Source: Rothia aeria
GTDB lineage: Bacteria; Actinomycetota; Actinomycetes; Actinomycetales; Micrococcaceae
Length of the DNA stretch: 64,000 nt
Assembly: GCA_002355935.1 (NCBI GenBank)
Contig: AP017895.1
Coordinates: 1,240,001 to 1,304,000 of the forward strand
Reading direction: 5' to 3'
Shown here piece after piece: positions 1-64,000 of the stretch (position 1 is its first letter; the number at the start of each line of letters is the position of its first letter). A program made the translations under genes and the position numbers. Below the pieces are notes generated by a model, which had not been told where the DNA came from, searched no databases, and was given only the letters and a program-made list of their open reading frames with translations.

Positions 1-1
1 A

Positions 2-274
2 TCAGTAACAAACAATAACGTGCTGTTCGCCGGTTTGCAGTCTGCGACCGCGCATCAGATTAATGTGAATCCCACTCTGCTGGTGGCCTCGAACACTGCG
101 GGCGGTGTGATGGGTAAGATCGTTTCGCCTCAGTCGATTGCTATTGCTGCGGCTGCTGTGAATAGTGCTGGGCAGGAATCGAAGATTACCTCCATGTCTA
201 TTAAATACAGTGCTATTCTGCTGGTTTTGGTATGCGTGTGGGTGTACCTACTCTCACTGGTGATGGCCCGCTAA
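2..274 (+). CDS. lldP: L-lactate permease, C-terminal end (partial)
   Basis: This is the last 90 residues of a gene that begins before the window; the frame is open from base 2 to the stop. The visible part has the conserved end of LctP/LldP lactate permeases: the stretch VASNTAGGVMGKIVSPQSIA, then a short loop and a final hydrophobic helix (SAILLVLVCVWVYLLSLV). The family imports L-lactate, and often glycolate, with protons across the cytoplasmic membrane. A short hairpin (AAGAGC/GCTCTT, 274-290) follows the stop and may be a weak terminator. The family call is secure from this end alone, but substrate preference cannot be read from it. Confidence 0.9.
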   Translation, partial: SVTNNNVLFAGLQSATAHQINVNPTLLVASNTAGGVMGKIVSPQSIAIAAAAVNSAGQESKITSMSIKYSAILLVLVCVWVYLLSLVMAR

Positions 275-455
275 AGAGCTCCTTGCTCTTCGTCCAATAC
301 CTGTTGTCCGGCTCATCGGTACAGCGAGAAACCGAACAGGCACGTGGTGAGGCGAAGTATGTGCGTTATAAGTTACGGGCATGTATCTTCACTGGTCTGA
401 GGGAGTAAAATTGTTCCTGTTTACCGATTGACACTACAGCAAGGAGAAGAACTTT

Positions 456-848
456 ATGCCAGCTATGCTGACCGTAGTCACCGTGTTCGCGTTTGTGGCA
501 ATTGCCATTCACGTGTATATCTGGATTCTTGAATCGTTTCTGTGGACCAAGCCAAAAGGCCGTGAAGTGTTCAATATGAGCGAGGAGTTCGCGGAGTCTA
601 CAAAAGATATGGCGGCAAACCAGGGGCTGTATAACCTGATGCTGGCTTGGGTTGCTGCCACCGGCCTGCTCGCTTTCTGGTTTGGTGGGCTCCCGCAGGT
701 GGGTATCGCCCTCATGTTTGCTGGTTTGGGGTCGATGGCTGTAGCTGGTATTTACCTGTTTCTCACCTCAAAAGACAAGCGTAAGCCCGCGCTCATCCAA
801 TTTACCCCGCCGCTGCTGGCGCTGATTTTCCTGCTGGTGGTGATCTAG
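456..848 (+). CDS. DUF1304 family membrane protein
   Basis: A 130-residue integral membrane protein with about four hydrophobic helices. It matches the DUF1304 family: an N-terminal helix followed by LESFLWTKPKGREVF, then the conserved AANQGLYNLMLAW motif near residue 50, and a C-terminal helix ending LLALIFLLVVI. Its length is typical for the family, whose function is not established. The ATG follows a strong ribosome binding site (AAGGAGAA). It stands alone between lldP and a hairpin terminator shared with the convergent tag gene. Confidence 0.85.
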   Translation: MPAMLTVVTVFAFVAIAIHVYIWILESFLWTKPKGREVFNMSEEFAESTKDMAANQGLYNLMLAWVAATGLLAFWFGGLPQVGIALMFAGLGSMAVAGIYLFLTSKDKRKPALIQFTPPLLALIFLLVVI

Positions 849-867
849 CCTCAGAGGTTTTTAATAG

Positions 868-913
868 GATGCGCCCGCACCCGCGTATTGTAATACGCTG
901 GTGCGGGCGCATC
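868..913. terminator. Bidirectional hairpin terminator
   Basis: A long, nearly perfect inverted repeat. The outer arms are GATGCGCCCGCACC and its complement, and an inner GCGTATT/AATACGC stem closes on a 2-nt loop with a single C-T mismatch. It lies between the convergent DUF1304 and tag genes, so it probably terminates both. There is no strong T-run, only TTACTGTTT on the + side. Confidence 0.75.
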
Positions 914-1006
914 TTACTGTTTGCGTCATTCTATTGTGCGGTGTTTTCTGAGAAAAGTGTGAGGCGCCCGGTAGGGAGAGGTAACATAACCCCAAATATG
1001 AGGGGG

Positions 1007-1693
1007 CTAAAGTGCCTTGGGGGAGGGCAGGAGCCTGCCGTTTTCGTCGAAAAGCCCCATGACGCCCCTGCGATGAGAATCCAGCAGGTGCGCATCCACC
1101 ATACCGATAGCGCACATGAGCGCGTAACAGCTGGTGGGCCCTAAAAATTTTCCGCCCAGTTTCTTAAAAGCCTTCGCCATAGCAGCGGACACGTCGTCCT
1201 GGGCGGGGACCTCGCTAAGTTCACGCGGGGTAATGGTGCGTTCGGGGAGGAAAGACCAAATGAAGGCTGGCAGCCCGGGCTCAACCCACTGACCATTTGG
1301 CAGATAAAAGCCAGCCAGCGAGGTGTCCCCAGCAGCCGCACGGTCACGCAGCTCGATGGTTAATAGCGCGTTAGAAATAGTAGCCTGTATTTTCAGGCGG
1401 TTGCGGATAATGCGCTCATCCTGCAACAGTCGTTCCACATCGTCGTTAGTGAACTTTACCAGAGCGTCCGGGACAAAATTTGCGAACAGTTCACGGAACG
1501 CCGGGCGCTTCACAAGAACCGTGTACCACGAGAGACCCGACTGGAAGCCTTCAAGGCAGACCCGTTCAAGCATTCCGCGTTCATCGGTAACGGGCACACC
1601 CCACTCGGTATCGTAGTAGTCACGTTCCAGATCGTTACGAACCCACGCGGGGTACTTCTCACGGGGCGCGTGATCCCCGGTGCCTATAGCCAT
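1007..1693 (-). CDS. tag: DNA-3-methyladenine glycosylase I
   Basis: A 228-residue Tag family enzyme that excises 3-methyladenine from alkylated DNA in base excision repair. Family marks are YYDTEWGVPVTDERGMLE near the N-terminus, the substrate-pocket segment LEGFQSGLSWYTVL, and RIIRNRLKIQATISNA. I place the start at the ATG at 1693 and not at 1708, because GGGGAGAG lies directly upstream with good spacing and the extra five residues are not conserved. Tag proteins usually keep a C-terminal His/Cys zinc cluster; a Cys (SCYALMC) and His residues are present, but the full site cannot be confirmed by eye. The next gene upstream on the same strand is ogt, so the two form an alkylation-repair pair. 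Confidence 0.93.
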   Translation of the reverse strand: MAIGTGDHAPREKYPAWVRNDLERDYYDTEWGVPVTDERGMLERVCLEGFQSGLSWYTVLVKRPAFRELFANFVPDALVKFTNDDVERLLQDERIIRNRLKIQATISNALLTIELRDRAAAGDTSLAGFYLPNGQWVEPGLPAFIWSFLPERTITPRELSEVPAQDDVSAAMAKAFKKLGGKFLGPTSCYALMCAIGMVDAHLLDSHRRGVMGLFDENGRLLPSPKAL

Positions 1694-1794
1694 GACTCTC
1701 CCCATCATCGAAAGTATCTATTGGAACAGCGCGTAGCTCTCAAATATACCAGTCTTTATCGGAAAAATATGGTGGAAAATTGGTGAGCACAACA

Positions 1795-2426
1795 CTAAAA
1801 CAACCGCCCGCTACGTATATCTTTAGGCTCTTCACGATCCAATAACCAACGTTTACGGTCAAGGCCTCCAGCGTATCCGGTGAGCTTCCCACCCGCACCG
1901 AGCACCCGGTGGCAAGGAATAATGATCGCGATTTTATTGTGACCAACTGCCTGCCCAACAGCCTGGGCGGGCGCACCAGGGCCAACCATCCGCGAGATTT
2001 CACCGTAGGTAACCGTATACCCGTACGGAACTGTTTTGAGATAGTCCCACACAGCCAGCTGAAAATCGGTGCCGTCGGGATCCAGCGGTACCTCAAAATC
2101 TGTGCGCCGACCCCTAAAATATTCGTCAAGTTCCCGCTCCGTTTGAGCGAGGATACGCGCCGGGGCCACATAGATGTGTTCGCCACGGCGTTCGGCATCG
2201 GCACCTATTGCCTGAGCCACCTCGTCGGCCTCAGCGACTAGACCAGCGGGGTCGGTAATACGTTCGCCCAGCTCATGGGGAGCGGAAAATGGGCTTGCTC
2301 TTCATACCAAATGCCGGTCAGGGCGTTATCACTGGCTGCCATATACAGACGTCCCACTGGGCTGTTGATAATACTATGCCAACGCGGCGGGTACTGCCTC
2401 TGAAAGGCCCTCGGTTTGACGCTCAT
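1795..2426 (-). CDS. ogt: Methylated-DNA--protein-cysteine methyltransferase (one frame break)
   Basis: O6-methylguanine-DNA methyltransferase, a suicide protein that moves the alkyl group to its own cysteine. The active-site motif IIPCHRVLGAGGKLTGYAGG is intact near the C-terminus, and the DNA-binding helix region (TVTYGEISRMVG) precedes it. The N-terminal ribonuclease-like domain (SIINSPVGRLYMAASDNAL) lies in a different frame. Adding one base to the GGGG run at 2277-2280 (CCCC on the coding strand) joins the halves as HFPLPHELGERITDP and gives about 210 residues. The start at 2426 has a GGGAG ribosome binding site. I read the break as a sequencing under-call; if real, this copy would be a pseudogene with only the catalytic half open. 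Confidence 0.88.
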
Positions 2427-2845
2427 GGTCGCTCCCTGATCGTGAGGTTACTGCGAACCCGCCCATAACAGGGGAGAGCGCTATGGCGTGCCCGCATCAT
2501 AATTAACCATCATATCGGTTAGCAGAAGATCTGGTTGAGGCGATTGCATAACCGATAGCGGGGGAATAAGGGGCAAACAGGTGATAAAACATGCGGGCTG
2601 TGTAGCGTTTCTTACCGTTATGTTTCCTGCGGTTAGCGTATCGGTATTCTCAATCAAGCGATACCTTGAACGTATCGACCCTGCCCCACGACAGGCAAAA
2701 CCTGGGAGTATGATTTGAAAATCTTCAGGGGCCAACTGGCAGAGTTCAGAGGGTGCGGTATGCGGCTAAAATATTGTCTAATCACAGACAAACGCCGGGC
2801 GGCATCACCGCGCCCGTGCGCGGTAAATTTCAGCAAGGACGCCCT
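2427..2845. other. Divergent intergenic region, ogt / TPR gene
   Basis: A 419-base gap between divergently transcribed genes. It must hold promoters for both sides. I see no convincing ORF, RNA structure or strong inverted repeat. TAAAAT at about 2765 is a possible -10 element for the rightward gene. Confidence 0.4.
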
Positions 2846-3781
2846 ATGACTACGAATATGAATACTCAACAGCCCGACGACGAACTACAGCACTGGCGTT
2901 CCTCAGTGCAGGACTACATTAGCCGCAAAGATGACATTAACCTGTATATCGCTGCGCAGAACCTGAACCGACTAGCCCCCGCCGATCCGCTCGGGCTGTT
3001 CGGTCTTGCCAAGGCCCAGCGGCACAGAGGGGAGCTTGAGCCCGCCTACTTTAATATCACCCAGGCGCGCCAGCGCTCCGCAGAACCTGTTGAGGGGATG
3101 CTGTTGCTGGAGGCACAGCTCTCCCAGCAGCTCAACCAACATGCTGTCGCCGCAGACCGGTACGCTGAGCTCATTGCTCTTAATCCTCTTGAACCTGGTT
3201 ACGTCACAGCCCGCGCCGAAGCACTCAGACTCAGCGGCCACACCGAAGAAGCCGATAAAGAACTCCGCAAAGGTCGCGATTTCTTTCAATACGACCAGAC
3301 CCTACACGACTCAGGAGTTGAAGCCGCCGTAGCAACCGCAGAAAAAGACGCTATTAATATTAACCAGAAGCCCGCATACCTTACCGCCGAGGCTGCGAAA
3401 AACGCCCTAGAAATACTGCGTAAACCCGAGCCGCTTGAAAGCGTCAGAACTGCCTCAGCCCACCTGCGGGAACGCTACGAGAACCTTCAAACCGCCGCAG
3501 AATATGCGCTCAAGAGGCACTTCGTTTGGCGCGAATGGTGGCAGATGATCATTATCGGCCTGTTCCTGCTCTTCCTCATTCCTTTCGAATATGGTGTGCT
3601 GCATGGGGCAGTGGCAGGTATCCTGGAAACCCCGACCTTTACAGAGATCTTCGGAACGGTATTTGCAGTACTCGTGCTGCTGGGTATCCCGCTACTGCTG
3701 GGGTTTATTTTCTTCTTCCCTAAAGGCTATAAGATTAGCCGCTCAAAAGCCCGTAAGGCGGGGGTTCTTTTGTCACGTTAA
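2846..3781 (+). CDS. TPR protein with two C-terminal membrane helices
   Basis: A 311-residue protein. Residues about 20-150 are helical repeats of TPR type (for example LYIAAQNLNRLAPADPLGLF, then YAELIALNPLEPGYVTARAE). A charged helical linker follows, then two strongly hydrophobic segments (MIIIGLFLLFLIPFEYGVL and VFAVLVLLGIPLLLGFIFFF) and a short basic tail. The ATG at 2846 is chosen because AAGGA lies seven bases upstream; an upstream in-frame start at 2753 lacks one. The TPR-plus-two-helices layout closely resembles the C-terminal half of the J-like protein at 7479-8967, so the two are probably paralogs. It lies just upstream of two Hsp70 genes on the same strand. A role as a membrane-bound partner of that chaperone set is inferred from position and shared architecture only. 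Confidence 0.8.
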   Translation: MTTNMNTQQPDDELQHWRSSVQDYISRKDDINLYIAAQNLNRLAPADPLGLFGLAKAQRHRGELEPAYFNITQARQRSAEPVEGMLLLEAQLSQQLNQHAVAADRYAELIALNPLEPGYVTARAEALRLSGHTEEADKELRKGRDFFQYDQTLHDSGVEAAVATAEKDAININQKPAYLTAEAAKNALEILRKPEPLESVRTASAHLRERYENLQTAAEYALKRHFVWREWWQMIIIGLFLLFLIPFEYGVLHGAVAGILETPTFTEIFGTVFAVLVLLGIPLLLGFIFFFPKGYKISRSKARKAGVLLSR

Positions 3782-4027
3782 AGCCCTCACAATATGTACT
3801 CATAGCATGGGATAACGGGTAGGATGTCATCAGAAGAAGCCGCTTGTTCCTAGGGGCGCTGTAATGCCTAATTTTCTGGTACTGCATAATGTTCCCGCAT
3901 GTCTATCTTAGTAAAGCAAGAGCCCGCCATATATACTGAGGCTAGTAGTGACCTGCAATAAGCATCTTATGTATATTTGAATATAGGATGATGCCTGAAA
4001 AGACCAGCCACCACTGAGAGGGAATAC

Positions 4028-5585
4028 ATGGGGATCGCTATAGGAATAGATCTGGGGACGACGAACTCTGCGATAGCTGTTGTACGGCCTGATGGAAGAC
4101 CAGAGATCCTTAAGAACCGTGAGGGGGCTGTTACTACCCCCTCTGTTGTCCTCTTTCAAGACTTTGGAGGTGGCGATGAGCCGTTGGTGGGAGAACAAGC
4201 TAAAAGGCAGGCGGGCATAAATCCTACTGACGTTGTGCAGCATGTGAAACGTTATATGGGGATGCTTCGTGGAGGTTCGATTCAGAATCTGGCGCTCAGT
4301 ATAGCCCTGAAGAAGTGTCCGCAATCGTTCTCAAACGGCTCAAAGAAGATGCTGAACTAGCCCTTGGGGCAAGCGTTACTGACGCCGTCATTACAGTTCC
4401 AGCATATTTTGACGACTCACGCCGCATCGCCACAAAACACGCCGGTCAGATCGCTGGGTTGAATGTTTTACGGGTGCTGAACGAGCCAACAGCTGCGGCG
4501 CTATCGTATGGAGTTGAAAATAACTCTGGGGGCATGTGCTTGTCTACGATTTAGGTGGCGGAACTTTCGACGTCACTATTTTGCGTATTGCCGGGGCAGA
4601 GTTTGAAGTGGTTGCTACAGATGGCGATCGTAACTTGGGCGGGTTTGATTTTGACAATGCTCTGATGAACTACCTAAATGATGAGTTGAAAAAACAGGGT
4701 GCTCCTGACAGCTTTGAAGATGTTTCATTAATGGTGCAGCTGCGTGAACAGGCAGAAGATGTGAAAAAATCTCTCTCTACAGTTCCGGCCACGAATGCAT
4801 ATGTAACCATTCACGGCAGGAGCTACCGAGTGCCTGTGAACCGTGGAATATTTGATGCGCAGATTGCTGGGTTATTGCGTCGTACGGAAGAAATTTTGGA
4901 GGACGTCCTGCAAGAGGCACAGCTTACTTGGGCGCATATTGACAAGGTTCTTCTGGTGGGCGGTTCCACCCGTATGCCTGCTGTGCGGCAGATGCTTGAA
5001 AAGGTAACGGGTAAAACCCCAGAGTTAGGGGTTAACCCTGATGAAGCTGTGGCTCTTGGTGCTGCTATACAGGCGGCTCTGGAGTCTGAGCCTGAGGAAG
5101 AAACCATTGGGTTTATCGGTGGGCGTACAGCAGTTGAAGGGCTGTTGGGTGGTCCGGTACGGGTGAAAGACGTAACCTCGCAGGCATTGGGGGCAATAGT
5201 ATTTGAGCATAATACGGATGAGAAGATTAATATAATTATTATTCCCCGTAATTCCGAAGTTCCAGCAAAGCATAGTCGAAAAGTTTGCACACGTTATGAT
5301 TACCAAGAAAGTATTTTGGTTACAGTCACCCAGGGAGATGATGAAGATCCTGAATTTGTGACAATTGTGGGTAAAGGTGTTCTTGACATGCCAATAAAAT
5401 ATCCCAAGGGTGCACCGTTAGAATATATTTATAAGTACGATGTGGATCAGATTATCAATGTTGAAGTTATTGATTTAACTGCCAATATATCCTTAGGAAC
5501 TTTTCAGATTGATCGTGTTGCTAACCTTACCCAGGAGCAGGTGGAAAAAGCGAATTATAAGATTGGAAGTATGATGATTATGTAG
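4028..5585 (+). CDS. Hsp70-family chaperone, lid-less, copy 1 (two frame breaks)
   Basis: A DnaK-like ATPase of about 519 residues, against about 610-640 for housekeeping DnaK. The nucleotide-binding domain is complete: [15 protein letters not shown] (phosphate 1), [40 protein letters not shown] (phosphate 2) and [14 protein letters not shown] (adenosine). A beta-type substrate-binding domain follows, ending soon after [15 protein letters not shown]; the alpha-helical lid and acidic tail are absent. The interdomain linker reads [10 protein letters not shown] where DnaK has VLLLDVTPLSLG. Two breaks, GGGG at 4258-4261 and GGGGG at 4528-4532, are each mended by one G; copy 2 shows the exact expected residues. 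Ribosome binding site GAGAGGGA precedes the ATG. The 3' part is visibly A+T rich. It is not the housekeeping dnaK, which normally sits with grpE, dnaJ and hspR. Confidence 0.88.
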
Positions 5586-5756
5586 GTTGATGTATACAAA
5601 ATATACTTTCTATTGTGTTATAGATATTTTTAGTTCGATCTAAAATAGTTATTACGCTTAGATATAAGCTGTTTATCATGAACTATGGTTCTGCTGTCTG
5701 TGTAGATCCTATGTTCAGCTTATAGAGACGCTGCAATTAGCGGAAAAGGAGCATGT

Positions 5757-7308
5757 ATGGGAATCGCAGTTGGAATTGACCTTGGCACCACGAACTCTGC
5801 GGTGTCAGTGGTACGTCCCACTGGTAAACCGGAAGTCTTGAAGAATAAAGAGGGTGATTCCATCACCCCATCGGTTGTTCTATTCCAATCATTTGGAGGG
5901 CCAGATGAGCCACTGGTGGGGGAGCAGGCTAAACGGCAAGCGGCGGCTTTCCCTGACGATATTGTGCAACACGTAAAACGGTATATGGGGGATCCGTCGT
6001 GGCGGTTTGACTCCTCATCTGGGGCACAGTATTCCGCTGAAGAAGTGTCGGCTATTATCCTCAAGAGGCTGAAAGAGGATGCCGAAATTGCGCTTGGCGA
6101 AGAAGTCACTGATGCTGTGATTACAGTTCCTGCTTATTTTGATGATGCCCGCCGAACCGCTACGAAACAGGCTGGTCAGATTGCCGGGTTAAATGTTTTG
6201 AGGGTTCTGAATGAGCCTACTGCGGCTGCGCTTTCCTATGGTATAGATGCGGATGCCAATGGTACGGTGCTGGTGTACGATCTAGGCGGCGGTACGTTTG
6301 ACGTAACGATTCTAAAATTGCTGGTACCGAATTTGAAGTGATCGCGACTGATGGTGATCGTAACCTAGGCGGATTTGACTTTGATAACGCCCTGATGAGC
6401 TACCTGAATGAGGAACTAAAAAACAGGGCGCACCGGATGCTCTGGAAGATATTGCGCTCATGGCGTCTCTACGCGAAAAGGCAGAGTTTGCCAAGAAAGC
6501 ACTATCCACTGTTCCTAAGACGAATGTACAGTTTTCAGCGAATGACCAGCACTACCGGGTGCCTTTGACTCGTGAAGAGTTTAATGAGGTTACTCAGTCG
6601 CTTATGGTACGCACCCAGGAATTGGTAGCTGATGTCTTAGAGGCTTCTAAGCTCACGTGGGATGACATTGACAAGGTTCTTCTCGTTGGTGGTTCGACCC
6701 GTATGCCAGCGGTGCGTGAACTTGTTGAGCAGATGTCAGGGAAGAGCCCTGAACTGGATGTTAACCCGGATGAAGCAGTAGCTCTTGGTGCAGCCATTCA
6801 GGCTACTCTGGAAGGGGATATTGAAGTCAGCACTGAACAGGTGGGCTCTAAAGCCACTGTTGAAAGTTTCCTAGGTGGTCCTGTGCATATTAGCGATGTT
6901 ACGTCGCAGGCACTGGGTGTGATTCTCATAGAGGCTGACGGGGTGACCGAGTTCAACCAGGTCATGATTGAACGTAACACGAAAGTACCCGCAAAGACCG
7001 AACTGAAGACAAAGACTGCTTATGATCGGCAGACCGCAGTGCACGTAAAAGTGACCCAAGGGGATGAGCGGGATCCGCAAAATGTCACTATTGTTGGTGA
7101 GGGTCAATTGGAAATCCCTGTTTACCCTAAAGGTTCTCCGTTGCGCGTGAGCTATGAGTATGATGTCGATCAGACTGTTGTTGTTGAAGTGTACGACCTG
7201 ACTGCTAATAAATCACTGGGGACCATTAAGATCGAGCGTGTCGCAAACCTGGGAGAAGGTGAGCTCGGGGAAATGGAGCAGAAGATCGGCGGTATGCAGA
7301 TTAACTAG
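5757..7308 (+). CDS. Hsp70-family chaperone, lid-less, copy 2 (two frame breaks)
   Basis: A tandem paralog of the preceding gene, about 517 residues. It has the same intact nucleotide-binding domain ([56 protein letters not shown]), a linker reading [10 protein letters not shown], and a substrate-binding domain that stops at GGMQIN with no lid. The two copies are near-identical in ATPase motifs and diverge more in the substrate domain and the segment after about residue 380, which suggests different clients. Breaks at AAAA 6314-6317 and the six-A run 6418-6423 are each repaired by one A, and copy 1 supports both repairs. A strong AAGGAG precedes the ATG. It is followed by an inverted repeat and then the J-like gene. 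Confidence 0.88.
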
Positions 7309-7329
7309 ATAGAATCTGCAAAACATTAG

Positions 7330-7386
7330 GTGCCCGAGGTTTATCTTGCAGGAGCAGATTTTAGCTAGCGGGAGCACCTCGGGCAC
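7330..7386. promoter_or_regulatory. Inverted repeat between Hsp70 copy 2 and the J-like gene
   Basis: Perfect 11-base arms, GTGCCCGAGGT (7330-7340) and ACCTCGGGCAC (7376-7386), flank a 35-base loop. It could be a terminator or attenuator after the Hsp70 gene. A TATAAT at 7393-7398 just downstream is a possible -10 box for the J-like gene, though no matching -35 is clear. Confidence 0.5.
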
Positions 7387-7478
7387 ACATTCTATAATAT
7401 CTTGGTTGTATTTTAGGTAGCTGTAATGAAAATATGTTTTTATTTCGGATTGCTACACTAAAGTAGCGGAGGAGAGAT

Positions 7479-8967
7479 ATGGATTTTAACGACTACTATG
7501 ACATCCTTGAAATTGATGATTCGGCAGCGGAATCTGAGATTAAGGTAGCAATCCGTAAAACTCGTTCTCGTTACCGTAACCTAACGGGATCTCCTAATAA
7601 GGATCAAGCACGCAAAGCAGAACATATGATTGACGTGCTTGCTGAGGCAGAGAAGGTTCTCTATGATCCTGCTGCCCGAGCTGACTACGACCAGAAACTT
7701 GCTATTTATCGCACAAAGAAAATCCTAAACAATGATGAGAGGGAAGAGTCTTCCCTATCTGAAGAAGAAATTCGCCGTGAATATGAATTGCGGCTTGAGA
7801 AAGAGTGGCAGCGTCGGGAACGGAAACTCCGTGATGAATACAAGAAACGTAAAGAAGAACGGCACGATGACTCCATAATAGAGGAGGACATTAGTGACGA
7901 CGAATTCCTAGACCGTTATGAAGAGCGTTTAGAACGGGCACGCCAAGAACGAGCTGCACGTGAGGAGCGTGAACGTCAGGAGCGTTTGGAGCGCGAGAGA
8001 CAAGCTCGTGCAGAGCGGGAACGCCTCCACAAACTTGCACAGGAGAAACGTGCCAAGGAAGAAGCTGCGCGCTGGGAGAAACAGGTTACCAGCTATTTAG
8101 AGGATCAAAATCGTGATTATAAAGCTCTTCACTACGCCGCTCAGCAACTTACCTCATATAACTCTCGCAGTGCTATAGGGTGGCAGGCTCTGGCAATGGC
8201 CCAGTATGACCGTGGGGAATTTCCAGCGGCTGCTACATCAATCCGGCAAGCAAAACAGCTTTCGTCAACGCCCAGTGATGATCTGCTTTCCCTAGAAGCA
8301 CTAATAGCCATTAAAAACGGAAACTATACCCAGGCGCTCGCGAATTATCGTCATCTTATTCAAGAGTATCCTGATAATCAAAAGTATATTGCCCAGTATA
8401 TTCAAGCCCTTACCGTCAGTGGAGATCCACAGCATGCTGTTTCTGAAAGTGAGCGGGCTTTAGCTGTCCACCCTAATAGTTCAGAGATAAAGAAGCAATA
8501 TGCTGTATCTCTTATGAGAGAAGCGCAGAGCTATTCTGTGCCATATGATGGATTATTGTATGTTGCTTCGCGGCAGCAGTTAAGAAACGCCCGTAAGGCT
8601 TTTGCAAAGGTACCCAAGCCTCATATGCTGCCTGAAGATATAAGGCCCATATATCATCAAGTGGCGGATCATATGAAGATTGCTACCAAGCGGCGGTGGA
8701 CTGGAAATTTTCGGCTGATGTTCCTGTATTTTTATTTTTGGGTGGGGCAATGGTGTTTATGCCGCTGATGACACTTATGGCTTTAGTAGATTCGATATCA
8801 AAATTTATAGTGATATTTATGGATTTCTGGCTGATATAATCATCGCATTTATTGGAATGGGTATCTCAGTACCTGTGTGGTGGTTATTCTTTTACTGCTT
8901 CTATCAGCCAATGTGGCGTCACAATCGACGATGGCTATCAAGTATAGGAGTTGCTGTGCCGAGGTAA
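7479..8967 (+). CDS. J-like/TPR membrane protein lacking HPD (two frame breaks near the end)
   Basis: A protein of about 496 residues. Residues 1-70 match the J-domain fold (DYYDILEIDDSAAESEI in helix I, DPAARADYDQK at the end of helix III), but the loop that carries the invariant HPD of true J-domains reads YRNLTGS. A highly charged Arg/Glu helical coiled-coil follows (residues about 85-200), then TPR-like repeats (about 205-350), then two membrane helices. The frame breaks at TTTTT 8735-8739 and TTT 8824-8826. One T in each extends the protein through VFMPLMTLMALVDSI and GMGISVPVWWLFFYCFY to a stop at 8967, matching the two-helix tail of the TPR gene at 2846. GGAGGAGA is the ribosome binding site. 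Without HPD it should not stimulate Hsp70 ATPase in the usual way; a tethering or adaptor role is inference. Confidence 0.8.
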
Positions 8968-9062
8968 TTTGCGTATAGAGAGCTAGCAGCTCTCTATACC
9001 CGCCATTGACCTTTAGTATGTATCCGTAGAAATGTATTTATAGTTATAATTTGAGGGAAATA

Positions 9063-9839
9063 ATGTCAGACAATATACCTGAAACCTTGTATACCTCCCA
9101 GCCTGCCCTCCATGCTCGAGAGGGAGAACAAAATACTGAGGATAAAGCGGCAAACACCGATTATCCTCACACTGCGGATGGCTCTACCGCAACCGCTCAG
9201 CCTGTCCCCCAAGAGAACATCCATAGCCAGAGTGTGACTGTTTCAGCGTTCGTTACTCCAGGATTTGAAGAACGTGTGCTTGGAGAACTAGAAGAGTTAC
9301 GTAACCGTTTTACCCATAAGATTGCTGAGGACCGTGCGAAGAATCAGCTGATTGTTTCGGTCCAACAGAGTTTACGTGAGCGTGATGAGACAGCTAGGGG
9401 AGAAGCATACCGCTCTATATTCAAGGAGATCCTCGTCGCCTTGGACCGATTGATCTCTCAAGAACCCTCAGCAGCTCTTACAGAATCAGTGCGGGAAGAA
9501 ATCCTTGACATTCTCGCGCTGCGTGGACTGGAACGCATTGAGGCAAAAGGCCTCTACAACCCCGCAATTCATGAAGTTGCTGGTGTGGTACCTGCTGATG
9601 AGACGCATCCAGCGGGGAGTATCGTATCTGAGGTGAAGGAAGGTTTTATGCTTGCTGACCGAGTGCTCCGCCCTGCTTTGGTAACTGTGGCGCGTGCTGC
9701 TCAAGTTTCTAACGGCGTTCAACCTGAGACTACTTATACCGAACCTTCAGAGAACACCATCGAAGCATCCGGAACATTGCAGCCACATAACCCAACAGCT
9801 GTTCCCCAGGCAGAGCCTAACGAAACGCATCTGTCATAA
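9063..9839 (+). CDS. GrpE-like nucleotide exchange factor
   Basis: A 258-residue protein. The first 70 residues are polar and probably disordered. A long helix follows (EERVLGELEELRNRF onward), then the compact GrpE beta domain with its signature: YNPAIHEVAGVV, HPAGSIVSEVKEGF and ADRVLRPALVTVARA. GrpE dimers open the Hsp70 nucleotide-binding domain to release ADP. The ATG at 9063 is preferred over an upstream TTG because GAGGGA precedes it. The C-terminal 60 residues past the beta domain are again low-complexity, which is unusual. It closes the chaperone island and ends before a bidirectional terminator. It is divergent from housekeeping GrpE, which suggests it serves the two local Hsp70s. 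Confidence 0.82.
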   Translation: MSDNIPETLYTSQPALHAREGEQNTEDKAANTDYPHTADGSTATAQPVPQENIHSQSVTVSAFVTPGFEERVLGELEELRNRFTHKIAEDRAKNQLIVSVQQSLRERDETARGEAYRSIFKEILVALDRLISQEPSAALTESVREEILDILALRGLERIEAKGLYNPAIHEVAGVVPADETHPAGSIVSEVKEGFMLADRVLRPALVTVARAAQVSNGVQPETTYTEPSENTIEASGTLQPHNPTAVPQAEPNETHLS

Positions 9840-9856
9840 CTTTTCCTGATATTGTC

Positions 9857-9892
9857 TCAGGGGTGCCTAGGCCCTAGCCTAGACACCCCTGA
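9857..9892. terminator. Bidirectional terminator, grpE-like / glpK
   Basis: Hairpin arms TCAGGGGTG (9857-9865) and CACCCCTGA (9884-9892), extended inward by CTAGG/CCTAG after a mismatch. It lies between convergent genes. Confidence 0.7.
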
Positions 9893-9918
9893 TATACGGT
9901 AGGCCGCAAATTTAAAGT

Positions 9919-11475
9919 TTATGCGGTGGGCACGTCCTCATCCACCCAGTCGAGGGTGCGCGCCACAGCCTTCTTCCAAAGGCGGTACTGGCGGTCTACC
10001 TCGGACTGCTCCATGGCAGGCAGCCACCGCTTATCCTCAGCCCAGTTCTCGACAACGTCTTTCTCGCCGTCCCAGAAACCGACCGCAATACCGGCTGCGT
10101 AGGCGGCCCCCAACGCAGTAGTCTCAATAACCTTCGGACGGATCACCGGGACCCCCAGAATATCCGCCTGGAACTGCATCAGGAACTCGTTCGCGGTCAT
10201 ACCGCCATCCACACGCAGCTCGGAAAGCTTCACACCGGAATCGGCGTTCATCGCGTCCAACACCTCGCGGGTCTGGAAAGCAGTCGCCTCCAGTGCCGCG
10301 CGCACAATGTGCGCCTTGTTTACGTAGCGGGTCAAACCTACGATCACGCCGCGCGCATCGGAACGCCAATGCGGTGCAAACAGGCCCGAGAACGCAGGAA
10401 CCACATAGCAGCCACCCGAATCCTCAACAGAGGTCGCCAGCGCCTCAGACTCAGAGGCGTTGGTGAGCATGCCCAGGTTATCGCGGAGCCACTGAATCAG
10501 CGAACCACTCATCGCAACCGAGCCCTCTAGGGCATAAACGGGGTCGGTGTCACCAATCTTGTACGCCACAGTCGTCAGAAGACCGTTATCTGAGAACACG
10601 GGCTCATTCCCGGTGTTCATCAGCATGAAGTTACCGGTACCGTAGGTGTTCTTCGCCATGCCCTTCTCAAAGCAAGCCTGCCCGAAGGTTGCCGCCTGCT
10701 GATCGCCCAGGATACCGGCAATGGGTGTGCCGCGCATCAGGCCGGTCGGGCGCCCATAACCGTAGATCTCAGAAGAGGACTTAATCTCGGGGAGCATGCT
10801 CATGGGAATACCCATATCGGCAGCGATCTGCGGATCCCACTCAAGAGTACGAATGTTCATGAGCAGAGTGCGGGATGCGTTCGTCACGTCAGTCACGTGC
10901 ACGCCGCCATCAACACCGCCGGTCAGGTTCCACACCACCCAGCTGTCGGTGTTGCCAAAAAGCAGATCACCGCGTTCGGCACGCTCACGAGCGCCGGGAA
11001 CATTATCGAGAATCCACTTAATCTTGGGTCCTGAGAAGTAGGTTGAAAGATTCAGGCCCACAACATCGTGGTACTTGCCCACACCGTCATCGCCAGCGAG
11101 CTCATCAACAACTTCTTGGGTGCGGGTGTCCTGCCAGACAATTGCGTTATAAACCGGCTCACCAGTGTTCTTATCCCACACCACCGTGGTCTCACGCTGA
11201 TTGGTGATGCCCACTGCGGCAATCTCGTGATGGTTTACCTCACCGTTTGCCATCGCCATTGCAACGGCTTTACGCACGTTATCCCAAATCTCAACGGGGT
11301 TGTGCTCAACCCAACCTGCCTTGGGGAAAATCTGCTCGTGCTCAAGCTGACCCACAGAAACGATCTTGCCCGCCTTATCGAAAAGGATAGCCCGGGAGCT
11401 GGTGGTGCCCTGGTCGATAGACATAATGTACTTGCGCTCAACATTCAGGGTGGCGCTGTGTAGGGGGTTAGTCAT
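9919..11475 (-). CDS. glpK: Glycerol kinase
   Basis: A 518-residue FGGY-family kinase that phosphorylates glycerol to glycerol-3-phosphate with ATP in the cytoplasm. The ATP-binding start MSIDQGTTSSRAILFD, the substrate motif GITNQRETTVVWD, and the C-terminal ELRVDGGMTANEFLMQFQAD are all present and uninterrupted. The start at 11475 follows GAGGAAATCACT; the frame extends further upstream but without conserved residues. It is the last gene of the leftward glpD-glpF-glpK group, 153 bases after glpF, so all three steps of glycerol use (entry, phosphorylation, oxidation) lie together. Confidence 0.97.
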   Translation of the reverse strand: MTNPLHSATLNVERKYIMSIDQGTTSSRAILFDKAGKIVSVGQLEHEQIFPKAGWVEHNPVEIWDNVRKAVAMAMANGEVNHHEIAAVGITNQRETTVVWDKNTGEPVYNAIVWQDTRTQEVVDELAGDDGVGKYHDVVGLNLSTYFSGPKIKWILDNVPGARERAERGDLLFGNTDSWVVWNLTGGVDGGVHVTDVTNASRTLLMNIRTLEWDPQIAADMGIPMSMLPEIKSSSEIYGYGRPTGLMRGTPIAGILGDQQAATFGQACFEKGMAKNTYGTGNFMLMNTGNEPVFSDNGLLTTVAYKIGDTDPVYALEGSVAMSGSLIQWLRDNLGMLTNASESEALATSVEDSGGCYVVPAFSGLFAPHWRSDARGVIVGLTRYVNKAHIVRAALEATAFQTREVLDAMNADSGVKLSELRVDGGMTANEFLMQFQADILGVPVIRPKVIETTALGAAYAAGIAVGFWDGEKDVVENWAEDKRWLPAMEQSEVDRQYRLWKKAVARTLDWVDEDVPTA

Positions 11476-11628
11476 AGTGATTTCCTCACTGTTGTGGGAG
11501 ACAGGCGGCCTGAAACACGCCAAACCTGTTATCTGACACGGAATAAAACTTTTAGGAGTAGAAACGGCAGAGGATACGCCGCCCGTCTCTTACATAACGG
11601 TGCCGGGCGGCGTATCACACCTCACCAA

Positions 11629-12432
11629 TTAGAGCGCCAACAGCGCCGGAACAATCAGGCCAGCGAGCACACCACCGATGGTGGGGCCAAGCACCGGCAC
11701 CCAGGAGTACGACCAGTTAGAGCCGCCCTTGCCGCGGATCGGAAGCACAAAGTGAGCGAAACGCGGGGCCAAGTCACGTGCCGGGTTAATGGCATACCCG
11801 GTTGCACCACCAAGGCTCATACCAATCACAACCACCACTAGGGCCACACCCAGCGGGCCAATCTGTGCAGGGGTCTTGCCCGAAGCAATAATCCACCCTA
11901 CCAGCACGAACGTACCGAGGATCTCCGTCACCAGGTTCCAGCCGTACGACTTAATAGCGGGGCCGGTCGCGAAGATACCTAGGCGGTCGCCTTTCTCCTC
12001 ATCAAAGTGTTTTTTGTACGCGAGGAAAGCCGCCACAGCACCGCAGAACCCGCCGAGCATCTGCCCGGCAATATAGATCGCAATATTAGCAGCCGAAGCG
12101 GGTACATTCTCGGCAAGGTCACGCCCGGCTGAGGCCAGCCCGAGAGTCACAGCAGGGTTGAGATGGGCGCCCGAAGGGAAAGACAGGTACACGGCGGTGA
12201 ACACCGCAAGACCCCAGCCGAAGGTAATAACAACCCAGCCAGCGTTCTTAGCGTATGACTTGGGCAGGTTGACTGCGGCGCACACACCAGCACCGAGCAG
12301 AATCAGGATGAATGTCCCGAAAAATTCAGAGACAAACAGGCCTAACGTGTTGGCCTTACCGGCGGTATCCGCAAGGGCGCTACCGCCATCTGCGAGAAGC
12401 GTGCCGACGGCGGCAGCTAGAGGAATTGACAT
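11629..12432 (-). CDS. glpF: Glycerol uptake facilitator (aquaglyceroporin)
   Basis: A 267-residue MIP-family channel with six predicted membrane helices and both pore half-helix motifs: GAHLNPAVT near residue 90, and a second that reads GYAINPARDLAPR. The D of the second motif (NPARD) is typical of glycerol-permeable members. An extra N-terminal stretch of about 25 residues precedes the first helix. The ribosome binding site GAAAGGA lies upstream of the ATG. It sits 30 bases after glpD, consistent with one transcript. Confidence 0.95.
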   Translation of the reverse strand: MSIPLAAAVGTLLADGGSALADTAGKANTLGLFVSEFFGTFILILLGAGVCAAVNLPKSYAKNAGWVVITFGWGLAVFTAVYLSFPSGAHLNPAVTLGLASAGRDLAENVPASAANIAIYIAGQMLGGFCGAVAAFLAYKKHFDEEKGDRLGIFATGPAIKSYGWNLVTEILGTFVLVGWIIASGKTPAQIGPLGVALVVVVIGMSLGGATGYAINPARDLAPRFAHFVLPIRGKGGSNWSYSWVPVLGPTIGGVLAGLIVPALLAL

Positions 12433-12462
12433 AATCGTCCTTTCAGCACTGCATTGTGAACT

Positions 12463-14265
12463 TCACATAACTATACGGGCAGCTAAAAACCTGCGGCAGT
12501 TAGCTGTGGTGCACATTGAGCGTGCGGCGGGGGCCACAGGCTCAACGGCCTCAATCTTAGCGGATGCTTCGGCGTCGGTCGAGGCTGTCTCTGCCTGACG
12601 AATAGCCGCTACACGGGCCGCGTAGAGATCGAATTCTTTTTGGGCTTGTTCCGGCGACCAACCGAGTTCGGATCGCATAATCTCAAGGATCTCGGGGGCC
12701 GCAGCCAACCCGCGATCACGCTGTTCAAGGTCAAGACGCACGCGGCGAACCAGTACATCTTCCAGGTGCAGGGCACCTTCGTAGCGAACAGCGAATACAA
12801 CGTCGGCGCGTAGGAACTGCGGTGCGTGTTTAAGAGGCGCACCAAGGTCCGGATCAGCATCAATAAGCGCACCAAGATCCTCAATCTGCGCGCCGTAGCG
12901 TTCCAGCAGATGGGTAATACGGTCTTCATCCCAACCATAGCGTTGTGCGTAACGGCCACGGCCGGCCTCAATAGCGCGATACCCATCAGCACCCACCAGT
13001 GCGATCGTCTCCGTCACCGATGGACGTTCCTGTGCACGATCACCGAGTGCAAAATCAACCGCATCCGCCGCCATTACACGGTAGGTAGTCAGCTTGCCGC
13101 CAGCAATAGCGCTCATACCGGGGGCAACCTCCGTAACAGTATGCTCACGAGACACCTTAGTGGACTGGGCACCATCACCCTTAACCTTCGGCTGCAAGAG
13201 AGGACGCAGCCCCGAATAGGTGCCGATGATGTCATCATGGGTCAACGGGTCAGCAATCAGCTTGTTCGCCTGCTCCAGCACGTAATCAATATCCTGCCGA
13301 GTTGCCACAGGGCGCTCGCGATCCTCGGTATACGGGGTATCGGTCGTACCAATAATCCAGTAACGCTGCCACGGGATAATGAAAAGTACCGATTTTTCGG
13401 TCTTTGTGAAAATACCGCTAGTAGCCTGAATACGATCACGCGGCACGACAATGTGAATACCCTTAGACGCGAGTACCTCAAGGCCGGCATCCGGGTTCGC
13501 CAGAGATTCAGACTCTTCGGTCCAGACTCCGGTGGCATTAATAATGTGTTTCGCTTTGACCGTGAGCTCCTGCCCGCTTTCCAGATCGGCCAGCCGCGCA
13601 CCCACCACCTTGCCGGAGGTGTCTTTATCGATACCTACTACCTGGGTACGTGAAGCAGCCAGGGCACCATAACCGCTGGCGGTGCGAACAACATCAACAA
13701 CTAGGCGGGCATCATCTACGCGTGCATCATAGAACTGAATAGCGCCGGTAAATGCAGAATCTTTGATATCGGGGAAAACCGTTTTAGTGCCCTTCTTCGT
13801 GAAGTGACGCTGCGAAGGAACTCCCTTTTTGCCGCGCGAACCGATGTACGCGAGGGCATCGTACATGCCAATGCCGATAGCGGAATAGGAGCGCTCAATA
13901 ACGGGAGTCTTCAATGGCCACAAAAAGGGCTGCGCGTGCACGAGGTGAGGGGCAATTTTCTCGAGCAGCAGACCGCGTTCCTTGAGGGCCTCAGCTACGA
14001 GTTTGAAATCTAGGTTGTAGAGGTAGCGTAGGCCGCCGTGAATAAGTTTTGAGGACCAGGCGCTGGTACCTGCTGCCCAGTCTCCCGCTTCCACAATCCC
14101 TGTACGCAGGCCGCGAGTCGCCGCGTCGAGGGCGATACCGGCACCGGTAATACCGCCGCCAATGACAAGAACGTCGAGTTCGGGTCCTTCCGCCATATCA
14201 GCCAGTGCGCGTGCACGAGAGGAAGCGGTGAGGTGAGAAAGTTTATTGAACTGCTGAGAGCCCAT
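12463..14265 (-). CDS. glpD: FAD-dependent glycerol-3-phosphate dehydrogenase
   Basis: A 600-residue membrane-associated flavoenzyme oxidising glycerol-3-phosphate to dihydroxyacetone phosphate and feeding electrons to quinone. The dinucleotide fold is clear (LDVLVIGGGITGAGIALDAA, residues about 27-46), as are WSSKLIHGGLRYL, IINATGVWTE and GGKLTTYRVMA. The start at 14265 is used because AAAAGGAT lies about 10 bases upstream. The last 13 residues (SMCTTANCRRF onward) look atypical; one extra C in the preceding C run would instead end the protein at RRTLNVHHS, so the exact C-terminus is uncertain. It is divergent from the SorC-type regulator, 201 bases away. Confidence 0.95.
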   Translation of the reverse strand: MGSQQFNKLSHLTASSRARALADMAEGPELDVLVIGGGITGAGIALDAATRGLRTGIVEAGDWAAGTSAWSSKLIHGGLRYLYNLDFKLVAEALKERGLLLEKIAPHLVHAQPFLWPLKTPVIERSYSAIGIGMYDALAYIGSRGKKGVPSQRHFTKKGTKTVFPDIKDSAFTGAIQFYDARVDDARLVVDVVRTASGYGALAASRTQVVGIDKDTSGKVVGARLADLESGQELTVKAKHIINATGVWTEESESLANPDAGLEVLASKGIHIVVPRDRIQATSGIFTKTEKSVLFIIPWQRYWIIGTTDTPYTEDRERPVATRQDIDYVLEQANKLIADPLTHDDIIGTYSGLRPLLQPKVKGDGAQSTKVSREHTVTEVAPGMSAIAGGKLTTYRVMAADAVDFALGDRAQERPSVTETIALVGADGYRAIEAGRGRYAQRYGWDEDRITHLLERYGAQIEDLGALIDADPDLGAPLKHAPQFLRADVVFAVRYEGALHLEDVLVRRVRLDLEQRDRGLAAAPEILEIMRSELGWSPEQAQKEFDLYAARVAAIRQAETASTDAEASAKIEAVEPVAPAARSMCTTANCRRFLAARIVM

Positions 14266-14411
14266 TTGTGTTCTAATCCTTTTCTTCAGGGGCGTCTTTG
14301 TCGTCTGTGGTTGGGGAGGGAATAGGCCCACCTGTGCCGGGTGGGAACCGGCGCCAAAGCCAGCAAACTGTGTGCTTACACCGTTTTGAGGTTGCACTCA
14401 GTAAAACCTGG

Positions 14412-14428
14412 TGGTGAAATATTTACCA
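14412..14428. promoter_or_regulatory. Candidate operator between glpD and its divergent regulator
   Basis: The imperfect palindrome TGGTGAAATATTTACCA has arms TGGT(G)AAAT and ATTTACCA. It sits 39 bases before the regulator start in the shared promoter region. That is a plausible place for autoregulation and glp control, but there is no direct evidence of binding. Confidence 0.35.
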
Positions 14429-14466
14429 AGTATTATGAACGGATTTTCATGCGGGGGAGGGTGCAT

Positions 14467-15412
14467 GTGAACGGACGAATCAATCAAGCCTATGAGGCCG
14501 CACAACTGTATTACGTACAAGATATGACTATGGACGGTATCGCTAATCGGCTTGGGGTTTCCCGCGCTACCGTCTCACGACTTCTCAAAAGCGCTCGTGA
14601 AACTGGCATGGTGCAGATTCGTCTGGATGATTCTTTCCGGGTTCGCAGCGAACTTGAGCGGCGCATTAGCGAACGATATAAGACCCGTGTAAGCCTAGTA
14701 AACACTCGGGCGGATGCTACACCTATCGCGGTGATGGGACAGGTGGCCCGTACTGCCGCCCAGCTTCTGGACTCTTTGATTGACGACGGAACAAGTGTTG
14801 GGGTGGCATGGGGTGCGACCGTCACTGAGGTGTCTCGGCATCTGCCGCGCCGCCCCCTCAATGGGGTAAAAATAGTGCAGCTCAACGGAGCGGGAAACGC
14901 CCACCACACCGGAATACCGTACCTGGACACCCTGCTGGGACGACTTGTTACAGCCTATGACGCATATATAGTGCATTTCCCCGTTCCTGCGTTTTTTGAC
15001 TATGCCGACACGAAAGACGCTATGTGGCGGGAAAGGAGCGTGCAGGCAACTCTGCGGGCCCAACGCAAGGTTGACGTGGCGCTCTTTGGTATTGGTGCTT
15101 TCGGTGGGGCAATCCCATCGCATGTGTACTCTGGCGGGTATTTCGATGCTGCCGCGCAGCGTACACTGCGTGAGCAGGGGGTGGTGGGGATATATGTACT
15201 ATCCTGTTGCGAGAAGACGGCTCGTGGAAGGACCTGGAGATGAACCGCCGGGCCTCTGGCCCCACCCCGACAGAGCTAACTCATATTCCGCGTAGGTTGT
15301 GTGTGGCCTCTGGGGTGCATCGGGCAGCTGTGCTGCGGGCAGCATTGCGCACGGGGCCATCACTGACCTGGTGCTGGATGAGCAGTTGGGGCGGGCCCTT
15401 ATTGAGAAGTAA
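14467..15412 (+). CDS. SorC-family sugar-type transcriptional regulator (two frame breaks)
   Basis: About 315 residues. An N-terminal helix-turn-helix (MTMDGIANRLGVSRATVSRL, residues about 20-39) is followed by a SorC/DeoR-C effector domain (DDGTSVGVAWGATVTEVSR, VALFGIGAFGG, CVASGVHRAAVLRAAL). Such proteins bind phosphorylated sugars or polyols and control adjacent catabolic genes. I start at the GTG at 14467, six bases after GGAGG. The frame breaks at GGGG 15186-15189 and GGGG 15353-15356. One G in each gives VVGDICTILLREDGSWKDLE and the end DLVLDEQLGRALIEK. Divergence from glpDFK makes glycerol-3-phosphate or a related triose the likely signal, by inference. Confidence 0.85.
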
Positions 15413-15444
15413 GAGCGAGGGCTTTTCGGTGTGGAGGGCAGCTG

Positions 15445-16344
15445 TTAAGAGTCGAACGCTTCACTCACCGCATACCGCATGGCTTCACGTACCATGGCAA
15501 GGGCGGGGGTTGTGACCGCATCGGCGCGTACCGCGGTAAAAATACTGCGGTAGGGGGCTCCCGGCAGATCCACTACCCGTAACCCTTCAGAGTTGGAGAG
15601 TGAAGCGAGAATAAAGCCGGGCACAATACTGGCGGCAAAACCAGCACGTACCAAGTTCACATTAGTGATCATGTCGTTGGCGCTGTATCGGATCTCGGGT
15701 TCGAACCCGGCGGCTCGGCATTGGTTGACGGCCCACCGGCGGGAGGTATTTTCTTCCCTTTCAAGAACCCACGGGATGTGTCGTGCCTCGTGTAGGGAGC
15801 GGATGGGGGAGTCCGCTGGAACGATGAGGCTCAGAGGGTCTTCAACCAGCAGCTCGGAGTGAAGTTCGGGGTATTCAGGGATGTAATGGTGTGGGTAGGA
15901 TTCGGCGATTACCATGTCGTATTCGCGGCTTCTGGTCATTGAGATGCCGGTTTCCGGATCGATCTGAAGAACCTGCAGCACTAGACGCGGGGCGTGGTCG
16001 TGAAGGTAGGCGAGGGTGCGTGGCAATAAGGCGAATGATGCGGACTGGAAAATTGCTAGACGTACAGTTCCGGCTGGCTCTCCGGCGAGGGTAGCTACGC
16101 TGGTTTGCATGCGGTCTACTTCCCGCAGAATACGTCGGGCTGTTTCGATGACTACTAGCCCGGCGCTGGTAAGCTGCACACGCCTGCCTACGCGTTGGAG
16201 CAGGGCGGTTCCTGCTTCTTTTTCGAGGTTAGTGATCTGCTGGGAGACAGCTGATGGGGTGAGATTAAGTGCATGCGCGGCAGAGATGATGGTGCCTCGC
16301 TCGTGGATTTCAAGGAGCATCTGCATGCGGCGGATGTCGTACAT
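15445..16344 (-). CDS. LysR-family transcriptional regulator
   Basis: A 299-residue LysR-type regulator. It has an N-terminal winged helix-turn-helix (ISAAHALNLTPSAVSQQITN, residues about 20-39) and a periplasmic-binding-like effector domain starting near residue 92 (TVRLAIFQSASFALLPRTLA). It has a GAAGGA ribosome binding site. It is transcribed divergently from putA across a 337-base gap, the classic arrangement for a LysR protein that controls its neighbour. Proline-responsive control of putA is therefore likely but inferred. No frame break is seen. Confidence 0.88.
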   Translation of the reverse strand: MYDIRRMQMLLEIHERGTIISAAHALNLTPSAVSQQITNLEKEAGTALLQRVGRRVQLTSAGLVVIETARRILREVDRMQTSVATLAGEPAGTVRLAIFQSASFALLPRTLAYLHDHAPRLVLQVLQIDPETGISMTRSREYDMVIAESYPHHYIPEYPELHSELLVEDPLSLIVPADSPIRSLHEARHIPWVLEREENTSRRWAVNQCRAAGFEPEIRYSANDMITNVNLVRAGFAASIVPGFILASLSNSEGLRVVDLPGAPYRSIFTAVRADAVTTPALAMVREAMRYAVSEAFDS

Positions 16345-16681
16345 GGCTGTCCTTCTGCTGGGTGAGATGGGGCTGCGACGTCTCTAGGATTTCAAGATTA
16401 GTATATAGAGATTAGCCTCACATCTACTCTAGGGTGATGAACCCCACTATTTTGGGGTATTTGGGGGAGTAAAGTAAGCGGCTGAAACCTCCTGCACTCC
16501 TGAAATGTGGCGGATTTTCGGGAGAAAACGATGCCACAGCAATTATTTAGAAATTTTAAACAATATATGGCACAAACATTTATTTTTTCTAATGAGGTAT
16601 TTCCCACCCTTTTGTGGTGAAATAGAGACATCATTAAGCTTCGTGCGCATCGCGCGCACCGTAGTTAGTTAGGAGTCAAGG
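16345..16681. promoter_or_regulatory. Divergent LysR / putA control region
   Basis: A 337-base gap. It contains the inverted repeat ACCCC (16441-16445) and GGGGT (16454-16458) and a very A+T-rich stretch at about 16535-16600, suited to promoter melting. A second weaker dyad (CCCACCCTTTTGTGGTG) lies at about 16602-16618. These are candidate LysR binding sites only. Confidence 0.4.
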
Positions 16682-19600
16682 ATGACGCATCCTTTCGCAT
16701 CTGAGCACTACCAGAACATGGCGAACGAGGCTCGTAAGCTCGTCCGTCAGTGGGTCACTGAGGCGCAGAACGAGAAATCAACCTTTGCCGCTGAGCAACT
16801 CGCTGGCGTGCTCAAGGATCCGAATGGCCTGCCTTTTACTGTCGGTTTTGTCGACGGCGTGATCCGCCCCGAAGACGATAATGTCTCGGGTCGTAACCTC
16901 TCCCATATTGCATCTCTTGTTCCTTCCTTCCTGCCGTGGTATATGAAGTCCGCTGTTGGTATCGGCGGTAAGATGGCGGGTAAGCTCGCCTGGCCGACCG
17001 TTCCCGTAGCACGCCGAGTGCTCCGCGAGATGGTTGGGCACCTGATCGTTGATGCCTCCGACGAGAAGCTAGGTGGCGCAATTGCAGAGCTCACTAAGAC
17101 TGGCAACCGTCTAAACGTGAACCTTCTGGGTGAGGCTGTGCTGGGTGATAACGAAGCAGAGCACCGCCTTTCCGAGACCAAGCGACTGTTGGCACGTGAC
17201 GACGTTGATTATGTCTCCATTAAGGTATCGGCTGTCTCCGGCCCGCACCAGCACTGGGCGTTTGACGAAGTTGTTAATGAATCAGTCCGCCGCCTGACCC
17301 CGCTGTACGAACTGGCTGCCTCCACCAGCCCCACCAAGTTCATTAACCTGGACATGGAGGAGTACAAGGATCTGGACATGACCATTGACGTGTTCACCAA
17401 GATCCTGGATCAGCCGCAGCTGAAGAACCTCGAAGCGGGTATCGTGCTGCAGGCGTACCTGCCTGATACTCTTGCCGCTATGATCCGCTTGCAGGAGTGG
17501 GCTGCACGCCGCGTTGAGAACGGTGGCGCAGGTATTAAGGTTCGCCTCGTTAAGGGCGCCAACCTCTCCATGGAGATTGTTGAAGGTGTGATGCACGGTT
17601 GGCCCGTCACCACCTGGGACACCAAGCAGGCAGCGGATACTAACTACAAGCGTATCCTTGATTACGCCCTGCGCCCCGAACATGCCAAGAACATCCGCTT
17701 GGGTGTTGCTGGCCATAACCTCTTCGATGTGGCGTTTGCACTGCTGCTGGCTGAGGACCGCGGCGTTGCCGACCGTGTCGAATTTGAGATGCTGATCGGT
17801 ATGGCCGAGCAGCAAGCAAAGGTTATTCAGAAGCGTGTGGGCCACCTGCTCCTGTACACCCCCGTGGTAAACCCCAAGGAATTCGATGTTGCTATCGCCT
17901 ACCTGATCCGTCGTCTGGAAGAAAACGCATCAAGCGAGAACTTCATGTCGGGCATCTTTGACCTGGCAACTGACGAGGCTATCTTCAAGCGTGAGGAAGA
18001 ACGCTTCCTGCGCTCACTGAACTCCGTCACTGACGAGATTCCCTCCGCTAAGCGTACCCAGGACCGTTCCCACGAGAACGCTGAGAACGTCTTCGTCCCT
18101 GCGGGTCGCTTCGAGAACACCCCCGATACCGACCCCTCACTGGCAGGTAACCGTGCATGGGGTCGTGCGATCCTTGAGCGTTCCAAGAGCACCCAGTTGG
18201 GTATTGATATCCTCAAGGAGAATGAGCTGACCTCTGTTGCTGAGGCGGAGGCACTTATTGAGGAAACCGAGCAGGCTGGCAAGGCTTGGGGTCGTCTCTC
18301 CGGTGCTGAGCGGGCTAAGATTCTGCGCCACGTGGGTAAGGGTATTGCTCTGCACCGTGCAGACCTGCTGGAGGTTATGGCTGCCGAAGCTGGCAAGACT
18401 CTTGAGCAGGGTGATACCGAGGTATCTGAGGCTATCGACTTTGCGTACTACTATGCAATGCTGGCTGAGGACCTCGATAAGATGGACGGTGCTCGGGCTA
18501 AGTCTGTAGACCTGACCCTGGTCGTTCCGCCGTGGAACTTCCCGACTGCTATTCCCGCCGGTGGTGTGCTTGCCGGTTTAGCCGCAGGTTCTGCTGTTAT
18601 CTTCAAGCCCGCAACCATTACCGCCCGCACCGGTGCTCTGATTGCAGATATTATGTGGGACGCTGGCGTGCCGAAGGAAGTTCTGAAGCTTGTCAAGGTT
18701 GTTGACCGTGAGGCAGGTAAGGTACTCATTTCCCACCCCGAGGTGGATCGTCTGATTCTTACCGGCGGCTACGAGACCGCTGAGCTGTTCCGCTCCTGGC
18801 GCGATGACCTGCCGCTGTTCGGTGAAACCTCAGGTAAGAACTCCATTATTGTTACCCCGAACGCTGACATCGACTTGGCTGTGAAGGACGTCGTATACTC
18901 GGCGTTCGGTCACGCGGGTCAGAAGTGCTCTGCCGGTTCAACTGTTATCCTGGTTGGTTCCGTGGCTCAGTCTGAGCGGTTCCGTCGTCAGCTGCTTGAC
19001 TCCGTGAACTCCCTGCACGTGGCGCACCCGCAGGACATTGAGTCTCAGATGGGCCCGGTGGCGCAGAAGCCTGAGGAGAAGCTACTCCGCGGTCTGACCA
19101 CCCTTGGTCCGGGTGAGCGTTGGCTGATTCAGCCTAAGGAACTGGACGAGACCGGCCGCCTGTGGAGCCCCGGCGTTCGTGAAGGCGTCAAGCCTGGCTC
19201 TGAGTACCATATGACTGAGTACTTCGGTCCGATTCTGGGTATTATGACTGCTGACACCCTTGAAGAGGCTATTGAGCTGCAGAATGCTCCCGACTACGGC
19301 CTGACTGCTGGTCTGCACTCGCTTGATGCTGATGACCTTGAGCTGTGGCTCTCCAAGGTGCAGGCGGGTAACGTGTACGTGAACCGTGGTATCACCGGTG
19401 CAATTGTTCGCCGCCAGCCCTTCGGTGGCTGGAAGAAGTCTACCGTCGGTTCCGGTACCAAAGCTGGTGGCCCCAACTACCTGGTCGCACTTACCGACTG
19501 GGAGCCGGATCACGCAACCGCTACTACCGTTCCGCAGTCTGTGGCGGTACGCGAGGTACTGGCCACCGCTGAGGGCGCTAGCCTGTGCGGCGCAAAGGAC

Positions 19601-20173
19601 TTCGAGTTCATTAAGCGCTCGGCATCCTCCGACGCTCACGCTTGGGAGACTGAGTTTGGTTACGGCCACGATCCCTCGAAGCTGGGTGTTGAGCGTAATA
19701 TTCTGCGCTATCTACCCACCCAGGTGCTGGTGCGTGCCGATGAGTCGGCACCTGCGGCAGAGGTCGTACGTGTTGTACTGGCTGGTTTGGCAGCCGGTGC
19801 CCCGATCGCTCTGTCAACTGCACGGGATCTGCCGGTCGCCGTCCGCGGTGTGCTGGAGAACAAGGGCGTGAAGTACTCGATCGAGTCTGATGAGGCATGG
19901 CGTAACTGGCTCAAGTCCAACGCTAAGACCCCGGTTCGTGCCCTGGCTGGCACCCCTCTGGAAGGTACTCGTATCCGCTACATTGGTAGCGATGTAAAGT
20001 CCGTGTACACCGCTCTGGGTGGCCGCCCGGACGTGGCTGTGTACTTCCAGCCGGTGACCGAAGCCGGGCGTATCGAGATGCTGCCGTTCCTGCGTGAGCA
20101 GGCCGTCTCGATTACCGCACACCGTTTCGGTAACCCGAACCCCTTCTCTGAGAAGGTCATTGCTTCTCGCTAG
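16682..20173 (+). CDS. putA: Bifunctional proline dehydrogenase / L-glutamate gamma-semialdehyde dehydrogenase
   Basis: A 1163-residue enzyme that converts proline to glutamate in two steps. The N-terminal half is the FAD-dependent PRODH barrel (VNLLGEAVLGDNEAEHR, YVSIKVSAVSG, VRLVKGANLSMEIVEG). Residues about 480-990 form the NAD-dependent aldehyde dehydrogenase, with PPWNFPTAIPAGG, FGETSGKNSI and the catalytic cysteine in FGHAGQKCSAGST. A further C-terminal domain of about 170 residues follows. There is no N-terminal ribbon-helix-helix domain, so it does not self-regulate as E. coli PutA does; the divergent LysR gene probably fills that role. AGGAG precedes the ATG. The gene is uninterrupted over 3.5 kb, in contrast to many neighbours. 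Confidence 0.97.
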   Translation: MTHPFASEHYQNMANEARKLVRQWVTEAQNEKSTFAAEQLAGVLKDPNGLPFTVGFVDGVIRPEDDNVSGRNLSHIASLVPSFLPWYMKSAVGIGGKMAGKLAWPTVPVARRVLREMVGHLIVDASDEKLGGAIAELTKTGNRLNVNLLGEAVLGDNEAEHRLSETKRLLARDDVDYVSIKVSAVSGPHQHWAFDEVVNESVRRLTPLYELAASTSPTKFINLDMEEYKDLDMTIDVFTKILDQPQLKNLEAGIVLQAYLPDTLAAMIRLQEWAARRVENGGAGIKVRLVKGANLSMEIVEGVMHGWPVTTWDTKQAADTNYKRILDYALRPEHAKNIRLGVAGHNLFDVAFALLLAEDRGVADRVEFEMLIGMAEQQAKVIQKRVGHLLLYTPVVNPKEFDVAIAYLIRRLEENASSENFMSGIFDLATDEAIFKREEERFLRSLNSVTDEIPSAKRTQDRSHENAENVFVPAGRFENTPDTDPSLAGNRAWGRAILERSKSTQLGIDILKENELTSVAEAEALIEETEQAGKAWGRLSGAERAKILRHVGKGIALHRADLLEVMAAEAGKTLEQGDTEVSEAIDFAYYYAMLAEDLDKMDGARAKSVDLTLVVPPWNFPTAIPAGGVLAGLAAGSAVIFKPATITARTGALIADIMWDAGVPKEVLKLVKVVDREAGKVLISHPEVDRLILTGGYETAELFRSWRDDLPLFGETSGKNSIIVTPNADIDLAVKDVVYSAFGHAGQKCSAGSTVILVGSVAQSERFRRQLLDSVNSLHVAHPQDIESQMGPVAQKPEEKLLRGLTTLGPGERWLIQPKELDETGRLWSPGVREGVKPGSEYHMTEYFGPILGIMTADTLEEAIELQNAPDYGLTAGLHSLDADDLELWLSKVQAGNVYVNRGITGAIVRRQPFGGWKKSTVGSGTKAGGPNYLVALTDWEPDHATATTVPQSVAVREVLATAEGASLCGAKDFEFIKRSASSDAHAWETEFGYGHDPSKLGVERNILRYLPTQVLVRADESAPAAEVVRVVLAGLAAGAPIALSTARDLPVAVRGVLENKGVKYSIESDEAWRNWLKSNAKTPVRALAGTPLEGTRIRYIGSDVKSVYTALGGRPDVAVYFQPVTEAGRIEMLPFLREQAVSITAHRFGNPNPFSEKVIASR

Positions 20174-20192
20174 AAGCTGTAAGTAACTCATA

Positions 20193-20231
20193 GGATGCGC
20201 CTTGTCTCCTTCGTGGAGGTGGGGCGCATCC
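20193..20231 (+). terminator. putA terminator hairpin
   Basis: Arms GGATGCGCC and GGCGCATCC begin 20 bases after the putA stop, with an inner CTCC/GGAG pairing. The GGATGCGC arm is shared with the hairpins at 868-913 and 22174-22218. Confidence 0.7.
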
Positions 20232-20387
20232 GCCTTTAAAACAGCCTCGTCATACTGGTAATCAACGTGCTCTCGGTTACGTTATATGCGATAATCTAAG
20301 GTATACCGTGCGCGTTCCCCACGGCGCGAACGTGGCTCGCGTGGCTCACGCGGCCTGCAAGGAACACAGTGAAAGGAAACCACCGTT

Positions 20388-20774
20388 ATGAGCAATGTTC
20401 CCGCAGAACTTTTGTACACCTCCGACCACGAGTGGGTTTCGGCTCTCACCGATGAGGGCACCGTTCGTATTGGCATTACCGACCACGCACAGGATGCTCT
20501 GGGCGACGTTGTGTATGTTGATCTTCCCTCGGAAGGCGATACTGTCGAAGCTAACGATTCTTTCGGCGAGATTGAATCCACTAAGTCCGTTTCGGATGTG
20601 CTTGCCCCGGTTGCTGGCGAGGTTGTGGCCGTTAACGAGGCTGTGAACGACGATTCGTCCTTGGTTAACAGCGACCCTTACGGGGAGGGCTGGCTCGTTG
20701 AGCTGCGCCCTGCAAATGCTGATGATCTCTCTGGTTTGCTCTCTGCTGAGGCATACAAAGCAGAGTTGGACTAG
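20388..20774 (+). CDS. gcvH: Glycine cleavage system H protein
   Basis: A 128-residue lipoyl carrier protein that shuttles the aminomethyl group between the P, T and L proteins of glycine decarboxylase. The lipoylated lysine is in FGEIESTKSVSDVLAPVAGE, and the start YTSDHEWV is typical. GAAAGGAAA precedes the ATG. No other gcv genes are in the window. In many actinobacteria gcvH heads a locus with an FHA protein (GarA/OdhI) and ftsR; here ftsR follows but the FHA gene does not. It may also act as a lipoyl donor for other complexes. Confidence 0.97.
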   Translation: MSNVPAELLYTSDHEWVSALTDEGTVRIGITDHAQDALGDVVYVDLPSEGDTVEANDSFGEIESTKSVSDVLAPVAGEVVAVNEAVNDDSSLVNSDPYGEGWLVELRPANADDLSGLLSAEAYKAELD

Positions 20775-20841
20775 GGTGAGTACGATGTTTTAAGCCCTCG
20801 ATTCAAAATGAGAGCTTAATCTCGGTCGCAGCGAATGTGTA

Positions 20842-20883
20842 GAGGTGTTGGTGAGTTTCGAACTTGCCAGCACCTCCATTTTT
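20842..20883 (+). terminator. gcvH rho-independent terminator
   Basis: Arms GAGGTGTTGG and CCAGCACCTC (one G-U pair) are followed by a short T-run at 20879-20883. Confidence 0.75.
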
Positions 20884-21211
20884 CGAACAGGGTAGGTTCC
20901 CCTTAGTTCGGCGTTATTTCACGGGTAAAACGGCGTATTGGCTTCAACCCCGGCTTCATATTCGGGCGCTGAGGGGGCTAATTGGTATTCTTTCTCCCAG
21001 CGCTTAATAAAGTACTTTCTCTGTAAAAAATCATAAAATTTACCCAGAATCTTCGGGAGAAATGGCATTCTCTCGCTTAAAGCTATAAGATTGAACAGCA
21101 GGTTAAGTGTTTATCATTTCGTGATAATTCACGAGGGCCTGCTCTCACACTCAAACACAGGCGCTAAATAGCTGGCTACCGTGCAAGCCTCCCGGTCATG
21201 TACGTGTCAGG

Positions 21212-21240
21212 CGCTGGGGTACCTTGAGCGTACCCCAGCG
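21212..21240. promoter_or_regulatory. Perfect hairpin upstream of ftsR
   Basis: Ten-base perfect arms, CGCTGGGGTA and TACCCCAGCG, surround a nine-base loop and end 39 bases before the ftsR start. There is no T-run, so it may be an operator dyad or a 5' leader structure and not a terminator. Confidence 0.5.
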
Positions 21241-21279
21241 TGTATTTAGCGAAAATCTATAAACCCGAAAGTTGTTCTC

Positions 21280-22050
21280 ATGAGCTCACTCATTGATGAA
21301 AACCTCGCAAGGGCCGAGGCTCTCGTAGAAAGCGTCGGGCGTGGCGAAAACAGCCGCGACCCCCGCGACATTAAAAGCCGTACCATCGGTCAGGTTCTTA
21401 GTCAGCTAGACCTGGACTTCCCCGGCATTAGCGCTTCGAAGATTCGCTTCCTCGAAGAACGCGGACTGGTGTACCCCAAGCGTACTGACACTGGGTACCG
21501 CAAGTACTCCCAGACCGATATTGAACGCCTGCGGTACATCCTCACCATGCAGCGTGACTACTATATGCCGTTGAAGGTCATCCGCCAGCACCTTGACGAC
21601 CTTGAAGCCGGACGCGCTATTAACGCAATCCCTGCGCCGGTCTCTGACGAGGTGCTGGACCAAGTACTCGGATCCTCCGACAACGCAAGCCGCAAGTACA
21701 CCCTGCGCGAGCTGGCAGAGTACTCAGGGGCCTCAACAGAACTTATTGATGACCTGGTTGAATACGGCCTGATCGAGGCTAAGGACGGCGAATACACCGA
21801 GTATGATGTGCTGACCGCCCGCACCAGTGCTGAACTGACTCAGCACGGTATTCAGCCCCGTCACCTGCGTTCCTTCAAGTCTGCTGCAGAACGCGAGATT
21901 TCTCTGGTAGAAATCGCGGTAGCTCCACTGGCTTCCCGCCGCGATCCTTCATCGCAGTCTCAGGCTCAGGAGCGTGCGGATAAGATCCGCAAGCTGTGCC
22001 TGCAGCTGCATGCAACTCTGGTCGAATCGGCAATGCCCAGTTACGAATAA
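21280..22050 (+). CDS. ftsR: MerR-family cell-division regulator FtsR
   Basis: A 256-residue MerR-like regulator. The winged-helix signature lies at residues about 40-85 (SASKIRFLEERGLVYPKRT, YRKYSQTDIERLRYILTMQ). A second helix-turn-helix-like segment follows (YTLRELAEYSGASTELIDDL), then a C-terminal helical region. It is homologous to the gcvH-linked regulator called FtsR in Corynebacterium glutamicum, which activates ftsZ; a role on the ftsZ gene at 55722 is therefore inferred. No strong ribosome binding site is seen before the ATG (GAAAGTTGTTCTC). Confidence 0.88.
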   Translation: MSSLIDENLARAEALVESVGRGENSRDPRDIKSRTIGQVLSQLDLDFPGISASKIRFLEERGLVYPKRTDTGYRKYSQTDIERLRYILTMQRDYYMPLKVIRQHLDDLEAGRAINAIPAPVSDEVLDQVLGSSDNASRKYTLRELAEYSGASTELIDDLVEYGLIEAKDGEYTEYDVLTARTSAELTQHGIQPRHLRSFKSAAEREISLVEIAVAPLASRRDPSSQSQAQERADKIRKLCLQLHATLVESAMPSYE

Positions 22051-22403
22051 TTCGGCATTATCGAAAACACTCTGTTATTCCGGCACCGGGACCGGGACGG
22101 GGCGTTTTCCCCAGAATCCGAGACACAATCAATAACCCCGCCGATGGGTTTATAGTGGATTCACTCACTCAGCATGAGGATGCGCGCCTCGCCCACTGGG
22201 CGAGGCGCGCATCCTCATTTAAGTCATAAAATTTTTGCTGAAATACGTTCTTATTTAGGTGCGTTGTCCCGTGCAAACGTATCCTTCAGCCGGTACGATA
22301 GCTAAGTAGGATTCTCATGGTGCATGTCCTAACCGGACGGCCCACCTCGTACCCTCACCGTGGGGAGAACGTAAGAGAACACAAAGAATAGGAAGTAACC
22401 TCA
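22051..22403. other. Intergenic region ftsR / second merR gene
   Basis: A 353-base gap. The first half holds the long terminator hairpin at 22174-22218. The rest is presumably the promoter and leader of the next gene, with no ORF seen. Confidence 0.5.
22174..22218. terminator. Perfect 21-bp terminator hairpin
   Basis: The arms 22174-22194 and 22198-22218 pair without a mismatch over 21 bases around a three-base ACT loop; the core is GAGGATGCGCGCCTCGCCC. It is followed by TTTAAG. It probably ends the ftsR transcript. Confidence 0.8.
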
Positions 22404-23074
22404 GTGGCGCAGCAATCCAGCCGTGGGCAGAACGCGAAAGGCACCGCATCCGCTGCGGATGCAGCAGACTCTACCCTTTCGCACCCGATGGATCAGCCGC
22501 TTGAAGGGTTCGGCTCTCTTTTTCCCACAACGCCACCTCCGCGCGGAGAACAGGGGTGCTTTTCGCAGACCCTCTGTCCCTGGTAGATGAGAACCTGGGG
22601 TATCGTGGGTCGGTAGCCCGCAAAGCGGCGGGTATAAGCTACCGCCAGCTGGATTATTGGGCGCGTACCGAGCTAGTGGTCCCCACAGTTCGTTCAGCCT
22701 CCGGGTCTGGTACCCAACGTCTCTATAGTTTTAGGGACGTGCTGGTGCTTAAGATCGTAAAGCACCTGCTTGATACTGGTGTTTCCCTCCAGCAGATCCG
22801 TACCTCCATAGAGCACTTACGCACCCGAGGCGTGGAAGACCTGGCGGGAGTGACCCTTATGAGTGATGGCACAACAGTATATGAGTGCACATCCCCGAGC
22901 GAAGTGATTGACCTGGTACAGGCGGGGCAGGGTGTGTTCGGTATCGCCATTGGCCGTGTCTGGCGTGAGATTGAGCAGAACCTTAACGGCGAGCCGGGAG
23001 AAGACACCCTCGGCGGGGCGCATGAGCACGTAGACCAGTTGGCGGCTAGACGTGCCCGCAAGGTCGGGAACTAA
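22404..23074 (+). CDS. Second MerR-family regulator of the gcvH-ftsR locus (one frame break)
   Basis: About 223 residues. A polar N-terminal segment of about 50 residues leads into a MerR DNA-binding domain with the conserved ARKAAGISYRQLDYWARTEL and YSFRDVLVLKIVKHLLDTGV. A C-terminal region follows (TVYECTSPSEVIDLVQAGQG). The GTG start has AGGAAG upstream. The frame breaks at GGGG 22553-22556; one G joins REQG to VLFADPLSLVDE. A GTG at 22556 could be an internal start, but homologs usually carry the N-terminal part. This gene is the usual second MerR of the actinobacterial gcvH-ftsR locus; the DUF151 nuclease gene often between them is absent. Confidence 0.85.
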
Positions 23075-23302
23075 GTCCCGGCCCTGCCTTGCAGGCTGCC
23101 CTAACCCACGATACAAGAGGCGGCAGGGAGGCAGTCCCTGAGAAAGAAGCCTACGCACTAGCAGGTACCCATAGTATTTTTGAATCGTGGGTTTCAAGCG
23201 TACCCTGCAAAAAGCCTCACCATTCGGTGAGGGTGCAGTTATTTCGCTAGAATAAGTTGTAAGCACTCATTCATTGGAATACTCAACGGAAATATACTCT
23301 CA

Positions 23303-24114
23303 ATGCCTAGAATCGTCAGTATCAGTAGCCTCAAAGGCGGCGTAGGCAAAACTTCCATAACACTCGGTTTGGCATCTGCCGCGCTACATGGTGGGCTCAA
23401 GACTCTCGTAATAGACCTTGACCCACACGCAGACGCCAGCACAGGGTTGGACGTTGCCCCTACCACCCCGATATTGCCTCCATCATGGATGGAGACGAAG
23501 AGGACGCGTTCACGGCCTCAGTCGGCCCATCTGGGTGGAACCGTCACGCCGGTGCCACTACGCTCTTAACCAGCCACCCCGCCACTACCGGCGAGATACA
23601 GGTGGCGCGCGGCTCTGCCCGGTCAATCCTCTTCGATACCCGGCAGCATGTCTCCTACAGTGAGCGGGTGCGGAAACTTATCCGCGCGACTGACGCTACC
23701 TACGATCTGGTGCTCATTGACTGTCCTCCTTTTATGGGAACCCTCACCTCGGTGGGGTGGGCTGCCAGCCAGCGGATACTTTCTATCGCGGAACCTTCCC
23801 TTTTTTCGGTTGCCGGAACCGAACGCACGCTACGCGGCATCGCCCGTTTTAAGGACAATAACGAACAAGATATTGAGGGGGCTGCGGTCATCATTAATAG
23901 GATGCGCCCTAATGACCCTGAGCACCTGTACCGCCGCGAAGAAATGCGTACCCTCTTCGGTGGTCTCGTGGTTGAGCCAACCCTGTGGGAAAGCTCAGCG
24001 GTACAACGAGCCCAAGGCGCGGCTTTTCCTATCCATTACTGGCCCGATGAGGAAGCCGTGGACCCGGCAACCCGTTTCACCCGCCTGCTCACGGGGCTTG
24101 TCGCCGCCCTGTAG
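23303..24114 (+). CDS. Orphan ParA-like ATPase (one frame break)
   Basis: About 270 residues. It has the deviant Walker A box KGGVGKTS at residues 11-18, an A'-like segment VIDLDPHADASTGLD and the Walker B region YDLVLIDCPPF. Later it reads INRMRPNDPEHLYRREEM, typical of Soj/ParA proteins that position chromosomes, plasmids or other cargo. The frame breaks at CCCC 23466-23469; one C joins PTTPDIASIMDGDEED. No parB or parS site is adjacent, so it is not the chromosomal parA. Its partner and cargo are unknown. It lies between a MerR gene and a biotinyl-domain gene on the same strand. Confidence 0.83.
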
Positions 24115-24156
24115 CCGTTGGATATGAAAGAGCCGCAGAAAGTAAAGGACTTCTTC

Positions 24157-24444
24157 ATGCCGCAGAACAGCAACTCGCCGCAGCGCCCAAACGAACATAC
24201 TCTACACTCAAACCAGGATGATCTGGGGCCCACTATAGTGTGTGCACCGTTCGCCGGGTACCTGACTCTGCTCGTGGGTCAGGGCGAGCATGTGGACGCG
24301 GGACAGAAGCTCGCCATCGTCGAAGCCCTTAAAGTGGAAACTCTGGTAACGGCTCGGACGCACGGTCGGGTTGGGCGTATTACCCACACCGATGGCTCAT
24401 ACGTAACTGGTGGGCAGCTGCTACTGACTATAGTGCCGGAATAA
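24157..24444 (+). CDS. Stand-alone biotinyl/lipoyl-domain protein
   Basis: A 95-residue single-domain carrier. After about 25 polar residues it shows the biotinyl barrel: APFAGYLTLLVGQGEHVDAG, then the attachment loop VEALKVET with the modifiable Lys near residue 59, then the mirror half GRVGRITHTDGSYVTGGQ. Biotin carriers usually read EAMKM here, so L and V replace the two methionines. The ATG at 24157 is chosen over an upstream TTG at 24118 because AAAGGA is seven bases upstream. It could serve an acyl-CoA carboxylase, but no carboxylase gene is nearby. Whether biotin or lipoate is attached is unknown. Confidence 0.75.
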   Translation: MPQNSNSPQRPNEHTLHSNQDDLGPTIVCAPFAGYLTLLVGQGEHVDAGQKLAIVEALKVETLVTARTHGRVGRITHTDGSYVTGGQLLLTIVPE

Positions 24445-24565
24445 AACCTAAGTCCCCGTGTTATAGCTACCGTTAGAATGATACGAAGGGCACCTGAGGC
24501 CCAAGAAACTGGCAAACCCGAGAACCGGCAGGCCCGGGACCACCACATGATAAAGGTAGGAGCGC

Positions 24566-26002
24566 ATGAGCATTAAAGACCTCGAAGTCATTGACGGGGT
24601 GGCACAGTACGACCTTGTAGTGATCGGCTCTGGGTCGGGCAATAGCATTATTGGACCCGAGTGGGATGATAAGACAGTCGCCATTATTGACGGCGGTATA
24701 TTTGGCGGCACCTGCCTAAACGTGGGGTGTATCCCCACAAAAATGTTTGTGTATCCGGCCACCGTGGCAGTTAAAACGCAAGAAGTTGCTGAGCTTGGCG
24801 TTGAAGCATCCGTGCAAAACATTTCGTGGCAGAACATGCGCGACCGCATTTTCCCACACCGAATCGATAAGATTTCTGAGGCTGGCCGCCAATGGCGTGC
24901 TAACCTGCCGAACGTTGACTTCTACCCAGAGTATGCGCACTTTACCGGCCGGCACACCCTGCAGACTGCATCGGGCCGGAAGATCCACGGTAAGCAGGTG
25001 GTTATCGCCGCCGGTTCACGCGCCACGCGCCCCGACGTGCCCGGAATTAACCTGCCGCAGGTGCTCACAAATGATACCGTGATGCGAATGGAACACCTAC
25101 CGCAGCGTATGGTGGTGCTTGGCGGCGGGGTAGTGGCCGCAGAGTTCGCACATGTTTTCTCAGCGCTGGGCGTTGAGGTAACCCAGGCGAACCGGTCAGC
25201 CCGCCTGCTGCGCGGCGTGGATGAGGAGGTTGTGAACCGTTTCGCCCAAGCCGCATCTCAACAGTGGAATCTGCTGCTGGAGCACTCTCTCATCGAGATC
25301 CGTCAAAATGATGACGACTCAGTAACCGTGGTTCTTGAGAACGACGGCGAACTAGTTGATGTGGTTGCCGATAAGGTGCTGGTGGCTACCGGGCGGCGTC
25401 CAAATAGTGATAGCCTGCATGCTGAGAAGTTCTTTGATGTAGATGCCCGCGGCCTTATTGGTGTGGACGAGTATCAGCGGGTACTGTACAACGGCGCCCC
25501 CGTTGAAGGCGTTTTTGCGCTGGGGGATATCTCCTCCCCATATCAGCTTAAACATGTTGCTAACCACGAGGCGCGCATCGTGCAGCATAACCTGTCCCAC
25601 CCGAATGAGCTACGCGCCAGCGACCACCGCTTTGTGCCCGCGGCTGTGTTCAGCCACCCGCAGCTGGCGTATGTGGGCCTCACCGAGGAGCAAGCGCGTG
25701 CCGCCGGTGAACGTGAAGGCTTTGAGGTGACCGTTAAAAGCCAGGAGTTTGGGGATACCGCCTATGGCTGGGCGATGGAGGATAAAGTGGGGCTGTGCAA
25801 GCTGATCGCCCGTAAAGATACCGGTCAGCTGCTGGGGGCGGCGCTGGTGGGCGAGGAGTCATCCGTGCTCATTCAGCCGCTCATTCAAGCGATGAGCTTC
25901 GGGCTGGGGGTGCGCGAGATGGCCCGCGGCCAGTACTGGATTCACCCCGCACTGACTGAAGTTGTTGAGAACGCTCTGCTGGGGCTTGAAATCAACGCAT
26001 AG
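24566..26002 (+). CDS. mtr: Mycothione reductase
   Basis: A 478-residue FAD/NADPH disulfide reductase that regenerates mycothiol, the main low-molecular-weight thiol of actinobacteria. The FAD motif GSGSGN (residues about 21-26) and the redox pair in GGTCLNVGCIPTKMFVYPA are intact. So are the NADPH fold VVLGGGVVAAEFAHVFSALG, GVFALGDISSPYQLKHVAN, and the C-terminal active-site YWIHPALTEVVENALL. GSGSGN instead of the GGGPGG-type motif, together with the MFVYPA segment, separates it from dihydrolipoyl dehydrogenases. A GTAGGAG ribosome binding site precedes the ATG. It points to an actinobacterial host. Confidence 0.93.
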   Translation: MSIKDLEVIDGVAQYDLVVIGSGSGNSIIGPEWDDKTVAIIDGGIFGGTCLNVGCIPTKMFVYPATVAVKTQEVAELGVEASVQNISWQNMRDRIFPHRIDKISEAGRQWRANLPNVDFYPEYAHFTGRHTLQTASGRKIHGKQVVIAAGSRATRPDVPGINLPQVLTNDTVMRMEHLPQRMVVLGGGVVAAEFAHVFSALGVEVTQANRSARLLRGVDEEVVNRFAQAASQQWNLLLEHSLIEIRQNDDDSVTVVLENDGELVDVVADKVLVATGRRPNSDSLHAEKFFDVDARGLIGVDEYQRVLYNGAPVEGVFALGDISSPYQLKHVANHEARIVQHNLSHPNELRASDHRFVPAAVFSHPQLAYVGLTEEQARAAGEREGFEVTVKSQEFGDTAYGWAMEDKVGLCKLIARKDTGQLLGAALVGEESSVLIQPLIQAMSFGLGVREMARGQYWIHPALTEVVENALLGLEINA

Positions 26003-26017
26003 CTATAGCTGCAAAAT

Positions 26018-26079
26018 ATGCCGCAGGGCAAGTTTTCCCGGTTTGAGGAGACTCGGTGGGAAAGCCTGCCCTGCGGCAT
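26018..26079. terminator. Bidirectional terminator, mtr / fadD
   Basis: Arms ATGCCGCAGGGCA (26018-26030) and TGCCCTGCGGCAT (26067-26079) pair over 13 bases, with further inner pairing TTTCCC/GGGAAA. It lies between convergent genes. Confidence 0.7.
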
Positions 26080-26164
26080 ACATCTTCTGGGAAACATATA
26101 CCTGGCAGCCGTCAGCGCACATTGCGTACATGCGGCACCCGACCGTTCCGGCCCAAGGCCGAAC

Positions 26165-28243
26165 TTATTGCTCGTGGGAGCGAGAAGTGTCATCCTCTGC
26201 TGCTTCGATCACAGCGGTATCCTTGGGGCCGTCAGAGGTCACAGCAGTCGTCTCAACCTGCTCGGTACTTTCGGTTTTCTGCGCTCGCGCAGCCTGATAC
26301 CCCTGCAGCCTCTCACTGGCCTGCTCCCTGAGCTCCTCAATGCGTTCGCTGGCCTGCTCCGCGTATTCGTGCAGTTTCTCGGACGCCTGCTCTTTTATCT
26401 CCTGCAGCCGCTCTAGACGCACACCCATATCGCTGGAGACCCGGCTGTACATATCGTCCACATATGCGGAGAAATCTTTCAGAATCTTTGAGCGTTTAAG
26501 CTTCTGCGATGGCGTCAGGTAACCGTCGGCTTCCGTCAGGTCTTTGTTCATGATGCGAAATTCACGCACTGCCTCTGCCCGAGACACCAGCAGGTTTGCC
26601 TCGTCAATAAACATCTGCACTGCCTCACGCACCTTCGGGTGCACCGCTGCCTCGGGGATGCTCATGGCACGCGGTAAGCCCAGGTGTTCCAGCTGCTCCG
26701 GCAGCGTATCCGGGTCAAGCGTCACCAGCGCGGCAATAAATGGTTTCTGATCTCCCACCAACATTGCCTGAGATACCAAGGGGGAGGTACGGATGTGATC
26801 TTCCGCCACGGACGGTACCACATTTTTACCGCCCGCAGTCACAATAATTTCTTTCTTACGGCCCACAATCGTCAGGTTGCCGCGTTCATCAAAGCGGGCC
26901 AGGTCCCCGGTTTTAAACCAGCCGTCTTCAGTAAATGCGGTGGCGTCTTCCTGAGGGTTCTTATAGTATCCATCGATCACACCCACGCCGCGCACCTGCA
27001 GTTCGCCGTCTTCGGCAATACGCCCCTGCGCTCCCGGTAAGAGCGGGCCGATGGCCCCGATCTGGAACTCGCTAATACGCCCCGCTGCAATCGGCGCGCA
27101 AGTCTCCGTGAGACCGTACCCTTCAACCACCCGGATACCTACAGCGTGGAAGAAGTGGCCTAGAGTATCGGATAACGGGCCACCACCCGAGACGGCGTAC
27201 TTTAGCTGCCCGCCCATCGCCGCTCGCAGCTTCGCATACACGAGCCTATCGTAGAACGTGTACTGGGCCGCCAACGCGAGGGGAACCCGACCGGAAATTT
27301 TAGCGCGCGACCACTCAACAGCAACCTTCACTGAGCGGTCAAATAGGGCTTTGTTGAGCGTTCCGCCTTTAGCTGCTTTAGCCTTCGCCCCCTCATAGAT
27401 TTTCTCAAACACGCGGGGCACTACCAGCAGCATAGTCGGTTTAAAACTGTCCAGATCGGCAGCGAGGTTTTTAATATTGGGGGAATGCCCAATCTGTACG
27501 CCCGCGTCCATCGCCAATATCTGAATCAGCCTGGCGAGCACATGCGCCAACGGCAGAAAAATAATAGAGGAATTATGGGGATTCGCAATCTCTGGTTCCG
27601 CCAGTTTGGTGTTTACGCTCAGGTTCAGGAAATGCCCGTGTGTTAGCGGGCACCCCTTCGGCCTGCCGGTGGTACCTGAGGTGTACACAATAGTTGCCAG
27701 GGAGCTGCAGGTGGCGGTGTCACGTGCCGTATACACTGCTTCTTCCGGCACGTTGAGCCCGGCCGTAATGAGCGCATCCAGGGCCCCGTTATTAATAACC
27801 CAGGTGTTTTCAAGGTGCAACGGCTCAATGCTGTTCGCCTGTTCGATAACACCAGCCAGCTTATCGTCCTCAACGAAAACTGCTTTCGCTTCGGAGTGAG
27901 AAAGAGCCCACGCCGCCTGGGCGGGCGCGCTCGTCTCATACACGGGAACAGAGACGGCTCCCGCATACCAGATAGCGAAGTCAATGAGAGTCCATTCGAA
28001 CCGGGTGCGGCTCATAATGCCGATACGATCTCCGGGAACAATACCGGAGGCGATCAGCCCTTTAGCCACCGCCACCACCATGGCCCGAAATTCGCGGGCC
28101 CGCACCGGCTGCCAATTCCCCGGTGACATCTGCCAGCGATACAACAACGGGTTGGTAGTGTCAGCGCAACGGCGTTCTAAGATGCTGGTGATATTCAGCT
28201 GCGGGTCGCACATTACCTCTGCTGGAACAGAGAAAACCTTCAT
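26165..28243 (-). CDS. fadD: Long-chain fatty acid--CoA ligase with a C-terminal helical tail
   Basis: A 692-residue ANL-superfamily adenylating enzyme that activates fatty acids to acyl-CoA. The AMP-binding P-loop IVYTSGTTGRPKGCPLTH, the VEGYGLTETCA motif, the hinge GWFKTGDLARFDERGN and IVGRKKEIIVTAGGKNVVP are all present. About 90 residues are appended after the catalytic domain. They include three exact 11-residue units starting EQASE (coding bases 26294-26392) and then an acidic end. The tail looks like an amphipathic helix that could bind membrane or protein. It is 19 bases downstream of the esterase gene on the same strand. Confidence 0.93.
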   Translation of the reverse strand: MKVFSVPAEVMCDPQLNITSILERRCADTTNPLLYRWQMSPGNWQPVRAREFRAMVVAVAKGLIASGIVPGDRIGIMSRTRFEWTLIDFAIWYAGAVSVPVYETSAPAQAAWALSHSEAKAVFVEDDKLAGVIEQANSIEPLHLENTWVINNGALDALITAGLNVPEEAVYTARDTATCSSLATIVYTSGTTGRPKGCPLTHGHFLNLSVNTKLAEPEIANPHNSSIIFLPLAHVLARLIQILAMDAGVQIGHSPNIKNLAADLDSFKPTMLLVVPRVFEKIYEGAKAKAAKGGTLNKALFDRSVKVAVEWSRAKISGRVPLALAAQYTFYDRLVYAKLRAAMGGQLKYAVSGGGPLSDTLGHFFHAVGIRVVEGYGLTETCAPIAAGRISEFQIGAIGPLLPGAQGRIAEDGELQVRGVGVIDGYYKNPQEDATAFTEDGWFKTGDLARFDERGNLTIVGRKKEIIVTAGGKNVVPSVAEDHIRTSPLVSQAMLVGDQKPFIAALVTLDPDTLPEQLEHLGLPRAMSIPEAAVHPKVREAVQMFIDEANLLVSRAEAVREFRIMNKDLTEADGYLTPSQKLKRSKILKDFSAYVDDMYSRVSSDMGVRLERLQEIKEQASEKLHEYAEQASERIEELREQASERLQGYQAARAQKTESTEQVETTAVTSDGPKDTAVIEAAEDDTSRSHEQ
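26294..26392 (-). repeat. Three in-frame 33-base units in fadD (11-residue EQASE repeats)
   Basis: The coding strand reads three consecutive 11-residue units, EQASEKLHEYA, EQASERIEELR and EQASERLQGYQ. Each begins with GAGCAGGC. The 11-residue period is typical of extended amphipathic helices. Confidence 0.8.
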
Positions 28244-28262
28244 GAGTTACGCCTTCCACGCC

Positions 28263-29101
28263 CTAGCTTAAGGACTGTACAAATTTGTGTGTGAATTCTT
28301 TAACAAGCTCGGCATCGTAATCAAGGGTCGCCACATGGTAGCTACGGGTGAGCCATTTAAATTCTACCGATGCCGAGACATGTTGCAGAAAATAGCGGTG
28401 TGACGCGTCAGTAACGGTGTGGTCTGATACGGAGCGCAAGTACAGTACAGGTGCATGCAGTTTCGGCAGTAGCTCGCGGGTTTCTACCCCAGCAGGTGCA
28501 GCTGCCGGATAGACGCGGTGGGAGTGCGTGCATATGCCCCTTCATCTACACCCGGCACGGCAATATCGGACCCTATTGAGCGCATTACCGGCAGCACTGG
28601 TGCCACCCGGTGGGCAATGCGCATGAGCGGGTTGACATCAACAAAGAACGGGTTAATAAGCACTGTGCCAGCAACCGGGCGGCGTGCCGCAAGGTGCGCG
28701 GCAAGGCATCCACCCATAGACATACCGATAACAATTACTCGATATCCCGCACCAGTGAGCCGCTCGTACGCCTGCTCAACACTATCTATCCAATCGGTGT
28801 AGTGGGTGACTGCCATATCACGCCAGTGAGTTCCGTGGCCGGGTAAGCGGGGTAACTCCACCGGGTACCCTTTCTCTGCTAAATACGCTGCTAACGGGTG
28901 CAGACTGTGCGGAGAGCCTGTGAACCCGTGCACGATGAGGATACCTAAGTCACCCGCATACTTTTTGGGGTCTGCGGGGGACGACAGCGGTTCGTGGTTA
29001 AAGTCCGGCTGCTGCGCAGGCACCCCACCTGTCTGTTGCCTCTCGTGTACTTTGCGGCGTATCCGACGCACCGGCTCTAACGAGTTCTCAAAAATATTCA
29101 T
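28263..29101 (-). CDS. Alpha/beta hydrolase, carboxylesterase / monoacylglycerol lipase type (one frame break)
   Basis: About 279 residues. The oxyanion segment ILIVHGFTGSPHSLHPLA, LPRLPGHGTHWRDM and the nucleophile elbow GMSMGG place it with Est30-like carboxylesterases and lipases. The frame stops early at CCCC 28487-28490 (GGGG on the coding strand). One base extends it through HLLGVETRELLPKLHAPVLY to the stop at 28263, restoring the acid region (SDHTVT) and a histidine (SYHVATLDYD). GGGGGA precedes the ATG at 29101. Its place just upstream of fadD suggests it frees fatty acids that FadD then activates; that link is inferred. Confidence 0.85.
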
Positions 29102-29377
29102 ACATCCCCCAGGAAGCTGTGTAACCCCACACTTAATATCTAGCACTATTATTGCTTTCAAGGTGAGATAAAAACTCACGCTATTGAGCTGTGAGCGTGA
29201 TTTCGTGCGATTCACAGGTAACTGGCAGGTGAAAATGGGCTGTATAACACCCAATGGACCCCCTGGTACCCGGCTACAATCTACTAGGAAGGCACTCGCC
29301 CCTCCGATGACGCACACCGGTGTGAATTAATCGAACCGTGCCGCGTTCAATAACCGGAAACACTCCAGGAGAAAACT

Positions 29378-30139
29378 GTGGTCACACACCCCGCCACAAC
29401 ACCCGTATATGCGGTACTTAAAGCAATAAGCGACCCCACTGTCCGGCGGATCTGGCCGCATGAAGTCATAGGTGCTGAAAACATGCCCAATGGTCCAGCC
29501 ATTATTGCCAGTAACCACTTAGCCTTCTGCGATTCGGTGTTTATTCCGCTTGCGGTTAAACCCACCGTAAATTTCTTAGCGAAAAGCGACTATTTCACTA
29601 CCCCCGGCTTTAAAGGGCGTGCAATGGCAGCTTTCTTCCGCAGCGTGGGCCAGCTTCCTATGGATCGTTCGGGTGGGGAGAAAAGCAGGGCTTCTTTAGA
29701 AGCGGGTCTAAAGGTACTTCGTGCAGGGGGAGTGCTCGGCATCTACCCTGAAGGAACCCGCAGTCCTGACGGACGCTACTACCGCCCTAAAATTGGGGTG
29801 GCGCGTCTTGCATTGGAATCTGGTGCGCCCGTGGTACCTGTGGGTCAGCTGGGCACCGACCTAATACAGCCAGCCGGGACGAACAGGCCACGTTTTCGGC
29901 ATAATGGGAAACCCATTACGGTACGCACTATTATTGGTAAACCGTTGGAGTTCGCGCATTTGCAGGATAAAGCTAATGACCACGCCACGCTCAGGGCTGT
30001 GACCGATCAGATTGCTGAGGCTATTCGCGCCCTCTCGGGGCAGCAGTACGTGCCTGTGCCCGCCGACAAAGTTAAACGGCTTATGGCGGCTCATGGGTGG
30101 AGCGCCCAAACCGCAGTAGCTAGTCTTCTCACACACTAA
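29378..30139 (+). CDS. plsC: 1-acyl-sn-glycerol-3-phosphate acyltransferase family protein
   Basis: A 253-residue PlsC-family acyltransferase, probably making phosphatidic acid at the cytoplasmic membrane. The catalytic NHLAFCD (HX4D box) lies near residue 47, with GQLPMDRSGG, YPEGTRSPDG and GAPVVPVGQLGTD behind it, the standard four-block order. The GTG start has AGGAGA upstream. There is no strong N-terminal membrane helix. It is divergent from the esterase-fadD pair, so lipid breakdown and synthesis genes face away from one control region. A role in glycolipid or menaquinone-linked acylation cannot be excluded. Confidence 0.88.
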   Translation: MVTHPATTPVYAVLKAISDPTVRRIWPHEVIGAENMPNGPAIIASNHLAFCDSVFIPLAVKPTVNFLAKSDYFTTPGFKGRAMAAFFRSVGQLPMDRSGGEKSRASLEAGLKVLRAGGVLGIYPEGTRSPDGRYYRPKIGVARLALESGAPVVPVGQLGTDLIQPAGTNRPRFRHNGKPITVRTIIGKPLEFAHLQDKANDHATLRAVTDQIAEAIRALSGQQYVPVPADKVKRLMAAHGWSAQTAVASLLTH

Positions 30140-30327
30140 CAGCCACATTTCGGTTGTACGGGCCGCTTTGTGGCGTGTGATTTCACGCAGCGAGATAAAA
30201 ACATGACCGCTCCGTACCGTCTTGCCCATAGCGGGAGTACAATAACGTAGTACTGCCTCATGGTTTTAGCTATGGGGTACCGCAACCGCAGACAACCCAA
30301 CCTGAGTGATAGAGCGAGACAACATAC

Positions 30328-31716
30328 ATGAGCAACACGATTCGCCCGCAACAGCCCAGCGACCATGGGCTGGATATTTGGCGCACCCTTAATGCTGACC
30401 AGCAGCCTACCTGGGCGGATCATCCCGACTACGCGCCCACAGTGGCAGAACTCGAAAAGCTGCCCCCGCTGGTCTTTGCGGGGGAAGTAGACTCGATGCG
30501 CCATCAACTTGCTGAAGTCGCTGAAGGTCGTGCTTTTCTGCTTCAGGGCGGAGACTGCGCCGAAACGTTCGCGGGAGCCACCGCCGATAAAATTTCAGGC
30601 CGTGTTCGCACCATCCTACAGATGGCAGCGGTGCTGACCTATGGGGCCTCTATGCCTGTGGTTAAGATGGGCCGCATTGCCGGGCAGTTCTCTAAACCCC
30701 GCTCCTCGGATGTGGAAACCCGTGACGGTGTTACCCTGCCTTCGTTCCGTGGAGAAACCGTTAACGGTCATGAGTTCACAGCAGAGGCGCGCACTCACGA
30801 CCCCAAGCGGATGCTGCGCGGGTACCACACCTCCTCGGCAACCCTGAACCTGGTGCGGGCTTTCACGAAGGGCGGTTTTGCCGATCTGCGTTCCGTACAC
30901 CAGTGGAACCGCGGGTTTACCGAAAACCCTGCGCATGCCCGCTATGAAGAAACTGCGCGTGAAATAGGCCGTGCCCTCAAATTTATGGAAGCCTGCGGGG
31001 TGGACTTTAACGCGTTGACCACCACCGACCTGTACGTGGGCCACGAGGCACTGGTGCTTGATTTTGAACGTGCCCTCACACGCATCGATTCGCGTACCCA
31101 CCAACCGTATGACACGTCCGCACACTTTTTGTGGATTGGCGAACGCACCCGAGGAATTAACGACGCCCACGTAGACTTCCTCTCTAAGGTGCGTAACCCC
31201 ATCGGTGTTAAGCTGGGCCCCAGCACCACCACCGATGACGCACTAGCTCTTATCGACAAGCTCGACCCTGAACGGGAGCCCGGTCGTCTTACTTTTATCA
31301 CCCGCATGGGGGCAAAGAACATTCGTGAAAAACTTCCCGCTCTCGTTGAGGGGGTTAATGCATCCGGGGCGAAGGTCGTGTGGGTTACCGACCCCATGCA
31401 CGGCAACACTATATCGGTTCCATCGGGGATTAAAACCCGCCGGTTTGACGATATCCTGGATGAGGTGCGCGGCTTCTTTGAGGTGCATGAGTCCCTGGGC
31501 TCTTTCCCCGGTGGCATCCACGTTGAAATGACTGGGGATGACGTCACCGAGTGTTTGGGCGGCTCAGACCCCGTGGATGAGGCAGCACTGGCTAACCGCT
31601 ACGAATCGCTGTGCGACCCGCGACTGAACCATTCACAGTCTCTGGAGATCGCATTCTTGGTATCTGAGTACCTGAAGAGCCAGTACGTGCGCCAACTGGG
31701 TAATACTATGCGTTAA
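30328..31716 (+). CDS. aroG: 3-deoxy-7-phosphoheptulonate synthase, class II
   Basis: A 462-residue DAHP synthase joining phosphoenolpyruvate and erythrose-4-phosphate at the entry to the shikimate pathway. Class II marks are FLLQGGDCAETF, MPVVKMGRIAGQFSKPRS, THQWNRG-like HQWNRGFTE, IGVKLGPSTT and VWVTDPMHGNT. It starts close to the mature enzyme and is uninterrupted. In Mycobacterium tuberculosis the same gene neighbours pknL, and the two are convergent here too. A hairpin separates the 3' ends. Confidence 0.96.
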   Translation: MSNTIRPQQPSDHGLDIWRTLNADQQPTWADHPDYAPTVAELEKLPPLVFAGEVDSMRHQLAEVAEGRAFLLQGGDCAETFAGATADKISGRVRTILQMAAVLTYGASMPVVKMGRIAGQFSKPRSSDVETRDGVTLPSFRGETVNGHEFTAEARTHDPKRMLRGYHTSSATLNLVRAFTKGGFADLRSVHQWNRGFTENPAHARYEETAREIGRALKFMEACGVDFNALTTTDLYVGHEALVLDFERALTRIDSRTHQPYDTSAHFLWIGERTRGINDAHVDFLSKVRNPIGVKLGPSTTTDDALALIDKLDPEREPGRLTFITRMGAKNIREKLPALVEGVNASGAKVVWVTDPMHGNTISVPSGIKTRRFDDILDEVRGFFEVHESLGSFPGGIHVEMTGDDVTECLGGSDPVDEAALANRYESLCDPRLNHSQSLEIAFLVSEYLKSQYVRQLGNTMR

Positions 31717-31739
31717 GCACACCCACATAACGTATGATG

Positions 31740-31779
31740 AGGCCGATGAGCCGTCCTAAAGAGGGCAGCCCATCGGCCT
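31740..31779. terminator. Bidirectional terminator, aroG / pknL
   Basis: Arms AGGCCGATG (31740-31748) and CATCGGCCT (31771-31779), with inner pairing around CCTAAAGAGG, lie between the convergent stops. Confidence 0.7.
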
Positions 31780-31801
31780 TGAACGTATGAGGTGTGGGGG
31801 A

Positions 31802-33352
31802 TTAGAGCCCACCAAACATTTGTGACAGGTTAGCCCACCACGTGCTCTGTAATACCGACTGGGCCAGCAGCCACCCCACGAACCCTGCCAAAACTAGGGC
31901 CACCAAGAGTACGACCACTCCCGTCACTACTGTAAATGGTGACGGTGGCGGACCTAGCCGTTCAGCCGGGAGCCTCCTGTTACGGGGGAAAGGACGCGGG
32001 CCGGGCCGCGCTTGCGGATGCGATGCTGGCCTGCGCTGTGGGGAACGGTTAGGGCCCGGTGGGGTGCGTGGAAGTCCAAAGACATTATTCGGGGAACGCT
32101 GAGCAAGCTCTGGGCGCAGCGCGCCATAATGCATCCGCGCCGAGGAACCGTCCAAGGACCGCTGGCCGCCCAGAGGGATATCGCCACGCGCTAAAGCAGG
32201 GTTTACCGGCCGGGTTTCAGGGCCGATACCGATCGAGAGCGGAACGTATTCTTCCATGGGCAGCACAGGTTTTGCAGGCTGGGCCCGCCGGTTAGTGCCC
32301 ACCAGCAGATCCTCAGCACGGCCAATACCACTGATGGGGCTGTTGTGCACCATCTGGGCCAACCCCGTAGTCTCAGCGATGTGTTCCACAGCCTCCCATA
32401 GCGGAACTTCAGGTTCCTCCACGAGGGGAGTGCGCCAGGCAAGCTCTTCCTCGCTCATGTGGGCCGTCACATCCCGCAGATCGGTTAGAACTTCAAGCGC
32501 GTTCTCTGGACGGTCTTCAGGCTGCTGACGGGTACACCAGCTAATGAGCCCCGCAAGCCCTGGATCTAGGCCGGGAGCAGCCTCCGCGACGGGCGGGATT
32601 TCGACGTTTGCATTGTAACGGTGAACCTCGCTGCTGTTGGCGATGCCATCAAACGGCAGATGCCCGGCGAACATGAGGTACATCATCACGCCCAAGGCAA
32701 AAATATCGGCGGGTGCACCCGTCTGCTGGCCTTTGACCAGTTCCGGTGCGGCGTATGCGGGGGTGCCCATAATCTCACCGGTGAGTGCCTGGTCGTCGCG
32801 GCGCGTCAACCCGAAGTCTGCCAGTTTCACCGTTTCGGTCACATCCAACAAAATATTGCCGGGTTTAATATCGCTGTGTACCAGCCGTCGCGCATGAGCC
32901 TCAGACAGTCCCTCCACTACCGGCAGTAGAATTTGCAGGGCTTCCCCCACAGATAGGGCACCGCGCTCCCGCAGCAGCTGGCCTAGAGTACACCCGTGCA
33001 CGTACTCCATGACAATGTATCGTAGCTTCTGCCCGCGTACCGTCTGTTCACCTGAGGAAAGCACGCCGATCACATGTCCGCCGCCCATCTGCCGTAGCGA
33101 TGACTCTTCACTGTAAAACTTGCGCTGATTCTCTGGCGAAGCAGCCAGTTCAGGTTTCAGAATTTTAATAGCCACCGGGGAATCGTTGAGCCATGTGTCG
33201 GTCGCATAATACACTTCGGCCATACCGCCGCCAGCAATGAGCGGGCCAGCCAAGTAGTGTTCATCGAAGATGATGCCGTTTAACCAGTCACGCCCCCGCG
33301 TCGCAGAACTCGCGGGGGAAGAAGATGGTGTTGAAGATGGGGGAGGATTCAT
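31802..33352 (-). CDS. pknL: Serine/threonine protein kinase, PknL-like
   Basis: A 516-residue Hanks-type kinase. Residues about 25-290 are the kinase domain: a glycine-rich loop (AGGGMAEVYYA), the ATP-anchoring Lys in VAIKILKPE, the catalytic loop HSDIKPGN, DFGLTRRD and GTPAYAAPE. A low-complexity Pro/Arg-rich linker of about 170 residues follows, then one membrane helix (VVTGVVVLLVALVLAGFVGW) and a short extracellular end. There are no PASTA repeats, which fits PknL and not PknB. The catalytic loop has HSD where HRD is usual. The neighbours are aroG and an Rv2175c-like DNA-binding protein, as in M. tuberculosis, where PknL phosphorylates Rv2175c. Confidence 0.9.
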   Translation of the reverse strand: MNPPPSSTPSSSPASSATRGRDWLNGIIFDEHYLAGPLIAGGGMAEVYYATDTWLNDSPVAIKILKPELAASPENQRKFYSEESSLRQMGGGHVIGVLSSGEQTVRGQKLRYIVMEYVHGCTLGQLLRERGALSVGEALQILLPVVEGLSEAHARRLVHSDIKPGNILLDVTETVKLADFGLTRRDDQALTGEIMGTPAYAAPELVKGQQTGAPADIFALGVMMYLMFAGHLPFDGIANSSEVHRYNANVEIPPVAEAAPGLDPGLAGLISWCTRQQPEDRPENALEVLTDLRDVTAHMSEEELAWRTPLVEEPEVPLWEAVEHIAETTGLAQMVHNSPISGIGRAEDLLVGTNRRAQPAKPVLPMEEYVPLSIGIGPETRPVNPALARGDIPLGGQRSLDGSSARMHYGALRPELAQRSPNNVFGLPRTPPGPNRSPQRRPASHPQARPGPRPFPRNRRLPAERLGPPPSPFTVVTGVVVLLVALVLAGFVGWLLAQSVLQSTWWANLSQMFGGL

Positions 33353-33546
33353 TATCTACGATTCTAGGGATATGTGGTGTCCATGCTGCATGGACAACTC
33401 TCACTGAGCAAAGATACAGCGGATTCATAGGTAAAGAGGGTAAAACCGGCCAAGTAATAGAGCCCGGACCACACACCATAACAGAACCGGCAATAATGGC
33501 GGCGCATAAGTAGGCAAAATTGGGTAGATTCTGGCACTCTTAAAAG

Positions 33547-33915
33547 GTGAGTAGCGAAAAAACTGTACAGACCTTTGCCCTTGTAGGTGACTGGGTCACT
33601 ATTCCCGATATTGCCGAGGCACTTGATTTGAAAGTTACTCGAGTGCACAACCTTATCTCAGATGGCACTCTTGTAGCCCTGCGCGAACCAGACACGAATG
33701 TGCGTAAAGTACCCGCGCTTTTTCTCAACGGCGATCATGTGCTCGAATCTCTCAAAGGCACCTTAGTAGTGCTCAAAGACGCTGGTTTTAGCGACGAGGA
33801 AGCCATCACCTGGCTCTACACTGCGGATGATTCTCTGCCGGGACGTCCCATTGATGCGCTCATTAACGGGCAGAAGACGGAAATCCGCCGCCGCGCACAG
33901 GCCTTAGCCTGGTAA
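33547..33915 (+). CDS. Rv2175c-like DNA-binding protein
   Basis: A 122-residue protein. An N-terminal winged-helix segment (VGDWVTIPDIAEALDLKVTR, residues about 13-32) is followed by the C-terminal domain typical of Rv2175c (SDEEAITWLYTADDSLPGRP). It is divergent from pknL across 194 bases. In mycobacteria this protein is a PknL substrate, and phosphorylation blocks DNA binding; the same pairing here suggests the same relation. Threonines near the N-terminus are candidate phosphosites. The GTG start has only AAAAGG immediately upstream, so translation may be leaderless or the start may differ. Confidence 0.85.
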   Translation: MSSEKTVQTFALVGDWVTIPDIAEALDLKVTRVHNLISDGTLVALREPDTNVRKVPALFLNGDHVLESLKGTLVVLKDAGFSDEEAITWLYTADDSLPGRPIDALINGQKTEIRRRAQALAW

Positions 33916-33977
33916 AACCCAAGTCCGATAAAACCGCGCGCCGTTGAGTACTTGGGCGCTTTTCTCAAACTAGTGAC

Positions 33978-34018
33978 GGTGGAGGGGCCACCCGCATGAT
34001 GGAGTGGTCCCCTCCACC
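33978..34018. terminator. Bidirectional terminator, Rv2175c-like / polyprenyl synthetase
   Basis: Arms GGTGGAGGGGCCA and TGGTCCCCTCCACC pair with one bulged T, followed by TTTTAC. It lies between convergent genes. Confidence 0.75.
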
Positions 34019-34026
34019 TTTTACAG

Positions 34027-35159
34027 TTACGCGGCTCGATGCAGCGCTTTTGCTGCAATAGCTTCTAAGGCTTCCCGTACCTGCTCCGGTACCGGTAAAG
34101 CAGCCAGCGCCGTATCAATGGCAGCAGACTTGCGGGCAATGAGTTCCTCAAGCTGCGCCACTGCACCACAAGAAAGCATGAGACCACGCACCCGCTGAAC
34201 ATCGTGAACATCTAGGTTCGGGTTCCCCAAGCATGTCTCAAGCAGGGACCGTCCCGCCTGATCCGCATTCTTTTCCGTAAGTGCCACCAGTACGGTGCGT
34301 TTTCCTTCCCGAATATCATCCCCGGCAGGTTTTCCAGTGGTTTCAGGCTCACCGAACACCCCCAGCTGATCATCACGCAGCTGAAAGCCTTCACCCAGGG
34401 GTAAGCCGAAGCTGTGGTACGCATTAAGAATGGGGTGGTGCTGGTTCTGCTGTGCATCAAGGGCTAGAGCGCCGCCAAGAGTCAGCGGGTGCTCGCATGA
34501 ATATTTGGCTGACTTATAACGGATCACGTTCTGGGCACGCTGTAGTGCCGCATCATAATCTTCGGAATCGATGACTTCCGAGAGCACATCCAGGTATTGC
34601 CCGGCCATGACTTCGGTGCGCATCGTATCGAAAACAGTTCGTGCGGTGCGGTCTGGTAGGGAGCCCACCCCCGTGCGCGCAAACATTGTCTCCGACCACG
34701 ATAGGCACAGATCTCCGGCGATAATACCCCCGTAAGACCATAGTTAAAAGTATCGCCGCGCCAGGCACTACTTTTATGCTGGTTCTCAAAACGCTTGTGC
34801 ACAGCGGGTGCTCCACGCCGAGTATCGGAACGGTCAATAATATCGTCGTGGATGAGCGCAGCGGATTGAAACAGTTCAATGGCCACCCCTATACGCACCA
34901 CCGACAGGGGCTTTGGGTCCTCAAGAATACTCACCCCACCTGCGCCGCGCCATCCCCAGTAGCTCAGTAGCGCACGCAGCCTTTTACCACCTGTGGAGAG
35001 CGCTTCAATGGCTGCTAACAGGCTGAGTGCATCTGGTGAAATATTGGAGAGCATCTCGCGCTGTTGGGTAAAAAAACGCGCCATTTCGGCCTCAACCTCT
35101 TGCAGATATGCCTGCTGTTCGGCCTGAATTTGCGTTTCAAACGCGCTCTGCGTAGCCAT
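34027..35159 (-). CDS. idsA: Polyprenyl (geranylgeranyl-type) diphosphate synthase (one frame break)
   Basis: About 377 residues, a trans-isoprenyl diphosphate synthase that extends allylic diphosphates with isopentenyl diphosphate. The first aspartate-rich motif HDDIIDRSDTRRG and the second, FQLRDDQLGVFG, are both intact, as is GKPAGDDIREGKRT. The frame breaks at CCCCC 34727-34731 (GGGGG on the coding strand). One G restores FNYGLTGGIIAGDLCLSWSE. The GGGAG ribosome binding site precedes the ATG. It corresponds in position to idsA2 near pknL in M. tuberculosis. Chain length (C15-C20 or longer) cannot be set with certainty from the sequence. Confidence 0.88.
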
Positions 35160-35381
35160 TGTTGCTCCCGTCGATATATATCTGGCGGTGGTCGATACCC
35201 ATCTAGCTTATGCTATCTCCCATAATTCGCGGTATTTTCGCGTGGGGCTAGCCAACTCGATTTTTATAGAACAAGAATACTATATAGAATATATATGCTA
35301 TTATGGGGTGGTGGGAGGCTGAAGATACATCAAAGCTGAGGCACAATAGTCATCCAGGGCCTCCCTCTATCAAGGGGTGGA

Positions 35382-36716
35382 ATGTCTGAGAACGTAAAAA
35401 ACATCTTTAATACATCTCGCTTCCAGCGGGGAATACCGCTGATGACCGAAGCGAGAAGCCCCGCATCATGATGCATCTTGATATGGACGCATTTTTGTCA
35501 ACGTAGAGCTGCTGAATAAACCAGAATTACACGGAACTCCTATTATTGTGGCGCATGAGGGCCCGCGCTCAGTGGTATGTTCTGCTTCCTATGAGGCTCG
35601 AGACTCGGGTGTTCATTCGGGTATGCCGCTGGCACGTGCTAAACGCCTGAGCCCACAGGCAACTATTCTGCCTCTGCGGGGTGATTACGGCTTTTACTCT
35701 CGTGCGGTCATGCGAATACTGCGGGATGAAAGCCCGCTTGTGGAACAAGTAAGTGTTGATGAGGCATTCATTGATCTCACCGGTGCCACTGCCATCGGCG
35801 GATCCCCGGTTGCGATAGCACAGCGGGTGCGAGAACGTATTGCAGACGAGCTGTCTCTACCCTGCTCGGCGGGGATATCTATTAATAAGTTTCTTGCCAA
35901 AATGGCCTCAACTGGCAGTAAACCCAATGGGCTGTGGGTGGTGCCACCCACAGGGTGCAGGAGTTCCTGGATCCTATGCCGGTTAATAAACTGTGGGGTG
36001 TGGGGGCGCGAAGCGCCACTTTGCTGAACGAATACGGAATCTACACGGTGGCACAGCTGCGTGAATTTGACGCCCAGTGGCTGTGCGGGCGTTTTGGTAA
36101 TGCGGCAGGGAACCATCTCTATGCTCTTGCTCGTGGTATTGATCATCGTCCGGTGGTCACTGAACGTGTTGAGAAAAGTATGGGAGCTGAACATACCTTT
36201 GCTGCCGATACTCGCTGCGTCGCAGATATTGAGCGAGCGGTGCAGGGTATTGCTTTACGGTTGGGGCGGCGGCTGCGCGCAGCAGGGAAAACCGCCGGTG
36301 CGCTGACCATTAAATATCGTTATGAAGGTTTTGAGACACACACTAAATCTATACCCCTAACTGAGCCTGTAGATTCTGGGATGCAGATATATCGTATTGC
36401 TTGCGCCGCCCTGAGGGCGATGGGGCTTTTGATCAAAAGTTGTGATGGTCAAAAGGAACAAGCGTCACGGGCTTTACGGTTGATAGGGGTACGCGCCGAG
36501 CGGCTGCAACAATGCGCCTCTGGTGTGCAGCAGACGCTTTTTGCCTTGGACCCACAGGAAGGTGACGGTGCAGAGAAAGCTGACTGGGGTCGTGTGGAGC
36601 GTGCCCTTGACGGCATCCATACGCGATTTAGTGCAGAGGCGGTGCGCCCGGCCTCTCTGATGGGGTATACGGCGGGGCGAACACATATGCACAGGGTGCA
36701 GCATCGTCAGGGGTAA
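35382..36716 (+). CDS. dinB: Y-family DNA polymerase IV (three frame breaks)
   Basis: About 445 residues, a translesion polymerase. The palm motif MHLDMDAFFVNVELL carries the first catalytic aspartates, VSVDEAFIDLTG the second pair, and PCSAGISINKFLAKMAS and NKLWGVGARSA the later conserved blocks. The breaks are CCCC 35459-35462, TTTTT 35492-35496 and CCC 35947-35949, each mended by one base. The first repair links the N-terminal leader starting at the ATG at 35382 (AAGGGGTGGA upstream) to the palm. If that leader is not used, ATG 35468 or 35471 is the start. The C-terminal end is Gln/Arg-rich and ends HRQG; a beta-clamp motif is not obvious. Confidence 0.87.
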
Positions 36717-37026
36717 GGCAGGATGAGAGGCGTAGAAGTGCGAGCTTTTAAAGAATATACGGCTTAGAAATCCCCTGAGTGTTAAGCGTTGAGGCAGGTT
36801 CATGGGCCGCTGGGTACTCTGATGCATCCGCGGCAACGCAGGGATGTGGTGAGTGCGGCTTTTATTCTCAGTACATACACAGAGATTTAGCTCAAGAAAG
36901 AGTACCTATTGGGGGCCTAAAAGGGGTACTATGATGAACGTACGCTAGGCTACATGTGATGGTCTTGCCCCGGGGTGGATATGTGCCGACGGCAGGGCTT
37001 TTGGGCACGGTTTTAAGGAGAATGCT
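36717..37026. other. Intergenic region dinB / DUF3040 gene
   Basis: A 310-base gap without a credible ORF. A short dyad AGTACC (36901-36906) / GGTACT (36925-36930) overlaps TATGAT at 36930, a possible -10 element for the next gene. TTAAGGAG before 37027 is that gene's ribosome binding site. Confidence 0.4.
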
Positions 37027-37425
37027 ATGGCACTTTCGGAGCGCGAACAGAAAGTCCTTGATCAGCTTGAGGAGTTAATGCACGCCGAAGACCCGCAGTT
37101 TGCAAGTTCGATGTCTTCGACGGGCAATACCGCGCCCGTATTTAGCGCCCGCCACATGGTGCTGGGTATCCTGTGCGTGCTTGCTGGGCTGGGCATTATT
37201 ATTGGGGCGGTTGCCTCAAAGATTATTCTGCTTGGTATTGTCGGCTTTATAGTTGCCGCCGGGGGCGTGTATTTTGCGACCACCAGTAAGAAAACCCCTA
37301 TTGATTCGTTCTTAGGTGGTAAGGCTAAAGGTGCCTCCGCTGAGAAGGCGCAGCAACAGCGCAAACAATCGAAGCTCATGGAGCGCCTGGAAGAGCGCTG
37401 GGATGAGCGCGAACAGGGGCGTTAG
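37027..37425 (+). CDS. DUF3040 membrane protein
   Basis: A 132-residue protein with the DUF3040 pattern: an amphipathic start ALSEREQKVLDQLEELMHAE, two adjacent membrane helices (residues about 48-85, LGILCVLAGLGIIIGAVAS and IILLGIVGFIVAAGGVYFA) and a basic, Gln-rich cytoplasmic tail. AAGGAG precedes the ATG. The family is actinobacterial and is regularly found just before mraZ, as here. Its function is unknown; the position suggests a link to division or wall synthesis. Confidence 0.9.
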   Translation: MALSEREQKVLDQLEELMHAEDPQFASSMSSTGNTAPVFSARHMVLGILCVLAGLGIIIGAVASKIILLGIVGFIVAAGGVYFATTSKKTPIDSFLGGKAKGASAEKAQQQRKQSKLMERLEERWDEREQGR

Positions 37426-37521
37426 TATATTTTTCTTCTTGTGATACGTCAGTGCTGGCGTGAGGTACCACCGTGGTAATAGGCTGGTACGTTTAAACCG
37501 TGTTCTACCTCAGACTTGGTG

Positions 37522-37558
37522 GTGGGGCGGGGCTTCCATAAGGGAGGCCCCGCCCCAC
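37522..37558 (+). terminator. GC-rich terminator hairpin
   Basis: Arms GTGGGGCGGGGC and GCCCCGCCCCAC around a TTCCATAAGGGAG loop region. It ends the DUF3040 transcript. Confidence 0.75.
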
Positions 37559-37983
37559 TGTCCGTTAAAGGTCGCTGTACTTGCAGCTACTGTACATGCC
37601 ACACCGGGGTGGTGGTACTAAGAGCCGGTATTTATCCCAAGCTAGCGTTAGCTTCTGATTATGGGTGTTTTCCCCACCGTAAGCGGTACTCACGCTGAAA
37701 CTGAGGATGTTTCCTCCACTTTTCCCTCCACAATCCTCCACCGCCCCACAATAACCCGTGTAGCGGCGGGATTGTGTCTGCTGCCGCCAATAACTCTAAA
37801 ACTGCCTGCGTGGAACGGGCAATGATGTGGTTTTTCAAAATATGTTGGCTATTCGTGCGTCGAATCAGCGGGTGGCGAACTCCTCAATAACGGTCCTATC
37901 TGGGGTGAAGCTGCGGGATTCAAGGGCTTGACGTGCAGGTTTATTAAAATTTGCGGGAAAATTTGGGTGCTTAAAAAGGGTTA

Positions 37984-38013
37984 AGTGGTGGAAAGTGGGG
38001 TAAAGTGGAGGGT
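37984..38013 (+). promoter_or_regulatory. MraZ operator: three direct repeats
   Basis: AGTGG recurs at exact 10-base intervals (GTGG at 37985, 37995 and 38005), the last two as AAAGTGG. The period and core match known MraZ boxes (direct repeats of AAAGTG or TGGG type, one per helical turn). The repeats lie 38-66 bases before the mraZ start, which fits autorepression of the dcw operon. Confidence 0.8.
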
Positions 38014-38050
38014 AGCAGATTGTTCAAGTGCGCTGTGAGGGGGTGGGTAC

Positions 38051-38479
38051 GTGTTTTTAGGGACGTATTCGCCTCGGTTAGACACCAAAGGGCGCATCAT
38101 TCTTCCCGCGAAATTTCGTGAGGAACTTTCTGCTGGTCTAGTGCTCACCCGCGGACAGGAACGTTGCTTGTACGTGTTCTCTGCGGAAGAGTTTGAGCGT
38201 ATTCACGAGCAGATGCGTTCAGCGCCACTGTCTTCACGGCAGGCTCGGGACTACATGCGTGTGTTCCTGTCGGGCGCATCTGATGAGGTGCCCGATAAGC
38301 AGGGGCGGGTCACCATCCCGGCGGCGTTGCGTGAGTACGCTCGGTTAGACCGCGAGCTTGTCGTCATCGGCGCGGGTTCCCGAGCCGAAATCTGGGACGC
38401 TCAGGCTTGGGACGAGTACCTTGCTCGTACCGAAGCTGAATTTGCACAACTGGATGAGGAGCCTTTCCCCTTCCTGTAA
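38051..38479 (+). CDS. mraZ: Transcriptional regulator MraZ
   Basis: A 142-residue protein with two AbrB-like swapped-hairpin repeats, each marked by a DTKGR or DKQGR box: residues about 9-20 ([17 protein letters not shown]) and about 80-92 ([17 protein letters not shown]). MraZ forms ring oligomers that bind direct repeats upstream of its own gene. The three boxes just upstream fit that. The GTG start follows a GAGGGGG stretch. It is the first gene of the dcw cluster, 67 bases before rsmH. Confidence 0.96.
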
Positions 38480-38546
38480 ACCACCCCATCTGTTAGCGCA
38501 TTCGCTGCGGGAGCAGATCCTAGTACGTGACCCTCAAGGAGCGAAT

Positions 38547-39599
38547 ATGAGCGCTAAGGAAAGCACCCACGCCGGTGCTCAGGGAGCGGTAGCTCCCGCA
38601 CACACCCTTACGCTTACTGAAACTCCCGATGCGGGGCTTTCGAAGAAAGAAGCGAAAGAACGCCACGTACCGGTTATGCTTACCAGGTGCCTTGACCTGC
38701 TAGCCCCGGCCCTCGAACGTGAAGGGGCAGTGGTCATTGATGGGACGTTAGGAATGGGCGGGCACACCGAGGCAATGCTTGAACGTTTCCCCGAACTGCA
38801 GGTGATCGGTATCGACCGAGACCCGCAGGCGCACACTATTGCGGGGCAGCGGCTGGAGCGGTTCGGCGAGCGGTTCATCCCCGTGCACGCTGTGTACGAC
38901 CAGATTGAATACGCCATGGATGTCGCCGGGGTGAATGCCGTCGATGGCGTCCTATTCGACTTGGGTGTCTCCTCTATGCAGCTGGATGAGCGTTCACGCG
39001 GGTTTGCTTATTCTTACGACGCTCCGCTCGATATGCGGATGAATAGTGAAGATGAGCTGACAGCACGCACCGTAGTGAACGAGTATCCGCTGGAGCGGCT
39101 GCAGAGAATTATCCGCACGTGGGGCGAAGAGAAGTTCGCCGCGCGGATTGCCGAACGGATCGTTGCTCAGCGGGCCGTTCAGCCGTTTGAGACCACCGGT
39201 GAGCTGGTAGCCGCTATCCAAAAGGCGGTGCCAGCAGCGGCACAACGCAAGGGCGGGCACCCTGCGAAACGCACTTTCCAGGCGCTACGCATTGAGGTGA
39301 ACCACGAACTGGAGGCACTGGAACGCGCTGTGCCGGTCGCAATCGACTCGCTCTCCCTGGGCGGGCGGTTCGTGGCCATGAGCTACCACAGTTTAGAAGA
39401 CAAGATCGTCAAGCGGGGCCTGAGTGCTGCCGCCACCTCTAAGGCGCCCAAAGGGTTCCCCGTGGAGCTTGACGAACATAAGCCAACGATGAAAGTTATC
39501 ACGCGTGGCGCAGAGCCACCGACTGAGGCTGAAATCGCAGAGAATTCACGCGCCGCAAGCGCAAAATTGCGGGCTGGCGAGAAGATTAGGGTTACATAA
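38547..39599 (+). CDS. rsmH: 16S rRNA (cytosine(1402)-N(4))-methyltransferase
   Basis: A 350-residue SAM-dependent methyltransferase (MraW) that modifies C1402 in the ribosomal P site. It shows KERHVPVML, the SAM motif [46 protein letters not shown] and the late [16 protein letters not shown] lies upstream of the ATG at 38547; the open frame starts earlier, inside mraZ. A nonconserved 35-residue N-terminal extension is present. It abuts the ftsL-like gene with no gap. Confidence 0.96.
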
Positions 39600-40699
39600 A
39601 TGAGCGTAACAACGAAGACCACCATGACGGGGGAGCGTAGGAACACGCCCAAACCCCGGGTCGTAAAACACGCCCGGAAGGGACAGCTGCTGCGCCGGGC
39701 CGAGCAGGCTCCTCACACCCCGGGTCGGCTCGTCGTGCCTCCACAACTTCGACAAGCACCCGCCGCACCGCACAGAAGGAAAAAGTTGGTGCATCATCTC
39801 GGGCTGCTACCGCTGGCAGCACCACCCGAACCAGCACCCCCAGCCGGGCTCGAACAACCGAAACAGCCCGGTCTCAGGGCGCTGGTGCCATGCGCACCTC
39901 CCGGGGGGCGACCCTGCTAGACGCTCCTGCCCGTTTCTTGGCGTACACGCGCGGGGTAGCGGGAGTATTTGAGAAGCCCTCAACCGCGCAGTTCGAAGCG
40001 AATACCACCTCGGCGCGGCCTAAACCTGCTCGGGGCGGTACAGCTGGGCGCGCTGAAGTGCGTGAAGCCTCCGGTGCAAAAAAACGTGCGCCGCTGGCCC
40101 GTTCTTTACGTAAACCCACCCGCCGGGGAGGCATCATGAGCCTTCTGATGTGGGCGGTGTTTTTGGTGATCCCGCTATTTCTCATCTTTAACCTACTGAT
40201 GAATATCCTAGTGGCTCAGCGTCAGTACGAACTGGTAGACATGCACGCCCAGGAGCTGGCTCTCACCCAGCAGAACGAGGCTCTGCATCAGGAGCTGGGG
40301 TACAACGAAGCTCCGCAGGATCTAGCGATCCGTGCTTCTCTGCTGAATATGTTCCCCAGCACCACCCCGGCAACTTTGGACGTGCAGAACGGTACGATTC
40401 AGGGCACCCCAACCCCAGCTGCTTCGCCCACCTCAGCTAATGGGACCCGCGGGAATCTGGTGCCAGCACCCGCGACCCGCGATAATGACCCCTCCGGGCA
40501 GAAGGCTGCGGATGCCCAGAAGCAGGCGCAGGAGAAAACCGCGAAGCAGAACCGTGAGCGGGAAGAGAAAGAGAAGCAGGAAAAGGAGAAGGCAAGTGCT
40601 GCCGCCTCGCCTTCACCCTCTGCATCTCCGCAGGGTTCACAGAGCCCGCAGCAGGCTCAGCCATCACAGGCTGCGCCTAGCGCCTCCGCGAATCGCTAA
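39600..40699 (+). CDS. ftsL: FtsL-like septum protein with long disordered ends (one frame break)
   Basis: About 366 residues, far longer than typical FtsL (about 100-120). The first 175 residues are a basic Thr/Ser/Arg/Ala-rich cytoplasmic region. Then comes one membrane helix (SLLMWAVFLVIPLFLIFNLL), a short periplasmic coiled coil (DMHAQELALTQQNEALHQEL) and the family's helix-breaking segment. The last 100 residues are a Gln/Lys/Glu then Pro/Ser/Ala-rich tail. The frame breaks at CCCC 39718-39721; one C joins AEQAPHTPGSARRASTTSTS. Position between rsmH and ftsI, and topology, identify it; FtsL sequence is otherwise poorly conserved. It should form the FtsQ-FtsB-FtsL complex that activates FtsW-FtsI. 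Confidence 0.8.
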
Positions 40700-40872
40700 T
40701 ACAGTTCACACCCCGGGTAGGGGCGGTGGCGCCGATTGGTGTCACCTAATCTACTCGGGGTAGTGTTCTGTTCGGGGCAAGTTATAAGCTGCCCCGGCAG
40801 GTGCCAGAAGAGCCCGGCGATATAGGAACAACAATCCAGGAAATAGCGCAGGAATGTACCGGAAGGAACACT

Positions 40873-42719
40873 GTGGCCCACAAGAAAAAAGCGGTATCCT
40901 CACAGAGCGAGCGTAAACTCAGCCGACGTGGATTCATGATAGGCGCCAGCAGCACGGGGCTACTTGGCCTGCTGAGTTTACGTCTACTGTACGTTCAGGG
41001 GCTTGACCCGCAAAACCTGGCTGCAACCTCCCGGGATTCTCGAACCCGAACCCAGAAAGTTCCCGCAGTCCGCGGGCAGATTACCGATGTGAACGGGCAT
41101 GTACTGGCCCGTAGTGTGCAAAGGTACAATATCATCGCGGACCAGACGATCGTGGCGGAATTTAAACGTTACGACCACTCCCAAGAGCGTGTGACAGTCA
41201 CCCCCACCGAGCTGGTGTACGAGGTCACCGATATTTTGCGCACCGTGGACCCGACCATCACCGATGACTTCGTGAAGTCAAAACTTGAGGGAGACTCCCG
41301 GTATTCGGTCATTAAAACCAACGTAACCCCCGAAATTTACAATCGTATCGACGCATTAGGGGCGCCGTTCCTCTTCGGGGAAGTAATCAGCGAACGCCTG
41401 TACCCCGACGGGCCGGTGGGTGGTTCTGTGGTAGGTCGCTACCGCATCGTTGATGAAGCAGTTGAGGGTAAAGAAAACGAAACCGTTGAACGCAACCTCT
41501 CGGTAGGGATTGAGCGCACCTTCGAGAAGGAACTCGCTGGGGTGAACGGCAAACGCGTGTACGAGATCGGGGCCGACGGCGTGCGTATTCCTGTGACCCA
41601 GGAGCAGGTGAGCGAATCAGTGAACGGTAAAACCGTGCGTCTGACCCTCAACCGGGATATCCAGTACTACGCCCAGCAGGTTATGAAAGCCCGTGTAGAC
41701 GAACTCAAAGCAGAATGGGGATGCGCCATTGTGATGGATGTACGCGACGGCTCAATCCTGGCACTTGCTGATTCAACAACGATGGACCCGGGCGCCGAAA
41801 AAGTTGAGAACACACAAGATATGGTGCCACGTGCCATTTCTCAGATTATTGAGCCCGGATCGACGGAGAAAATCCTCACCGCATCAGCGCTCATTGAGAA
41901 AGGCATTACCACCCCACCGATACATATGATGTGCCCGCCACCCTCACCGTTAACGGGCAAACCTTCAAAGATGCTTTTGAGCACCCCGCGCAACGCCGCA
42001 CGTTCTCGGGTATTATTACCGATTCGATGAACACCGGAACTGTGCTGGTTGGCCAGAAGATGCCCAAAGAAGAGCGCTATGAGTGGCTGAAAAAATACGG
42101 TATGGGCGAGTTCACAGGTATTGATATTGCCGGGGAGCAGCAGGGCCTAGTCTCCGATTGGAAAACCTGGGACGGACGCCAGGAATTCACGGTGTTTTTC
42201 GGCCAGGGCCTTGCACAGACCCCGCTTCAGACCGCTATGGTTTTTCAAGCCGTAGGTAACCTGGGGGTTAAAGTGAAGCCACGGATTGTGGATGCGATTA
42301 TCGACCCCGACGGCACCGAGCATAAGGTTCCCGTAGAGGGCGCCCAGCGTGTGGTGAGTGAAAAAACCGCCCGAGACTGCCTGACCCTCATGGAGAATGT
42401 GGTGACTAAGGGGCAAGCGAAACTTGCCCAGGTCAACGGGTACCGTGTCGGGGGTAAAACCGGTACCGCAGAGGCGCCCAGCGAAAAAGGCGGCTATGAG
42501 GGATACACCACATCTTTCATTGGTGTAGCACCCATTGAGAACCCCCGGTTTATGGTGAGTATCACCCTGCAGCGCCCCAAAGGTGAGGTGGGAACTATCG
42601 GCGGCACCGGGCAATTCTCCCAAATCATGGAGCGAGTTCTGCACACCTACAATATTCCGCACTCCACCACCGAGCCACATATTATCCCCATTTTTGCGGA
42701 TGGTAAGAACAGCGGCTAG
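40873..42719 (+). CDS. ftsI: Septal peptidoglycan transpeptidase FtsI / PBP3-type (one frame break)
   Basis: About 615 residues, a class B penicillin-binding protein that crosslinks septal peptidoglycan. It has a short basic cytoplasmic start, one signal-anchor helix (residues about 22-37) and a pedestal domain (PAVRGQITDVNGHVLARSV). The transpeptidase domain follows with the nucleophile box EPGSTEKILTASALIEKG (Ser near residue 328), SMNTG and GGKTGTAE. The frame breaks at CCCC 41912-41915; one C gives EKGITTPTDTYDVPATLTV. The GTG at 40873 is used because AAGGA lies upstream. It has no PASTA domains. Confidence 0.93.
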
Positions 42720-42842
42720 TCTCGTGAGGGTGCCGAGCACCCGTTGGCTCATTACAATGAGAAGGTACCAATCGCCCCAGCCCAGCTGTGGCACATCACA
42801 AGACGATAAATAGGGCGCCCCATGCGCGAAGGAAGAAGGACA

Positions 42843-44585
42843 ATGAACGGCGAACAGCCCGGTGAGAAACTCTCAGACGAAGCTATGCCCGGCGAAGAGC
42901 TGTTCGGCAAAGATGCCCAGAACTTACGGCCCCGCCTAACCACAGGCTACCCGCTAGATACGCTCATTCAGAAGCTGCAAAACCTTGAGGCACAGCCGCA
43001 CCTAGCCCTATCCGGTTCCCGAAACGTGACCGGTATCAGTATGGACTCACGCTCCGTACGCGAGGGGGATCTATATGTAGCGCTGCCAGGTGCTAAAACA
43101 CACGGAGCTAGTTTCGCTGCAGCTGCTGTAGCCGCAGGCGCAGCGGGTATTCTTACTGACGCTCAGGGGCAGCGCATTATTGCTGAGGCGCACCTTGATT
43201 TAGCAGATACTGCGCTTATTATTGGCACAGATTTACGCCGGGTGCTGGGTTCCTTGGCGGCTTTCATCTACGGTTCAAACGACTACCCGCAACTGCAGCG
43301 GTTCGCGGTGACCGGAACAAACGGGAAAACTACCACCACCTATATGCTTGAATCCGTTTTCCGTGCCGCTCTGGGCGTCAAAACCGGGTTGGTCGGTACC
43401 ATCCAAATCCTTATTGACGGTGTGTCGATTCCCTCCGCGATGACCACCCCCGAATCTGTGCATGTGCACGCCCTGCTGTCTCTCATGGGCCAGCGTGGAG
43501 TACGTTGTGCAGCTATGGAAGTCTCTTCCCACGCCATTGATTATCGCCGCGTTGACGGGGTGCGTTATGCAATGAGTGGTTTCACAAACCTCACCCAAGA
43601 CCACCTAGACCTACACGGTGGGATGGAAGAATACTTTGACTCAAAAGCACAGCTGTTCACCCCTGAACGTACTGAACGGGCCGTGATCACCGCAGACGAT
43701 CCATGGGGGCAGCGGATGCTTGTTCGCGCACAACAGCAGCTGGGTGCGCAAAACACAATTCGGTTGCTGACCAATCACGGTGCCGGGTTAGAAGCGGTAC
43801 CGGCAGATTTTGGTGTCAACGATTGGGCTGTCACTGAGGTGATGGCTCAAGGGTTAGGGCATACCTTCGTACTTGCTAACGGGGCTGGGGAGCGTGTTCA
43901 GGCTCGTACCGGACTTCCCGCAGATTTTAACGTTTCCAATGCGGCCCTGGCGGCGCTTATGGCCTGGCTCAGCACAAGCGAAGAAGAGAGAGAGCCGTTG
44001 GCGGCTGCGCTCGCCAGTGGGGAGGCACTCACCCCGGTAGTTCCTGGTCGAATGCAGCTTATTGGGCACAGCCCCCACACTATTGTTGATTTTGCGCATA
44101 ATCCTGACGGGCTAATCCGTGCGTTAGAGGCGATGGACCGCCCCGGTGAGGGCCGAGTCATTATCGTGTTCGGTGCTACCGGTGAACGTGATCAAGGCAA
44201 GCGCCCCATCATGGGTGAGATCGCTGCCCGCTACGCAGATATTGTTATTGTGACCGATGACGATCCGCATGGGGAAGACCCGGCCCCCATTCGCGAGGCT
44301 GTTGCTGCCGGTGCGCAGCAAGCTATCGCCGCTGGGGCGCGGGCTCATGAAGTACATAATATTGCCCCGCGTGCTAGGGCTATTGCGCAGGCCATCGATA
44401 TGGCCACCCCTGACGATGCCGTGCTCATTGCGGGCCGCGGCCATGAAACAGCCCAAGATGTAGCTGGGGTAGACGTGCAGCTGGATGACCGTATTGAAGT
44501 GGCCCGCGCCATGGTTACTCGCGGATTTGAGATTCTGCCAGATTATCGGCGTATGCTGGAAGAAAACGCTGAGGATAAGAAATAA
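42843..44585 (+). CDS. murE: UDP-N-acetylmuramoyl-tripeptide synthetase MurE
   Basis: A 580-residue Mur ligase adding the third amino acid of the stem peptide. The ATP loop [15 protein letters not shown], the carbamylated-lysine region MEVSSHAIDYRRVDGV and TNLTQDHLDLHGGMEEYF are intact. The residue-3 selectivity motif reads TDDDPHGEDP, where diaminopimelate-adding enzymes have DNPR. That fits lysine-adding enzymes and the lysine-type wall of Rothia and relatives, as inference. The first 40 residues are a nonconserved acidic extension. The ATG at 42843 has GAAGGA close upstream. It overlaps murF by one base (TAATG). Confidence 0.95.
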   Translation: MNGEQPGEKLSDEAMPGEELFGKDAQNLRPRLTTGYPLDTLIQKLQNLEAQPHLALSGSRNVTGISMDSRSVREGDLYVALPGAKTHGASFAAAAVAAGAAGILTDAQGQRIIAEAHLDLADTALIIGTDLRRVLGSLAAFIYGSNDYPQLQRFAVTGTNGKTTTTYMLESVFRAALGVKTGLVGTIQILIDGVSIPSAMTTPESVHVHALLSLMGQRGVRCAAMEVSSHAIDYRRVDGVRYAMSGFTNLTQDHLDLHGGMEEYFDSKAQLFTPERTERAVITADDPWGQRMLVRAQQQLGAQNTIRLLTNHGAGLEAVPADFGVNDWAVTEVMAQGLGHTFVLANGAGERVQARTGLPADFNVSNAALAALMAWLSTSEEEREPLAAALASGEALTPVVPGRMQLIGHSPHTIVDFAHNPDGLIRALEAMDRPGEGRVIIVFGATGERDQGKRPIMGEIAARYADIVIVTDDDPHGEDPAPIREAVAAGAQQAIAAGARAHEVHNIAPRARAIAQAIDMATPDDAVLIAGRGHETAQDVAGVDVQLDDRIEVARAMVTRGFEILPDYRRMLEENAEDKK

Positions 44586-46201
44586 TGATTAAACTAAGTG
44601 CCGCCGAGATTATCCAGGCGACCGGAGGTGCCGCGCTCGGGCTTCAAGACCCCGAGACGGTCTTCTGTACCTTCGCCACTACTGATTCACGGGAAGTAGT
44701 CCCCGGTACCCTTTTTATTGCGAAACCGGGAGAAAGTACCGACGGGCACCGTTTTGTTGCCGCGGCTTTTAACTCTGGTGCTTCCTTAGCCCTTGTGGAG
44801 CGGCCCGTTACCGCTGAGCCTTCAGGTGAGCTGTATCCTGCCGTGCAGGTGGATGATGCGGTACTGGCGATGGGGCGCTTGGCGGCATACGCTATCGAGA
44901 AGATGCGTAGTCTTGGTCCCGTGGAAGTCATTGGGATTACTGGTTCCGCAGGGAAAACCACCACCAAAGACTTGCTGGCAGCTATTTTTGGTGCCGAGGG
45001 TGCTACGGTGGCTCCCGTGGGCTCCTATAACGGTGAGGTTGGGGTGCCGCTGACGGTATTCCGTGCGGATGAAACCACCCGGTACTTGGTTATTGAAATG
45101 GGTGCCGACCATGTAGGCAATATTGAGTACCTGGCGAATATCGTACAGCCGGACTACGGGGTTATCTTAAAGGTCGGTACCGCCCATGCGGGCGAGTTCG
45201 GCGGGGTAGACAATATTGAACGCACCAAAGGTGAACTGGCCGAAGGCATCCGCGCCGGTGGGGCGCTCGCCCTCAACGCTGACGATGAGCGTGTGCTGCG
45301 CATGGCAGCGCGTGCGTGTGTTCCCGTCACCTATTTCGGGGTGGGGGATAAGCCACAGTACGAGCGGTATGTGGCGGCCCTGAACTTGAGCACGAATGAT
45401 GCGGGGTGCCCGGAATTCACTCTGCGGCTGCCCAACGGGCAGGAACACCTGGTGTCGTCACAATTAATTGGTGAGCATCATGTGCATAACCTGCTGGCGG
45501 CCGCAACTATTGCGTATAACGCTGGCATCGCGGGGGACAGGATAGCTCACGCGCTCAATACCAGCGGTGCTGTGTCTAAATGGCGTATGGCCCGCACCGA
45601 CCGCTCTGATGGGGTGAGCATCATTAACGATGCGTACAACGCGAACCCGGAGTCAATGTCGGCTGCGCTACGAACTCTGGCGCAGCTGGGCCGCGGCAGC
45701 GAGCCGCGCCGCACCTGGGCCGTGCTGGGGGCGATGCTGGAACTGGGAGAAAGCAGCGTCGAAGAGCACGACCATATTGGGCGGCTTGCAGTGCGGCTCA
45801 ATATTTCTAAGCTAATCGCCGTGGGAGACACTGCCAAACCAATCTACAATGCCGCGCACCTGGAAGGTTCCTGGGGTAATGAGGCCACCTGGGTACAGAC
45901 CCCGCAGCAGGCATTGTCGGTGCTACGCGCTGAGCTGCGCCCCGGCGACATTGTGCTGTTTAAATCCTCCAACGGCGCCAAACTTGGGCAGTTGGGAGAT
46001 GAGGTGGCATTCAGCAGTGACCGGTTTGGGTCCGGCTCTGAGCCTGCTCCTACCTGGTTGAGCGCTGGCGACTTTGTTGAAGTGACCGATTTGACGGGTT
46101 CTGTCGCCCCCACGGCGAGTGAGCCTGCAACCACCTCCAGCCCGGTGGCCACTACGGCCTCCGCTTCCACCACATTCACCGGCCAGGAAGGCACACGCTA
46201 G
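44585..46201 (+). CDS. murF: UDP-N-acetylmuramoyl-tripeptide--D-alanyl-D-alanine ligase
   Basis: A 538-residue Mur ligase that adds D-Ala-D-Ala to the tripeptide in the cytoplasm. It shows TTDSREVVPGTLFIAKPGE, the ATP loop GITGSAGKTTTKDLLA, SYNGEVGVPLTVF, EMGADHVGNIEYL and INDAYNANPESM. The C-terminal 50 residues are Thr/Ser/Ala-rich and not conserved. The start overlaps the murE stop, so translation is probably coupled. The gene is uninterrupted. Confidence 0.96.
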   Translation: MIKLSAAEIIQATGGAALGLQDPETVFCTFATTDSREVVPGTLFIAKPGESTDGHRFVAAAFNSGASLALVERPVTAEPSGELYPAVQVDDAVLAMGRLAAYAIEKMRSLGPVEVIGITGSAGKTTTKDLLAAIFGAEGATVAPVGSYNGEVGVPLTVFRADETTRYLVIEMGADHVGNIEYLANIVQPDYGVILKVGTAHAGEFGGVDNIERTKGELAEGIRAGGALALNADDERVLRMAARACVPVTYFGVGDKPQYERYVAALNLSTNDAGCPEFTLRLPNGQEHLVSSQLIGEHHVHNLLAAATIAYNAGIAGDRIAHALNTSGAVSKWRMARTDRSDGVSIINDAYNANPESMSAALRTLAQLGRGSEPRRTWAVLGAMLELGESSVEEHDHIGRLAVRLNISKLIAVGDTAKPIYNAAHLEGSWGNEATWVQTPQQALSVLRAELRPGDIVLFKSSNGAKLGQLGDEVAFSSDRFGSGSEPAPTWLSAGDFVEVTDLTGSVAPTASEPATTSSPVATTASASTTFTGQEGTR

Positions 46202-46204
46202 AGA

Positions 46205-47410
46205 ATGATTACTGTGCTCATTGCGGGAGTTCTGGGTTTTGTCCTGTCATTTGGGGCGATCCCCCTGTTCATCCGCCAGATGCAGAAGCTGAAGCTGGGT
46301 CAGCTTATCCGTGACGAAGGCCCTGCTGCGCACCAGCATAAAGCGGGAACCCCCACCATGGCGGGGCTTGTCTTCATCCCCGCCGCCGTGCTCGCCTATT
46401 TCATAGCTCTGCTGCTGAGCGCCTGGTTCTACGGCACCTCCCCAGCACCCAGTGCAACAGCATGGCTGACTCTGGGGTTTACGGTAGGGATGCTCGCTGT
46501 GGGAGCGGCAGACGACATTATGAAATTCCGCAATAAGGGCAATGAGGGGCTGACGGAGATTCAGAAAACGGTCGGGCTGCTGGCCGTAACCCTGCCGTTC
46601 TCTTACTTGGCGTTCCAGTTCCCAAACTCCGCAGGGGTTACGCCCGCGTCCACAGCGGTTTCTTTTGTACGTGATTTGCCGCTGGATCTTATGGCCCCAG
46701 GGGCTATTGTGGGTACCCTACTGGTGATGGCGTGGATTAACCTGATCGCTCTCTCCGGCACTAATGCTGTGAATTTCACTGACGGCCTGGACGGCCTGGC
46801 TGGCGGGGTGATGATGACGATATTCACCGGCTATCTGGCAATGACTGTGTGGCAGTATTCGCACCGGTGTGTCTCGGCTGCTGGGGTCGGGTGCTACGAC
46901 GTACGTGATGCTGGTGCCCTGGCCATGATCGCTGCAGCTTTTGTGGGGTCGCTGGGCGGGTTCCTGCTGTGGAACGTGTCGAAGGCACAGATCTTTATGG
47001 GTGATTCCGGATCACTGGCCTTAGGCGGGGCTCTTGTAGCGTTCGCTATTTTCACCCGCACCGAGCTGCTGCTACCCATTATTGCGTTGGTGCCTGTGCT
47101 AGAGGTTTTCTCGGTAATAGTGCAGAAGTTCGTTTTTAAATTTAGCCGTAAAGGCTCGGTGTCCCGCGGTGAGAAAGTTCCGCATGCACACCGTTTCTTC
47201 CGTATGACACCGTTCCACCATCACATGGAGAAGACCGGCGTGAATGGTATGTATTCTATTGATAAGAAGGGTATCGCACCCGGTACCGTCAGCAGCGGCG
47301 AGGTAAACTCGGTGTTCCGGCTGTGGGTGGTGAACGCTTTGTGCGTACTCATCGCCTTAGCCCTATTCTTTGGTGATTGGTTCTCGCAGAATACCGGGGT
47401 GATTAACTAG
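46205..47410 (+). CDS. mraY: Phospho-N-acetylmuramoyl-pentapeptide transferase
   Basis: A 401-residue polytopic enzyme making lipid I from UDP-MurNAc-pentapeptide and undecaprenyl phosphate. About ten membrane helices are visible. Catalytic blocks are GAADDIMKF (first Asp pair), SGTNAVNFTDGLDGLAGG, AQIFMGDSGSLALGG and the cytoplasmic MTPFHHHMEKTG. It begins three bases after murF and its TAG overlaps a possible GTG start of murD. Confidence 0.97.
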   Translation: MITVLIAGVLGFVLSFGAIPLFIRQMQKLKLGQLIRDEGPAAHQHKAGTPTMAGLVFIPAAVLAYFIALLLSAWFYGTSPAPSATAWLTLGFTVGMLAVGAADDIMKFRNKGNEGLTEIQKTVGLLAVTLPFSYLAFQFPNSAGVTPASTAVSFVRDLPLDLMAPGAIVGTLLVMAWINLIALSGTNAVNFTDGLDGLAGGVMMTIFTGYLAMTVWQYSHRCVSAAGVGCYDVRDAGALAMIAAAFVGSLGGFLLWNVSKAQIFMGDSGSLALGGALVAFAIFTRTELLLPIIALVPVLEVFSVIVQKFVFKFSRKGSVSRGEKVPHAHRFFRMTPFHHHMEKTGVNGMYSIDKKGIAPGTVSSGEVNSVFRLWVVNALCVLIALALFFGDWFSQNTGVIN

Positions 47411-47424
47411 TGACGGAGCGGAAC

Positions 47425-49012
47425 ATGAAAACTGCTGAGCAGCTGGCCCGTATTGAGGCGAATAAGGACGCGGTAGCAACCAACCCCGTATTGAATAATC
47501 CGCGTCTTGCTGAGCTGACCAGTTGGGATGCTCCTTGGGCCGGACTTCGCGTGGTCGTGGTCGGTCTGGGGGTCTCTGGTGATGCCGCAGCTGATGTGCT
47601 GGCTCAGAAAGGTGCGCACGTAGTTGCTATTGACGCTAAAGACACCGCAGAGAAACGGGAGCGTATCCGCCTTTATGATCAGGCATACGGTCATGTGAGC
47701 GGCCTTTTCGGGCAGGAGCACATGAGCTCTTTACCCCTGGTTGATGGGCAGGAGCCGGACGTAGTGGTGGTGTCCCCAGGGATCCGCCCTGATAGCGATA
47801 TTATGTTGGACGCCTATGAGCGCGGCGTTCAAGTGTGGAGCGAGGTTGAGTTGGCGTGGCGCTTAAACACGCGTGCTGGCCGTCGCAGCACCCAATGGCT
47901 GTGCCTGACCGGCACAAACGGGAAGACCACAACTGTTGGTATGGTCGATTCAATCCTCAAAGCAGCCGGGCGGCATAGCGCTCAGGTGGGGAATGTGGGC
48001 CTGCCTATTGTGTATGCTGTGGCTGATGATGAAGAGTACGAATTCTTCGCTGTGGAGCTTTCAAGTTTTCAGCTGCACTGGACCTATTCGCTTTCGCCCT
48101 TGGCTTCTGTGGTGTTGAACGTTGCTGATGATCACGTGGACTGGCACGGTAGTTTTGAGGCGTATAAGGCCGCGAAGGCACGTATCTACGAGAATACGCA
48201 GGTGGCCTGCATCTTCAACGAAGACCACGCTGATACGCGTCGCATGGTTGAAGAAGCTGACGTGGTTGAGGGTGCCCGTGCGGTGAGCATCAGCAGCACC
48301 GAGATCCCGAGAGTTTCCATGCTTGGTCTGGCTGAGGATATCCTCGTGGATCGGGCGTTTTTGAAGGACCGTTACCATCAGGCCCTTGAGCTGGGGGTGC
48401 TAACTGATTTAGCGCAGGCTCCCGGTCAGGTTCCCGCGCAGCACACGGTTGAAAATGCGTTGGCGGCGGCGGCGCTGACTCGCGCGGCGGGTATAGCCCC
48501 GGAGCATGTGCGTGAGGGGTTGCGTACGTATTCCCAGGGGCGCATCGTAACCAGTTGGTGGCCTCAGCTGGCGGAGTGCAGTGGGTGAATGACTCAAAGG
48601 CCACGAACCCGCACGCTGCAAACGCCTCCATGAGCGCCTACCCGTCGCTGGTGTGGATAGCGGGGGCCTGTCGAAGGGTGTCACCTATGATGAGCTGGTG
48701 AAGAAGCATGCTGAACGCCTGCGTGCGGTGCTTATTATTGGTACTGACTCTGCGGCGTTGATGTCTGCCTTGGCCACCCACGCGGGCAGGTTCCTGTGTA
48801 TAACCTCACTGCGAGTGTGGCGAACCCAACGGATGGGTGGCTGCGATGGAAGCTGCGGTTATTAAGGCTCGCGAGGTGGCTGAACCTGGCGATGTGGTGC
48901 TCATGGCCCTGCGGCGGCTTCCATGGATCAGTTTAAGAATTATGCAGAGCGCGGTAACGCTTTTGTTGAGGCTGTGCAACGAGCCGTTGGTGAGGGTATT
49001 TCAACCACCTAA
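47425..49012 (+). CDS. murD: UDP-N-acetylmuramoylalanine--D-glutamate ligase (five frame breaks)
   Basis: About 530 residues. Domains are [18 protein letters not shown] at the N-terminus, the ATP loop [35 protein letters not shown], and the C-terminal domain [12 protein letters not shown]. The last domain is scattered over frames. Breaks lie at GGGG 48537-48540, GGGGG 48662-48666, GGG 48784-48786, GGG 48835-48837 and CCC 48907-48909; one base in each gives a continuous MurD end ([48 protein letters not shown]). ATG 47425 is preferred for its GGAG; a GTG at 47410 overlapping the mraY stop is the alternative. MurD is essential and single-copy, so the breaks are almost surely base-calling errors. 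Confidence 0.92.
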
Positions 49013-49094
49013 GAGCAGGTGCGGTGTTGAGCTAGACCACAAGACGCTAAGCTAATAACTGGACGGGAGTAACGGAATAAACGGGGAGATTAGT

Positions 49095-51255
49095 GTGAGC
49101 GGTGCATCTGGCAAGACGCAAAACACGGCGGCAGACCATCGTAAGACGCGGCGTGTGTGGCGTGATGGCGTGCTGGCCAGGCGCTATGCTTCCGCCTATG
49201 CGCGTATTTCCCGCGCTGAACTGTCATATGTGTCCCGCCTGATCCTGCTGGTGAGTGTGAGCCTGACGTTCTTCGGGTGCATTATGGTGCTGTCCGCTTC
49301 GTCGGTGCGCATGATTTCGCAGGGTATGTCCCCGTTTAACCAGGGGAACGACAGCTGCAGTACGCCGTCGGGGGTCTTGCCCTCATGCTGGTGGTGGGGT
49401 TCCTGCCGGTGGGGTGGTATCGGCGTCGGTGGGTGCTGAACACGGCCGTGGTGTTGGGTATCCTGCTGCAGGTTGCGGTGCTTGTGGTGGGTGTTGAGGT
49501 TGGCGGTAACCGTAACTGGATTGTGCTTGGCCCGGTGCAGCTTCAGCCTTCCGAACTATCGAAACCGATTCTTATCCTGTGGATGGCCCTCATGTTGGCT
49601 AGGCAGGGGACGTTTCGAAGAACAGCTGGCGGGCTCTTCTCCCCGCGCTTTTTGGCTTTTTGCCGCTGGTGGGCACTATCATGTTGGGCCGAGACTTGGG
49701 TACCGCTATCGTCTACGGTGTCATCTTTATGGGATGCTGTGGCTGGCGGGTACCCGTAACCGCACCATGTGGGTATTGGTGGGGTTCGCATTGGTACTTG
49801 CAATTTTTGCGGTTGTCATGAGTGAGAACCGTATCCAGCGTGTGTTTGGTGCTGCCGGCGTATGTGATGGGGCCACCTGTGACCAGTCGAATGCGGGTAA
49901 GGTTGCCTTGGCAACCGGTGGTTTATGGGGTGTTGGACTCGGGCAGTCCCGCCAGAAATACAACTACTTGCCGGAAGCACATAACGACTATATTTTGCGA
50001 TTATCGGCGAGGAGCTGGGTCTAGTAGGCACCCTCGCTGTGGTGCTTTTGTATTTGGGTCTTATCTACTGTTCTGTCACTATTATGGTGCGCACTTCGGA
50101 CCGTTTTGTGCGCTTGGCGGCGGGCGGTATTACGGTGTGGATTACGGCGCAGGCGCTTATTAATATGGGCATGGTCACGGGTGTGCTCCCGGTGATTGGT
50201 GTGCCTCTGCCGTTTATTTCTTATGGTGGTTCGTCTCTTCTTGCATCAATGTTTGCGGCGGGGTTATTGTTCGCATTTTCGCGGCAGGCGCCGGTGTACC
50301 CGTTGCGGAGGGACCCGAACCGTAACCTTTCTCCGCGTGAGATTCGCCGTGAGAATGAGGATTGGCAGCGCCGCCTGGTTTTAGGGCAGGCAGTTGCTGA
50401 GGAGAACCGGCGTATGGTGCAGGCAGGCGGCGCATTGGGGCTTGATGTGTGGCATTGGCGCAGCCAGCTGCGGGATGCGATACATGGTTTGCTCGTATGG
50501 TTGGGCCTATCCAGTGAGCAGCGGGCGCGTGCGCATCAGCGTCGGGTCCAGCAGCGGGAGCTAGCTGTCCGTGAGGCACAGAAACAGCAGGCCGCGGAGC
50601 GTGAACGTGAGCTTCTTGAGAGGCAGCGGCTTCAACAGGCGCAAAACAGCAGGCTCAGCGGGCAGAACGTACAGCGACCCGACGGCCCAGTGCGGCAACT
50701 TCGGGGCAACAACGGCCCACAGCCCAGGCCCGCCCAGCTAAGCAGTCTCAGGCAGCTGACAGGAGTCGGGGAGAACGGCAGCGGCCTGAGTCAAAACGCC
50801 CCGCTGCAACTGTTTCGGGAGGCGGTGCGGCTCGCCCTCGCACTGCTTCTGAGCAGCGGCCGGGTGCTGCACGGACCAAGACCCAAGGCACAGCGAAGCA
50901 AGGGGCGCCTCGTCGTCAGGATGCGCAGCGTACTGTTGCACGCGGCTCGCAGGTTCAGGGGCGTAACCGTACTCAGGGCAAAACTCAGTCCCAGGCGGCG
51001 CGTACGCGCCGTCCGCAGCGCACTGGTTCGCTCCCGGAGGGCCTGCGTCCGTTGCATGGGGGCGCTCCGAAGAATGCGGCGTCAAAGCCCCGTCATGGTT
51101 CCGGGGAAACCCCACGGGGGTCAGGCTCAGCTGCGGCGGGCCAGCGGCGCACCGTAAGGCAGGGCAGCAGCCCCCAAAAGCATGGCGGGTCACCCGGCGG
51201 GTCGAAAAATACTGGCCAAAGTGCACAGGGCAATCGTTCCAATCCTCGGCGCTAG
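49095..51255 (+). CDS. ftsW: Lipid II polymerase FtsW with a long basic tail (five frame breaks)
   Basis: About 721 residues, a SEDS-family glycosyltransferase. Repaired frames show RLILLVSVSLTFFGCIMVLS (first helix), VGGNRNWI, QPSELSKPILILWMA, GLGQSRQKYNYLPEAHNDYI and the late PFISYGGSSLLASM. After the membrane core (about 400 residues) comes a cytoplasmic tail of about 300 Gln/Arg/Ala/Pro-rich residues ending RSNPRR. Breaks are GGGG 49343-49346, GGGG 49606-49609, GGG 49731-49733, TTTT 49993-49996 and AAAA 50643-50646. The last changes the tail from a Leu/Val-rich reading to a low-complexity one, typical of actinobacterial FtsW. The GTG start has GGGGAGA upstream. It polymerises lipid II with FtsI. 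Confidence 0.92.
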
Positions 51256-51256
51256 A

Positions 51257-51277
51257 GAAAGCAGCGTTGGTGCTTTC
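51257..51277 (+). terminator. Small hairpin after ftsW
   Basis: Arms GAAAGCA (51257-51263) and TGCTTTC (51271-51277) directly follow the ftsW stop. There is no T-run, so it may be a weak terminator or RNA-stability hairpin before murG, which lies 188 bases downstream. Confidence 0.4.
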
Positions 51278-51443
51278 ACACCCGGTTCTATGTACGTTGA
51301 GAGCCGACAGTAAGGAGCAGCGTCGCGTTAAAATATAGGTCTGTTTTGCCGGATGAGGAGGGTGTATTGCATGTTGTACGGGGACGGTTTGTGCCGTGTC
51401 TGATGCCGTAGAATGGGGAAGAACCGATTTTAGGGAGATTTTT

Positions 51444-52546
51444 ATGTCTAAGGCACCTTCTGTGGTTTTGCTGGGGGCGGCACGGCAGGGCACATTAACC
51501 CGATGCTTGCTATCGCCCGCGAGATCCGTAAGATAGAGCCAACTGCGAAGATTACGATGCTTGGTACGGCTGATAAATTGGAGGCCCAGCTGGTTCCGGC
51601 AGCTGGTTTCGATATTGAGTTCATCCCCAAGGCTCCGTTACCGCGTTCGTTGAATAAAGAGGCTTTTGCGTTCCCCGGAAGATTCTTGGGTGGTATTCGT
51701 AAGGCGCACGAGGTTTTTAAACAAGTGGATGCGGATGTCGTGGTGGGCGTGGGCGGGTATGTGTGCCCTCCAGCTTATATGTGTGCGGCTAAGGAGCGTA
51801 TCCCGATTATTATTCATGAGGCGAATGCAGCCCCGGGGTGGGCTAATAAGCTGGGCGGGCGCTTCGCGGAGTTTGTGGGGGTGGCGTTTCCTAATACGCC
51901 GTTCCGCGGCGCTGAGCTGGTGGGGATGCCCATGAGTGATGAGATCGCGAACTTAGACCGTAAGACGCAGCGTTCTGAGGCGATGCGCAGGTTGGGGCTG
52001 GATGAGTCGCTGCCGACGGTGATAGTGACTGGTGGTTCCCTGGGGGCACTAACGCTCAATAAAGCGGTGGAGGCTAATATTGATGCTCTCGCCGACTGGG
52101 GGTTTCAGGTGTTGCACATTACGGGTAAGGGCAAAGCTATCCTGGATGAGCAGGGTAATCCGCGCACCGCGAAGAATTATCACCAGATGGAGTTTTGCAC
52201 CAGCATGCAGGATGTGTACGCCGCTGCTGATCTTTTGGTGGTGCGTTCGGGTGCGGCGACCGTGAGTGAGGTTGCTGCCGTGGGGGTTCCTGCTGTTTTT
52301 GTGCCGTTGCCGCATGGTAATGGTGAGCAGAGTTTAAATATTCGCCCTCTTCTTGAGGAAGGAGCAGCTCGCCTGGTGGAGGACCAGGATGCCACCGCTG
52401 AGTGGTTTGCGAGCGAGATTCCGGCTTTAATGGCGGATTCGGCGTTATTAGAGCGGATGGCGCAGAAGGCGTATAAGTTGGGTATCCGCGATGCTGCGCG
52501 GGTTATGGCTGAACGGACATTGAAAGCGGTTAAACACAGTGACTGA
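51444..52546 (+). CDS. murG: Lipid II synthase MurG (one frame break)
   Basis: About 367 residues, a GT28 glycosyltransferase that adds GlcNAc to lipid I on the inner membrane face. The N-terminal lipid-binding motif LLGGGTAGHINPMLAIA is only readable after adding one G at GGGGG 51473-51477. GVGGYVCPPAYMCA, IIHEANAAPGWANKL, VTGGSLGALTLNKAV and the UDP-GlcNAc site VRSGAATVSEVAAVGVPAVF follow. The ATG at 51444 has AGGGAG upstream. The stop overlaps the murC start by eight bases. Confidence 0.94.
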
Positions 52547-54046
52547 GTTAATGAACCTTGATCTGGTGCTTCCTGCACCGTTGAATCCGCCGTTTCCTGA
52601 ACGGGCACGGGTTGCTGATTTAGGGCGTGTGCATTTTGTGGGTGTTGGCGGCGCGGGGATGAGCGCTATCGCATTGCTAATGGCTCAGCTGGGTGTTCCG
52701 GTCAGTGGGTCGGACCGTGCCGAGTCGGCTAACCTTCAGTCGTTGCGACAGGCTGGGGTGCGTGTATCGGTTCCGCAGGATGCCGTGAATATTCATGACG
52801 TGGATACTGTGGTTATTTCGACTGCTATCCATGAGGATAACCCTGAACTGGTGAAGGCCCGTGAGCTGGGGCTGCCGGTTTTGCATCGTTCTGAGGCGCT
52901 TGCCGCAGTGATGGGGGACTCTCAGGTGGTCGCGGTTGCTGGTACGCACGGTAAGAGCACCACCAGTTCCATGATTTCGGTCATGTTTGATGGGCTGAAT
53001 GCGAAACCGTCGTTTGCGGTGGGTACTGTGATCGCCGGGTTTGGCACGAATGCACGGCTGGGCGCCACAGGCCCCGGATCGTGGTTCGTAGCTGAAGCTG
53101 ACGAGTCTGACGGCTCATTTGTACGCTACCGCCCGAAGGTTGCGGTGGTGACGAATATTGAACCGGACCATATTGATTTTTATGGCACTGCTGAGCGGGT
53201 GTATGAGGCGTTTAACCGGTTTGTGGCCTCAATGGTTCCTGATGGGGTGCTGATTACGTGCGCGGATGATGCTGGCGCTGTTTCGCTGGCTCAGCGCAGT
53301 CGGGCGGCTGGCCTTCAGGTGCTCACATATGGTGAATCTGAAGATGCCGATGTGCGTTTATCGCAGATTACAAGTCATGGTTCACAGTCGTCATCGGTGT
53401 TAAGCTGGTCGTTTGATCTTGCGGGGCAGCACTATTCGGGTGAGCAGGAGCTCAATCTGCAGGTTCCCGGTGTCCATAATCAGCTTAATGCTGCGGCGTC
53501 GTTTGCGACGGCGCTGGTTGCTGGGGCACGCCCTGCGGATGCTGCCAGTGCACTGGGTGGTTTTGTGGGTGCGGATCGTCGGTTCACACTGCGGGGAGAA
53601 ATAGCCGGGATTAAGGTTTTTGACGACTACGCCCACCACCCTACAGAGGTGTTGTGCGCTTTGCAGACGGGGCGTACTGTTGCGGGTGGACATAATCTGT
53701 ATGTTGTATTCCAGCCGCACCTATTTTCACGCACTAAGGAGTTTGCTCAGGAGTTCGCGCAGGCGCTGTCCTTGGCGGACAGGGCATATGTGCTTGATAT
53801 TTACCCGGCGCGTGAGGAACCCATTGAAGGTGTAACGAGCGAGTTAATTACCGGTGCCGGGTTCTCTGAGGTGCACTACGCCTCTGATGCTACGGTAGCT
53901 ATTGATGACATTGTGACGTGCGCTAGCGCGGGGATATTGTGATGACGGTGGGAGCGGGCGATGTTACCGCACTCGGGGAGCGTTTCTTGGAGGCTCTCAC
54001 CTCGCGTCATGGTGCCTCTGATGAAGGTGATGCTGGTACCGAGTAG
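52539..54046 (+). CDS. murC: UDP-N-acetylmuramate--L-alanine ligase (one frame break near the end)
   Basis: About 502 residues, the first Mur ligase of the pathway. It shows VHFVGVGGAGMSAIALLMAQ, the ATP loop AVAGTHGKSTTSSMISVM, EADESDGSF, NIEPDHIDFYGT and VFDDYAHHPTEV. The frame ends early at GGGG 53930-53933; one G extends it by about 35 residues (GDIVMTVGAGDVTALGERFL), the normal MurC C-terminus. The GTG start lies inside the end of murG, so the two are translationally coupled. Confidence 0.95.
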
Positions 54047-54074
54047 AACGGATAGAGTGTAGCGGAAGGCTGGT

Positions 54075-55516
54075 ATGGGCGAAGAAGAACAGAAACGGAA
54101 GGGACCGCCGGAGCATCGTAATGCCCCGGCGGGGGCTCCGCGTGTGCCTGTCCACCGCCGACTAAAAAAGAAATCGGCGGCAGACGGTTCGTCCCCTGCA
54201 GCACCTGCCGAGCAGAAACAACAGGCGAATAATCCCCGCCCTGCCTCTGCTGCATCCGCAGATTCTGTTGCTCAAAAGCGGAAGGTATCTGAGCCTGCTG
54301 CACCGGAAAGTTCAGCGGCTCAGCAACCAGCCGCACGACGGGCTGAGCCCATGCCAAAGCCCCGTAACCCTAGGGCTCGTGTTTTACCTCCTCATGTCAT
54401 CGCTACGGAGGTGCAAGAGGGCGCCGCACAAAGGGAAGCTGAGACACCTGCAGAGGCGCCAGTAGGCAATGTAGCCTCTGGACGACAAAAGCCGTCTAGG
54501 GAGGCTTCACAGTCGTCTCAGAAGCATGAACCAAGTGATGCTCTCCCGTCCTTACCTGACGCCGCAGATGAATCCACCGGGAAACGGGAGCCTGCCGTCT
54601 CTCAACCCGAGGAGAAAAGCTCGGGACAGAGTCGTTTTGGTCGTTGGCGGGCAAACCGGGAGCAGCAGCGCGAGGCTGAGATTGCGCGTGAGAATGAGCG
54701 GGTGCGGGAACATAACAGGCGTGAGCAGATACGTCGCGATCCCGCTCTGGATGGTTTACGTGCTGAAGATAAGGTTGAGCCGGAGCGTGCTCCGCTCTCG
54801 CGTATGCGTAAGCTGGCTTATACCGCTTTGGCTCTGGTGCTGGTGGTGGCACTCTATATTGGCGTGGTATTTTTCTCTCCGTTGTTGGCGGTTGAGAAGA
54901 TTACGGTGCGGGGTGCCTCTTTGATGGACAGCGCACAGGTTGAACAGAAGCTGAGCTCGCTGCGGGGGTTCCATTATCACGGGTGAGCGAGGACCGGGTG
55001 CGTGAGCTGGTTGGCTCTGACGGGGCTTTGCGCGGGGTCCAGATGGAGATTCGCCCCCCGCATGAGCTGGTGGTGACGGTAAAGGAGCGTGTGCCGATCG
55101 CTGCGGTGAAACGTGGCGAGAAATATGCGCTGGTGGATAATGAGGGGCAGACCCTGCGCGAGGTTGATTCAGCACAGCAAGCCGGTGTTCCTATAGTTCA
55201 GGTTGAAGATGAAAATCTGTCGCAGAGCGCCGCGTTCCGCATTATCTCGAATGTGTTGGTGACCTTACCAACGTCGCTGTTAGCGGAGGTCTCTGAAGTA
55301 AAAGCTGACTCCACCTCAAGCATAACTCTCATCTTGAAGGATAAGGTTACAGTGCTATGGGGTACCTCACAGGAGAATGAAGTTAAAGCTAAGGTTTTAA
55401 CTAAGCTGCTGGAAGCTACTCGGTCTGAAGATTCGCAGTCGAGCGGGGCGCAGGGACAGGGGAAGAAAATTTCTGTGTATGATGTTTCTTCACCGCTTCT
55501 GCCGGTGACTCGGTAG
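54075..55516 (+). CDS. ftsQ: Cell division protein FtsQ (one frame break)
   Basis: About 480 residues. The first 245 residues are a highly charged, Ala/Pro/Gln/Glu-rich cytoplasmic region. Then come one membrane helix (YTALALVLVVALYIGVVFF), the POTRA domain (LLAVEKITVRGASLMDSAQV) and the FtsQ domain (EIRPPHELVVTVKERVP, ALVDNEGQTLRE). The frame breaks at GGGGG 54964-54968; one G gives LSSLRGVPLSRVSEDRV, the conserved junction. Short homologs have cytoplasmic regions under 100 residues, so this one is long. FtsQ recruits FtsB/FtsL and controls septal synthesis. Confidence 0.92.
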
Positions 55517-55531
55517 GTGCTATCTTCAAGT

Positions 55532-55593
55532 TGGGGTTTAGACAGATGTAATTTTTTGGCTAAATCCCCACAAATTTGGGTGTCAGTACACCC
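55532..55593 (+). promoter_or_regulatory. Two inverted repeats upstream of ftsZ
   Basis: The first repeat has arms TGGGGTTTAG (55532-55541) and CTAAATCCCCA (55560-55570), one base bulged. The second is GGGTGT-CAGT-ACACCC (55578-55593). Both lie in the 205-base gap between ftsQ and ftsZ, a region known to carry ftsZ promoters in actinobacteria. They may be regulator sites (for example for FtsR) or terminator-like. Confidence 0.4.
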
Positions 55594-55721
55594 CGCAACT
55601 AGGAACCTGGTGAATCTGTTGGTATCCTTGCAAATAAAGCCAATTTGAGAGCGAGTATGTCTAAGGTTAAACTCGAACTTTGGACTTTTCTCAATAAATC
55701 AACGAAACAATTGAGGGATAA

Positions 55722-56933
55722 ATGGACGCTGGAACTCCCCAGAACTACTTGGCAGTCATCAAGGTCGTCGGTATCGGCGGCGGTGGTGTCAACGCAGTCA
55801 ACCGAATGATTGAGGTTGGTCTGCGCGGCGTTGAGTTCATTGCAATCAACACCGATGCCCAGGCGCTATTGATGTCTGATGCGGATGTTAAGCTTGACGT
55901 TGGTCGTGAGCTGACCCGCGGTCTTGGTGCTGGTGCTAACCCCGAGGTTGGCCGCCAGGCTGCAGAGGATCATGCGCAGGAGATTGAGGAAGTCCTCAAG
56001 GGTGCAGACATGGTCTTTGTGACTGCCGGTGAGGGCGGTGGTACCGGTACCGGTGGCGCTCCCGTGGTGGCACGTATCGCTCGCTCGCTTGGTGCTCTTA
56101 CCATTGGCGTGGTGACCCGTCCGTTTACCTTCGAGGGCCGCCGCCGTTCAAACCAAGCAGAGACCGGTATTTCCGCTCTGCGCGATGAGGTTGATACCCT
56201 CATTGTTATTCCGAACGACCGACTGCTGTCTATCTCTGACCGTAACGTGTCCATGCTTGATGCCTTTAAGTCAGCAGACCAGGTGCTTCTGTCCGGTGTG
56301 CAGGGTATTACCGACCTGATTACCACTCCGGGTCTGATTAACCTTGACTTTGCGGACGTGAAGTCTGTGATGCAGGGTGCTGGCTCCGCGCTTATGGGCA
56401 TTGGCTCCGCTGCTGGGGAGGACCGCGCAGTCAAGGCTGCCGAGCTCGCTATTGCCTCTCCTCTTCTGGAAGCTTCCATTGACGGTGCACACGGTGTTCT
56501 GCTCTCCATTCAGGGCGGGTCCGACCTCGGCCTATTCGAGATTAACGAGGCCGCACGTTTGGTTCAGGAAGTGGCCCACCCGGATGCGAACATTATCTTC
56601 GGTGCTGTGATTGACGACGCGTTGGGTGATGAAGCTCGTGTGACCGTGATTGCTGCTGGCTTTGATGCCGTGAACCCCGAGACAAATTCAAATGCATCCG
56701 CTGCCGCCGCAGTGCAGGCTCAGGCCCAGCGCACTCAGCAGACTTTCGGCGGTCAGAACGCACCTACGGCTGCTCCTGCTCAGCCTGATTACGGGTTCAA
56801 CGCTCCCGCAGCTCCGGCATACCAGCAGAATGATGTTCCCGCATCAGCCGGGTTCGATGTTGATCTGCCTCCGGTGGTGGAAGAGCCTCCGGCTCGTCGC
56901 GATACCCTAGACGTTCCTGACTTTTTGAAGTAG
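55722..56933 (+). CDS. ftsZ: Cell division protein FtsZ
   Basis: A 403-residue tubulin-like GTPase that forms the Z ring. It shows [25 protein letters not shown], the tubulin signature [25 protein letters not shown] and the synergy-loop region [19 protein letters not shown]. Residues about 320-390 form a Gln/Ala/Pro-rich linker. The conserved C-terminal peptide [10 protein letters not shown] is present; it should bind SepF, encoded 2.2 kb downstream. TTGAGGGATAA precedes the ATG. The frame is unbroken. Confidence 0.98.
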
Positions 56934-57083
56934 AGCGTGTAGAACCGCATTTTGAATGTGGGAGTCGGTGCGCGGTACGTGACAGTGCCGTGCCCGGCTC
57001 CTTCCTTTGTGCCTTTATAACTTCTAAGGGGTGCTGGTTATGTTCCACCCCGTCAATATGTACTAAAGATATATCGCAAAATC

Positions 57084-57944
57084 ATGGATAATACCGAACA
57101 TATTTACCATACTAGTGCACCGCTATTGTTCTCATATCAGCTTTTTCGCTCTGGAGCGCATGAGGTAAATATTGCTTTTACCAGTGTGGCTGCGGGCAAT
57201 GTAGGACTGCATGTTGATACGGGCGAACCGCAGGCGCAGACGCTACGCCATAGGTTACGTTTAGAGGGGATGCTGAGCACAGGTTTACCCTTTCTGTACC
57301 TGAACCAAGTGCACGGTACCACTGTGGTATGCGCTGAAGACTATGAGCCAGCACAGTATGCTCCGCAAGATTCAGCCGACGGATTTAGCGATACACACGC
57401 ACAGCACCTGTTGGAGCAGGCGCCCGTAGCGGATGCGGCATATAGTACGAACGGTCGGCCGTTGGCGATTATGGTTGCTGATTGTATCCCTGTGGTGCTG
57501 GTGGGACAGCGTCAAGATGGTGAGCTGGTGCTGGCCGTGGCCCATGCCGGTCGTAAAGGGCTGCTGGATGGAGTGCTGCAACGCACTGTTGTGGCTATGC
57601 ATGAGGCTGGAGCTGAGAATATATGTGCATGGCTGGGGCCGAGCATCTGCGGGAGCTGCTACGAGGTTCCCGAGCAGATGCGCACTGCCTCAGCTGAGCG
57701 TATTCCACAGGTTGCTGCGCAGACCCGCACAGGAACCCCAGCTCTTGATTTACCTGCGGGTGCTATTGCGATACTAGAAGATATGGGGGTTGAGGTATCC
57801 ACCGAGCTTGCGGCGTGCACCTATGAGACCGGTGAGCTGTATTCTCACAGAGCGTTCACTCACGGGTCTCGACCCGCAGGGCGTATTGCAGGGCTAGTGT
57901 GGCTTAGCGCCGCATCGGAGGAGAAGGAAGAGACCACAAACTAG
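57084..57944 (+). CDS. pgeF: Peptidoglycan editing factor PgeF / YfiH-type copper oxidase
   Basis: A 286-residue protein of the DUF152/multicopper polyphenol oxidase family. It shows YLNQVHGTTVV, MVADCIPVVL (the zinc/copper-binding Cys), AVAHAGRKGLLDGVLQRTV and LGPSICGSCYEVPEQ. In E. coli PgeF corrects L-Ser misincorporated in place of L-Ala in stem peptides. WR is common in the AHAGWRG motif, but here it reads AHAGRKG. Its location directly after ftsZ is standard for actinobacteria. No clear ribosome binding site is seen before the ATG. Confidence 0.9.
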   Translation: MDNTEHIYHTSAPLLFSYQLFRSGAHEVNIAFTSVAAGNVGLHVDTGEPQAQTLRHRLRLEGMLSTGLPFLYLNQVHGTTVVCAEDYEPAQYAPQDSADGFSDTHAQHLLEQAPVADAAYSTNGRPLAIMVADCIPVVLVGQRQDGELVLAVAHAGRKGLLDGVLQRTVVAMHEAGAENICAWLGPSICGSCYEVPEQMRTASAERIPQVAAQTRTGTPALDLPAGAIAILEDMGVEVSTELAACTYETGELYSHRAFTHGSRPAGRIAGLVWLSAASEEKEETTN

Positions 57945-58041
57945 CTGTCTCTCAAGAGTATCTTTGCAGGCTGCTAGAGGTATAGGTACCTTCTGCAGGA
58001 TATCTTCGGCCTATCTATTTCGGGTCATTGGGGAGGAAATA

Positions 58042-58860
58042 ATGAGTACTAATTCTCTAACATATACTGCCGATCGTGCGGATCAGCTTGCCCGCGGTTA
58101 CCAGCGGGTGGTTGAACGTATTCGGGCAGCTGAGCAAGATACTAGCGGTGCCCGCTCCGCCCAGAGTGAAACGGTGCAATTGGTGACCGTGACAAAGTTC
58201 TTCCCGGCCTCCGACGTGATGGCCCTCTACGATGCTGGTGTGCGGCTTTTTGGGGAGAATCGCGATCAGGAGGCTGCACCAAAGGCGGCGCTGGTGAGCG
58301 AATCCGTCCCGTTCCATGACCCGGCTCGTTGGGCTTTTATTGGCCAGCTGCAGACCAATAAGGCGAAATCTGTGGTGCGGTACGCCCAGCAGGTGCAGTC
58401 AGTGGACCGCCCGTCGTTGGCGGATGCCTTAGCGAAAGCCTATGCGCGGCAGGTAGAGCGCTTTGAGACTGAGCAGGCTCCTGCCCCCGCAGCATATAAG
58501 GCTGGGAAACTGGAATGTCTTATTCAGGTGTCTCTGGCGCAGGGACAGGCTACGGCGGGTCACGCCTCAACCGGTGCCCGCGGCGGGGCTGACCCTGAGC
58601 AGGTGTTGGCATTGGCCGAACATATTGAAAACTATGAACAGCTACACTGTGCGGGAGTGATGGCCGTTGCGCCTTTAGGATCTGAGCCAGATATGGTATT
58701 TGAGAAACTATGGAATATTTCTCAGATACTTCGAGAGTCTTTTCCCCAGGCCACCCAGATTTCGGCGGGAATGAGCGGGGATTTAGAAGCGGCTATCCGC
58801 TGGGGGTCGACATGCGTTCGAGTGGGGTCTGACATTATGGGGCCGCGCCCAAGCGCATAG
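58042..58860 (+). CDS. yggS: YggS-family pyridoxal phosphate homeostasis protein
   Basis: A 272-residue PLP-binding protein with an alanine-racemase-like barrel. It shows LVTVTKFFPASDVMALYDAG (the PLP lysine in VTKF), FGENRDQEAAPK, WAFIGQLQTNKAKSVV and the C-terminal ISAGMSGDLEAAIRWGST and VRVGSDIMG. The start at 58042 has GGGAGG directly upstream; the frame is open from 57964 without conservation. It follows pgeF by about 100 bases. The family buffers PLP and affects amino acid balance. Confidence 0.93.
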   Translation: MSTNSLTYTADRADQLARGYQRVVERIRAAEQDTSGARSAQSETVQLVTVTKFFPASDVMALYDAGVRLFGENRDQEAAPKAALVSESVPFHDPARWAFIGQLQTNKAKSVVRYAQQVQSVDRPSLADALAKAYARQVERFETEQAPAPAAYKAGKLECLIQVSLAQGQATAGHASTGARGGADPEQVLALAEHIENYEQLHCAGVMAVAPLGSEPDMVFEKLWNISQILRESFPQATQISAGMSGDLEAAIRWGSTCVRVGSDIMGPRPSA

Positions 58861-59164
58861 TCCTGGTGATGCGTTCGTTACCAGCTGAGGGGCTTCCCGT
58901 ACCAACTATTCAGGAACCATGGTTTTTGAAGGTGTCTGAAGCCTGCAGCGAGGTGTTGTAGCGCGCATCACTGGAAAAAACCAAGGTCTGGGCGCAATTT
59001 ATGCGTAAGATACGCAAATCTATAAGGTTTAGCGGCACATCCACTGATAGAATAGTGAACAGCAACGCACCCGCGTGACGGAGTGCTCACCCGGCATCCG
59101 CCTCCTGGATGTGTTTTAAACGGGATTATTTCCATCTGACTGACTGCGAAGCGAGATTTATAGT
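58861..59164. other. Intergenic region yggS / sepF
   Basis: A 304-base gap, no ORF. It holds the dyad TGCGTA-AGA-TACGCA (near 59002-59016) flanked by ATTT/AAAT. TAGAAT at about 59048 is a possible -10 box, so sepF may have its own promoter. Confidence 0.4.
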
Positions 59165-59854
59165 ATGGCTAAACAGGGCGGCGGTATAGCCCGAATTACC
59201 TCGTTCTTTGGTGTTGCAGAGTATGAAGGTGCTCATGAACATCAGGGGAATAGCGAGGCTGAGGGAGCTGCTACTTCCGCCCAGCCTGAAGAGTCGTCGG
59301 CACGTCTGAACGCTCTGCCCACCCCGTTAGATGGAGGGCATAAACGTCGCTACGCGCGTCAGGAGTCTTCCGCGGCCGCGGATCGGGGGTATGATAATTC
59401 CGCAGATAACCACTGGGAGGATGATACGGTGCAGGACAACGCAGAGGTCGAGTACACGCAGGATCAGTACGGCTACGAAGACGGCGAGCTGGCCGAGGAG
59501 TATCCCGAGGACTACGGTGCTGACGATTACCCCAGTGAGGAAGAAGAGGACGAATTGCGCCGCATCACTACTATTCACCCCCGATCCTATAATGACGCCA
59601 AGATTATTGGTGAGGCATTCCGTGAGGATATCCCCGTCATTATGAACGTTGATGATATGCCGGATGCGGACGCGAAACGCTTGGTGGATTTTGCCTCGGG
59701 GTTGGTGTTCGCGCTTAACGGCCGTATTGAGCGGGTGACTGCCAAAGTCTTCCTGCTCACTCCTTCTGACCTGGAGGTTCTCGGTATTACCAGTAGTGAT
59801 GATATGCCGCAGGCCTTTGACGATGAGGGACTAGTTCCCTTCGACCAGGGTTAG
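59165..59854 (+). CDS. sepF: Cell division protein SepF
   Basis: A 229-residue FtsZ membrane anchor. The N-terminal segment [16 protein letters not shown] fits the amphipathic membrane helix. An acidic Asp/Glu/Tyr-rich linker follows (residues about 70-130). The core domain begins at [20 protein letters not shown] and includes [34 protein letters not shown] and [12 protein letters not shown]. SepF binds the FtsZ tail and is the main Z-ring anchor in actinobacteria lacking FtsA, and no ftsA is present here. Confidence 0.95.
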
Positions 59855-59867
59855 AGGATCTTGCCCG

Positions 59868-60167
59868 ATGGGTTATCTTTTTGCGGTGCTGACAATCGCC
59901 CTGTACGTGTTGTACATTGGGCTTCTGCTGCGCATGATGTTTGATTGGGTGCGTATTTTTTCCCCCACGTGGCGCCCACGCGGGCCAGTGTTGGTCGTGG
60001 CTTCTGCGGTGTACGGGGTGACTGACTGGCCAATGAACCTTCTGAGGAAGGTGGTGCCTCCGCTTCGGCTGGGGAACGTGGCCCTTGATATGGGTTTTTT
60101 GATTCTTATTATTGCGGTGAGTTTTTTGTTGAATGGGCTACAGTATCTGACGGCTATTACGTCGTAG
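59868..60167 (+). CDS. YggT family membrane protein
   Basis: A 99-residue protein with two membrane helices (residues about 4-26 and 72-95) and the family's central basic loop (DWVRIFSPTWRPRG, YGVTDWPMNLLRKVVPP). It follows sepF by 13 bases and precedes divIVA, the usual actinobacterial order. Its role is not established; it is linked to division by position and to osmotic stress in other bacteria. Confidence 0.9.
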   Translation: MGYLFAVLTIALYVLYIGLLLRMMFDWVRIFSPTWRPRGPVLVVASAVYGVTDWPMNLLRKVVPPLRLGNVALDMGFLILIIAVSFLLNGLQYLTAITS

Positions 60168-60421
60168 GGGATACCAGTCCGATAGGGATCTTGAAATTTT
60201 GGACTTAAAACTCCTAAATCTTAAGGTGATATGCCTCTCTTTGACGGGTCAGTAAAAACCCTGGAATAGCGTCAAGTTTTGCTTTAGGTGTAAATGGTTT
60301 TCGCTTATCGGCCCGTTAAAGGCGATTTTGCCACCCAAAGGGGGTAGAATAATTACGGTATACCGATTTCGTGCGGCCCATCCGTGCGGATTCATTGTTT
60401 AACTTCCGAGGAGAAACCCCA

Positions 60422-60966
60422 GTGGCTATTACCCCGAAGACCTGATTAACAAGAGTTTCAAGGTCGTTAACGTTGGACCCAGCTACAGCATGAATGAGGT
60501 CGACGATTTTCTTGACGAACTGGTAGGCGAGCTGCGTCGTCTGAATGCTGAGAATAATTCACTCAGGCGCAAGCTTGAAGATTGTGAGTCGCGTAAGGGC
60601 GGCGCATCGACCTCCGAGACCACTGCAGCAGCGGCTGCCCCCGCCGGCGGTGGTTCTCAGGATGCTGCTGGCCTGCTGGCCATGGCTCAGAAGGTTCACG
60701 ATGATTACGTGAGCCAAGGTGAGCGCACGAAGGCTGAACTGATCGCTGAGGCCGAGAAGAAAGCTAACCAGCTGGTAGTTGAGGCCGAGATTAAGCGTGA
60801 GAAAGCTCTGTCGGCTCTGAAGGAGGAGCAGGCAAATCTTAAGAGCAGCGTTGAGTCGCTACGTGGCTTTGAGTCCCGCTACCGTACTCAGCTCCAGGAG
60901 CACCTGAACAGGCAGCTAGACGATCTGCGTCACCTGAAGAGCATCGAGGCTGAAGCGAGGTACTAA
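60422..60966 (+). CDS. divIVA: Polar growth protein DivIVA / Wag31 (one frame break)
   Basis: About 181 residues. The membrane-binding N-terminus reads MAITPEDLINKSFKVVN only after one C is added at CCCC 60432-60435. SMNEVDDFLDELVGELRRL (first coiled coil) follows, then an Ala/Gly linker and a second coiled coil (KVHDDYVSQGERTKAELIAE to IEAEARY). GTG start with GAGGAGAA upstream. It marks curved membrane and directs polar wall growth. It is shorter than the roughly 260 residues of mycobacterial Wag31, mainly in the C-terminal coil. Confidence 0.93.
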
Positions 60967-60969
60967 AAG

Positions 60970-61010
60970 AAGAGGTACTGGTTACGGTACCTATGGTACC
61001 CGCGCCTCTT
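60970..61010 (+). terminator. Candidate divIVA terminator
   Basis: Outer arms AAGAGG (60970-60975) and CCTCTT (61005-61010) enclose an inner GGTACC-TAT-GGTACC hairpin. Confidence 0.45.
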
Positions 61011-61209
61011 ACTGTGACGCGTGGCGGCCGCCTGTGTTCCCTAACCGCCTTATGGCGGGCGAGTTTATGAATTGGGGATGCGGGCGGTCGGTTATATTCT
61101 GGTCAATGTTTTAAGCGGTTGAGCATTCTTTGTGCCGCACAATAGTGAATATTTTTTCGCCTGCTTCTATATGTAACCTTTATGTATACCTTAATCGTTG
61201 CTTAATGAT

Positions 61210-61221
61210 ACGTTCGAACGT
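61210..61221. promoter_or_regulatory. Perfect 12-bp palindrome ACGTTCGAACGT
   Basis: A self-complementary 12-mer followed by a T-run, inside the A+T-rich gap. It could be a dimeric repressor site; no regulator is assigned. Confidence 0.35.
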
Positions 61222-61478
61222 TTTTAATGCACGATAATAAGAGAAAAGACTATTCTTAATAACCGTATTATATGCATTGCGAGAATGCTGCTGGTGCCAG
61301 ACCTTATTAATAGCTCGCAGGTCTGTAAAGAATTAATAGGGGAGTAGCTATCTGCAGTTAGTATCTATATTGCTGCTGCCCGGACCCCTGAACTCTATAG
61401 GTTACTGGTGCAGTAGTTAAGATGCGATAAGCTAGAGGGTGCGGGGCCACCCCCGTCAGTTACTGAACGAGGAGCCGC

Positions 61479-62186
61479 ATGAAGGACGAGCACACACACG
61501 CCGCAACCACCTCCAAAGAACAAGCCGCAGAATCCGGCAGCGGATCTACCGGCAGCCCGCGACCGCACGTCATATCCCGCCGCGTTTTTAGTACACGTAG
61601 TGCTTGGACGCTGGCCCTTCTTCTAGCAGCTACCGTTTTTATTATCGACCAGGGGACCAAATATTTAGTGGTAACCCGCATGGAGATAGGGGAGCGTACC
61701 CCCGTTATTGAGGGGCTGCTGTGGTGGTACTCAATCCGTAATTCCGGTGCGGCATTCTCGTTCGGTGAAGGGGCCACCTGGGTGTTCACCCTTATTATGG
61801 CTGTCGCAGCGGTAGTGGTGGTGTATACGCTTCGTAAAACCCGGGCTCTGGGGTGGGTACTGGCACTGGGAGGCCTGCTCGGTGGGGTCCTGGGAAATCT
61901 TTTTGACCGTCTTTTCCGTGAGCCTGGTTTTGGAACCGGGCATGTAGTGGATTTTATCTCAGTACCAAACTTCGCCATTTTCAATATCGCTGACTCCGCG
62001 ATATGCGTATGCATGGCATTGATCGTGCTTTTGAACTTTAGGGGGATGACCCTCGCCGGAACTCGTGCCGAAAGCCCTCAGCGCACCACACCGGAACACC
62101 ACACCGATGACACCCCAGCGACCTGGAGGAAACGGCATGAGCGGTACAGGGCATATGCGAGAGAACGAAGAAGGCATTCACGCTGA
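61479..62186 (+). CDS. lspA: Lipoprotein signal peptidase
   Basis: A 235-residue membrane aspartic protease that cleaves lipoprotein signal peptides after diacylglyceryl addition. Four helices and the conserved boxes are visible: FIIDQGTKYLVV, IRNSGAAFSFGEG, GGLLGGVLGNLFDRLF (first catalytic Asp) and VVDFISVPNFAIFNIADSAI (second). About 40 polar N-terminal residues and 45 C-terminal residues flank the core. GAGGAG precedes the ATG. The 3' end overlaps rluD by 50 bases. Confidence 0.95.
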   Translation: MKDEHTHAATTSKEQAAESGSGSTGSPRPHVISRRVFSTRSAWTLALLLAATVFIIDQGTKYLVVTRMEIGERTPVIEGLLWWYSIRNSGAAFSFGEGATWVFTLIMAVAAVVVVYTLRKTRALGWVLALGGLLGGVLGNLFDRLFREPGFGTGHVVDFISVPNFAIFNIADSAICVCMALIVLLNFRGMTLAGTRAESPQRTTPEHHTDDTPATWRKRHERYRAYARERRRHSR

Positions 62187-63122
62187 ATTTGAAGTGAGCG
62201 AACCCATCGCTGGAATGCGCCTAGATGCGGCGCTTGCGGGGGTCTTTGATGTTCCCCGCACCCGAGCCTCCGCATGGATCCGAGATGGGCATGTGCGTCT
62301 CACCCGGGCTCACCAGCCAGTTAAAATCGGCAAATCTCATAAACTGTCGGTGGGGAACTGGTGAGCGTAAACGCCCCCGCACCGCGTGATTTGGCGGATA
62401 TTCGCCCCGAAAAAGTAGACGGCTTCTCCATCGTCTACTGCGACGACGACATTGTGGTAGTTGATAAACCCGCCGGGGTGGCGGCGCACCCTTCGCCGGG
62501 ATGGCACGGGCCAACCGTACCGTCGGCCCTGCTGGGAGAAGGAATTAGCGTAACAACCTCCGGTGCCGCCGAGCGGCAGGGCATCGTGCACCGGCTGGAC
62601 GTGGGAACCAGCGGACTTATGGTACTCGCCCGCAGCGAGCGCGCCTACACCGAGCTTAAACGTGCCTTTAAAGAACGCACAGTGGAGAAGGTGTACCACA
62701 CGCTAGTGCAGGGGCTACCCGACCCGCTGCGAGGAACTATCGACGCCCCGATTGGACGGCACCCAGGCAGTGAATGGCGGTTTGCGGTGGTAGAGGACGG
62801 GCGAGAATCCATCACCCACTACGAAACGCAAGAGGCATTCGGGCCGGCCACCCTGGTTGAGGTGCACCTTGAAACCGGACGCACCCACCAGATCCGTGTG
62901 CATTTTTCAGCGCTCCACCACCCCTGCTGCGGGGATCTCACCTACGGGGCAGACCCCACACTGAGCGCAGAGCTGGGGCTAACCCGCCAGTGGCTGCATG
63001 CCCACCGGCTGGGTTTTACGCACCCCGCCAGCGGTGAGAGAATGAGCTTTGAGAGCCCCTACCCGCGTGATTTGACCTACGCGTTAGAAGCGCTCCGTGA
63101 GGGGAATATTCGGCGAGGATAA
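62137..63122 (+). CDS. rluD: Ribosomal large subunit pseudouridine synthase, RluA/RluD family (one frame break)
   Basis: About 328 residues. The N-terminal S4 RNA-binding domain ([20 protein letters not shown]) leads into the catalytic domain: [37 protein letters not shown] (catalytic Asp), [19 protein letters not shown] and [13 protein letters not shown]. The frame breaks at GGGG 62352-62355; one G joins [19 protein letters not shown]. The ATG at 62137 has GGAGGAAAC upstream and lies inside lspA, so the two are coupled. The target is probably 23S rRNA; the exact uridines are not readable from sequence. Confidence 0.93.
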
Positions 63123-63198
63123 GGTGACGAGTGCGGAACAGCCTCTGCGCCGCACGAACAACCAGTGACGTACTAGATAGCGAACGAACGGAGAGACC

Positions 63199-64000
63199 GT
63201 GGCGAAAAAAGGCTTCGCACACCTGCATGTGCACACCGAATACTCCATGCTGGATGGTGCCGCGCGACTGAGTGACCTCTTTACGCACACCCGTGAGCTC
63301 GGTATGGACTCCATCGCCACCAGTGATCATGGTTTCTTATTCGGCGCCTTCGACTTCTGGCGGCAGGCAAAAGCTAATGACGTGAAACCCATTATCGGGG
63401 TGGAAGCGTACCTGACTCCCGGAACGCATCGTAGTGACCGTTCCCGTGTGCGGTGGGGAGACGGTTCCCGCGATGATGTTTCTGGTGGTGGCGCATACAC
63501 ACACATGACCATGTGGGCGGAAACCACCGAGGGTATGCACAACCTATTCCGGGCTTCCTCTATCGCCTCCTTGGAAGGGCAGCTGTATAAGCCGCGCATG
63601 GACCGTGAGGTGCTGCAAACTTACTCCAAAGGTTTGATTGCCACCACCGGGTGCCCTTCAGGTGAGATTCAGACGCGTCTACGCCTGGGACAGTATCAGG
63701 AGGCGGTTGCTGCCGCCGCAGAATTCCGCGATATTTTCGGTAAGGGTAACTTCTATTGTGAAGTGATGGATCACGGCCTGTCTATTGAGAAAAATGTGGC
63801 TGCTGATCTGATGCGCCTCGCTAAAGAACTTGACCTGCCGTTTGTGGCAACTAACGATCTGCACTACACCAAACACGAAGACTACAATGCGCACGCGGCG
63901 CTGCTGTGCGTACAGTCAGGCTCAACCCTGGAAGACCCCAATCGCTTCAAATTTGATGCGGATAACTTTTACCTGCGTTCACCTGAGGAGATGTACTCCA
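63199..64000 (+). CDS. dnaE: DNA polymerase III alpha subunit, N-terminal part (partial)
   Basis: The first 267 codons of the replicative polymerase gene, which runs off the window. The PHP domain is clear: FAHLHVHTEYSMLDGAARLS, ATSDHGFLFGAFDFW, KPIIGVEAYLTPG and LPFVATNDLHYTKHEDYNAH. The GTG start follows GGAGAGACC. In actinobacteria a dnaE1 PHP domain can carry proofreading nuclease activity; the visible HLHVH and DLHY motifs keep its metal ligands. Confidence 0.95.
   Translation, partial: MAKKGFAHLHVHTEYSMLDGAARLSDLFTHTRELGMDSIATSDHGFLFGAFDFWRQAKANDVKPIIGVEAYLTPGTHRSDRSRVRWGDGSRDDVSGGGAYTHMTMWAETTEGMHNLFRASSIASLEGQLYKPRMDREVLQTYSKGLIATTGCPSGEIQTRLRLGQYQEAVAAAAEFRDIFGKGNFYCEVMDHGLSIEKNVAADLMRLAKELDLPFVATNDLHYTKHEDYNAHAALLCVQSGSTLEDPNRFKFDADNFYLRSPEEMYS

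Follow-up and report, generated by a model that had tools for sequence, protein, structure and literature searches.

Related systems

In the mitochondrial import motor, the J-like protein Pam16/Tim16, which is devoid of the HPD motif, is found at the membrane together with Hsp70 and GrpE, and it pairs with an HPD-bearing partner. The gene trio considered here, which is represented in Rothia aeria, might by analogy be set beside this motor, with its HPD-less J-like protein probably at the membrane, an Hsp70, and a GrpE. The housekeeping DnaK-DnaJ-GrpE set likewise resembles the trio in its ATPase core and in the classes of all its genes, but differs by its own lid, its own HPD motif and its separate group in phylogenetic trees.

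A similar bacterial theme already described is that of the GAP1-N2 GTPase systems, with their Hsp70, GrpE and DnaJ-fusion proteins (Kaur et al., 2020; PMC7159879). According to the available parts of that report, genes for an Hsp70, a GrpE and a protein with a DnaJ or TPR part share a neighborhood in Actinobacteria and Firmicutes, with a membrane link and sometimes a second Hsp70-domain gene, all of which recalls the trio. However, the DnaJ or TPR part of the GAP1-N2 theme is fused to FNIII repeats and paired with a zinc-ribbon GTPase, and its second Hsp70 is described without a peptide-binding domain, whereas the Hsp70 of the trio keeps the β domain and lacks the lid (PMC7159879). The J-like proteins of the trio, in addition, have lost HPD.

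Two further systems invite comparison. A coiled-coil EssC-like ATPase with WXG100 proteins has been reported beside CoCoNuT type III-A systems and also as a stand-alone FtsK/WXG100 operon, the latter with reference to Anantharaman et al. (2012) (PMC11090510, in the parts available). As in the long-form loci described below, this is an FtsK-family protein of approximately 900 residues without the EssC-type membrane part, accompanied by small helical-looking proteins. In contrast, GrpE and DnaJ have no occurrence in the main text of PMC11090510, no CoCoNuT gene recurs in the trio loci, and the Rothia aeria trio has no such ATPase gene alongside. In cyanobacteria, DnaK1-DnaJ3-GrpE is linked with the motors of type IV pili and, by its description, resembles the trio as an Hsp70 system dedicated to a secretion or motor machine (PMC9239167, in part). 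The statement of a sequence-only reading of this DNA that no such system had been described thus needs qualification: parts of the trio are already in print, notably the GAP1-N2 neighborhoods, while its full combination of features was not found in the available parts of the literature searched, including PMC11090510, PMC7159879 and PMC11019930.

The locus in Rothia aeria

The window, that is, the whole stretch of 64,000 nucleotides analyzed, comes from Rothia aeria, a mouth-type bacterium. As first proposed from the sequence, positions 4028-9839 carry four same-strand genes of the classes Hsp70, Hsp70, J-like and GrpE (Table 1); this four-gene set is real and conserved, yet broken in the window sequence. 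The cluster is A+T-richer than its surroundings, also as proposed, with a GC fraction of 0.472 against 0.540 and 0.571 in the flanks. As a sign of transfer, this bias was discarded, as it holds for the window, is weaker in L056, another Rothia genome, and is absent in L070.

Table 1. Features of the Hsp70 cluster and of its neighbor in the window
Feature	Position	Strand	Basis or remark
TPR and two-helix membrane protein, without J domain	2753..3781	+	possible associate, not core
Hsp70-1 (paralogue a), lid-less	4028..5585	+	PF00012; three frame pieces, 4028-4261, 4258-4542, 4530-5582
Hsp70-2 (paralogue b), lid-less	5757..7308	+	PF00012; three frame pieces, 5757-6320, 6317-6409, 6418-7305
J-like TPR protein, open frame of 429 aa, ending before the membrane segment	7479..8768	+	DnaJ and TPR Pfam matches
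J-like domain, residues 5-71	7491..7691	+	PF00226, 31.7 bits (cut-off 27.8)
SPN in the HPD columns, residues 38-40	7590..7598	+	alignment with two canonical DnaJ proteins
Hydrophobic stretches matching membrane helices of relatives, in frames other than the J-like ORF	about 8732..8921	+	hydropathy of three frames
GrpE-like nucleotide exchange factor	9063..9839	+	PF01025, 62.8 bits (cut-off 25.8)

The classes of the two Hsp70 genes stand as first read, but neither is a single open frame, each being split into pieces that jointly span almost the whole protein. The membrane end of the J-like gene is likewise split over reading frames. Because six of 28 other distinct conserved genes of the window are also split (32 rows at ≥60% identity, four of them duplicates from overlapping stretches), the breaks in the Hsp70 and J-like genes are likely to reflect assembly error; the housekeeping grpE of Rothia aeria is split as well. 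That the damage to both Hsp70 genes and to the J-like end would instead mark a locus of decaying pseudogenes in this strain is very unlikely, given how common such breaks are in the other genes, the housekeeping grpE included, and given that all four genes are open in L056, where they adjoin glpK. Moreover, Hsp70-2, for which alone among the cluster genes and pieces an estimate could be obtained, has Ka values of 0.06-0.13 and Ks values of 1.8-3.3 relative to L056b, and so looks to be under strong purifying selection as judged from substitution rates, with Ks close to saturation.

Upstream, the TPR-membrane protein has two hydrophobic segments and shares 31% identity across 127 residues with the J-like protein, to whose TPR half it is related. 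A homologue occupies the same site in G242, a genome with no lid-less Hsp70 match; the G242 match obtained in the search for relatives is to this protein and was set aside.

A family of lid-less Hsp70s

The window Hsp70 pieces and their relatives stop approximately 20 residues past the β substrate-binding domain and therefore have no lid, which extends to the whole family what had been noted for the window. In an alignment with three DnaKs, the β domain is present and the helical lid is missing from all 11 lid-less Hsp70s; the profile reaches about residue 488-532 of full-length solved chains. PF00012 matches all four window Hsp70 pieces scanned, and the residues of the ATP-site motifs, whose roles we take to be those assigned in DnaK, do not vary among the 14 relatives aligned. 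The interdomain linker reads DVTSQ in 10 of the 11 proteins, preceded by an insert of variable length, and LL[IL]DVTPLS in the three DnaKs; outside this alignment, the L054 protein has DVTAL. Loss of an acidic loop was considered as a change accompanying the loss of HPD, and the idea was dropped because one canonical DnaK has an equally short loop.

As judged from the tree, the lid-less Hsp70s are one group distinct from DnaK, a branch with support of 100/100 separating 17 lid-less rows from 15 DnaKs, of which 12 are from the 26 loci L027-L052 and three from elsewhere. Apart from the lid-less rows, DnaK is the sole Hsp70 family in the tree, with HscA and HscC among those not represented; neither L054 nor L064 was used, and the program issued a warning about long branches. 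The third piece of Hsp70-1 clusters with L056a and L070a, and the last piece of Hsp70-2 with L056b and L070b. Both paralogues are found in three Rothia genomes, and the duplication would predate the divergence of those genomes; the claim of two Hsp70s holds for these three loci but not for the other 13, where one lid-less gene was seen. L055 also contains fragments of a further Hsp70, and L060 an ordinary dnaK besides the lid-less gene.

One reading of this family is that of ordinary extra proteostasis, in which the Hsp70s use the DnaJ of the cell and the J-like protein is merely a scaffold or a brake. The Arg aligned with R167 of DnaK, presumably the number of the residue that contacts HPD, is retained in nine of the 11 proteins, and a housekeeping HPD protein could therefore still drive the lid-less Hsp70s; indeed, there are housekeeping loci for both dnaK and grpE, along with a DnaJ frame that contains HPD. 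Nevertheless, a private GrpE and a J-like protein accompany the Hsp70 in 16 of 16 loci, and the Hsp70s form a group of their own with a different linker, which makes this reading quite unlikely.

J-like and GrpE-like partners

The absence of HPD, first noted for the window protein, holds across the family: none of 17 J-like proteins has the complete motif, with H retained in three, PD in seven and both in none, whereas it is present in the two canonical DnaJ controls. PF00226 is matched in 15 of 15 J-like proteins with E-values up to 0.01, the score of the L053 protein being under the curated cut-off, and comparison of the J-like profile with the PDB yielded mostly TPR proteins. On the basis of Pfam and alignment, these proteins are thus predicted to have a J fold. 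The anchoring by two helices of the earlier reading is not borne out by the 429-residue frame, which is helix-free; it finds support in the hydrophobic stretches of the other frames and in the two helices of the open L056 frame. Docking to the membrane appears to be common but not universal, with a predicted helix in 12 of 16 J-like proteins and no predicted anchor in the other four.

The GrpE-like gene probably starts with the ATG at 9063, the listed frame beginning with a TTG at 9051. Its long ends, as proposed, lie outside the PF01025 match, which spans residues 79-214 of 262. The GrpE profile matched all 14 members of the GrpE group (E up to 0.01), and a scan using the window GrpE as a query gave no matches.

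Distribution and probable mobility

Three genes make up the core trio, encoding a lid-less Hsp70, an HPD-less J-like TPR protein and a GrpE. A search of other genomes for co-occurrence, suggested with the sequence-only reading, found the three genes together in all 16 loci compared, the J-like gene lying some genes downstream of the others in L058, L059, and L061. Three of these loci have a split Hsp70 and one a contig-cut Hsp70; the stretches compared differ in length, L054 being a 5-kb contig. In an all-against-all comparison of ORFs of at least 60 residues (E up to 1e-6), Hsp70 and J-like proteins connect 16 of 16 loci and GrpE 15 of 16; the L055 GrpE, too distant for linking, matches PF01025.

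The loci are spread over Actinomycetota and Bacillota, one of them on a plasmid, and they are rare: the trio was counted in 3 of 35 Rothia, 3 of 147 Streptococcus and 4 of 396 phylum genomes, figures that take in the source genomes and leave out J matches in G396 and G595 (L020, L021). A J match in G110 proved to be an ordinary dnaK-grpE-dnaJ locus. With the L061 J-like protein as a query, one of 72,556 plasmid records matched, and a further search gave the same record alone; the L056 J-like protein matched none, such single queries recovering closer relatives only. A phage origin was dropped, no relative being confirmed in viral contigs with the Hsp70 alignment or in phage records with the L056 J-like protein. 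Recombinase genes are nearby in L058, L059, L061, and L075, the last also with Tn7-like genes.

For 13 loci, all but L054, L064 and the window, the distances among Hsp70s correlate with those among GrpEs (rho 0.57, a value reached in 0 of 2000 permutations), while the Hsp70-J (rho 0.27; 253 of 2000) and J-GrpE (rho 0.20; 289 of 2000) distances are not clearly correlated; these figures do not demonstrate that the J-like protein has co-evolved with the others.

Patchy distribution, recombinases near some loci and a NERD-domain gene after GrpE in the three Streptococcus loci examined would also fit a conflict or defense switch, whose Hsp70s would assemble or gate a response rather than handle clients, as proposed for the GAP1-N2 neighborhoods, where the same gene classes come together in Actinobacteria and Firmicutes (PMC7159879, in part). 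We regard this as unlikely: no GTPase or FNIII-repeat gene recurs among the 16 loci, unrelated ones included, in the stretches compared, where some flanking ORFs were scanned for families, and PADLOC gave no match for the six proteins or pieces tested.

Proposed mode of action and the long form

The account that we favor, with slightly better than even confidence, is that the window carries a Rothia version of a rare three-gene Hsp70 machine that moves horizontally and is usually membrane-tethered, with altered J coupling and dedicated clients. The lid-less Hsp70 would bind and hydrolyze ATP, and, lacking the lid, its grip on clients might be loose. Without HPD, the J-like protein would not trigger hydrolysis in the classical manner; it may rather serve as a docking platform at the membrane or in a complex, by means of its TPRs and of a remodeled J-like surface. 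GrpE would reset the Hsp70, and the machine would deliver or pull particular client proteins at the membrane. That it is self-contained, or a specialized proteostasis system, as the sequence-only reading put it, is something that we infer. Textbook accounts of the Hsp70 cycle give HPD and the lid a central place; every family member examined lacks both, and the trio is kept across two phyla. If correct, this account would indicate how much remodeling the cycle allows and provide a natural experiment on the purpose of HPD and of the lid.

In seven of 16 loci, the trio is followed by an FtsK/EccC-like ATPase gene, which points to dedicated clients and suggests Hsp70-assisted protein export in bacteria; the window and eight other loci have no such gene nearby. 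The adjoining module of ATPase and hairpin proteins would supply the clients in this long form. A more specific and rather doubtful proposal is that of an HPD-independent mobile motor. Docked at the membrane, the lid-less Hsp70, its J-like partner and its own GrpE would pull clients for an EccC-like export system that has no transmembrane part, as a bacterial counterpart of the import motor of mitochondria; in Rothia and Streptococcus, where the trio is encoded apart from the ATPase, this motor would serve other clients.

In the stretches of the 16 loci compared, the only genes that unrelated loci have in common are those of the trio, the ATPase gene and a few others of the long form. The ATPase has approximately 900 residues, one FtsK domain by Pfam, no EssC-type membrane part and, by eye, an N-terminus with a coiled-coil look; the solved chain nearest to the L058 protein is EccC5. 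Small hairpin-like proteins come after it in six of the seven loci, the contig ending in the seventh. These proteins, of about 87 residues, look like helical hairpins by eye; the closer ones have GG[TS]S at the turn, and WxG is absent. Pfam and PDB sequence searches gave no match to WXG100, the PDB sequences matched being mostly designed bundles and coiled coils. One locus also encodes a papain-fold toxin domain.

Conservation and distribution of the gene set

As the sequence-only reading had claimed, the window carries four same-strand genes, two for Hsp70s, one for a J-like tetratricopeptide repeat (TPR) protein and one for GrpE, an arrangement borne out by gene calls and domain matches. The corresponding trio, made up of a lid-less Hsp70, a J-like TPR protein devoid of the HPD tripeptide of canonical DnaJ, and GrpE, was present in 9/9 loci retrieved by a scan of the genome collection. 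Sixteen loci were compared (the window, L022, L053-L064, L070 and L075; L078 nearly duplicates L063), among which Hsp70 is incomplete in L054, cut by a contig end, in L064, where it lies in two frames, and in the window, where it is split. With the search-source genomes counted in, the trio occurs in 3/35 Rothia genomes and in 3 of a draw of 147 Streptococcus genomes.

A search of 394 genomes of the class for the J-like protein gave matches in five, namely the window's own genome, G345, G372 and, as candidates, G396 and G595. When 396 genomes of the phylum were searched with an HMM of the Hsp70 β domain, the own genome, G915, G796 and G372 scored at least 79.5 bits, and the remaining phylum matches, among those listed, at most 58.4 bits; the overall tally of 360/396 genomes mostly represents ordinary DnaK. 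A Rhodococcus pseudokoreensis plasmid harbors consecutive genes for Hsp70, a TPR protein, GrpE and an FtsK/SpoIIIE protein, in the vicinity of a recombinase and of genes resembling those for TnsA, TniB and TniQ.

Frame breaks in the window

Both Hsp70 genes of the window are broken into three frames each and its J-like frame stops short of the membrane part, features that the sequence-only reading did not report. The window represents positions 1240001-1304000 of a 2.59-Mb Rothia genome in a single contig. Compared with the same-genus genome G242, 6/28 distinct conserved genes are split in window positions 1-54000 (32 rows, four of them repeats, after matches of <60% identity were dropped), which suggests an assembly with many small errors. 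The housekeeping grpE of this genome is also split. Because these genes are affected likewise, assembly error is the simplest reading of the breaks in the cluster; gene decay is a possible alternative. In the Rothia locus L056, all four genes (two for Hsp70s, one for the J-like protein and grpE) are open frames. They adjoin glpK, as the window's cluster does, but a single extra ORF separates grpE from glpK. Two window pieces of Hsp70-2 compared with the L056 paralogue b gave Ka values of 0.06-0.13 and Ks values of 1.8-3.3, the latter near saturation; Ks was not estimable for Hsp70-1, the J-like protein or GrpE.

The lid-less Hsp70s

The lid-less Hsp70s are 501-565 residues long (11 full-length rows) and end about 20 residues past the β domain; their ATP motifs are conserved and the lid is missing. 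The linker reads DVTSQ in 10/11 and follows an insert of variable length, compared with LL[IL]DVTPLS in 3/3 DnaKs. In a tree, a single branch parts 17 lid-less rows, two of them partial window pieces, from 15 DnaKs with a support of 100/100, and this branch is present in all 200 bootstrap trees counted. The program issued a long-branch warning that includes L055, L053 and L060, and L022 and L060 adjoin the DnaKs in the drawing. The Rothia paralogues form groups a and b, each containing the window, L056 and L070, and thus, judging from the tree, the duplication is older than the split of these three genomes.

The J-like protein and GrpE

A DnaJ domain was detected in 15/15 J-like proteins, together with TPR matches, and GrpE was confirmed in 14/14 cases tested. 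HPD is found in 0/17 J-like proteins: the corresponding columns hold SPN (as in the window), SPD, APD, NPD, NPN, SPS, APS, HPN or HPE, with a gap in L053, and they are preceded by an insertion of about five residues relative to DnaJ. The Arg residue of Hsp70 expected to contact HPD is retained in most of the aligned sequences. A membrane anchor is predicted in 12/16 J-like proteins and absent from 4/16. The gene order in G997 is Hsp70a-J1-Hsp70b-J2-grpE, which shows that a separate J-like partner for each Hsp70 is possible; in the window and in L056 there is a single J-like gene. Over 13 loci, J-like distances did not clearly track those of Hsp70 or GrpE.

Loci with and without an adjacent ATPase

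In the long form of the locus, an FtsK-family gene lies inside the cluster (L053, L054, L058, L059, L061, L062 and L075). One Pfam FtsK domain was found in each of the three ATPases scanned (L053, L058, L075), the Walker A region is invariant in 7/7, and EccC5 is the nearest solved chain for that of L058. Hydropathy indicated no membrane segment in 4/6 and one weak segment each in 2/6. Proteins of about 80-90 residues with the appearance of helical hairpins are encoded downstream in 6/7 long-form loci, the L054 contig ending first; identity between some is low, and links at E 1e-6 are confined to L058, L059, L061 and L075. Longer ORFs in L058 and L061 open with a hairpin-like stretch, and that of L061 ends with a papain-fold toxin domain (PF15644), for which a Pfam scan gave no match in the longer ORFs of L058 and L059. 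A recombinase gene is located shortly upstream in L058, L059 and L061, and also near L075.

In Streptococcus infantis SPAR10, the FtsK-family frames are of 783, 468 and 607 residues, with none of about 900, and thus in this genome the trio seems to work independently of the long-form ATPase. In place of the ATPase gene, a gene with a NERD domain comes after grpE. Larger FtsK-family frames, of 1393 residues for L056 (Rothia) and 1367 for L057 (Dermabacteraceae), are found elsewhere in the genome, and therefore an ATPase partner may lie away from the trio in these two.

Relation to described systems and proposed working

Kaur et al. (2020; PMC7159879) described neighborhoods of GAP1-N2 GTPases in which Hsp70 and GrpE go with FNIII proteins fused to DnaJ or TPR parts. 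A GTPase or FNIII gene of this kind does not recur among the stretches compared at the 16 trio loci. The long-form module resembles the set of EssC-like coiled-coil ATPase and WXG100 proteins, which may stand alone, in the CoCoNuT paper (PMC11090510), whose main text contains no occurrence of GrpE or DnaJ. The combination was not found in the literature searched, and we treat the locus as a novel form of Hsp70 machinery that belongs to neither the DnaK nor the HPD-bearing J-protein family.

The conserved gene set, ATP motifs, loss of lid and HPD, frequent anchor and frequent ATPase neighbor are directly seen. In the proposed working, the lid-less Hsp70 would have ATPase activity and be privately coupled to the J-like protein, and clients might be delivered at the membrane. 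The J-like distances, the J-like proteins without an anchor and the mostly kept Arg do not fit this proposal neatly.

Coordinates of genes neighboring the trio
Locus	Position	Feature	Remarks
Window	2753-3781	TPR-membrane protein	Just upstream of cluster; akin to TPR half of J-like protein, no J domain; homologue at corresponding site in G242, where the chaperone cluster is absent
L017	8385-9362	TPR-membrane protein	Likewise akin to TPR half of J-like protein, no J domain
L022 (G345)	6755-8122	Trypsin-like domain gene	Weak zinc-ribbon match; divergent from Hsp70 gene
L055 (G372)	15527-16153	Further Hsp70 gene, in two fragments	Flanked by two transposase-like genes
L058	11252-11707	Recurring protein of ~150 aa	No Pfam match
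L059	12504-12956	Recurring protein of ~150 aa	No Pfam match
L062	9307-9780	Recurring protein of ~150 aa	No Pfam match
L061	11044-11499	ORF linked to the conserved ~150-aa protein recurring in long-form loci	
L059	458-2692	Protein kinase gene	Upstream of recombinase and Hsp70 gene
L063	12284-13096	NERD-domain gene	Directly 3' of grpE; likewise in the other Streptococcus loci, L064 and L078
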